Below are positions 1 to 34,810 of a stretch of DNA of 34,810 nucleotides, piece by piece. The notes beneath the pieces were generated by a model. That model saw only the letters and a list, made by a program, of their open reading frames with translations. It was not told the origin of the DNA and did no database searches. Source of the stretch: Thermoanaerobaculia bacterium (GTDB taxonomy: Bacteria; Acidobacteriota; Thermoanaerobaculia; JALWYX01); contig JALWYX010000073.1 in the NCBI GenBank assembly GCA_027078415.1, forward strand, positions 1-34,810, read 5' to 3'. The position numbers and the translations under genes were made by a program. Position 1 is the first letter of the stretch, and every line of letters starts with the position of its first letter.

Positions 1-23
1 GGATAATAAACTTGGATAATAAA
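1..23. repeat. Two direct copies of GGATAATAAA, 13-bp period
   Basis: The ten bases GGATAATAAA occur at 1-10 and again at 14-23, separated by CTT. They lie about 10 bp upstream of the proposed -35 box of the first operon, so they could be an operator or the end of a longer repeat beginning outside the window. The sequence before position 1 is unavailable, and two copies in AT-rich DNA are weak evidence. Confidence 0.4.
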
Positions 24-33
24 AGTACGACTT

Positions 34-62
34 TTGCAGAATATAGAAAAATTTTTTATCCT
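34..62 (+). promoter_or_regulatory. Probable promoter of the first operon, leaderless spacing
   Basis: A -35-like TTGCAG (34-39) is followed after 17 bp by a -10-like TATCCT (57-62), and the ATG of the first gene lies 8 bp further on at 71. Transcription would start at or within a few bases of the ATG. No Shine-Dalgarno sequence lies between 62 and 71, which fits a leaderless transcript. The boxes are read by eye and both deviate from consensus. Confidence 0.4.
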
Positions 63-70
63 AATATCTG

Positions 71-979
71 ATGATTCAAAATTACCACTTCTTACATTAC
101 AGAAAGGAACAGATTAAAAAGTTTAAGGGCTACTTCCTAGCAATAATATTAGAAGAAGGAAAATCAGAAGAAATCTCAAGTTTTATAAAAAAACACCAAT
201 TAAAATTAAAGGAAGCACTTAAATACTCTCCACTTTTATCAACGCGAACAAAAAATCTTGTGAAGTTAATATCAAATAAAAAAAAGGGTAAACACGGAGG
301 AAGGCTTACGTTGAAAAGATTTGAATATCCTTTAGATGAAACTACCATAACTGTCTTAAAAACTGTAGGTCCTATACTCTCGGCGTCCAACTTTTACTTG
401 ACAGCTTCGGCAGCTATTGCTCTTTACTTAAAACATCGCAAGATAACCCATCTAGATTTTATGAGTTTTAAAAACAAATTAACTTCTCCTCAAAGGCGAA
501 TATTACTGGAAGAGATAAAGAAAAAAGACGATTCTGTGAAAGTTATAGACGCTTATAACGGGTATATGCTAGCTATAATAAAAGGAACAGTAAAACTGCG
601 AATAAATTATTTCCCCTATCCTCTTGTAAATCCTCCTAATATCTATTTTGATACCCAAGTAGCTTCGATTGCAGATTTAACTCTTACAAAAGCAGCTGCC
701 TTAGTAAGTAGGCTAGACAGTAGAGATTTTATAGACCTGTTCTTTCTAGATAATAAAATAAGAGTGACAGAAATATTACCCTTGTGGAATGAAAAATTTC
801 CCCATTTAGTAGATTTTCCTTTTCAACTGGCAAAAGCTTTAGCCAGTGTAGATATTGCTGCAAACACTCCTATACCAAACACTTTAGAGAATATAGAATG
901 GAGTGTAATAGAAAGGTGGGCGAAAAAGTTAGCATTAGAGATAAGTAGTGATATCCTAAAGTTAGGGGAAGAGGGGTGA
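71..979 (+). CDS. AbiEii/DUF1814-family nucleotidyltransferase-like protein, degenerate active site
   Basis: The C-terminal part (about residues 85-270) follows the AbiEii/DUF1814 pattern: a helix ending in ALYLKHR, a Thr-His-Leu-Asp-Phe segment, a strand leading to FPYPL, and the late helix with SRDFIDLFFL. This family includes toxin-type nucleotidyltransferases of AbiE systems. The usual Gly-Gly/Ser motif reads Ala-Ser here, and the first Asp of the Asp-x-Asp metal pair is His, so catalysis looks lost or changed. Residues 1-80 are a Lys-rich helical extension not typical of the family. An in-frame TTG at 311 has an excellent GGAGGAAGG (296-304) six bases upstream and would give a 222-residue protein covering just the family domain. 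Translation may therefore start at 71 (leaderless), at 311, or at both. No AbiEi-type antitoxin is visible. The stop overlaps the GTG of hutI by 4 bp. Confidence 0.62.
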   Translation: MIQNYHFLHYRKEQIKKFKGYFLAIILEEGKSEEISSFIKKHQLKLKEALKYSPLLSTRTKNLVKLISNKKKGKHGGRLTLKRFEYPLDETTITVLKTVGPILSASNFYLTASAAIALYLKHRKITHLDFMSFKNKLTSPQRRILLEEIKKKDDSVKVIDAYNGYMLAIIKGTVKLRINYFPYPLVNPPNIYFDTQVASIADLTLTKAAALVSRLDSRDFIDLFFLDNKIRVTEILPLWNEKFPHLVDFPFQLAKALASVDIAANTPIPNTLENIEWSVIERWAKKLALEISSDILKLGEEG

Positions 980-2229
980 GGGTGTACAAAATACTTACAA
1001 ATATATCTGAAATTGCTACTCCCACAGGTACCAAAGCAAAAGGAGGTATAAAGCAAGGAGAGATAAAAACTATAAAAGATGGAGAAATAGTTATAGAGGG
1101 AGAAAAAATAGTATTTGTTGGTACCCACAAAGAGAGATTGGAACGTATAGGAAACATACCAAGCGCCGAATTTATAGATTTAAAGGGATGTACTGCGATA
1201 CCCGGTTTTGTCGATCCCCACACGCACTTACCTTGGTACGGGAGCAGAGAAGATGAATTCGCTCTACGATTAAAGGGGATAAGTTACATGGAGATAGCTT
1301 CTAAAGGTGGAGGAATTTTAAGAACTGTTAATGATACACGATCTGCAACTTTAGAAGAGTTAAAAGCAAAAGTTATTGATCGTTTAGATGAAATGCTAGA
1401 ATGGGGTACTACAACGTGCGAAGCTAAGAGTGGTTATGGTTTAAGTCTAGAAGCAGAAATCAAACAACTACAAGCTTTAAAGCTCGCTGATGAAGAACAT
1501 CCTATAGAGATAATACCTACTCTTTTAGCAGCTCACGAGGTACCTAAAGAATACAAAAACAATAGAAGAAAGTACATAGATATTGTAGTAGACGAGATAA
1601 CCCCCGAGGTAGTACGACAAAAGTTAGCCAAATTTGCAGATGTGTTTTGTGAAAACGGGGTATTTAGCGAAGAGGAAGCCGAGTTTATCCTATCTCGTTC
1701 AAAAGAGCACGGTCTTGTTCCCCGGATCCACGCAGACGAGTTTGTAAATTCGGGAGGTGCAAGAGTAGCCGCCAAACTGAAAGCTGCATCAGCAGATCAT
1801 TTGACAGCTGCAGGAGAAGAAGAGCTTATATTGCTAAAAGAATCTGGAGTTGTAGCAACACTTCTACCTGGCACATCCTTCTTCTTAAGAAGCAAGTATG
1901 CACAAGCTAGAAAATTTGTAAACCTTGGTATACCAGTAGCTATAGCAACAGACTGTAATCCAGGGAGCTCATATACAGAATCTATGCCTATGATTATAAC
2001 TCTAGCAGTCTTATATAGTGGTCTAACTATAGAAGAAGCATTAACAGCTTCAACATTGAATGCAGCTCATACGCTAAGAATAGCAGATAGAATCGGAACT
2101 TTAGAAGAAGGTAAGCAAGCTGATATAACAGTTCTAAGGTATCCAAGTTTGAAGCATCTAGGATATCACTATGGAATAAACCCTGTAGCTATGACTATAA
2201 AGAAAGGAACTGTAGTCTTTTCGAGATGA
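976..2229 (+). CDS. hutI: Imidazolonepropionase
   Basis: This is a metal-dependent amidohydrolase of cytosolic histidine degradation, hydrolysing 4-imidazolone-5-propanoate to N-formimidoyl-L-glutamate. The 417-residue length is normal. Family signatures are all present: VDPHTHL with metal ligands His82 and His84, SREDEF and GGGILRTV, KSGYGL, AAHEVPKEY with His187, RIHADEF with His252, SADHL, LLPGTSFF, and the metal Asp326 in ATDCNPGSSYTESMP. The GTG start at 976 overlaps the upstream stop (GTGA) and follows a purine-rich GGGGAAGAGGGG. A second in-frame GTG at 982 is possible. No hutH, hutU or formiminoglutamate-processing gene is in the window, so its pathway partners must be elsewhere. Its final bases overlap the next gene's ATG (ATGA). 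Confidence 0.93.
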   Translation: MRVYKILTNISEIATPTGTKAKGGIKQGEIKTIKDGEIVIEGEKIVFVGTHKERLERIGNIPSAEFIDLKGCTAIPGFVDPHTHLPWYGSREDEFALRLKGISYMEIASKGGGILRTVNDTRSATLEELKAKVIDRLDEMLEWGTTTCEAKSGYGLSLEAEIKQLQALKLADEEHPIEIIPTLLAAHEVPKEYKNNRRKYIDIVVDEITPEVVRQKLAKFADVFCENGVFSEEEAEFILSRSKEHGLVPRIHADEFVNSGGARVAAKLKAASADHLTAAGEEELILLKESGVVATLLPGTSFFLRSKYAQARKFVNLGIPVAIATDCNPGSSYTESMPMIITLAVLYSGLTIEEALTASTLNAAHTLRIADRIGTLEEGKQADITVLRYPSLKHLGYHYGINPVAMTIKKGTVVFSR

Positions 2230-3146
2230 AGTTAAAAAAGTTTGCTAACAAAAAATTTGTGATCTATCTAAGAAGAAGAAAGAAACCAAAGAAAAAACGT
2301 TATAAAAAGGAAAGAGTCCTAAGAGTAGCAACTCTAAATATAGGCCATGGAAGGGGGGTATATCCTCATCAAATATTCCTAACAAAGGAGAAAGTAGCAA
2401 AAAATTTATCTAGGATAGCATACGAACTACAACGCCAATCTATAGATATAATTGCTCTCCAAGAGGCCGATGGTCCCTCAATATGGAGTGGTAATTTTAA
2501 CCATATAGTCTCTTTAGCCTCTTTAGGAGGCAACTACAACTGCTACTACGGCTTACACAATCCGTTTAAATTAGGAAAAATAAGAGTTAGCAGCGGTGCA
2601 GCCATTTTATCATCATATCCGCTTTACAATTGTGAGTCTGTTAGATTCGCAACTTCATGGAAAGACACAAAAGGATTTGTAATTGCTACAATTTCGATAC
2701 CTCAATGGGGATATAAATTAGTAGATATAGTATCTCTACATCTAGCACCTTGGAGTTCCAAACTACGTGAAAAGCAGACAGAACTTTTAATAGAGTTTCT
2801 TAATAAAAAAAGATCTGTAAAGAACAAACATCCGCTTATAGTAATGGGAGATCTTAATTGCGAGTACGATGCCAAAGAACTTAAACTACTAACAAAAGAA
2901 TTAAATCTAAAATGCTATTCCTCTGGTAAAGCAACATTTCCAATACATATGCCATTTAGAAGAATAGACTGGATACTAATATCAAAAGAGTTAGTTTTTT
3001 CTTGTTACCTAACAAATCCAACTCCCTTAGCAGATCATCTCATGGTAACTGCCGATATAATTATTCCTAAACCCTTCCTAAAACAGGCCAAAGAAACAAG
3101 GGGCCACTATATAGAAAGGAGTTCTCATGGGCAGAGAAATAGATAG
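2226..3146 (+). CDS. Endonuclease/exonuclease/phosphatase (EEP) superfamily hydrolase
   Basis: The EEP fold is recognisable by its ordered metal and catalytic motifs: ATLNIGHG (Asn38), IIALQEAD (Glu80), VSLHLAPW, VMGDLNCEY (Asp and Asn), RIDWILIS and the terminal ADH with the catalytic His. All expected active-site residues are present, so it is probably an active Mg-dependent phosphodiesterase or phosphatase. EEP substrates range from DNA to phospholipids and inositol phosphates, and nothing here decides which. Residues 1-30 are strikingly basic (more than half Lys/Arg), with no typical signal peptide, suggesting contact with nucleic acid or an anionic membrane surface. The ATG overlaps the hutI stop, and the 3' end overlaps the next gene by 20 bp, so translation is coupled. 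Confidence 0.8.
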   Translation: MKLKKFANKKFVIYLRRRKKPKKKRYKKERVLRVATLNIGHGRGVYPHQIFLTKEKVAKNLSRIAYELQRQSIDIIALQEADGPSIWSGNFNHIVSLASLGGNYNCYYGLHNPFKLGKIRVSSGAAILSSYPLYNCESVRFATSWKDTKGFVIATISIPQWGYKLVDIVSLHLAPWSSKLREKQTELLIEFLNKKRSVKNKHPLIVMGDLNCEYDAKELKLLTKELNLKCYSSGKATFPIHMPFRRIDWILISKELVFSCYLTNPTPLADHLMVTADIIIPKPFLKQAKETRGHYIERSSHGQRNR

Positions 3147-5064
3147 AACAGAGATAACCGATGATATGATACGTAGGTTTACCAAAGCAGTTTTAACAGA
3201 TCTTTTAGCATTGGAAAAAATGCTAGAGGAGAACATTTTAGAAGAGGGTGTACACAGAATAGGAGCCGAACAAGAGCTTTTTTTGATAGATAAACACTAC
3301 CAACCCTTTCCTATAGGAACAAAGGTATTAGAAAAATTAGAAAATTCTCGTTTTACAACTGAATTGGCTCTATTTAACTTGGAATTTAACCTAGAACCTA
3401 TAGATTGGCAACCTAACTGTCTATCTCTACTCCATAAAAAATTAAAAGAGCAATTATCTTTCCTTGAAAAACCTTTAAAAGAGTTAAATGCTGATTTCAT
3501 ACTTGTAGGAATACTACCTACTATAGATAAGTCTGATCTATCGCTTGAAAACATGACTCCTCTAAAAAGGTACTTCGCTATAAACGAAGCTATGACAAGA
3601 CTTAGAGGTGGTAGTTTTACTCTTTACTTAAAAGGTGCAGATGAAATATTTATAACTCACGATAATATTCTTATCGAAGGTGTAAATACCAGTTTCCAAG
3701 TTCATTTCCAAGTAGATCCTTCCAACTTTGCCAATCTTTACAATCTCTCTCAAGTAACAGCAGCTCCTCTTATGGCAGCATCCACTAACTCTCCTCTTCT
3801 CTTTGGAAAGAGGTTATGGCGTGAAACTAGAATCGCTGTATTCCAACAAGCAATAGATACTCGTTTACCAGGTTTCGGGGTTAGAGATAGAGTTCCACGC
3901 GTAAGATTTGGCAGCGATTGGGTTCACGAATCAATTTTAGAAATATACAGAGAAGACATCGCCCGGTTCAGAACTCTTTTGGCTGTAGAAGTTAAAGAGA
4001 ATCCGTTGGATATATTAGAAAAAGGAGAAATACCCAAGTTAGAAGCTCTTTCTCTATTTAACGGTACAGTATACAGGTGGAACAGAGCATGCTACGGTGT
4101 ATACAAAGGAAAGCCTCATCTTAGAATAGAGCTACGTATTTTCCCATCAGGACCAACGGTGGTAGACGAGGTAGCAAATGCGGCCTTTTGGTTCGGCTTG
4201 ATAAAAGGACTCCAGAATTACATTGGGGACGTAAAGAAAAAATTTGTATTTCAGGATGTTAGAGAAAATTTTGTAGCCGCTGCCAGACTAGGTCTTAAAG
4301 CTCAACTTACCTGGCTAGATAAAAAGATAGTACCTGCAGGTGAGCTTATACTTAAAGAACTTCTTCCCCTGGCGAGAGAAGGTCTTAAAGCCAGATCTAT
4401 AGCCCAAGAAGATATAGATACCTATCTGGGAATCGTAGAGGAAAGGGTAAAAAGACAGATTACAGGCGCTGATTGGATACTAGATGCATATAACGGCTTA
4501 TCAACCAAATATCCTCTAGGAGAAAGACTTATATACGTAACAAAAGGAATAACTATAAATCAAAAAACCGACAAACCTGTTCACGAATGGGAAAAAATAG
4601 AGAAAATAGTTAAAAAACCAAAACTATACGTGAGAACAGTAGCTCAGATAATGACCAGAGACCTGTTTACGGTAAACGCGGAAGATACGGTTGATCTAGT
4701 TGCAGCACTTATGGACTGGAGAAAAATACGTTACGTCCCTGTAGAGACAAACGACCACAAATTGGTAGGTCTAGTAACTCACAGATCTATACTAAGGTTA
4801 GTAGCAAAAAATAAAGGTTTCCTTCCAAATGAAGGAATACCAGTTAGAGAAATAATGAAAACAGATATTATAACAGTATCACCAAAAACATCGGTTCTAG
4901 AAGCTATAGAACTTATGAGGCGTAATCAAATAGGATGCTTGCCTGTAGTAGAAAGTAACAACGAACTTGTAGGTATAGTAACTGAAAGAGACTTTCTTTA
5001 CTTAGCAAGAGATTTACTGATAGATGCTCTAACAGAGGTCAATAAAGTTGATTCAGGATCCTAG
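3127..5064 (+). CDS. GCS2-type glutamate-cysteine ligase-like protein fused to two CBS domains
   Basis: Residues about 40-490 match the GCS2 carboxylate-amine ligase family, which joins the gamma-carboxyl of glutamate to an amine, typically cysteine, using ATP. The metal/nucleotide motif Gly46-Ala-Glu48-Gln-Glu50 (IGAEQELFLID) is intact. Later family segments include NTSFQVHFQVD, AASTNSPLLFGKRLWRETR and RIELRIFPSGPT. Two tandem CBS domains follow (about 502-565 starting at VAQIMTRDLFTV, and 577-640 starting at VREIMKTDIITV), forming a Bateman module that normally senses adenine nucleotides. The ATG follows AAGGAG with five bases between. The true amine substrate is unproven. The CBS pair predicts energy-state control of the ligase, and its position between an EEP hydrolase and a serine hydrolase is unusual for glutathione synthesis. 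Confidence 0.78.
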   Translation: MGREIDRTEITDDMIRRFTKAVLTDLLALEKMLEENILEEGVHRIGAEQELFLIDKHYQPFPIGTKVLEKLENSRFTTELALFNLEFNLEPIDWQPNCLSLLHKKLKEQLSFLEKPLKELNADFILVGILPTIDKSDLSLENMTPLKRYFAINEAMTRLRGGSFTLYLKGADEIFITHDNILIEGVNTSFQVHFQVDPSNFANLYNLSQVTAAPLMAASTNSPLLFGKRLWRETRIAVFQQAIDTRLPGFGVRDRVPRVRFGSDWVHESILEIYREDIARFRTLLAVEVKENPLDILEKGEIPKLEALSLFNGTVYRWNRACYGVYKGKPHLRIELRIFPSGPTVVDEVANAAFWFGLIKGLQNYIGDVKKKFVFQDVRENFVAAARLGLKAQLTWLDKKIVPAGELILKELLPLAREGLKARSIAQEDIDTYLGIVEERVKRQITGADWILDAYNGLSTKYPLGERLIYVTKGITINQKTDKPVHEWEKIEKIVKKPKLYVRTVAQIMTRDLFTVNAEDTVDLVAALMDWRKIRYVPVETNDHKLVGLVTHRSILRLVAKNKGFLPNEGIPVREIMKTDIITVSPKTSVLEAIELMRRNQIGCLPVVESNNELVGIVTERDFLYLARDLLIDALTEVNKVDSGS

Positions 5065-6124
5065 TTTCCCTCGATTATCAAACACTATAAAACAACTAAC
5101 ATCTGATAGTAAATTACAGCTTTTTGTAGCAACAGATAAAAAAATTGTTTTAGACATTGCTGTAGGAAAAATAACTTCTAACAACTATGTAAGGTGGTTA
5201 TCTTCGGGTAAACCTATAGTAGCTCTAGTTATAGCAAAACTGTGGGAAGAAAAGTTGTTAGACATAGATGACACAATCGCCAAATTCATTCCAGAATTCG
5301 CTCAAAAGGGAAAAGAAAAAATAACCATTAGACACGCTCTAACTCATACCGGAGGATTTAGAACATTAGAACAGAAATGGTATAAACTAGGTTGGGATAA
5401 ATCTATAGAATTCATATCTTCTCTAAAGTTAGAACCACGGTGGATCGTAGGAAAAACAGCTGGATATCATATGAGTTCTAGTTGGTTTATACTAGCTGAA
5501 ATTGCTCAACGCATAACTAAAACTCCTATTTCTAGCTTAATCAAAAAATATATTTTCGATCCTATCGGAATAGAAGAAGCGTATTTAGGAATTCCGGAAG
5601 ATAGGTACGAAAAGATAGAGAAAAAACTTATATTCATAGAGGAAGAAAGCAAAACTACAGCACCACCAAAAGAACTATTGGTTTTTCCCAATCCCGCATC
5701 AGGAATATGGGGTCCTATCAAAATGTTAGGTCTGTTTTACCAAGAATTACTAAAAATATCGCGAGGTACCAAAGGAATTATCAGGAAAAGCACCCTTGAA
5801 ACTTTCACCCAAAGAGCAAGAGTTAACCTTTTCGATAAAACCTTCAAAGCTTACCTGGATTGGGGTTTAGGTTTTATTCCATTTCAATCACGGAACGAGC
5901 TACCAGAACGCAGCTTCAGGTTTTCCAATTACGCTTCCCAACGTACAGCTGGACACAACGGATACAGAACGTCTTCGGCTTTCTTCGATCCAGTTGCCAA
6001 TATAGCTGTAAGTTTTTTCTTTTCCAAAGCTGTAGAAGAACAACAACATAGATTGCGAATACAGCAACTTACAGATTCACTATACTTAGATTTAGGACTA
6101 GAGGATGTCCAAGAAAAAATATAG
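5048..6124 (+). CDS. Beta-lactamase/esterase-family serine hydrolase
   Basis: This protein belongs to the class C beta-lactamase-like family (Beta-lactamase Pfam family; EstB/6-aminohexanoate hydrolase-like), whose members are esterases, D-aminopeptidases or amidases more often than lactamases. The nucleophile motif is Ser52-Ser-Gly-Lys55 in WLSSGKPIVA. ITIRHALTHTGGF follows, then Tyr140-His-Met in place of Tyr-x-Asn, and a third motif His303-Asn-Gly. No signal peptide is visible, so it is probably cytosolic, arguing against a role in beta-lactam resistance. The start is TTG at 5048, 17 bp inside the upstream gene, with a weak AGAGGT before it. It ends the five-gene operon, four bases from the convergent permease gene. 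Confidence 0.78.
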   Translation: MIQDPSFPRLSNTIKQLTSDSKLQLFVATDKKIVLDIAVGKITSNNYVRWLSSGKPIVALVIAKLWEEKLLDIDDTIAKFIPEFAQKGKEKITIRHALTHTGGFRTLEQKWYKLGWDKSIEFISSLKLEPRWIVGKTAGYHMSSSWFILAEIAQRITKTPISSLIKKYIFDPIGIEEAYLGIPEDRYEKIEKKLIFIEEESKTTAPPKELLVFPNPASGIWGPIKMLGLFYQELLKISRGTKGIIRKSTLETFTQRARVNLFDKTFKAYLDWGLGFIPFQSRNELPERSFRFSNYASQRTAGHNGYRTSSAFFDPVANIAVSFFFSKAVEEQQHRLRIQQLTDSLYLDLGLEDVQEKI

Positions 6125-6128
6125 TTAA

Positions 6129-7121
6129 TTATCTACTTGGAATAAACTTAACAAGAGCGTACGCTACAACAGGGGATCCTATAACAGCTAAAACGGAATT
6201 TAGAGGCAAAGTAGTGGTAAAAAAAGGAACTTTAGCCACTATATCAGCAACTACCGCTACTACAGCTCCCAACAGCGAAGATGCAGGGATAAGAATCAGA
6301 TGTGAATTGGTTCTAAATACAGCACGTGCCAAATGTGGAACCGCCACCCCTACAAACGCTATAGGACCGCAAAAAGTAGTTGTTACCGATACAAGAAAAG
6401 CTGTAAGAAACAACGCTAAACGTTTAACCTTTACAGGAGTAACACCCAAACTCAAAGATTTTTCCGCACCTAGATATAAAACATCAAGTCGTTTTGACAA
6501 AGTAAAGAGCGCTATTACACCTACAGCTACTACTCCTACAAACAGAGGTACCTGTTCTAACCGTAACTCACTAAAAGTACCAAAAGTCCAAAATATAAAA
6601 AGTTGCACTTGCTCAGGAGTAGCAAAGCTTAGCAAAATAGTAGTAAGCCCTCCTAGCGCATTGCCCACGAGCACCCCTAATATAACCAAAACTACCCTTC
6701 CTAAAGATACAGCCAACCGTACAAACAGTAAGGAGATCGCCATAGCACCTATAAAAGCTGCTAGCAACGAAAAGTAATAGTTATTCAACGGCGGAAAGTA
6801 ACTACCCATCAATATAAAAAGCACTACCATAAAAGCAGATGCCGAATTTATACCTAATATGTAAGGACCTGCTAGAGGATTAGCAAATATAGTCTGTAAC
6901 ACAACTCCTGCAGATCCTAGGGCAATACCAGCGCAAACAGCAGCTACAGCTCTGGGTACTCTAAAATTTTTCAAAATAAACATATACTCACTAAATATAG
7001 ACCTATCATTAAACGAAAAGATAAGAGGGTTTATAAGTACAGTAGAACCAACAAAAGTGTCTATTACTACAACAAAAATAAGCAAAAAAACAATAACAAA
7101 AAATTTTCTTCCCACCAACAA
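6129..7121 (-). CDS. FecCD-family ABC transporter permease (metal/siderophore/haem/corrinoid type)
   Basis: This is an inner-membrane permease of the BtuC/FecD family, which imports iron-siderophore, haem or vitamin B12 with a FecE-type ATPase and a periplasmic binding protein. About nine or ten hydrophobic segments fill its 330 residues. The family stretch RAVAAVCAGIALGSAG, then QTIFANPLAGPYILG, is characteristic, as are the GPIAFVGVAVPHLAR and LPLNSVLAVIGSPV segments near the C-terminus. Possible starts are TTG at 7121, TTG at 7118 or GTG at 7115, all correctly spaced from AGGAG (7127-7131 on the complement). No binding protein or ATPase is adjacent. The nearest matching ATPase is at 17659-18441 on the same strand. 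The substrate cannot be read from sequence. Confidence 0.88.
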   Translation of the reverse strand: MLVGRKFFVIVFLLIFVVVIDTFVGSTVLINPLIFSFNDRSIFSEYMFILKNFRVPRAVAAVCAGIALGSAGVVLQTIFANPLAGPYILGINSASAFMVVLFILMGSYFPPLNNYYFSLLAAFIGAMAISLLFVRLAVSLGRVVLVILGVLVGNALGGLTTILLSFATPEQVQLFIFWTFGTFSELRLEQVPLFVGVVAVGVIALFTLSKRLDVLYLGAEKSLSLGVTPVKVKRLALFLTAFLVSVTTTFCGPIAFVGVAVPHLARAVFRTNSHLILIPASSLLGAVVAVVADIVAKVPFFTTTLPLNSVLAVIGSPVVAYALVKFIPSR

Positions 7122-7273
7122 AACTATCTCCTAAAATCGGGAAATTACCTTCATGACACAGCTATTACCAATACGATAATCTGTAAATCACAAACCAATT
7201 ATTCAAAAAAGCAAAGTCACCTATCTCGCCTTGCACTTACCTTTACAGCAAAAATTATTTTATACTACCATAT
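7122..7273. promoter_or_regulatory. Divergent intergenic region, -10-like TATACT before the plus gene
   Basis: This 152-bp region must hold promoters for the leftward permease and the rightward TM1410-like gene. On the plus strand TATACT at 7261-7266 lies exactly 7 bp before the GTG at 7274, leaderless spacing; no good -35 is visible 17 bp upstream. On the minus strand the AGGAG ribosome-binding site of the permease is clear, but its promoter is not. No cobalamin riboswitch or other folded leader is recognisable. Confidence 0.35.
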
Positions 7274-8221
7274 GTGGCTAAAGTAGGAATTGCTTTGTTA
7301 ACAAGTGTATTAACCAGTTATATACCGGATTACTCACTTATAAACAGGGTTGTATATCAACTTCAGAATGCAGATCCATACGAAATAGTATCCCAAGGTT
7401 TTAACGTAGCGATAATAGATTACTCTCGCGATGGAACGGAAGCAGGCAAATACAGCGTACAAGAGATCTCCTTTATGTCAGATAACGGAGTTATACCTTT
7501 AGCCTATCTTAGTATAGGAGAAGCTGAAGATTACAGATTCTATTGGGATGATCAGTGGAACATATCACCTCCACATTGGTTAGGTAAAGAAAATCCAGAT
7601 TGGCCAGGTAATTACGCAGTTAAATACTGGGAGGAAGAATGGCAAAACATCATTCTTACCTACTTGAATAAAATTATCTTTCAAGGATTCTCAGGAGTAT
7701 ATCTGGATAAAATAGATTCTTTTTACTATTGGAGTGATCCTAACAACGGTGAAGGTTTCTATATTGACGAAAGCGAAGCTGCAGGTGAAATGATAAAATT
7801 TATAAAAACTATAGCCGATTACGCTAGAAATCTTAACCCCAATTTTATAGTTGTACCTCAAAACGGAGAAGAAATTCTCTACTACGACTATAACGGTTCA
7901 CTACTTAATACTATCTCAGGTTGGGGAGTTGAAGATCTTTTTTACTACGAAACTATCCCTGTGAATCAATCTCTCGTAGACAGAAGAATAAATTGGCTTA
8001 CTTTAATAAAAGAATCTGGCAAATTTATCTTTGTAACGGACTACGTAGATGACTCGACAGTTTCGCCGGAGAACACTACACGTATACTCGAGTTTAGAAA
8101 TAAAGCTTTAAGTTACGGCTTTATCCCTTTTATCGCTAAAACAGACAGAGCTTTAGACGAAATCAACTTCCTACCTTTTATACAACCTTCAAATTACCAA
8201 AAGTACGAAGTTGCTCCGTAG
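7274..8221 (+). CDS. TM1410/MJ1477-like putative glycoside hydrolase (GH114-related)
   Basis: The protein resembles the TM1410/MJ1477 family, TIM-barrel proteins related to endo-alpha-1,4-polygalactosaminidase (GH114). Recognisable landmarks in order are YQLQNADP, FNVAIIDYSRDG, PLAYLSIGEAEDYRFYW, PDWPGNYAVKYW, FSGVYLDKIDSFYYW, and late FIFVTDYV and GFIPFIAK. The acidic residues in IDYSRD, GEAEDY and LDKID are typical barrel-end carboxylates. Many relatives are secreted, but no signal peptide is visible here. The frame stays open for about 30 codons upstream without ATG, GTG or TTG, so GTG at 7274 is the first possible start. It has no Shine-Dalgarno. Activity and location remain open: the protein may act inside the cell, or an export signal may have been lost. 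Confidence 0.72.
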   Translation: MAKVGIALLTSVLTSYIPDYSLINRVVYQLQNADPYEIVSQGFNVAIIDYSRDGTEAGKYSVQEISFMSDNGVIPLAYLSIGEAEDYRFYWDDQWNISPPHWLGKENPDWPGNYAVKYWEEEWQNIILTYLNKIIFQGFSGVYLDKIDSFYYWSDPNNGEGFYIDESEAAGEMIKFIKTIADYARNLNPNFIVVPQNGEEILYYDYNGSLLNTISGWGVEDLFYYETIPVNQSLVDRRINWLTLIKESGKFIFVTDYVDDSTVSPENTTRILEFRNKALSYGFIPFIAKTDRALDEINFLPFIQPSNYQKYEVAP

Positions 8222-8257
8222 ATAAATTAATATCCACAAGGATTTTACAACAAATGT

Positions 8258-8278
8258 TTAAGGAATAATCTGCCTTAA
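8258..8278. repeat. Small inverted repeat TTAAGG...CCTTAA
   Basis: TTAAGG at 8258-8263 and CCTTAA at 8273-8278 form a 6-bp stem with a 9-base loop, about 40 bp after the stop of the TM1410-like gene. No T-run follows, so it is not a classical terminator. The same half-sites recur in the larger hairpin about 100 bp further on. Confidence 0.45.
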
Positions 8279-8361
8279 CTGGAGAAGATTTATTAATAAA
8301 CCCCAAATATAGATACTTTTACAATTGCACTCACTCCGTTAGAAAGAGTACAGACAGTTTT

Positions 8362-8399
8362 CCTTAAAGGTGTAAAATTAAGTTTTCCACCTTTTAAGG
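8362..8399. repeat. Strong imperfect hairpin, 15 paired bases, 5-base loop
   Basis: Bases 8362-8368 pair with 8393-8399 and 8369-8372 pair with 8388-8391, with a single bulged T at 8392. After a T/C mismatch, AAAA (8374-8377) pairs with TTTT (8383-8386), closing on the loop TTAAG. That gives 15 pairs in 38 bases. No T-run follows on either strand, so it is not a textbook intrinsic terminator. It may be an mRNA 3'-end stabiliser, part of a small RNA, or a palindromic repeat element. Confidence 0.65.
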
Positions 8400-8599
8400 C
8401 AAGGATTGCAATATAAAAAGGTCGATCCAAACACAAAATTGGTAAACGTAAAGTTATCCTTTTGAGTGAATACCTTTACTTACAGCAAAACGTATAAACG
8501 GACAGATTTTAAGCTACTAATACAAATTTAATTCATATAAACGAAAAAGAGACACCTATACTATTAAAGCGGTTATTTAATCTATTTACAGGCAGTGTA

Positions 8600-10720
8600 T
8601 CATTTGGCAAGTGAATATTTAAGACGCTTGTTGTCTCTTTTTTTCACACCAGGTAAGTAACACTTGTGGTAGTATTCTTTTACCATTCTATCGGATGAGA
8701 AATAGGTAAGGGAGGAGATAAGTGACCAACGCATAATTTTAACCCATTCCTTGGGAAAATTTTCATCGTCACGTCTGAAATATAGAGGAATAACCTCATT
8801 TTCAAGTATGTCGTATAGTTCTTCAGCATCCTTCTCATCTTTATTTTCTTCCTCTCTGCGATCAACACTGAAAATCCATCCGTTCTTACCGTTATAACCT
8901 TCTACCCACCACCCATCAGCCACACTTAGATTAGGAATAGCGTTAGCAGCTGCCTTTTGACCACTTGTACCGCTAGCTTCAAGAGGTGCTTTAGGTGTAT
9001 TGAGCCACAAATCTACCCCTTGAACGAGCATTTTAGCAACTCGCATATCGTAATCTTCTATAAAAAATATTTTTCCAAGAAATTCTTTACTTCTTGATAA
9101 AGAAAAAATATCTTGTACCAATTGTTGTCCTTCCATATCAGCAGGATGTGCCTTACCAGCAAAAATCAGTTTAACTGGCCTTTCTGGATCATTCAAAATA
9201 GTAAGCAATCTTGATTTATCGTGAAATATCAATCCAGCTCTTTTATAGGAAGCAAAACGGCGTGCAAAACCTATGAGCATAGCCTTCTCATCCAACAACT
9301 CTTCAACCGCCTTCAGATCAAAGGGCGAACTTCCGTGTCTGGCGATCTGTCTTACCAACCTTCTTTTTATAAACGCAAGCAGATTTCTTTTTTGTACAAT
9401 ATGCGCTTGCCAGATAGATTTAAGATCTATTTTTGCTAAAAGTAATTCAGCTTTAGAACGCAAAACTACTTCAGGCCAATTCAACCCTACATGCTCATTT
9501 AGAAGAGTATCCACAGATTCTCCTACCCAAGTTTTCAAATGTACTCCATTTGTTATAGGAAATATAGTTTTCTTGGTCTCCTCCAAAAGTTCTCGCCATA
9601 TAACGTTGGAAGTATGAGCATGCACCTTACTAACTCCATTTACAAATTCGGAAGTTCTTATGGCCAAAGCTGTAAGATTCCAATTCCATTTATCGTCTTT
9701 ATAAGAAGCCAAATTCTGTATTTCAGTAAAATCTAAACTATTCTGCTTCAACCACGGACCCAAGTATTTACCTACTATATCGCTACCAAACGTTTCGTTC
9801 CCTGCAGGTACCGGAGTATGTGTAGTAAATACAGTGTTACTAGCAACATTAGCTATTCTATCCTTAATCTCACCATCTAAAGTTGCAATTCTAGCCAGTT
9901 GTAAAAGGGCGCAATGACTTTCATTTATATGAAAACAATCAACATCAATACCTATTAAATCAAGCGCTTTAAACCCTCCTATACCGATAACCATCTCTTG
10001 TACAAATCTCATCTCTCTGTTGTCAATGTACAATATATTAGTTATTGGACGTAGATGAGAAGGATTTTCAGGCACATCGGTATCGAGAAGAATTAATTTA
10101 ACTCTACCTACTTCAGCTAACCACAACCTAACTTTTACACTCTCTTCACCTACAGGTACTTCTATATAAAGATCTTTTCCATATTGGTCAACTATCACCT
10201 TCAACGGCAATCTATAAAAATCGTAATAGGGGTAATGGTGTTGTTGCCTACCAAACTGATCTATAGTTTGATGAAAGTAACCGTTTCTATAAAGCAAACC
10301 AATTCCTATTATCGGTATACCCAGGTCGCTAGCACTTTTTAAGTGATCACCAGCTAAAACACCAAGTCCCCCAGAGTAGAGAGCTAAAGAATGGTGTAAA
10401 CCGTACTCCATAGAAAAATATGCAACTGTGGGGGATTCTAGATTGTTACTTTTAGCCAAATAGTTATCCAGATCGTTTAAAACCTTGCCGTACAAAGAAA
10501 TAAAAGTATCGTTTCCGCTTAGAGCTTTCCATTTTTCGTGATCTGTGTTAATTAGCACTTCCACAGGGTTATGATACATAGCCCAACTGTCTGCATTGAT
10601 TTGAGAAAAGAGGATTTGCGAGTCGCGATCCCAACTCCAACGCAGGTTGTAAGCTATATCGTATATGCGTTTAAATTCCTTTGGCACGTGTAATTCTTCT
10701 ACAATTCTCGAGTTAAACAT
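8600..10720 (-). CDS. glgP: Alpha-glucan phosphorylase (GT35)
   Basis: This cytosolic PLP enzyme releases glucose-1-phosphate from the non-reducing ends of glycogen or maltodextrin. The N-terminal region has VAYFSMEYGLHHSLALYSGGLG and AGDHLKSASDLG. The centre has FTTHTPVPAGNETF and TNGVHLKTW, and the C-terminal half has the PLP-lysine segment EASGTSGQKAAANA (Lys589) followed by LSVADGWWVEGY. At 706 residues it belongs to the shorter bacterial/archaeal subfamily common in thermophiles. The ATG at 10720 follows GGAGATAACG, which lies in the end of the upstream GH57 gene. The intergenic gap is two bases, so the two are co-translated. Its job is glycogen breakdown, paired with the branching enzyme next to it. 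Confidence 0.92.
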   Translation of the reverse strand: MFNSRIVEELHVPKEFKRIYDIAYNLRWSWDRDSQILFSQINADSWAMYHNPVEVLINTDHEKWKALSGNDTFISLYGKVLNDLDNYLAKSNNLESPTVAYFSMEYGLHHSLALYSGGLGVLAGDHLKSASDLGIPIIGIGLLYRNGYFHQTIDQFGRQQHHYPYYDFYRLPLKVIVDQYGKDLYIEVPVGEESVKVRLWLAEVGRVKLILLDTDVPENPSHLRPITNILYIDNREMRFVQEMVIGIGGFKALDLIGIDVDCFHINESHCALLQLARIATLDGEIKDRIANVASNTVFTTHTPVPAGNETFGSDIVGKYLGPWLKQNSLDFTEIQNLASYKDDKWNWNLTALAIRTSEFVNGVSKVHAHTSNVIWRELLEETKKTIFPITNGVHLKTWVGESVDTLLNEHVGLNWPEVVLRSKAELLLAKIDLKSIWQAHIVQKRNLLAFIKRRLVRQIARHGSSPFDLKAVEELLDEKAMLIGFARRFASYKRAGLIFHDKSRLLTILNDPERPVKLIFAGKAHPADMEGQQLVQDIFSLSRSKEFLGKIFFIEDYDMRVAKMLVQGVDLWLNTPKAPLEASGTSGQKAAANAIPNLSVADGWWVEGYNGKNGWIFSVDRREEENKDEKDAEELYDILENEVIPLYFRRDDENFPKEWVKIMRWSLISSLTYFSSDRMVKEYYHKCYLPGVKKRDNKRLKYSLAK

Positions 10721-10722
10721 CG

Positions 10723-12627
10723 TTATCTCCTAACTAAAGGGAAAAGTGCAAAGTCGTCTTCAGCAACAATTTTATTATTAAATAATATATCATCCAAATT
10801 TTTCAAATGTTGTTTGACCCTACTAGTTGCATACTCAGCCGCAGAATTCATAGTTATAAGAAAAGGCCAATCGGAAGCAGAAGCCAGAAGTAGTTGTCTA
10901 AATGCCATACCCTTTAATTTCTTACTTAACTTACCACTCCTTATAAATTCTACAGTTTTCTCCTCAGCTTCTTTTAAAGCAAACCATATCCATCTATTCT
11001 TAGGGTTTGTCCAAACTCTATGATCCCCTCCCTCTCCCCATGAACCTTCTTTTAGCTTAAATTTTAGTTTTTTTTCGGACCTTGAAAGTTCTTCAAGAGG
11101 TGTAGTAGGTATAACGGTATTACCCTTTAAAGCTTTCTCTAACACCTTTTCTAGCCACTTAGGACCTTCATACCACCAATGTCCAAACAACTCAGCATCA
11201 AAAGGGCAAGTAACTATACCATCTTCACATCCGGGTAGGTGTGAAACAAGGTCTATAAAATGATCAGCTTGTTCTTCTATTACCTTCTCTGCATCTTTAG
11301 GCCAGTAAGGCAACTTATCTCCTAAATCAGCTTCAGGATCGGTAACTTTCCATATACGCAACCCTGTTACTTCATGACGCTTGTGAAAATCAAGATAGTT
11401 AGGATTACCTGGATATCCAACAAAGCGAGACCACACTTGTCTAGCAGTGTGAGGTTCACGAGCAAAAACAGCTACATTTGAGTTACCTACAAAAATAGGT
11501 CTTGCCAAAAGCCAACTTTGCTTTTTTATCTCTGCTATCATTTTCTGTTCTATCCCATGGCGTTGTTTATCTTCCAAAAACCAATCTGGAGCATAAGGAA
11601 CCAGAGGCTCTCCTCCCAATATAAGATGCGAATCCACCACTGTCCACAACAAACCTTCTTTCTCTAGAAAAATTTCTACTCCAGCTCTGTATTTCTCACT
11701 AGCTCCTGTTACTTCATGTACCCATTTACCTCCCGGCCTATAGGCACATTCAGGTAACCATATACCTTTAGGTTCAATTCCAAACAGACGTCTATGCAGT
11801 TTGCAACTACCTTTTAAAGCCCATCTAATAGTCTCTTTTCTATGTACAAGCGGTAAGTACAAATGAGAAGCAACAGATGTAGAGCTTTCTATTACCTGTT
11901 TACGAGCAAGGTAAGAGATCAAAGAGATAAGATCTTTGTCAAAAAAAGACCATTTATCCCTTATAGAACACAACTCTTCTTCCCACCAATCTGCTAGAGG
12001 ATGAATTTTTTTTCCTTTAGCTGCTGCATGAAGTCTTGCCTCCAGATAATTATCAACTATACCTTTCACCCTGCTATCCGCTAACTGAGCAGCCAACACT
12101 GGAGTTATAGAAAAAGTTAGTAATTTTCTATGATTTAGCTCTCCTAATCTCCAAATAAAATAAAGAATAGGTATATAACAATGTACAATCGCCTCAGCTA
12201 ACCATTCTTCACCGTGCGGCCATTTACCATACCCTATAACCCACGGAAGATGAGCATGCAAAACGAAAGCTAATCTTCTAGGTGTAATTTCTTTCTCCCC
12301 CGGAGGCCCGAAGATAGGAGGGACATCTAAAGGTTTATGAGGCCTAGGTGCAGGTTGAAAATGTTCTTTAGTCTCTATCCTAAGAGCACCACGTAGAGCT
12401 TTAGAAAAATCTCTAACAATCTCCTTTCTAAAACCTGCTTTTTTTTCTACAGCTAAAAGTTTAACCCATTTCTTTACTGTCCGTTCAGTTATACCAAAAG
12501 CCTCAGCTACCTTTTTAAAGTCTTTTACTTTAAAATAGAGGTCAACTAACTCTCTACGCGCCGTTTCACGAACTTCTTTTCTAGGATGCCGCAGCCTATA
12601 ACGAAATGAGAAATTTCTAATATGCAC
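10723..12627 (-). CDS. GH57 1,4-alpha-glucan branching enzyme with N-terminal helix-turn-helix
   Basis: Residues about 118-634 form a GH57 enzyme of the archaeal/thermophile branching type (DUF1957-containing). RRLAFVLHAHLPWVIGYG opens the catalytic barrel, the nucleophile is Glu293 in GIWLPECAY, and the acid/base is Asp477 in CPFDAELFGHWWYEG. These enzymes introduce alpha-1,6 branches into glycogen. Residues 1-60 are unrelated: they include DFKKVAEAFGITERTVKKWV, a clear helix-turn-helix, followed by a Pro-rich linker (about 85-115). An N-terminal DNA-binding-like domain is not usual for this family. The GTG start at 12627 lies one codon after the TAG of the collagen-like gene and in the same frame, with no well-spaced Shine-Dalgarno, so reinitiation after that stop is likely. 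The downstream glgP starts two bases after this stop. Confidence 0.88.
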   Translation of the reverse strand: MHIRNFSFRYRLRHPRKEVRETARRELVDLYFKVKDFKKVAEAFGITERTVKKWVKLLAVEKKAGFRKEIVRDFSKALRGALRIETKEHFQPAPRPHKPLDVPPIFGPPGEKEITPRRLAFVLHAHLPWVIGYGKWPHGEEWLAEAIVHCYIPILYFIWRLGELNHRKLLTFSITPVLAAQLADSRVKGIVDNYLEARLHAAAKGKKIHPLADWWEEELCSIRDKWSFFDKDLISLISYLARKQVIESSTSVASHLYLPLVHRKETIRWALKGSCKLHRRLFGIEPKGIWLPECAYRPGGKWVHEVTGASEKYRAGVEIFLEKEGLLWTVVDSHLILGGEPLVPYAPDWFLEDKQRHGIEQKMIAEIKKQSWLLARPIFVGNSNVAVFAREPHTARQVWSRFVGYPGNPNYLDFHKRHEVTGLRIWKVTDPEADLGDKLPYWPKDAEKVIEEQADHFIDLVSHLPGCEDGIVTCPFDAELFGHWWYEGPKWLEKVLEKALKGNTVIPTTPLEELSRSEKKLKFKLKEGSWGEGGDHRVWTNPKNRWIWFALKEAEEKTVEFIRSGKLSKKLKGMAFRQLLLASASDWPFLITMNSAAEYATSRVKQHLKNLDDILFNNKIVAEDDFALFPLVRR

Positions 12628-12630
12628 CTT

Positions 12631-13776
12631 CTATTGCCTAGTTACATGCCAAGTAAGCCCCCACCTTTTGCAACTAGGAATCATCTTCTCAGAAGTTGAG
12701 CGTACTTCTATATCAAGTATATACTCTTTACTCACTCCACATCTGGCAGGTATCTGGGTAACTAGATAAACAGGAGTACCATTTATTGAAGTTGAACATC
12801 TGCGCCTTGAATAGAAACAACGCTCCTTCTCACTTGACCAACATAAACATACAATTGCCGAGGTTCCCTCTCCAGGAGAAATAAAATCTATATTTACAAA
12901 AGGAGCCTTACCCCACTTAGTAAAAGGTAAACATCTACGAGCTTCTACCTCAAATCGTAAAGAGAAAAGGTCTATATCTCCCCTCGGGAGTATATGACCA
13001 CTTACAACACCTCTATCGTTTTGTGGATAGCCATCTATAACTGGTACTACCGAACTCCAACTATTAGGAAAATCCTGTTCTCCAAAAGAGTCGTCTCCCA
13101 AAATTCCACACTCCTTGATCTCAGGTAAGGAATCGTCAGTTTCAAGCTTATAAGTTGAATCTTCAGAAATAACGTTTTTATCCCCTTCTCTCGGTAAAAC
13201 ACTTTCAAACAACGGTGTACATATAGCTTCTGCGTTCTCATCGAAACCTGAAACAAAAGAGCCTGCAGGACACATCTGGCCTGCTAACAAAGCGGTTCCA
13301 GGAGGTCCTGGGGGGCCAGGAGGACCTGGAGGTCCCATAGGACCACGAGGACCACGAGCACCTTTTACAACCTGCGGAACAACTTTGCTCTCTTCAACCA
13401 CAGTCACGTGAAAAATATCGTAATCCTCAGGAAGAGGACCTCTGGCAACAGTAAGCAGATAACTACCTTCCTTTATCTTCTCAGGCAATCTAACTATTAT
13501 AAACTCCTTAGAAAAATCTATTATTTCTAAATTGTAAAGTCCCAGTGTTACCAGAGGGTACCCCTCAGGAAACTTTTCATCTGCAATCAAATCTATACCT
13601 TCTATTCTTAAAACACCTTCTTGTTTATCAACAAAAACACTTGTTATAACCAACTGAGGAGGTAAACTGTCTATACCGGATCGATTCTGATTTTCTTCCT
13701 TAGATAGCTGGACATTATCGTTAGCTAAAATAGAAACGGCAACAAACACCCCTAACAAAATAGAAGTTTTTTTCAT
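12631..13776 (-). CDS. Secreted collagen-like protein with IPT/TIG-like domain and Cys-rich C-terminus
   Basis: The ATG at 13776 has AAGGAGGG seven bases upstream and gives a signal peptide, MKKTSILLGVFVAVSILA. Residues about 36-125 look like an IPT/TIG beta-sandwich (PQLVITSVFVD, GVLRIEGIDL, EGSYLLTVARGP). Residues 139-162 are eight uninterrupted Gly-x-Y triplets (encoded 13291-13362), mostly Gly-Pro-Pro, able to form a short collagen triple helix. The C-terminal half has ten cysteines and a segment (GVVSGHILPRGDIDLFSLRF) like pre-peptidase C-terminal domains. Bacterial IPT plus collagen proteins are usually surface or exported structural proteins, and this one may trimerise through the triple helix. 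It heads the operon with the two glucan enzymes, though no functional link is evident. A TTG start further upstream (13809) is less likely. Confidence 0.8.
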   Translation of the reverse strand: MKKTSILLGVFVAVSILANDNVQLSKEENQNRSGIDSLPPQLVITSVFVDKQEGVLRIEGIDLIADEKFPEGYPLVTLGLYNLEIIDFSKEFIIVRLPEKIKEGSYLLTVARGPLPEDYDIFHVTVVEESKVVPQVVKGARGPRGPMGPPGPPGPPGPPGTALLAGQMCPAGSFVSGFDENAEAICTPLFESVLPREGDKNVISEDSTYKLETDDSLPEIKECGILGDDSFGEQDFPNSWSSVVPVIDGYPQNDRGVVSGHILPRGDIDLFSLRFEVEARRCLPFTKWGKAPFVNIDFISPGEGTSAIVCLCWSSEKERCFYSRRRCSTSINGTPVYLVTQIPARCGVSKEYILDIEVRSTSEKMIPSCKRWGLTWHVTRQ

Positions 13777-13849
13777 CTGAACCCTCCTTCTGGGTAAGTT
13801 TAGCAGCAAAAACTAATAAAATAAAGAAAATCGATGGAGGTATCTACAA
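13777..13849. promoter_or_regulatory. 73-bp divergent promoter region
   Basis: This is the only space for promoters of the collagen-GH57-glgP operon (leftward) and the TPR-ArsA operon (rightward). It contains the AAGGAGGG ribosome-binding site of the leftward gene, GGAGGT for the rightward gene, and a central A/T-rich stretch (about 13811-13832) with TAAAAT and TTTATT -10-like boxes. No convincing -35 can be assigned on either strand. Confidence 0.3.
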
Positions 13850-14767
13850 ATGAAAAAATTAACTCTTTTCCTCATACTAACACTGTTTATTTACTCTTTC
13901 CAGTCTAAAGATAACACGTTTCAACAAATAACTAAACTATACGAAAAGGGGAAAATCAGTGAAGCTATAGAAAGGTTGAAGGAGCATCTTCAACAAACTC
14001 CTACCCCAGAAGGATACCTATTGTTGGCAAAATTATACAAAGAGATAGGAGCACTCTCGCTATCTAAAGAAGCTATAAAAAAAGCGATAGAAATGGACCC
14101 TAGTAAATCTGATTATTACTCCTTTTTAGGGTCGTTATACTCTTTTTTAGGTGACTGGGAACAATCTCTAAAGTACTTCGAAAAAAGTGTACAGTTGAAT
14201 CCTCAAGACTTTGCTTCATGGTTTAACATAGGAAATCTATACCTTAGATTTGGGAAACCAGAAGAAGCTATACGAGCTTTTGAGAAGTTCCTTTCTATCC
14301 AAGAGGACGATCAATTTGCATACGTAAATACAGCGTTATCCCTACTGTTTGCAAATAGGGAAAAAGAAGCTCTAGAGATAATAGATAAAGGAATAAAAAA
14401 ACTTAACAATTCAACGTTTCTCAAACATGCACTAGCAAGAATCCTTGCAACAGCTCAAGATGAATCGTTGAGAAATCCAGAAAAAGCCTACACTATAGCT
14501 CATGAAATAGCAACAACAGAACCTTCAGAAGAAGCCCTGCTTACTGTTGGATTATCTTTGGCTTCCTTAGGAGATTTTCAATCAGCATACAAAACAATTT
14601 CAGAAACGATAAAAGTTCTAGAATCCCGAAATATACGCAATGACCTATTACCTTACCTATATTCTCTGCTCGATAAATTTAACAACAATGAAATAGAAAT
14701 AGCTCCTTGGTACAAGTTGAAATATCTATTACCCCAGCACCTTTTAGAGTATAAATTGGGAGATTAG
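13850..14767 (+). CDS. Exported TPR-repeat protein
   Basis: The start has GGAGGT eight bases upstream and a signal-peptide-like N-terminus (MKKLTLFLILTLFIYSF) without a lipobox Cys. The rest is helical with about five or six tetratricopeptide repeats. The clearest are residues 70-100 (DYYSFLGSLYSFLGDWEQSLKYFEKSVQLNP) at positions 14114-14206 and the next at ASWFNIGNLYLRFGKPEEAI. TPR arrays are protein-binding scaffolds, and the ligand is unknown. The stop is six bases before the first ArsA-like gene, so the three genes form an operon. Confidence 0.78.
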   Translation: MKKLTLFLILTLFIYSFQSKDNTFQQITKLYEKGKISEAIERLKEHLQQTPTPEGYLLLAKLYKEIGALSLSKEAIKKAIEMDPSKSDYYSFLGSLYSFLGDWEQSLKYFEKSVQLNPQDFASWFNIGNLYLRFGKPEEAIRAFEKFLSIQEDDQFAYVNTALSLLFANREKEALEIIDKGIKKLNNSTFLKHALARILATAQDESLRNPEKAYTIAHEIATTEPSEEALLTVGLSLASLGDFQSAYKTISETIKVLESRNIRNDLLPYLYSLLDKFNNNEIEIAPWYKLKYLLPQHLLEYKLGD

Positions 14768-14773
14768 AACAAA

Positions 14774-15640
14774 ATGATGAAGTTAAAAAGAGCCGATATG
14801 TGGATAGTATCAGGAAAAGGCGGAGTAGGTAAAACCACTGTAAGTGCCCTTATAGCAAAAATCTTGGCAGTAAATAGTAAAGTTCTTCTAATAGAAGTAG
14901 ATCCCAGAGAAAGTGTGCACCGTATCCTTGGAGTGCCACCATCTGGAGGAGATATAAAACAGGTGACAGATAACCTATTTATACAAAACCTTAAGCCTCG
15001 TAGTGTAATAGATGAATTGGTAAAAAGACGTGTAAAAATAGGAATTCTAGTAAGACGAATACTACGCAGCCCGGTATACCTAAGCTTTGCAGATGGATCA
15101 CCGGGACTAAAAGAATTGGCAGTTTTTGGATACGCTTTGGATATGGTAGAAGGGATAGAAGGAGGATACAAACGGTTCGACTGTGTTGTACTTGATGCAC
15201 CTGCGACAGGACACGGTTTGTCACTTATAATGGCCCCTTTTTTAGTATCTTCAACTATAAAAAAAGGACCATTTGGAGAACTTGCGAAGAAACTAGCTAA
15301 ATTCGTTTACGACAGAGAAAGATGTAAAATAGCTGTGGTAGCTACTGCAGAAGAGATGCCTATAACAGAAACTATAGAATTTATAGAAAAGCTGAAACAA
15401 AGAATAGAAAGGGAACCTGAAATAGTGGTAATAAATCAACTATATCCTCCATTTCCTACAAATCATACTCCGAAAAAAACTGAAAAACACCTCTATTTAT
15501 GGTGGCGAAGACACGAGATAAATCTATCGCAGATAGAGAGATTAACAAAGTACTGGGGAAAAGCTATCTACAAAATACCCTTAGTAAAATCAGAAAACAA
15601 CGACTTAGTAGATCTAATAAAAACAAAAATTTACGTATGA
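14774..15640 (+). CDS. ArsA/Get3-family ATPase, first of a pair
   Basis: This is a SIMIBI-class P-loop ATPase with an intact deviant Walker A, SGKGGVGKTT (including the signature Lys after Ser-Gly), a switch I-like region starting EVDPRESVHRILG, and the ArsA-type switch II VVLDAPATGHGLSL. It later has VVATAEEMPITET and the nucleotide-base-binding VVINQLYPP. The 288-residue length fits a single ArsA half. There is no CxxC zinc motif of Get3 and no set of arsenite-binding cysteines, and no arsB or arsR nearby, so arsenite export is unlikely. ATG codons at 14774 and 14777 are both possible. It overlaps the second ATPase gene by ATGA, suggesting a stoichiometric heterodimer. The cellular role of such bacterial ArsA pairs is not established to my knowledge. 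Confidence 0.82.
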   Translation: MMKLKRADMWIVSGKGGVGKTTVSALIAKILAVNSKVLLIEVDPRESVHRILGVPPSGGDIKQVTDNLFIQNLKPRSVIDELVKRRVKIGILVRRILRSPVYLSFADGSPGLKELAVFGYALDMVEGIEGGYKRFDCVVLDAPATGHGLSLIMAPFLVSSTIKKGPFGELAKKLAKFVYDRERCKIAVVATAEEMPITETIEFIEKLKQRIEREPEIVVINQLYPPFPTNHTPKKTEKHLYLWWRRHEINLSQIERLTKYWGKAIYKIPLVKSENNDLVDLIKTKIYV

Positions 15641-16671
15641 AAAAAATATACCTTTTCATAGGAGGTGGTGGTGTAGGCAAAACTACTATAGCAGCTTCTT
15701 TCGCCGTTCTATGTGCTAGAGAATACAATCTAAACACCCTTGTAATGACTTTCGATCCTTCGTTGCGTTTAAAAGATTCACTAGGTATATCTGAGAAAGC
15801 GAGCGGAGAAATAGTAAAAGTAGAAAACAATCTTTTTGCATCTCTGTTAGATGCAAAAAAAACGTTCGATAACGTAGTAAAACGCTACGCGCCGGACCAA
15901 AAAAGCGCTGAACGAATATTGCAAAATAGATACTACAACCACCTTGCCGGCTCGCTATCTGGAATGATTGAATATATGGCGGTCGAAAAATTGTACGAAG
16001 TATGGTCAGAAAACAAGTTTGATACTATAATAGTTGATACACCTCCTACACGCAACGCTTTAGATTTCCTAAACGCACCTAAAAGAATAGTAACATTTAT
16101 AGAAAGCGGAGCACTAAAAATTGCTCTATATCCTTGGTTTGACAAAGACGGGAGAATAAGAACTCTAAAGAGATTAGGATTTATAGGTAAAAAATTTGAA
16201 TCGTGGTTAGATGAACTAGTAGGTCTTGATCTTCTAAGAGATATGCACGAATTTTTCGCCGCCTTTGGTCCCCTCTTCGACGGCTTTAAAAAAAGGGCAC
16301 TAGAAGTAGAACAACTACTAGCAAATGAGATATCTATCTTTAACCTGGTAGCAAGTCCAAATCCCAAATTAGTACCAGACACAATTTTCTTCGCCAGAGA
16401 AATCCAAAAAAGAAACTACAATTTAGGACCTGTACTTGTTAATAAAATCCATCCTCCCGTACAAAAACAAACAACTTTACAAGGTGAAGAGATACCACAA
16501 TGGCTAGGTAAAAGAGATATGGAAGGAGTAGAAATGCTAAAAGATCTACTTTCAGGACATCCTGTTATAGAAATCCCCTTACTACCAGAAGAAGTAGAAA
16601 ATTTAAATCACCTGCACAATATCGCAACTACATACTTGAATAAATTATTTAAAGTCCAACAAAGATCGTAG
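15637..16671 (+). CDS. ArsA/Get3-family ATPase, second of a pair
   Basis: This is the second half of the ArsA-like pair, about 344 residues from the ATG at 15637, which overlaps the first ATPase's stop as ATGA. The P-loop reads IGGGGVGKTT: the catalytic P-loop Lys is kept, but the signature Lys that normally reaches across the dimer is Gly. Switch II is IIVDTPPTRNALDFL rather than DAPATGH, and the base-binding strand is PVLVNKIHPP. The asymmetry between the two partners suggests that one shared active site differs from the other. An open frame extends 46 codons upstream but overlaps coding sequence of the first gene, so I treat it as a shadow. The gene ends the TPR-ArsA-ArsA operon, followed by a 159-bp convergent gap. 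Confidence 0.82.
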   Translation: MKKIYLFIGGGGVGKTTIAASFAVLCAREYNLNTLVMTFDPSLRLKDSLGISEKASGEIVKVENNLFASLLDAKKTFDNVVKRYAPDQKSAERILQNRYYNHLAGSLSGMIEYMAVEKLYEVWSENKFDTIIVDTPPTRNALDFLNAPKRIVTFIESGALKIALYPWFDKDGRIRTLKRLGFIGKKFESWLDELVGLDLLRDMHEFFAAFGPLFDGFKKRALEVEQLLANEISIFNLVASPNPKLVPDTIFFAREIQKRNYNLGPVLVNKIHPPVQKQTTLQGEEIPQWLGKRDMEGVEMLKDLLSGHPVIEIPLLPEEVENLNHLHNIATTYLNKLFKVQQRS

Positions 16672-16830
16672 TAATTAAAATCCCATACAAAAAGAATCTA
16701 CCCCTAACTCTACATAGTAAAAATCTTTATAAACAGCTGAAAAATAAATAAAAAGCTATTTACCTATCTTCTCTCTCTACCACTATTTCTTATATAGGAT
16801 AAGTCAACCGAGTTTTAGGTGTAATAAATT

Positions 16831-17427
16831 CTAAAAATCTCCTTCTTTTACGTAAGGGTAACTCCAAATAATTAGTTGCAACAATACCGACTTCATCCAT
16901 GCCTGATGCATCTTATCTACATCTTCTGCAGAATGACCTTTCTTTGCAAGAAACGGTTTTAGTGTATATGTAATAGGATAAAACAGAGCAACAAGATATC
17001 TAAAAGGAATATGATCAACCGAAGAAACGTTATCCGTTTGATTTTTTTTGGAACGGTGGTGACGCAGACCAATCTCATATTGATAGTTTAACCATTGCTG
17101 GTCGTAATTGGCACTAGCAGTATCCAGAATCCACTGACCAAATCGTTTGCGAACAGCGTTTAGATAACTCTCAATAGGTTCTCCTGTACCCTTATCTGTA
17201 AAGTAATAAAGAAGATGCGGATTATCCCCCACAAAACCGTACCAAACATCGAGAATATCTTCAACTTGATCTTTTAAAACATCGTACGAGATCCGCAAAT
17301 AACGCACATCTTCATCAGAAAAAAGCACACTCTTTTTAAGAAGTTCAAAATCTTCCAGAGAAACAGGAGAAGTGGGAAGATTAGCAGAACCGTAATCGTA
17401 ACCTGGAATAGAAGGTCTTTGGCTCAT
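16831..17427 (-). CDS. Protoglobin (single-domain haem protein)
   Basis: About 198 residues, closely following the protoglobin pattern: IPGYDYG near the N-terminus, SPVSLEDFELLKKSVLFS, DVWYGFVGDNPHLLYYF, then FGQWILDTA, YQYEIGLRHHR containing the presumed proximal His, HIPFRYLVALFYPIT, KPFLAKKGHSAEDV and the C-terminal WSYPYVKEGDF. Protoglobins bind O2, CO and NO in a buried haem. Here the domain stands alone with no cyclase or kinase output. The ATG at 17427 is preceded by a near-perfect AAGGAGGTG and a TATAAT box, so the upstream in-frame ATG at 17514 is rejected. It has its own promoter, downstream of the ABC ATPase gene on the same strand. Confidence 0.92.
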   Translation of the reverse strand: MSQRPSIPGYDYGSANLPTSPVSLEDFELLKKSVLFSDEDVRYLRISYDVLKDQVEDILDVWYGFVGDNPHLLYYFTDKGTGEPIESYLNAVRKRFGQWILDTASANYDQQWLNYQYEIGLRHHRSKKNQTDNVSSVDHIPFRYLVALFYPITYTLKPFLAKKGHSAEDVDKMHQAWMKSVLLQLIIWSYPYVKEGDF

Positions 17428-17431
17428 AAAA

Positions 17432-17440
17432 CACCTCCTT
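17432..17440 (-). promoter_or_regulatory. Strong Shine-Dalgarno AAGGAGGTG of the protoglobin gene
   Basis: On the minus strand AAGGAGGTG lies four bases before the ATG at 17427. It matches the 16S anti-SD almost completely and decides the start codon, excluding the 29-residue upstream extension. Confidence 0.85.
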
Positions 17441-17457
17441 TCTAAGGCTCTAAAACT

Positions 17458-17463
17458 ATTATA
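17458..17463 (-). promoter_or_regulatory. -10 box TATAAT of the protoglobin promoter
   Basis: A consensus TATAAT within GAGTATAAT lies about 30 bp upstream of the protoglobin ATG, giving a leader of roughly 20-25 bases with a good Shine-Dalgarno. No clear TTGACA-like -35 is found 16-18 bp upstream. The same GAGTATAAT context appears before the ABC ATPase gene. Confidence 0.6.
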
Positions 17464-17658
17464 CTCCAACAACACTACATACCCTTTATCCGCTGTACCA
17501 TCTCTTAGACACATTAATAGATAGTTATTCGCCTATCTAAAAATAAACTTTTTCTATTTCGGTTCTTCTGAAATCTAAAAACACAAGAGGACTATTTATT
17601 TATCCAGTTAGAAACATCTTTTACAATGTGCCAGATTCTCCCGACTACTAAAAATAGA

Positions 17659-18441
17659 TCACTCTCTAGTATAACTTTGGATTTCCTGAACGTCTTGCAC
17701 TTTATAACTAAACAGTGTTTGAAACATTTGCGAAACTATTATATTCTCTGGCTCCCCCTCCACAACTGTACTATCCTGTAAAATTATCCACCTATCCATA
17801 CCTCTAGCTATACTTAAATCGTGTGTTGCTACTAATACCAACTTATATTTAGAATATTTCCGCAAAGCGTTAAAAAGCATATTTCTAGACGGCAAATCTA
17901 GATGAACCTCAGGTTCATCTAACAAAACTAGAGGGGTATCTTGAGCAAAGGTTTTAGCTAAAATAACTTTTTGTTTTTCACCGTCTGATAGAGATCCAAA
18001 CTCTCTATCTTTCAGAGAATAAGCTCCAAAAGTTATCAGAGAACGCTCTATAACGTTTCTATCTTTTGTAGATAAAGTGTTAAAAAAATCTGTATAAGGT
18101 GTTCTAGCAAGAGCTACCAGCTCTTGCACTTTTAAGTAGGGATACACTTCAGATAAAGATATAGATACAATTCTAGCTCGCTCAAGCGGATCGATATTTA
18201 ACAGATCTATTCCATCAAAAAAAATTTTTCCTTCAAAGGGATCAGTTATACCCGCTATAGTTTTTAAAAGAGAGGATTTACCGCTTCCGTTTCTACCCAA
18301 CAACCCAACAAGACTGGGTCCACAGATGGTAGTATCTATAGTAAACAGTGCTTTCTCGTGACCTACCACTAGAGAGTCGAAAACAAGCTCCACTTTACTA
18401 ACGAAAATAAAAATCACCCATTCGGCACCTGCCCAAAGCAA
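17659..18441 (-). CDS. FecE/BtuD-type ABC transporter ATPase
   Basis: The nucleotide-binding subunit of a metal/siderophore/haem/corrinoid-type importer. It has Walker A GRNGSGKSS (about residues 49-57), a signature motif written LSDGEKQ instead of LSGGQ, Walker B LVLLDEPEVHLD, and an H-loop ATHDLS. KVQELVALARTPYTDFF after the Q-loop region resembles the FecE/BtuD subfamily. The reading frame begins at TTG 18441. In-frame GTGs at residues 9 and 17 are alternatives, and none has a strong Shine-Dalgarno. No permease or binding protein is adjacent. The FecCD-type permease at 6129-7121, on the same strand, is the only candidate partner in the window. Confidence 0.85.
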   Translation of the reverse strand: MLWAGAEWVIFIFVSKVELVFDSLVVGHEKALFTIDTTICGPSLVGLLGRNGSGKSSLLKTIAGITDPFEGKIFFDGIDLLNIDPLERARIVSISLSEVYPYLKVQELVALARTPYTDFFNTLSTKDRNVIERSLITFGAYSLKDREFGSLSDGEKQKVILAKTFAQDTPLVLLDEPEVHLDLPSRNMLFNALRKYSKYKLVLVATHDLSIARGMDRWIILQDSTVVEGEPENIIVSQMFQTLFSYKVQDVQEIQSYTRE

Positions 18442-18461
18442 AACACTAAGAAGTTATAGAG

Positions 18462-18467
18462 ATTATA
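18462..18467 (-). promoter_or_regulatory. -10 box TATAAT upstream of the ABC ATPase gene
   Basis: A consensus TATAAT in the context GAGTATAATC on the minus strand lies 20 bp upstream of the TTG at 18441. Seventeen bases further upstream is TGTAAA, a weak -35. This separates the ATPase gene from uppS and lon, which lie upstream on the same strand. Confidence 0.5.
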
Positions 18468-18617
18468 CTCAAAAAACCTTTATATTTACAGCTACAAATT
18501 TTAGCTTATTCATCAGATAGGTACCCAAGTAAAATCGAATATTTAAGTGTCTATACAACAGCGTATATAAACTGTTTATATTACTTATTTTCAGGAAAGA
18601 GTGTTTAATATCATCTG

Positions 18618-19412
18618 TCATCTACCAAAGCGTCTTTGCCTTTTATCGAAGTCTCGTAAAGCTCTTAAAAAATCTATTTCCCTAAATTCTGGCCAATAGG
18701 TATCGCAAAAGTAAAATTCCGAATAGACGCTTTGCCATAGGAGAAAACCTGACAACCTCACTTCTCCGCTGGTTCTTATTATAAGATCAGGTTCTGGAAG
18801 ATCGCTAGTATACATAAACTTGCTCAAAGCTTCAGCGGTTAACGTGTTTGCGATCTCTACGGGAGAAAGATTTTTTTTTGCTTTTTCTAAGATAAATCTT
18901 TTACATGCTTCAACAACCTCTTCTCTTCCTCCGTACGCTATAGCTATATTGAGAAAAAAATTGTCATGTCCACCTGTTCGTTCTTCAACGAAAGCAATTT
19001 CATCTTGAAGCTTTGGAGGCAACTTTTCCACTTCTCCTATAAATTTGACTCTAACCTTTTTTTTATTAAGTGTAGAATTATCTTTTAACTCTTTTATTTT
19101 CTCTTCAAAAAGCTGGAATAAGGCGGCCACCTCTTCTGGTGGTCTACGAAAATTATCCAAGGAAAAACTCCATACCGTGACAACCTTTATACCTACCTCC
19201 ATACACCAAGATAGTACTTCTTCCAGTTTTTCTGCCCCTTTTCTATGACCTATCGATATATCATCCACACCTTTATATCTCGCATACCTTCTATTGCCAT
19301 CCATAATAATTCCCACATGTTTAGGTATTTTCCATCCCTTAGCCTCCTTACGTAAACGCTTTAAGTATAGATAATAGAAAGGAACTTTGAGTAACTTACT
19401 TACAAGCATCAA
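18618..19412 (-). CDS. uppS: Undecaprenyl diphosphate synthase (isoprenyl transferase)
   Basis: This cis-prenyltransferase makes the C55 lipid carrier for peptidoglycan and other glycans from farnesyl diphosphate and IPP. The active-site motif HVGIIMDGNRRYA carries the catalytic Asp38. Later are GHRKGAEKL, VWSFSLDNFRRP, AIAYGGREE, and the C-terminal substrate motif PDLIIRTSGEVRLSGFLLWQ and SEFYFCDTYWPEF. Length (about 264) is normal with a short N-terminal extension. The frame opens with TTG at 19412 directly followed by ATG at 19409; the ATG is the more usual choice. The start lies three bases after the lon stop, so the two are probably co-transcribed. It supplies the lipid used by the PBP encoded at the right end of the window. 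Confidence 0.94.
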   Translation of the reverse strand: MMLVSKLLKVPFYYLYLKRLRKEAKGWKIPKHVGIIMDGNRRYARYKGVDDISIGHRKGAEKLEEVLSWCMEVGIKVVTVWSFSLDNFRRPPEEVAALFQLFEEKIKELKDNSTLNKKKVRVKFIGEVEKLPPKLQDEIAFVEERTGGHDNFFLNIAIAYGGREEVVEACKRFILEKAKKNLSPVEIANTLTAEALSKFMYTSDLPEPDLIIRTSGEVRLSGFLLWQSVYSEFYFCDTYWPEFREIDFLRALRDFDKRQRRFGR

Positions 19413-19415
19413 GCG

Positions 19416-21893
19416 TTACATTCTCTGATCCCGCATACCGAAATTCACGTTATCAACTATAGGGGGTATATCATCTTCTCCTTTCTCGAAAATAAGTTTT
19501 CCACCTTCAAGCTTGACATCACACAACGTTAAAGCTAACACTTCTCCTAAATGAGAAACTAGGTGAAAAGTTACGCTTTTCTTTACCTCCTCCGGTATAT
19601 CCTCAAGATCTACTTCATTATCAACAGGAAGTATTATATGTCTGATGCCCGCCCTATAAGCTCCCAAAACTTTCTCTTTTACACCTCCTATAGGCAGCAC
19701 TCTGCCCGTTAAAGTAATTTCTCCTGTCATAGCTATATCACTTTTTACCGGTCGTCCCGATAAGGCTGAAACTATAGCTACTGCTATAGCTATCCCTGCT
19801 GAAGGACCTTCCTTGGGGATTGCACCACTAGGTACATGTATATGAATATCTTGCTTAAATTCTTGCTCGCTAATATGAAGAGCTTTGGCATGAGCTTTTG
19901 CATACGAAAGAGCAGCTCTAGCCGATTCCTTCATAACTTCGCCTAGTTTACCAGTTAATATCAACTCACCTTTTCCTGGCATAGTTAAAGCTTCAATAAA
20001 CAATATATCTCCTCCACTAGGTGTATAAAACATTCCTGTAGCTACTCCAACTTTATTATCTTCTAATGCTCTCTCTCTGCGATAACGAGGTTTGCCCAAA
20101 TAATCCGCCACGTTATCCTTAGTAATCACAACTTTACCTTCAAATTTCCCTTCTGCTATTCTCCTTGCTACTTTTCTAGCCAACCGCGTAATTTCTCTCT
20201 CTAACTCCCTAACCCCAGCTTCACGAGTGTATCTGTTTATTATCTCTAAGATAGCTTCATCTTTTATCTCAATAATCTCAGAATCTATTGCATTTTGTTT
20301 AAGTTGACGAGGTATTAAGAACCTCTTAGCTATCTCCAGTTTTTCAAGATCGGTATATCCACTAAACTCCACTAGTTCCATCCTATCTAGCAAAGGTGCA
20401 GGAATTTGATCTATAAAGTTAGCAGTTGCTATAAAAAATACCTTAGATAGATCAAATGGTACATTAAGGTAATGATCTACAAATTTATCGTTCTGCGCTG
20501 GATCTAACACTTCCAACAGCGCACTAGCAGGGTCACCTTGATACGATATACCTAATTTATCAACTTCATCCAACAAGAAAACAGGATTTTTGGATCCAGC
20601 GAGTTTAATTCCTTGAATTATACGTCCCGGCATAGCACCAACGTATGTCTTTCTATGCCCTCGTATGTCGGCTTCATCTCTCACACCTCCTAGCGAAACC
20701 CGCACATATTTACGTCCCATCGCCCTTGCTATAGATTTAGCTATGGACGTTTTTCCAACTCCTGGAGGCCCTACAAAAAGTAGAATTGGTGCTCTTTCTT
20801 CACCTTTATCTTTATCTGAACTTTCTTCCTTTCTCTTACGCTGCAAATAACGCACAGCAAGGTATTCCAACACCATTTCCTTTACATCTTCTAAACCATA
20901 ATGATCCTCTTCTAAAACTTTTTTAGCCTTCTCAAGATCGAAGGAATCATCCGTCTCAACGTTCCATGGCAACTCCGCTATAGTCTCCAGATAAGTTCTT
21001 ATAGTCTGAGCTTCCAAAGAATCACTCGAGCTGCGCATCAACCTTTTAAATTCCCTCATTACCTCCTTTTTAACCTCAGCAGGTAATCCTAAAGATTCCA
21101 GCTTATTACGCAACTCCTCCAACTCGTCCCCTTCCTCCTCTTCTCCTAACTCAGCCTGAATAGCCTTAAGCTGCTCACGAAGCAAAATCTCTCTCTGCCT
21201 CTCACCCATCTTCTTTCTAATCTGCTCTTGTATATCTTCTTGCGTCTCCAAAATCTTTATCAGACGTTCCACTTCAAAAAGCGTCTTCTTAATCCTTTCA
21301 GCAACTTCCAGCGTCTCTAAAATCTCCTGTTTACGTGATACCGCTATATCCAGATGCGCAGCTACAATATCAACCAATTTCACCGGATCGTTAACTTTAG
21401 CCAAAAGCCTACCTACAACTTCGGAGATACCTGAACGTTCAACTATCTTAAAGGCGCTATTTTTAAGCTCCCTAAAAAGAGCTATAAACTCCAAATCTTC
21501 CTTGTCGCTAGGAAGTATATTAGGCAAAGGTTTAACTCTTGCATACAAAATACCATCTTCCTCAAAGAACTCCTCTACTTTAGCACGTTTTATCCCAGTT
21601 ATAAGTACCTGATAGGTACCTTCACCTTTATGAATTTGACTGATCTTTGAAATAGTTCCTATAGAATACAAAATGTCAGAAGACACCTGCTCTTCATCTT
21701 TAATTTGTGCAACTGCAAAAATCCGCTTTTCTTTATCCTCCTTTGCACGATCTATCGCCCTTACAGTACCTGGCCGACCTGCCAAAATAGGAAAAGTGTT
21801 GTTAGGAAATATAACTGTATTACGCAACGGCAAAACAGGTAGCACTATGCTTTCATACTCGTTGTCTGAGCTATATACTTTCCTTGGTATCAT
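19416..21893 (-). CDS. lon: ATP-dependent protease Lon
   Basis: An 825-residue LonA-type protease degrading misfolded and regulatory proteins in the cytosol. It has an N-terminal substrate-binding domain (from [13 protein letters not shown]), a central coiled-coil helical region rich in Glu/Lys, and an AAA+ module with Walker [10 protein letters not shown] (about 375-383) and Walker [11 protein letters not shown]. The C-terminal serine-lysine protease has Ser698 in PKEGPSAG and Lys741 in GGVKEK, 43 residues apart as in the E. coli enzyme. The ATG at 21893 is preceded by AAAGGAGTG. uppS follows directly. No heat-shock operator such as CIRCE is seen in the 89-bp gap to the divergent NUDIX gene. 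Confidence 0.97.
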
Positions 21894-21982
21894 ATTTCAC
21901 TCCTTTGTCGTTAACGTCCATTATAAACTACAATCAAACAATACCTTTTATTCCACCCCACTTTATTGATACTCTATTATTT

Positions 21983-22492
21983 ATGAGTACAGAAATAAAG
22001 TTTAGAGGAAAAGTTATAGATATAGCATGGGAAAAATATGTAAATAAAACTTACGAAGCAATTATACATCCTGGAGCAGCCGCTGTTGTTGCGTATTTCA
22101 CTAAAAGTGAAGAAATAATTTTAGTAAAACAATACAGAACGGTAGTAAAAAAGAGCCTTCTTGAGATACCAGCCGGTAGATTAGAAAAACATGAACCTCC
22201 TAACGTATGTGCTCAAAGAGAGCTTCTAGAAGAAACAGGATACACAGCTAACAACATCAATCCTTTAGGGTACTTTTTTCCTACTCCCGGCATATCGACC
22301 GAAATTATCCACCTGTTTTATACACTAGATCCTATTTTAAACAGCAATTACACAATAGATTACGACGAGATTGAAGAGGTTATAAAAGTTAAAATAGATA
22401 AATCTATAGAGATGATATTAAACGGAGATATTACCGATTCAAAAACTATAATAGGAATATTAAAATTTTTCTTTAAAATAAAGGGAACCTAA
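21983..22492 (+). CDS. NUDIX hydrolase, ADP-ribose pyrophosphatase type
   Basis: A 169-residue protein with a complete Nudix box, GRLEKHE then REL-LEETGY (spacing G-x5-E-x7-REUxEExGU as expected), which binds Mg and cleaves nucleoside-diphosphate-linked compounds. VKQYRTVVKKSLLEIPAGRL before the box and PGISTEIIHLFY after it are typical of ADP-ribose pyrophosphatases, which recycle ADP-ribose. I chose ATG at 21983 because the upstream 33 codons run through the promoter region and contain no family sequence. No Shine-Dalgarno precedes it. TACTCT ends 7 bp before the ATG and GATACT 9 bp before, fitting a short or absent leader. The next gene is 26 bp downstream. Confidence 0.83.
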   Translation: MSTEIKFRGKVIDIAWEKYVNKTYEAIIHPGAAAVVAYFTKSEEIILVKQYRTVVKKSLLEIPAGRLEKHEPPNVCAQRELLEETGYTANNINPLGYFFPTPGISTEIIHLFYTLDPILNSNYTIDYDEIEEVIKVKIDKSIEMILNGDITDSKTIIGILKFFFKIKGT

Positions 22493-22518
22493 AAGTCTAC
22501 AAAGGAAGAGACATCGTT

Positions 22519-24108
22519 ATGAAGAAAAAAGTAGGAGTATTTGGTTGGGGAGTAGTAGCGCCAGGAGCTTCAAACATAGAAGAGTTTGCAGAAGTTTTAG
22601 CAAAGGGAAAACCTCTACTGGATGAATTTAGCGGTTTTGGTCCCAGTGGTTTTTTGGTAGGAAATCCCAAATTCGATTTTGGTCATTATAAAGATTGGAT
22701 AATCAGCAGATTTGAACCGCGAAAATTTTCTCAATTAGAGTCCAAAATGGGACCAATGGTAAAATATGCAATAGGAGCATTTATACAATCGCTGGAACAA
22801 AATCGCGGGATAGAAAATTTTCTATCATCTCTGGGAGCTAAAGCTCACGTATATGTAGGTACAGGTTTAGGAGATTTAACTGTTATTCATGAAATAGCTA
22901 CCCATTACAATCAAGCGCAATTTAGATGGAACTATTTCTGGTGTCAAGATAAGTTTCACTCGATTTTACGACATTATAGAAAGGCTACTAAAGATCAAAA
23001 ACAAGAATTGCTAGAACGGTATTCAGCACCATCAGATCCTGGAGAAATTGAGGATTATTTAGAAAAAAGAGAGGCAGAAATCGAATGGTATTCATTCTGG
23101 GTTAACTATTCTGAAGGCCTCAAGGAGTTTTTAGAAGCCTTAAAAAAGATAGAAAATGTTCCTATAAATTCAGAAGATATAGAGAAAGAAAAAAAGTCTG
23201 TAATAAGAAAAAAAAGACTTGCTTTAAAAAAGTTACTGGACAGTTACGGAGCTCCTACCCCTCCGTGGGAAAGTGTAAGTCCCAATTTGCTATGGAACAT
23301 AGCAAATATTCCAGCAGCTCAAATTTCGATGTTAGGAAAGATAACTGGTACAACATTTGCACCTATAGCTGCATGTGCAGGGTTTGGAACGGCTTTAAAA
23401 TTAGCCTACGATGCTATTCAAAGAGAAGAAGCTAAGATAGCAGTTGTAGGAATGACTGACCCTCCACCTCATCCTTTAACTGTAGGAGCTTTCTACGGAG
23501 CCAGAGTTATAGCTGCTGACCATTCTGTAAGTAAACCCTTAACCCAATTAAAAGGTACTCATGTGTCTGGTGGAGCATGTATTTGGATTGTAGGAGACGC
23601 GGATTTTTTGAGAGAAAAAGGATTTAGACCATTAGGATTAGAAATTGTATCTATATCGCAAAACTCTAACGCCGATCACATAATAACACCTTCGCTAGAG
23701 GGTCCTCATAATTGTATACTAGAAGCGGTCTCAAAAGCTGGGATAGATCCCAATGATCTCTCTGTGTGGGATATGCACGCTACAGCAACTCCCGGTGATT
23801 GGCCAGAATTTAACTTAACAGTTAGCTGCTTTCCTCAAACGATGATAACTGCTCAAAAGGGAATCTTCGGCCACGGAATGTCGGTATGTGGAGGCTGGGA
23901 GTTAACAGCTCTGTTTATCGCTTTATCAAAAAACAGTTTGTTTCCGACAGGAATAAGAGAAGAGGAGTTACACCCAATATTTAGAAATTACAAAGATAAA
24001 ATAGTACTAGACTCAAAGTTATCGTTCGAACTTGACGGTTATCTAGGAAAAATTAACATGGGTGTAGGAGGAGTTAACACAACAATAATATGTAAACCGT
24101 GGGACTAA
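22519..24108 (+). CDS. Divergent beta-ketoacyl synthase
   Basis: A thiolase-fold condensing enzyme of the ketoacyl synthase family. The Cys-His-His triad is present: Cys286 in AACAGFG, His420 in MHATATPGDWPE, and His452 with Lys447 in KGIFGHGMSVCGG. The motifs differ from FabF/FabB (HGTGTPxND and GHxxGAAG), and at 529 residues it is longer because of a charged insertion at about 145-245. The start has AAAGGAAGAG upstream. It probably makes C-C bonds on acyl thioesters, but no acyl carrier protein, ketoreductase, dehydratase or acyltransferase gene is nearby, so the pathway (specialised lipid, hydrocarbon or polyketide starter) cannot be assigned. The stop interlocks with that of convergent nfi (CTAA at 24105-24108). 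Confidence 0.75.
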   Translation: MKKKVGVFGWGVVAPGASNIEEFAEVLAKGKPLLDEFSGFGPSGFLVGNPKFDFGHYKDWIISRFEPRKFSQLESKMGPMVKYAIGAFIQSLEQNRGIENFLSSLGAKAHVYVGTGLGDLTVIHEIATHYNQAQFRWNYFWCQDKFHSILRHYRKATKDQKQELLERYSAPSDPGEIEDYLEKREAEIEWYSFWVNYSEGLKEFLEALKKIENVPINSEDIEKEKKSVIRKKRLALKKLLDSYGAPTPPWESVSPNLLWNIANIPAAQISMLGKITGTTFAPIAACAGFGTALKLAYDAIQREEAKIAVVGMTDPPPHPLTVGAFYGARVIAADHSVSKPLTQLKGTHVSGGACIWIVGDADFLREKGFRPLGLEIVSISQNSNADHIITPSLEGPHNCILEAVSKAGIDPNDLSVWDMHATATPGDWPEFNLTVSCFPQTMITAQKGIFGHGMSVCGGWELTALFIALSKNSLFPTGIREEELHPIFRNYKDKIVLDSKLSFELDGYLGKINMGVGGVNTTIICKPWD

Positions 24109-24788
24109 CCACTAACCAAAAAGTGAGCAGCCCTCTGAGGTTCAGGTAATCTGTATCTAGAGAGAATATTAACTATCTTTATCGCATACTCAAGGGTAAC
24201 TAGATTACCCACCGATACAAAAACAGGTTTAACTCCGGTTCGCGTACGTAGCACGGCACCTACCACTTCATTATCACATACAATATAGGTAAAGCTACCC
24301 TTATAGAAACCTGGCTCATCATAACTACCGCACAATAACTTTTTAGCAACTCCTATAGTTGGTATAGAAGTAAGAACCCCTATATGGGAAGCTATACCTA
24401 ATCTTCGAGGGTGCGCTATGCCGTGTCCATCACATATAATAAGATCAGGTAGCTTCTTAAGCATACCGATCGCTTTTAACAACAAAGGTGTCTCTCTAAA
24501 AGAGAGAAAACCTGGTATATAAGGAAAATCTAGTTTTCCTTCTACAACTACTCGTTCAACCAGTTCACCTTCAGGATAAGAGAAAGTTACCACTCCTGCT
24601 CTAGCAACATTTCCCCTTATACCTATATCGCATCCCGATATAAAATTAAGTCGTTCAAGGTTTTTTTCCATCACACACAGAGACAATATCTTTTGGAGAG
24701 ACTTGGCTTGCTCCAAAGGCAAATTCCACTTATGATAAGGTGAAGCCCTACCACTAGTAAAAATTGATAAATCTATAGCCGCTACCAA
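24105..24788 (-). CDS. nfi: Endonuclease V (deoxyinosine 3'-endonuclease)
   Basis: A DNA repair nuclease that nicks one base 3' of deoxyinosine, the product of adenine deamination that rises with temperature. The three catalytic acids are present: Asp54 in SGCDIGIR, Glu99 in PYIPGFLSFRE and Asp120 in CDGHGIAHPRRLG. GVAKKLLCG, TRTGVKPVFVSVGN and RLPEPQRAAH complete the family pattern. The start is TTG at 24788 with AAGGGG eight bases upstream, 35 bp inside the end of the glycosyltransferase gene, so the two are translationally coupled. Starting further downstream is possible because the first 20 residues are not conserved. Confidence 0.93.
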   Translation of the reverse strand: MVAAIDLSIFTSGRASPYHKWNLPLEQAKSLQKILSLCVMEKNLERLNFISGCDIGIRGNVARAGVVTFSYPEGELVERVVVEGKLDFPYIPGFLSFRETPLLLKAIGMLKKLPDLIICDGHGIAHPRRLGIASHIGVLTSIPTIGVAKKLLCGSYDEPGFYKGSFTYIVCDNEVVGAVLRTRTGVKPVFVSVGNLVTLEYAIKIVNILSRYRLPEPQRAAHFLVSG

Positions 24789-25950
24789 AGCTAGCCCCTT
24801 TGTCTAATATATGAGCAAGAGTTCTTCTGAAATGGTAAGAAAAACTACAACGTGTAAAATATTTACAAGCAAACTCCCTAGTTTTAAGCGATCTATACTC
24901 CAGTTCATCTTTGGAGGCACTAGAGGCTTTCAAAACAGTTTCTATTACGCTTTCCACGCTATCTTTCACCTTATATCCCCAATAGGCATCAACACTCGCA
25001 CTTTCTGTCACTATAGGTATAACACCTGCGTGCATAACATGAACAACACTTCCTCCTCCGCCCTCACTTACAGAAGGAAACACTATAAAACCGACAGAAT
25101 TTAGCAACTCTATAAACTCTGTAGAATAGATATCAACCCAATCTAGTAGATGTATGTTGGGTAACGATAATTCTTTTAAATACAAACTGTAGAAATCGCT
25201 TTCATTGTATACTGGACCACATATAAACAGTTCCAAATCCTTTAACAAAGCAAAAGCTTCCAAAACAAGATCTAACCCTTTATGCACCAAACCCCCACTG
25301 CCGAACCATATAAATCTCTTACGTGCTAGATTCCAATCTTTTAATCTGAAAGGGAAAAAAGAAAAAGGTACAGAGATAGGAACTCTTAAGATAGTTTTTT
25401 CAAAATTTTCATAACTCCGCGCTGTAAACTCGTTACCCAGAACAATACCACAATCGGCATAGGCCAATGCTTCAGAAGCTTCCATCTGACGCCTAGGTTT
25501 TAACCTTACACCTTTTCTCTTTTCTAACATCTTAAGCCTTCGCATCTCTCCCCTATTATTTACTTTGTAATACGCCGTTTCTATATGCTGGATTTTTATA
25601 CAGTTCTCCGGGAGAAAATACGCTATTCTTGGCAGCTGCATTCGTACATCTATAACAAGATCGTAAGAATTCATGGGATAAAAACTGTAGTTATCCCACC
25701 TTATCACATCTGTTACAAACCCCATCTCACAGCAAATCATAGCTATCTCTCTAGATTCCCAAAAGTGCGTATGATGATAGGGAATTTCTCCTCTCGCAAA
25801 GAAGGCATCAGGAAAATAAGCAACTAGAGCCCTTCCTTCGAACTTTTTAGGATACAAAGTGACAATCCTATTAGCTAATAACTTATCAATCCAACGTCTA
25901 TAAATTTTTGAAACTTTTGTTTTTAATATACGGTAATTATAAGTAGACAT
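24754..25950 (-). CDS. Glycosyltransferase, GT4/GT-B type
   Basis: About 398 residues from the ATG at 25950. The C-terminal GT-B donor domain shows WFGSGGLVHKGLDLVLEAF and FPSVSEGGGGSVVHVMHAGV, the retaining GT4 EX7E region. The first Glu is kept, but the second position is His (SEGGGGSVVH). The N-terminal acceptor domain has YFPDAFFARGEIPYHHTHFW and is not specific enough to name a substrate. No signal peptide or membrane span is evident. An upstream in-frame ATG at 26037 would overlap the divergent sppA start, so it is rejected. No Shine-Dalgarno precedes 25950. Likely substrates are surface glycans, but there is no polysaccharide cluster here; the only partner gene is nfi. Confidence 0.72.
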   Translation of the reverse strand: MSTYNYRILKTKVSKIYRRWIDKLLANRIVTLYPKKFEGRALVAYFPDAFFARGEIPYHHTHFWESREIAMICCEMGFVTDVIRWDNYSFYPMNSYDLVIDVRMQLPRIAYFLPENCIKIQHIETAYYKVNNRGEMRRLKMLEKRKGVRLKPRRQMEASEALAYADCGIVLGNEFTARSYENFEKTILRVPISVPFSFFPFRLKDWNLARKRFIWFGSGGLVHKGLDLVLEAFALLKDLELFICGPVYNESDFYSLYLKELSLPNIHLLDWVDIYSTEFIELLNSVGFIVFPSVSEGGGGSVVHVMHAGVIPIVTESASVDAYWGYKVKDSVESVIETVLKASSASKDELEYRSLKTREFACKYFTRCSFSYHFRRTLAHILDKGASFGSGYRFINFY

Positions 25951-26024
25951 TTTAAATGAAACTACAGGTAAACAATTTAAATTATAAAATAAATGTTTTA
26001 ACACAAATATAAAGGAGAAAAACG
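25951..26024. promoter_or_regulatory. 74-bp divergent promoter region with AATTTAAATT palindrome
   Basis: The gap separates the leftward glycosyltransferase and the rightward sppA. It contains the perfect palindrome AATTTAAATT (25974-25983) followed by TATAAAAT, with TATAAT readable on the minus strand, so overlapping back-to-back promoters are likely. The sppA ribosome-binding site AAAGGAG sits at 26011-26017. -35 boxes cannot be assigned confidently. Confidence 0.4.
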
Positions 26025-27818
26025 ATGACATCCACAAACACTCCGCCCAAAAATAAAGGATGTTTAAAGGTTTTCATCCTCATATTCATACTTTTTGTTA
26101 TACCCCTTGCAGTGGCAACTTTTTATCTTTTCAAACAGATACGTGGTGGTTTTGTAACTATTACTAAAAACACCGTACTTGAGGTGATACCGAAAGGAAA
26201 AATAGTCGAAGAGATTACTAAAACCCCTATAGAAGCTATCCTAGAAGCTATATCTCAAAAAGATTCAAAAGAGACAACTCTTTGGCAAATAGTCAGTTCA
26301 ATAAAAACAGCAGCTGACGACCGGCGAGTGCAAGCTATCCTGTTAGATCTGGACTACGTGACACAAGTTAGTTTCTCTCAATTGTGGGAAATAAGAGAGT
26401 CGCTTAAATACTTCAAAGATAAAGGAAAAAAAATCTACGCAACAACATACCTAATGACAAATCCCATACTATATACTATATCGGTTGCAGACACCATATA
26501 TATCCATCCTACAAGTACTCTCTATCTATACCATCCTATTATAGAACTTATATATCTAAAAAGAACTTTCGAGAAACTAGGAATAAACTTTTACGTATTC
26601 AGAGCTGGTAAATATAAATCAGCTGCAGAAACCTTATACAGAGAAAACATGTCTGAAACAACACGAGAAAATTTCAGAAACATCCTACACTACGTAGCTG
26701 AAGAATATTTAACTACTATATCCAGTTCTAGAAAAATCAAAAAGCAGGAACTTCGAAATTTCATAAAAAACACCCATACATATCTAGAAAAGCATCTAGG
26801 AGATTCTTCTACAACAGTATTACAATTTGGACTTGTTGATAAAATTGCCACTAAAGAAGAAGTCAAAGAAGAGCTAAAGAAAAAATACAACAAACCTTCT
26901 TTTATAGACTTTAAAAGTTATTACAACAAAACACGCCCTAAGACACGTTCCGAAAAGATAGGAATACTTGTAGCTCAAGGAGAAATTGTCTATTCAAAAG
27001 AGCAAAAAGGAGATAAAATAGCAGCTTTTACTTATAAAAAAATAATAAAAAATTTAGAAAAGCGTGACGACATAAAAGCACTAATATTGCGTGTTAATAG
27101 CCCAGGGGGTAGTGCCTTGGCATCGGAGATTATAAGAGAGACACTAGTTAAATACGTTAAAAAGAAAAATATTCCGTTAATTGTTTCCATGAGTGGAGTT
27201 GCTGCTTCTGGAGGGTACTGGATATCCACTCCAGCTACTAAAATAGTAGCTACCCCTTACACACTTACAGGATCTATAGGAGTTTTCGGTTTACTTGCTC
27301 ATTTGAAAGGCACTTTCGATAAATTAGGTTTTACTCCGGATGGGGTAGCATATGATACCGCTGCAGCTCTTTACATTCCATGGAGAACCCTTACTGAAGA
27401 AAATAGAAGATATTATACAGCCTTAGTAAACGATATTTATCTAGATTTTACAAAATTAGTTGCTAACAGTAGAGGTATAGAAGATATAGATAAAGTAGCA
27501 GAGGGTAAAGTATGGATTGGAAAGGAAGCTCAAAAAGCTAAGTTGGTAGACCATATAGGAGGACTTGAATTTGCCATAAAATTAGCAGCGAAAGAAGCTA
27601 ACTTAAAAAAGTACAGTGTAGAATTTATCCAAGAAAGTCCAAATCTATATTCACTAATTGTAGAAAGTATATCCGCATACGTATCTACTAAACCACCTAT
27701 CAATAATATACTTAGAGACTATTACAACTTACAGTCTATAGACTTTTTATTAGAAAACGTAAAAAAAGAAGGGGGAAATTTTTCGGTGTACTCTTACTGT
27801 TTTTGCAAACCGTTTTGA
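26025..27818 (+). CDS. sppA: Signal peptide peptidase SppA, long (67K) type
   Basis: An inner-membrane serine protease that degrades cleaved signal peptides. One N-terminal transmembrane anchor (about residues 14-37) is followed by two ClpP/crotonase-like repeats, giving the 597-residue E. coli-like long form. The catalytic Lys198 lies in the first repeat (FRAGKYKSAAE) and the nucleophile Ser395 in the second (GVAASGGYWIS), so both halves of the split active site are intact. PGGSALASEI and TLTGSIGVFG are further family signatures. The start has AAAGGAG seven bases upstream. The last eight codons overlap the convergent ClC gene by 25 bp, and the C-terminal YSYCFCKPF encoded there is probably not conserved. 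Confidence 0.93.
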   Translation: MTSTNTPPKNKGCLKVFILIFILFVIPLAVATFYLFKQIRGGFVTITKNTVLEVIPKGKIVEEITKTPIEAILEAISQKDSKETTLWQIVSSIKTAADDRRVQAILLDLDYVTQVSFSQLWEIRESLKYFKDKGKKIYATTYLMTNPILYTISVADTIYIHPTSTLYLYHPIIELIYLKRTFEKLGINFYVFRAGKYKSAAETLYRENMSETTRENFRNILHYVAEEYLTTISSSRKIKKQELRNFIKNTHTYLEKHLGDSSTTVLQFGLVDKIATKEEVKEELKKKYNKPSFIDFKSYYNKTRPKTRSEKIGILVAQGEIVYSKEQKGDKIAAFTYKKIIKNLEKRDDIKALILRVNSPGGSALASEIIRETLVKYVKKKNIPLIVSMSGVAASGGYWISTPATKIVATPYTLTGSIGVFGLLAHLKGTFDKLGFTPDGVAYDTAAALYIPWRTLTEENRRYYTALVNDIYLDFTKLVANSRGIEDIDKVAEGKVWIGKEAQKAKLVDHIGGLEFAIKLAAKEANLKKYSVEFIQESPNLYSLIVESISAYVSTKPPINNILRDYYNLQSIDFLLENVKKEGGNFSVYSYCFCKPF

Positions 27819-29899
27819 TTCAACATCTTCAGCTGTTCTATAGCTTTCGGAGGGCCTACAACTATTAGCTCATCTCCTTCTTGAATTATCGTTCTACCTG
27901 AGGGTAAAACGTTTTTGATCTTTCCGGAACTTATTCTCTTTATAAAAAGAATACGTATACCCCATCTTCTTCCTATATCCAACGTAGCTAAACTTTTACC
28001 AAAAAAAGTTGGAGGAGGTTCTACAACCTCCAAAACCGTACCTTCGGGAAGCTCAAGGTAATTTTTATTATTCTCGCCAGGAGAAAGGATAGTAGCAAGC
28101 ATCGCAGGCCTATCAAGTACCTCTTGTACGTAAAGAGCCATAAGATCTCTCTTCGTTATAACACCTACAAATTTCCTATTAGAATCTACAACAGGAACGT
28201 TCTCATAAGGTATACGAGCAAAAAGTTCCACAACTTTATCTAAAGTATCATTTAAATGCACACATTCGCATCGTGGGTGCATAATATCGTAAGCTATAAC
28301 TACCGCTATATTTATATTATCAGCCAGAAATTTTTTTATATCTTGTAACAATATTTCACCTATCAAATTACCATCTTCATCTACTACAAAAATCCTTCGT
28401 CGGTGATAAGATATAAACCTATCCACTACCTCTTTTAAAAAAGAAGTTGCTTTTACCACAGACCTATCTTCTCTAACTAGATCTTTCGCCTTTACACCTG
28501 CCAACGCTATCTCTTCAAATCTCCAATTCAGATTCACTCCTTTCTCTTCTAACAACTGCAGATAGAAAGGTTTAAATCCTATAACTTTAGTAAAAAATGC
28601 TGCGCTTACACTAGTTATCATAAGTGCAAGAATCAAATTGTAATTGCCAGTAAACTCGAATAGGATTATAACTGCGCTAAGAGGAGCATACATACTAGCA
28701 GATAAAATACCAGCCATTCCTACAACTGAATAAACTCCACTAGAAGAAATAATGCCGGGAAAAAGTAGTTCTAAAACTAGGCCAAATAAAGTCCCAATAA
28801 CGGCTCCTATAAACAGTGAAGGGGTAAACATTCCTCCCACTCCCCCTCCAGCAAGTGTTAGAACAACAGCTATAACTTTAGCTATAAAAAGGAGAGACAA
28901 TCTAGCGATATCGGATTCTTCTCCACGGACAAGGATAAATGTTTCTTGGAAGCCTCCTCCTAATATCTCGGGAATCCAAAAGCCTAGGAGTCCTAACATT
29001 AAGAAATAACCAACGGATCGTAAAGGTTGATAAGGTATTATTTTTACCAGGGTTCTTCTACCATACCTTACAGAAAAATTGAAAAAATACCCAGCCATAG
29101 CAGCAAAAGCGCCCAGAATAATAAAAAACAATAGCTCCCAGCCACTGCTAAGGTGATAATCAGGAGCGAAATATATAGGTGTTTCTCTTTTGTAAGCTCT
29201 AGCTATAAGAGTAGATATAACAGAAGAGACAACTACAGGTCCCAGAAAATGCAAAGCGAAGTTTCCTAATATAACTTCCATTGTAAATAGAGCACTTCCT
29301 ACAGGAATGTTGTAAGCGGCAGCTAATCCAGAAGCAGCTCCACAAGCAAGTAGTATTTGCAATTTTCTATAACTAAGGCCCAGTTTCCAACCCAAATAGG
29401 AAGAAACAAAGCCTCCAAAGCTTATCATGGGTCCCTCTTTACCTACAGATCCCCCGGCACTTACAGTGACTATGGAATAAACGATGTTTTTAAAAGTAAT
29501 CCCAGAAGGAACTATACCTTTACGTAAAAATATCGATTCTATCAAAAGAGAGATCCCTTTACCGTTCACTTTCCCAATAAAGAAATAGAGTGTGGCAATT
29601 ACAAGGCCCCCTATAGCTAATTCTGTATATATTGGAAAATTCAAAGTTGATAAAGAAGCGAGAAAATTAAAAAATTGTCCCATCTTTCTTATCAAGAATC
29701 CTATGCCAACACCGCAATACCCCGCTATCACACCTGTAACAGGTATAAGAAGAGCAAAAACCCTATCTTCACGTGTAGCTATTCCGAACCTCTGGGCAAG
29801 AAAAAATTCGAAACCTCGCCAAATCCTGTAGTAAACTCTAACTAAAGCTCTCGCCCTCTTGAGTCTACGTGTAAGAGCCGAGAGGCTCCTTTTTTTCAT
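27794..29899 (-). CDS. ClC-family chloride channel/transporter with two CBS domains and a TrkA-C domain
   Basis: About 440 N-terminal residues form the ClC membrane fold. The gating glutamate is Glu155 in GSVGKEGP, and GGVGGMFTPSLF provides the central chloride-site loop. The Tyr of KPFY matches the CLC-ec1 Tyr445 position. The internal proton glutamate of antiporters (CLC-ec1 Glu203) is Val209 in LFTMEVI, and the GSGIP serine loop reads GKGIS. Two CBS domains follow (about 475-600: VKAKDLVREDRSV and AYDIMHPRCECV), then a TrkA-C/RCK-C domain (about 615-690) ending in IVVGPP. The cytosolic part suggests nucleotide control of gating. The start abuts the methyltransferase stop with no gap, and the end overlaps sppA. 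Confidence 0.88.
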   Translation of the reverse strand: MKKRSLSALTRRLKRARALVRVYYRIWRGFEFFLAQRFGIATREDRVFALLIPVTGVIAGYCGVGIGFLIRKMGQFFNFLASLSTLNFPIYTELAIGGLVIATLYFFIGKVNGKGISLLIESIFLRKGIVPSGITFKNIVYSIVTVSAGGSVGKEGPMISFGGFVSSYLGWKLGLSYRKLQILLACGAASGLAAAYNIPVGSALFTMEVILGNFALHFLGPVVVSSVISTLIARAYKRETPIYFAPDYHLSSGWELLFFIILGAFAAMAGYFFNFSVRYGRRTLVKIIPYQPLRSVGYFLMLGLLGFWIPEILGGGFQETFILVRGEESDIARLSLLFIAKVIAVVLTLAGGGVGGMFTPSLFIGAVIGTLFGLVLELLFPGIISSSGVYSVVGMAGILSASMYAPLSAVIILFEFTGNYNLILALMITSVSAAFFTKVIGFKPFYLQLLEEKGVNLNWRFEEIALAGVKAKDLVREDRSVVKATSFLKEVVDRFISYHRRRIFVVDEDGNLIGEILLQDIKKFLADNINIAVVIAYDIMHPRCECVHLNDTLDKVVELFARIPYENVPVVDSNRKFVGVITKRDLMALYVQEVLDRPAMLATILSPGENNKNYLELPEGTVLEVVEPPPTFFGKSLATLDIGRRWGIRILFIKRISSGKIKNVLPSGRTIIQEGDELIVVGPPKAIEQLKMLNQNGLQKQ

Positions 29900-31090
29900 C
29901 TACCACCTGGAGATTCTACAAAACACACAAGAAAGGTAACGTCCTTCATTGAAAACCAAAGGAGTTAAATGACAGCTAGCTTGAGAACCCAGGTAATACA
30001 ACGAAACGATCTTAGAAAATTTAGAAGCAGCAGCTGCTACTGCTTCAAAAAGCTCATCTTTCCCAATGAGATAAGAACAAGAACAAACTACAAGCACAGC
30101 ATCTTCTGCAAGCAGTTCCAAGATACGAGAAACGGACGTTTGATAAAGCGACACTGCAGCATTAAGAGAATACCTCTTTTTTCCTATTCCAGGAGGGTCA
30201 AAAATAACTACATCGAAAGGTGTGTATTTAGTTAGTAATCTATTTAAATCACTTTTAAAACTTCCCTCTACCAAAGCAAAATTATCGTAAAAACCATTTA
30301 ATTTAACATTTGAATAAGCAGATTGTAAAACCCTTGGATTGCGGTCCAAACCTACAACCAACGAGGCATTGGAGTAAAGAGCGTTTAACATAAAACCTCC
30401 AACGTAACAACATAAATCCAAAACCTTTCGAGAGTTTACAAAATTTCTTATAAACAACCTATTCTCCCTTTGATCGATGTAGAAACCGCTCTTCTGAGCA
30501 ACATCTAGAGGAACTGTATAACTCAAATCGTGCTCTTTAAAAATCAACTCATCTACCTTCTCACCATACGCTAGCTCAAAACCCTCGTAAACTCTTTCAC
30601 CTTCATTAGGTGGCCTTTTGTCTAAGAAGAAAACAGTATCGACACCAACAACATCACGTACAACACGAGCTAATACATCTCGATGAGTAAAAATAGGCAA
30701 AGTGTCTATTTGGATAACGGCTACCTTATCATATATATCCACAATTAAACCGGGTAATCCATCACCTTCCGAATTTACAAGCCTATAAACGTTAGTGTGA
30801 ACAGAAGGCAGATTCAAATTGTTCTTCCTGAAATTAAAAGCTTTCTTTATACTCCCATAAAAATACTCTTCTAAGCTGGTAGGAGGATCGTATCGAGAAG
30901 CAATTCTAACCCTTATAGAAGAATTCGGAGAAACAAAACCCCAACCCACATAGTTACCTCGAGGATCGTAAACTGTCGCTACAAAATCTTTTCCTACCTG
31001 AGAATCGGTTTTATCTACCGACTGAGCAAAGACCCATGGATGTCCCAACCACACAGGTTTAACATGACCTTTTTTAAGATATACTTTCAT
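29900..31090 (-). CDS. Class I rRNA methyltransferase, RlmI family
   Basis: An N-terminal PUA-like RNA-binding domain (KKGHVKPVWLGHPWVFAQSV, residues 6-25, continuing to about 75) is followed by a middle EEHD-like segment and a Rossmann SAM-binding domain. Motif I is VLDLCCYVGGFML (about 221-233), then VVGLDRNPR, the catalytic DPPGIGKK motif and VVCSCSYLIG. The pattern matches RlmI-type 23S rRNA 5-methylcytosine methyltransferases. The exact target base cannot be read from sequence. The ATG at 31090 has no Shine-Dalgarno within the 18-bp gap to the divergent PBP gene. A TATAGC box eight bases upstream suggests a leaderless start. The ClC gene begins at the base after this stop. Confidence 0.85.
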   Translation of the reverse strand: MKVYLKKGHVKPVWLGHPWVFAQSVDKTDSQVGKDFVATVYDPRGNYVGWGFVSPNSSIRVRIASRYDPPTSLEEYFYGSIKKAFNFRKNNLNLPSVHTNVYRLVNSEGDGLPGLIVDIYDKVAVIQIDTLPIFTHRDVLARVVRDVVGVDTVFFLDKRPPNEGERVYEGFELAYGEKVDELIFKEHDLSYTVPLDVAQKSGFYIDQRENRLFIRNFVNSRKVLDLCCYVGGFMLNALYSNASLVVGLDRNPRVLQSAYSNVKLNGFYDNFALVEGSFKSDLNRLLTKYTPFDVVIFDPPGIGKKRYSLNAAVSLYQTSVSRILELLAEDAVLVVCSCSYLIGKDELFEAVAAAASKFSKIVSLYYLGSQASCHLTPLVFNEGRYLSCVFCRISRW

Positions 31091-31108
31091 ACTATACAGC
31101 TATAAACT
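31091..31108. promoter_or_regulatory. 18-bp divergent intergenic gap with dual -10-like boxes
   Basis: Only 18 bases separate the ATG of the methyltransferase and the GTG of the PBP. They contain TATACA (31093-31098), readable as a plus-strand -10, and TATAGC (31104-31099) on the minus strand, together an imperfect palindrome. Neither gene has room for a Shine-Dalgarno plus leader, and both -35 regions must lie inside the opposite coding sequence. Confidence 0.35.
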
Positions 31109-33151
31109 GTGCGCAAAAAAATTATCTTTTTAATTATTTTCCCTCCTATCACTTTTGCCCTCCTCCTTCTATATTACTACCTAACCATTCCAAAATTGAA
31201 ACTTTCGGAATGGGACTTACCAACAAGGCTATACTCCTCACCCCCTTATATATTTACTGGCGTAAAGATAACACCCCAGAAACTCATTTCTATACTGAAA
31301 GACTCCAGTTACGTAGAAAGGGAAAAGCTACGTCCAGGTTCTTTTCACAAAAATAGATTGACATTTACAATCTACAGAAGAGATTTTTTAACACCTTCAA
31401 AAAAAATTCCAGAATCTGTAGTTACTATCTCTCTAAAGAAAAACTCAAAAGGCTCTTACACTGTAAAAAAGATAACGGTAAACGGTTTTACCGTAACTTC
31501 TGTAACATTAGAACCTGTAGCCATAGGAACTTTCTTTTCTTCAAAAAAAATAGAGAGAATCTTTGCTACCTTAAACGATATAGGACGATATCCTATACTA
31601 GCAGTAATAGCATCTGAAGATCCAAACTTTTTCAACCATTACGGTTTTTCCCTAACCGCCATAATAAGGGCTCTTATAAAAAACTTGGTAAAAATGAAAG
31701 TTATAGAAGGTGGAAGTACAATAACGCAACAACTTGTAAAAAATCTCTATCTGTCGCCTGATAAAAGTTTTAAAAGAAAAATAAAAGAGTTACTTATAAG
31801 TTTATATCTGGAAAGAAATTACTCCAAATGGGACATATTACAGGCATACTTAAACGAAGTTTATTTCGGGGCAGTAGATAAGGTACAGTTAAAAGGTATA
31901 GCAGCCGCTTCATACACCTATTTTGCAACGGCACCTAAGCATCTGTCTCTTGGAGAAGCTGCAATGCTAGCAGGGATAATACCAGCCCCAGCTAAACTGT
32001 CTCCACTAACTAACTATAAAAAAGCTATCGAGCGTAGAAATGCGGTACTAAAAAAACTTTACAAGTTAGGTTGGATAAAAAAGGAGGAGTTGGAGAATGC
32101 AATAAATGAAAAAATTGTAGTAAATTCATACTTTTCTGCTTCTAGGAAAGATAGTTGGTTTAACAATCTGGTAAGAGAGAAAATCGCTTTAGACTCACAT
32201 ACATTGCAAACCTCGGCGCTAAACGTTATAACCTCGCTAAACTACAATTTGCAAAAAGAAGTAGAAAAAATAGTATCCAAGTATATACCCACACTAAGGA
32301 AAAAAGGGCTAGAAATAGCTTTAGTAATACTAGATTCTAGCAAAGGTGATATTGTTGTATACATAGGAGGGAGCGATTATCAGAAAACACAATTTGACAG
32401 GGTCTCTCATGCTAAAAGACAGTTAGGTAGCGTCTTTAAACCGTTCATTTATGCTTTGGCACTGGAAAATAATATAATAACTCCTTTTTCACTTCTTGAG
32501 GACAGAAGGAGAATAATCGTAAAAAGGGGTAGCAGATGGGAGCCAAAAAATTGGGATGGGAAAGTGTACGGAAAAGTTACAGCTGAATTTGCTTTAGCAC
32601 GAAGTCTCAATCTGGCAACTTTAGATCTAGCTTCGCGCTTAGGAATACATAACATATACAGATTTGCAAAAACACTTGGTTTTATTTGTGAACCTTTCCC
32701 TTCCATAGCTTTAGGAACCGTAGAAGCTTCTCCCCTCCAAGTAGCAAAAGCCTTCGCTATATTTGGTAACGGAGGAAAACTTCCATCTGCAAAACCTATC
32801 CTTGCAATATTTGATTTCAGAGGAAACTTAATAAGAAGATTTCCAACGAGTACAAAAGCAATCCTATCTCCAAGAACCACTTATTTAATCTCTGATATGT
32901 TAAAAAAAGTATCAACGATAGGAACAGCTTCAGCGCTAAAAAGATACGGTTTGTCAGGATTACCTGTTAAGACAGGTACTACCAATGGAGGAAGAGATGC
33001 GTGGCTAGCAGGAATAGTACAAAGCAAAGTTTTAGTAGTATGGATAGGTAACGATCATGGGAAACCCAAAAGACTCACCGGTTCAAAAGATGCTCTTCCG
33101 ATCTGGGCGGAAGTGGCTCAAAAAATACAAGAAGAATACAATATCAATTAG
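31109..33151 (+). CDS. mrcB: Bifunctional penicillin-binding protein, PBP1B type
   Basis: A periplasm-facing peptidoglycan synthase anchored by one N-terminal transmembrane helix (about residues 4-25). Residues about 45-130 resemble the UB2H domain of PBP1B. The GT51 glycosyltransferase has Glu170-Asp171 in ASEDPNFFNHYGF, EGGSTITQQLVKNLYL, and ILQAYLNEVYFG. The transpeptidase has Ser441-x-x-Lys444 (GSVFKPF), Ser-Leu-Asn (ARSLNLATL) and Lys621-Thr-Gly (PVKTGTTNG), so both activities look intact. At 680 residues it is slightly shorter than E. coli PBP1B because it lacks the long cytosolic tail. The start is GTG at 31109. Its stop interlocks with that of convergent gltX (TTAG at 33148-33151). 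It uses lipid II, whose carrier is made by UppS. Confidence 0.9.
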   Translation: MRKKIIFLIIFPPITFALLLLYYYLTIPKLKLSEWDLPTRLYSSPPYIFTGVKITPQKLISILKDSSYVEREKLRPGSFHKNRLTFTIYRRDFLTPSKKIPESVVTISLKKNSKGSYTVKKITVNGFTVTSVTLEPVAIGTFFSSKKIERIFATLNDIGRYPILAVIASEDPNFFNHYGFSLTAIIRALIKNLVKMKVIEGGSTITQQLVKNLYLSPDKSFKRKIKELLISLYLERNYSKWDILQAYLNEVYFGAVDKVQLKGIAAASYTYFATAPKHLSLGEAAMLAGIIPAPAKLSPLTNYKKAIERRNAVLKKLYKLGWIKKEELENAINEKIVVNSYFSASRKDSWFNNLVREKIALDSHTLQTSALNVITSLNYNLQKEVEKIVSKYIPTLRKKGLEIALVILDSSKGDIVVYIGGSDYQKTQFDRVSHAKRQLGSVFKPFIYALALENNIITPFSLLEDRRRIIVKRGSRWEPKNWDGKVYGKVTAEFALARSLNLATLDLASRLGIHNIYRFAKTLGFICEPFPSIALGTVEASPLQVAKAFAIFGNGGKLPSAKPILAIFDFRGNLIRRFPTSTKAILSPRTTYLISDMLKKVSTIGTASALKRYGLSGLPVKTGTTNGGRDAWLAGIVQSKVLVVWIGNDHGKPKRLTGSKDALPIWAEVAQKIQEEYNIN

Positions 33152-34587
33152 CAGAACACCTTTTCTCGAGCAAACGATATAAACTTAGCTAGGTAGTAAA
33201 GAGTTTTCTTTTTGCCCAACAAATGCACCATATCAAACAGAGGTGGACCAACTCTGCGGGCTGAGATAGCATAGCGCAAAGGATGAATAAGAACTCCAGC
33301 CTTCACTCCAAGCTCAGATGCCAGAGCTCTTAACTCAGCTTCTACCGCTTGGACAGAAAAACTTTCTATCTTACTATACCTATCCAACAAGATCTGCAAG
33401 TAATTTACATAATCATGCTTTTTTAGCACCTTTTTAGCTTCTGATAGATCGTAATTAAAATCTACAGTAAGAATGTACGGTTTTACTACATCAGCTAGAT
33501 CTATTAAATTACGAGCTCTTGTTTTATGTAGCTCTATAACTTTTTTAAAATATGTAATATCTACTTCTTCTAAGTTAAATTTAAGGAAAGGTTTAACAGC
33601 TTCTACTGCTCTATCTACTGAAATAATAGACAGATATTTAGCGTTCATCCATTCCAGTTTTTTTACATCAAAAATAGCAGGTGAAGAATGAATTCTCTCT
33701 ACAGAAAATTCTTTTTTTAACTCTTCTTTAGAAAAAAACTCTCTGTCATCTCCAGAGGACCATCCCAACAATACCAAATAGTTATAGAGAGCTTCTGGTA
33801 AAACACCCCTGTCTCTAAACTCCTCCACAGAAACAGCACCAGATCTCTTAGACAGTCTTTTACGATCTACATCGAGAATTAAAGGAAGATGTCCAAACCT
33901 AGGAGGTTCCATACCAAAAGCTCTGAAAAGTTCTATATGCTTAGGAGTATTACTTATATGGTCTTCTCCCCTAATAACATGAGTAACACCCATCTCTATA
34001 TCATCTACAACTACGGATAAATGGTAAGTAGGTGTATAATCGGAACGCATAAGAACGAAATCGTCAAAACTATCTTTGGGAAACACCACTTCGCCTCGTA
34101 TCAAATCGTTAAATACAAACTCTTTGTTAGGCATTTTAAACCTAATCACGTAAGACTTACCACTGTTCAAAAGGTCGTCAATCTCTTCTTGAGAGAGAGA
34201 GGAACACCTACCAGAATATCTAAACGATTTAGATTCCTTATGCGCCTTCTCTCTTTCTTTCTCCAGTTCCTCTTTGGTACAGAAACATCTATAAGCTAAA
34301 CCTTTTTCAACTAGTTGGTAAGCTTTAGTTTTATACAAATTTATCCTCTCACTTTGGAAAAAAGGCCCTTGATCCCATTCAACACCTAGCCATTCTAAAG
34401 CTTGCATTATATTTTCAGAAAGTTTTTTGTCAGACCGGGCTAAATCAGTATCTTCTATGCGTAAAATCAGTTTGCCATTATACTTGTACTTTAAAAGTTC
34501 ATTAAAAATGGCTGTTCTAGCTCCTCCAACATGCAGATACCCTGTTGGGGAAGGAGCGAAACGAAGTATCCACTCCCTCTTTTTCAT
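33148..34587 (-). CDS. gltX: Glutamyl-tRNA synthetase
   Basis: A class I aminoacyl-tRNA synthetase charging tRNA-Glu. The HIGH motif is His19-Val-Gly-Gly in FAPSPTGYLHVGGARTA and the KMSKS equivalent is RLSKRSGAVS. RIEDTD and HVIRGEDHISNTPKH bind ATP and glutamate. A Cys-x-Cys plus downstream YSGRC (about residues 100-128) corresponds to the zinc-binding insertion seen in many GluRS. Length 479 is normal. The ATG at 34587 has AAGGGAG seven bases upstream and its own extended -10 promoter. Whether it also charges tRNA-Gln, for the amidotransferase route, cannot be decided because no glnS or gatCAB is visible here. Confidence 0.95.
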   Translation of the reverse strand: MKKREWILRFAPSPTGYLHVGGARTAIFNELLKYKYNGKLILRIEDTDLARSDKKLSENIMQALEWLGVEWDQGPFFQSERINLYKTKAYQLVEKGLAYRCFCTKEELEKEREKAHKESKSFRYSGRCSSLSQEEIDDLLNSGKSYVIRFKMPNKEFVFNDLIRGEVVFPKDSFDDFVLMRSDYTPTYHLSVVVDDIEMGVTHVIRGEDHISNTPKHIELFRAFGMEPPRFGHLPLILDVDRKRLSKRSGAVSVEEFRDRGVLPEALYNYLVLLGWSSGDDREFFSKEELKKEFSVERIHSSPAIFDVKKLEWMNAKYLSIISVDRAVEAVKPFLKFNLEEVDITYFKKVIELHKTRARNLIDLADVVKPYILTVDFNYDLSEAKKVLKKHDYVNYLQILLDRYSKIESFSVQAVEAELRALASELGVKAGVLIHPLRYAISARRVGPPLFDMVHLLGKKKTLYYLAKFISFAREKVFC

Positions 34588-34628
34588 TCCATACTCCCTT
34601 CTTGTACCACGATATTAGGATGAAGAAA

Positions 34629-34634
34629 ATTATA
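34629..34634 (-). promoter_or_regulatory. Extended -10 promoter (TGGTATAAT) of gltX
   Basis: On the minus strand TGGTATAAT is a perfect extended -10 (TGn plus TATAAT), 41 bp upstream of the gltX ATG. A weak TTAATT lies 18 bp further up. The expected transcript starts near 34622 with a leader of about 35 bases containing the AAGGGAG site. No T-box or other folded leader is evident in that distance. Confidence 0.65.
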
Positions 34635-34810
34635 CCAAAAGATTACTCGCAAAATTAAAAATTAAGATCAATATCTTTTTTAATACCACAAGATACGTTA
34701 CAAATATATATTACAACCCAACTCCAGATAGCATTAGAAAATGAACTGGTCAACTCTCAAAACTGAAATTAAATAGTGTTAAAATACTTATCATCTATGT
34801 TTATAAAGAG
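34635..34810 (+). promoter_or_regulatory. Right-end spacer with possible promoter of an off-window gene
   Basis: This 176-bp A/T-rich stretch shows no open gene inside the window. TGTTAAAAT at 34777-34785 is an extended -10-like box on the plus strand, and an ATG at 34797, 11 bp further, begins a frame that stays open to the window edge (only four codons visible). It may be the start of a rightward gene with a very short leader. Confidence 0.3.

Follow-up and report, generated by a model that had tools for sequence, protein, structure and literature searches.

A gene in the window, by which we mean the whole 34,810-nucleotide stretch analysed, joins a helix-turn-helix (HTH) domain to a GH57 protein of the branching-enzyme kind. 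The join is genuine and not an artefact: the HTH is read from the sole usual start codon, it is conserved in relatives, and the active-site residues of the enzyme are intact. With moderate confidence, the domain is assigned to the Fis/NtrC type. Our preferred explanation, which we regard as evenly balanced, is that such an HTH was joined long ago to a GH57 glycogen branching enzyme by way of a flexible linker, and that it serves to bind nucleic acid, in dimeric form and with DNA as the probable partner. The features concerned are as follows.

8600..10720, minus strand: alpha-glucan phosphorylase (DUF3417 + phosphorylase), downstream, 2 nt after the fusion gene; TIGR02094 at 729 bits; same neighbour in genome G004.
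10723..12627, minus strand: HTH-GH57 fusion gene, 634 amino acids, from the open reading frame list with Pfam and NCBIfam matches; GTG start, the sole usual start before codon 123.
12619..12632, minus strand: start region, as judged from the sequence; AGAAGGTG (12632-12625) overlaps the GTG, and an ATT at codon 3 (12621-12619) lies 5 nt behind GAAGG.
12439..12579, minus strand: Fis/NtrC-type HTH domain, residues 17-63 (HTH proper 37-63, recognition helix 48-63), from HTH_28/HTH_23 matches and AF2 helices; kept in six orthologs.
12292..12438, minus strand: flexible Pro-rich linker, residues 64-112; pLDDT below 50 for residues 63-109; diverges fast in relatives.
10780..12279, minus strand: GH57 branching-enzyme catalytic domain and BE_C helical region, residues 117-616, from PF03065, PF09210, 331 bits to 3n8t, and Foldseek.
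11749..11751, minus strand: Glu293 codon, catalytic nucleophile by alignment to E183 of TK1436.
11593..11595, minus strand: Tyr345 codon, aligned to the flexible-loop tyrosine Y233 of TK1436.
11197..11199, minus strand: Asp477 codon, acid/base by alignment to D354 of TK1436.

Between codon 1 (GTG) and codon 123 (TTG) there is no in-frame ATG, GTG or TTG, and codon 123 falls inside barrel strand 1 (residues 117-125 in the AF2 model). An enzyme made from a usual start codon will therefore include the HTH. A start near residue 110, the weak point named in the first-pass annotation, is thereby excluded for the usual start codons. The opposing reading, in which the start codon has been misassigned, the HTH is spurious and the true protein begins near the barrel, draws on the ATG that stands a few residues ahead of the barrel in most GH57 relatives of the phylum, and on the GTG of the fusion gene, which lacks a well-spaced Shine-Dalgarno site. 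We reject it as barely credible because of the missing start codons; moreover, the HTH recurs in six orthologs, and those of family f4 have a clear GGAGG-type Shine-Dalgarno site and an ATG ahead of it, the start overlapping the end of galT. The ATT at codon 3 is better spaced to the Shine-Dalgarno sequence than the GTG and might be the real start; the HTH is part of the product with either. The stop of the upstream open reading frame precedes the GTG by one codon in the same frame. The product of that upstream frame (12631-13809, minus strand) is probably secreted and contains a short Gly-Pro repeat resembling collagen (Pfam Collagen at 2e-4, under the cut-off); translation likely begins at the ATG at 13776, which follows AGAAGGAGGG.

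The remainder of the protein comprises a GH57 (beta/alpha)7 barrel and a BE_C helical region, as recognized by Foldseek and by Pfam (PF03065 at residues 120-512, 1.4e-22; PF09210 at 552-614, 7e-13; both above cut-offs). Two NCBIfam branching-enzyme models match at about 1e-110, with 376 and 369 bits; unlike the known GH57 branching enzymes, the window enzyme scores below their equivalog cut-offs of 1000 and 920, which belong to models covering only Thermococcales and Thermus. The best solved relatives by sequence are the branching enzymes 3n8t (331 bits), 5wu7, 3p0b and 1ufa, and a Foldseek search places the same structures on top (3p0b at E 2.8e-38, then 1ufa, 5wu7 and 3n8t). The enzymes concerned, TK1436 (3n8t), 5wu7 from Pyrococcus horikoshii and TT1467 from Thermus thermophilus (1ufa/3p0b), have the same catalytic domain over 490 residues and share with the window enzyme the nucleophile Glu, the acid/base Asp and BE_C and, as far as the gapped alignment shows, the loop tyrosine. 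They begin at the barrel, whereas the window enzyme has 116 residues with the HTH and linker first. Glu293, Tyr345 and Asp477 align with their TK1436 counterparts as listed, although the loop that carries Tyr345 is longer and gapped in the window enzyme. More than 90% of GH57 branching enzymes lack the flexible loop, whose tyrosine goes with the high-activity group and has had its role described (PMC10346327). The aligned tyrosine is present in the window enzyme and the f5 ortholog and absent from the f4 orthologs (L003-L007), so that branching strength may differ within the group. Branching activity of the window enzyme would be expected from these likenesses. The anatomy given in the first-pass annotation, an HTH and a Pro-rich linker followed by an intact GH57 domain with Glu293 and Asp477, is thus borne out by the Pfam matches, the AF2 helices and the TK1436 alignment. 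The structure prediction that it had proposed yields three N-terminal helices and then a disordered linker, with nine Pro residues within positions 63-117.

A search for further HTH-GH57 fusions, also proposed there, covered the window's own genome together with 60 relatives, 61 in all. It returned orthologs about 50% identical over GH57, and six of these, five in f4 and one in f5, carry the HTH-bearing extension at the same place; the seven members span three families of one class. Since six orthologs carry the HTH at this position, a chance HTH-like match is rejected. Pairwise identity within f4 is 50-79% for the HTH and falls to 20-36% for the linker. A simple counting method, applied to short stretches that show some saturation, puts dN/dS at 0.22-0.35 in the HTH, 0.36-0.72 in the linker and 0.05-0.28 in GH57, which points to purifying selection on the HTH that is weaker than on the enzyme. 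Among the GH57 relatives surveyed the fusion is unusual, in line with the first-pass annotation. In a survey of 149 genomes of the class, only the seven have a match into the HTH columns without stops. Among 396 genomes sampled from the phylum no further HTH-GH57 protein was found: three matches that extend into the HTH region read through stops, and the GH57 N-termini inspected begin at the barrel. G498 is the genome of a Chloroflexi record; of 301 genomes from its phylum, 44 gave a strong match, none with the HTH in an open frame. A search of plasmid records for named HTH fusions gave only two distant GH57 matches. Both halves of the protein are of known kinds; no paper in the literature searched combines GH57, branching enzyme and helix-turn-helix, and DNA binding is not mentioned in the available part of a review of prokaryotic alpha-glucan enzymes.

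On the GH57 tree the HTH carriers group with family f14 (support 88/85 to 90), whose orthologs (L055-L060) begin with a long tail rich in Ala, Lys and Pro where the HTH would be; f10, adjacent to this group, is without the HTH, as are the f3 enzymes. Two events are enough to explain this pattern, such as a gain followed by a loss in f14; that history, with the gain an old one, is what the tree favours, and a horizontal or recent fusion is accordingly disfavoured. A single clade of HTH carriers is not rejected by the AU test (p=0.09). With a profile built solely from the f4 HTHs, the window HTH reaches just 14.8 bits and ranks behind sigma-54 activators, so the case for common origin rests mainly on position in orthologous enzymes, and there may conceivably have been two independent fusions.

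The fusion gene lies next to glycogen genes. The next gene encodes alpha-glucan phosphorylase (GlgP) both in the window and in f5. The order in f4 is nucleotidyltransferase/phosphomannomutase, a second GH57, GalT and HTH-GH57, with GlgA called directly after the fusion gene in three of the five genomes, and f10 has the same gene order with the HTH absent. One GlgA was found in the window's genome, and a GH13 branching enzyme was not; together with the glycogen-gene neighbours, this makes the fusion enzyme the only branching-enzyme candidate found there and places it in glycogen metabolism. Further along the window, two adjacent ArsA-type ATPase genes, overlapping as listed, lie at 14774-16671 on the plus strand; a protoglobin gene comes next, at 16831-17514 on the minus strand.

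In Pfam, residues 24-58 of the window protein match HTH_28 with E 8.4e-5 and 23.0 bits, just short of the curated cut-off of 25, and HTH_23 with 1.9e-3; VAEAFGITERTVKKWV corresponds to residues 40-55. Helices at 17-34, 37-44 and 48-63 were predicted in two AF2 runs with pLDDT of about 70-81, the HTH part having no alignment behind it. Five of the seven members match HTH_8 (Fis; best 2.3e-7), the window copy not among them. The ortholog HTHs carry the pattern GG-x-x-x-AA-x-LG-S-x-x-T, and L12, R20, A23, R24, A41, G45, V51 and W54 are invariant across all seven. The T-V-R/K-R/K-W stretch of the recognition helix (TVRRW/TVKKW) is kept in six members; in the f5 ortholog this helix takes the form ETWEVAHW. 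Net charge over the first 62 residues divides them likewise: the window copy has +10 and the f4 copies +4 to +8, whereas f5 has -2. When the class was searched with a profile of the seven HTHs, the best non-GH57 matches were mostly C-terminal ends of larger proteins, and 20 of the 23 frames inspected had sigma-54 activator motifs. These NtrC-like activators (PF02954, HTH_8) have the same three-helix order and are the nearest profile neighbours in the class; they differ in carrying the HTH C-terminal to an AAA+ domain, whereas here it is N-terminal and fused to an enzyme, and in matching HTH_8, whereas the window copy matches HTH_28/HTH_23. Foldseek with the N-terminal model returned almost exclusively DNA-binding domains, including those of NtrC1 and NtrC4, none at a significant level (best E 1.0). 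A PDB sequence search with the HTH gave weak HTH matches and one repetitive designed protein, and nothing else.

From these features we infer that the HTH binds nucleic acid and forms a dimer; for DNA binding in particular we put the probability at about one half. It is made plausible by the basic recognition helix in six of the seven members (in the window, a helix-turn-helix of helices 37-44 and 48-63), and the NtrC-like helix order, the conserved TVR/K-R/KW, the positive charge and the sigma-54 activator HTHs as nearest profile matches count in its favour. Against it count the negative HTH of f5, the loss in f14, the HTH-less enzymes of f10 and f3, the higher dN/dS of the HTH than of GH57, and a promoter region with chance-level promoter matches and no inverted repeat. 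A serious rival, possible if somewhat doubtful in our estimate, holds that DNA binding is gone and that the fold has been reused as a protein-contact module, which dimerises the enzyme or attaches it to another protein, glycogen synthase or phosphorylase for instance. Reuse of the fold for oligomerisation was the alternative offered in the first-pass annotation. The f5 ortholog, which retains the fold and not the basic surface, fits this well; enzymes of the same pathway are encoded alongside (GlgP in the window and f5, GlgA and GalT in f4), and a long linker would suit docking. Retention of the recognition-helix motif and of positive charge in six members is what speaks against it. We consider it improbable that the HTH, left over from an old fusion, now serves no purpose and is decaying. 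Its replacement by a tail in f14, the degenerate charge in f5 and a dN/dS above that of GH57 would agree with decay, but that ratio is well below 1 and, wherever a pair gives a defined value, lower than the linker's, and the fold is still recognizable in every member across three families.

If the HTH does bind DNA, glycogen structure would be linked directly to gene control or to chromosome position. The enzyme part should branch glycogen as usual, and the HTH would either tether it to a genomic site or turn it into an enzyme that doubles as a regulator, as BirA does. PutA and NadR are further enzyme-regulator fusions in which a metabolic enzyme has an N-terminal DNA-binding-type domain. Group II biotin protein ligase BirA is likewise a metabolic enzyme with such a domain; its DNA binding and regulation have been demonstrated (PMC4016012), whereas those of HTH-GH57 are putative, and the HTH types differ. 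It seems unlikely, though worth stating, that the branching enzyme binds a specific DNA and that this binding answers to glycogen, with the result that gene expression is informed of the state of the store or that the chromosome serves as an anchor for glycogen synthesis. Which site would be bound, and whether glycogen state would alter the binding, is guesswork. The first-pass annotation had suggested that the enzyme reports glycogen state on its own operon, and this found no direct support: no inverted repeat of at least 8 turned up anywhere in 13700-13900, an interval that takes in the divergent promoter at 13777-13849 (a missing palindrome being weak evidence), promoter-like matches at 13777-13849 are no commoner than in shuffles, the ortholog operons are arranged differently, and one HTH is net negative. 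Autoregulation is a guess. The seven natural variants include, in f5, a ready-made charge-reversed control, and f14 offers a natural deletion.

Another N-terminal domain joined to GH57 occurs in the same class. In f3 genomes, DUF4912 precedes GH57 in proteins L017-L019 and L022-L029 (checked on L018, 3e-19); DUF4912 is not an HTH, and the f3 GH57 domains are distant, at 27-28% identity. One further f3 GH57 gene (L020, G054:C6) is, according to the genome search, broken by a TAG between the matched pieces.
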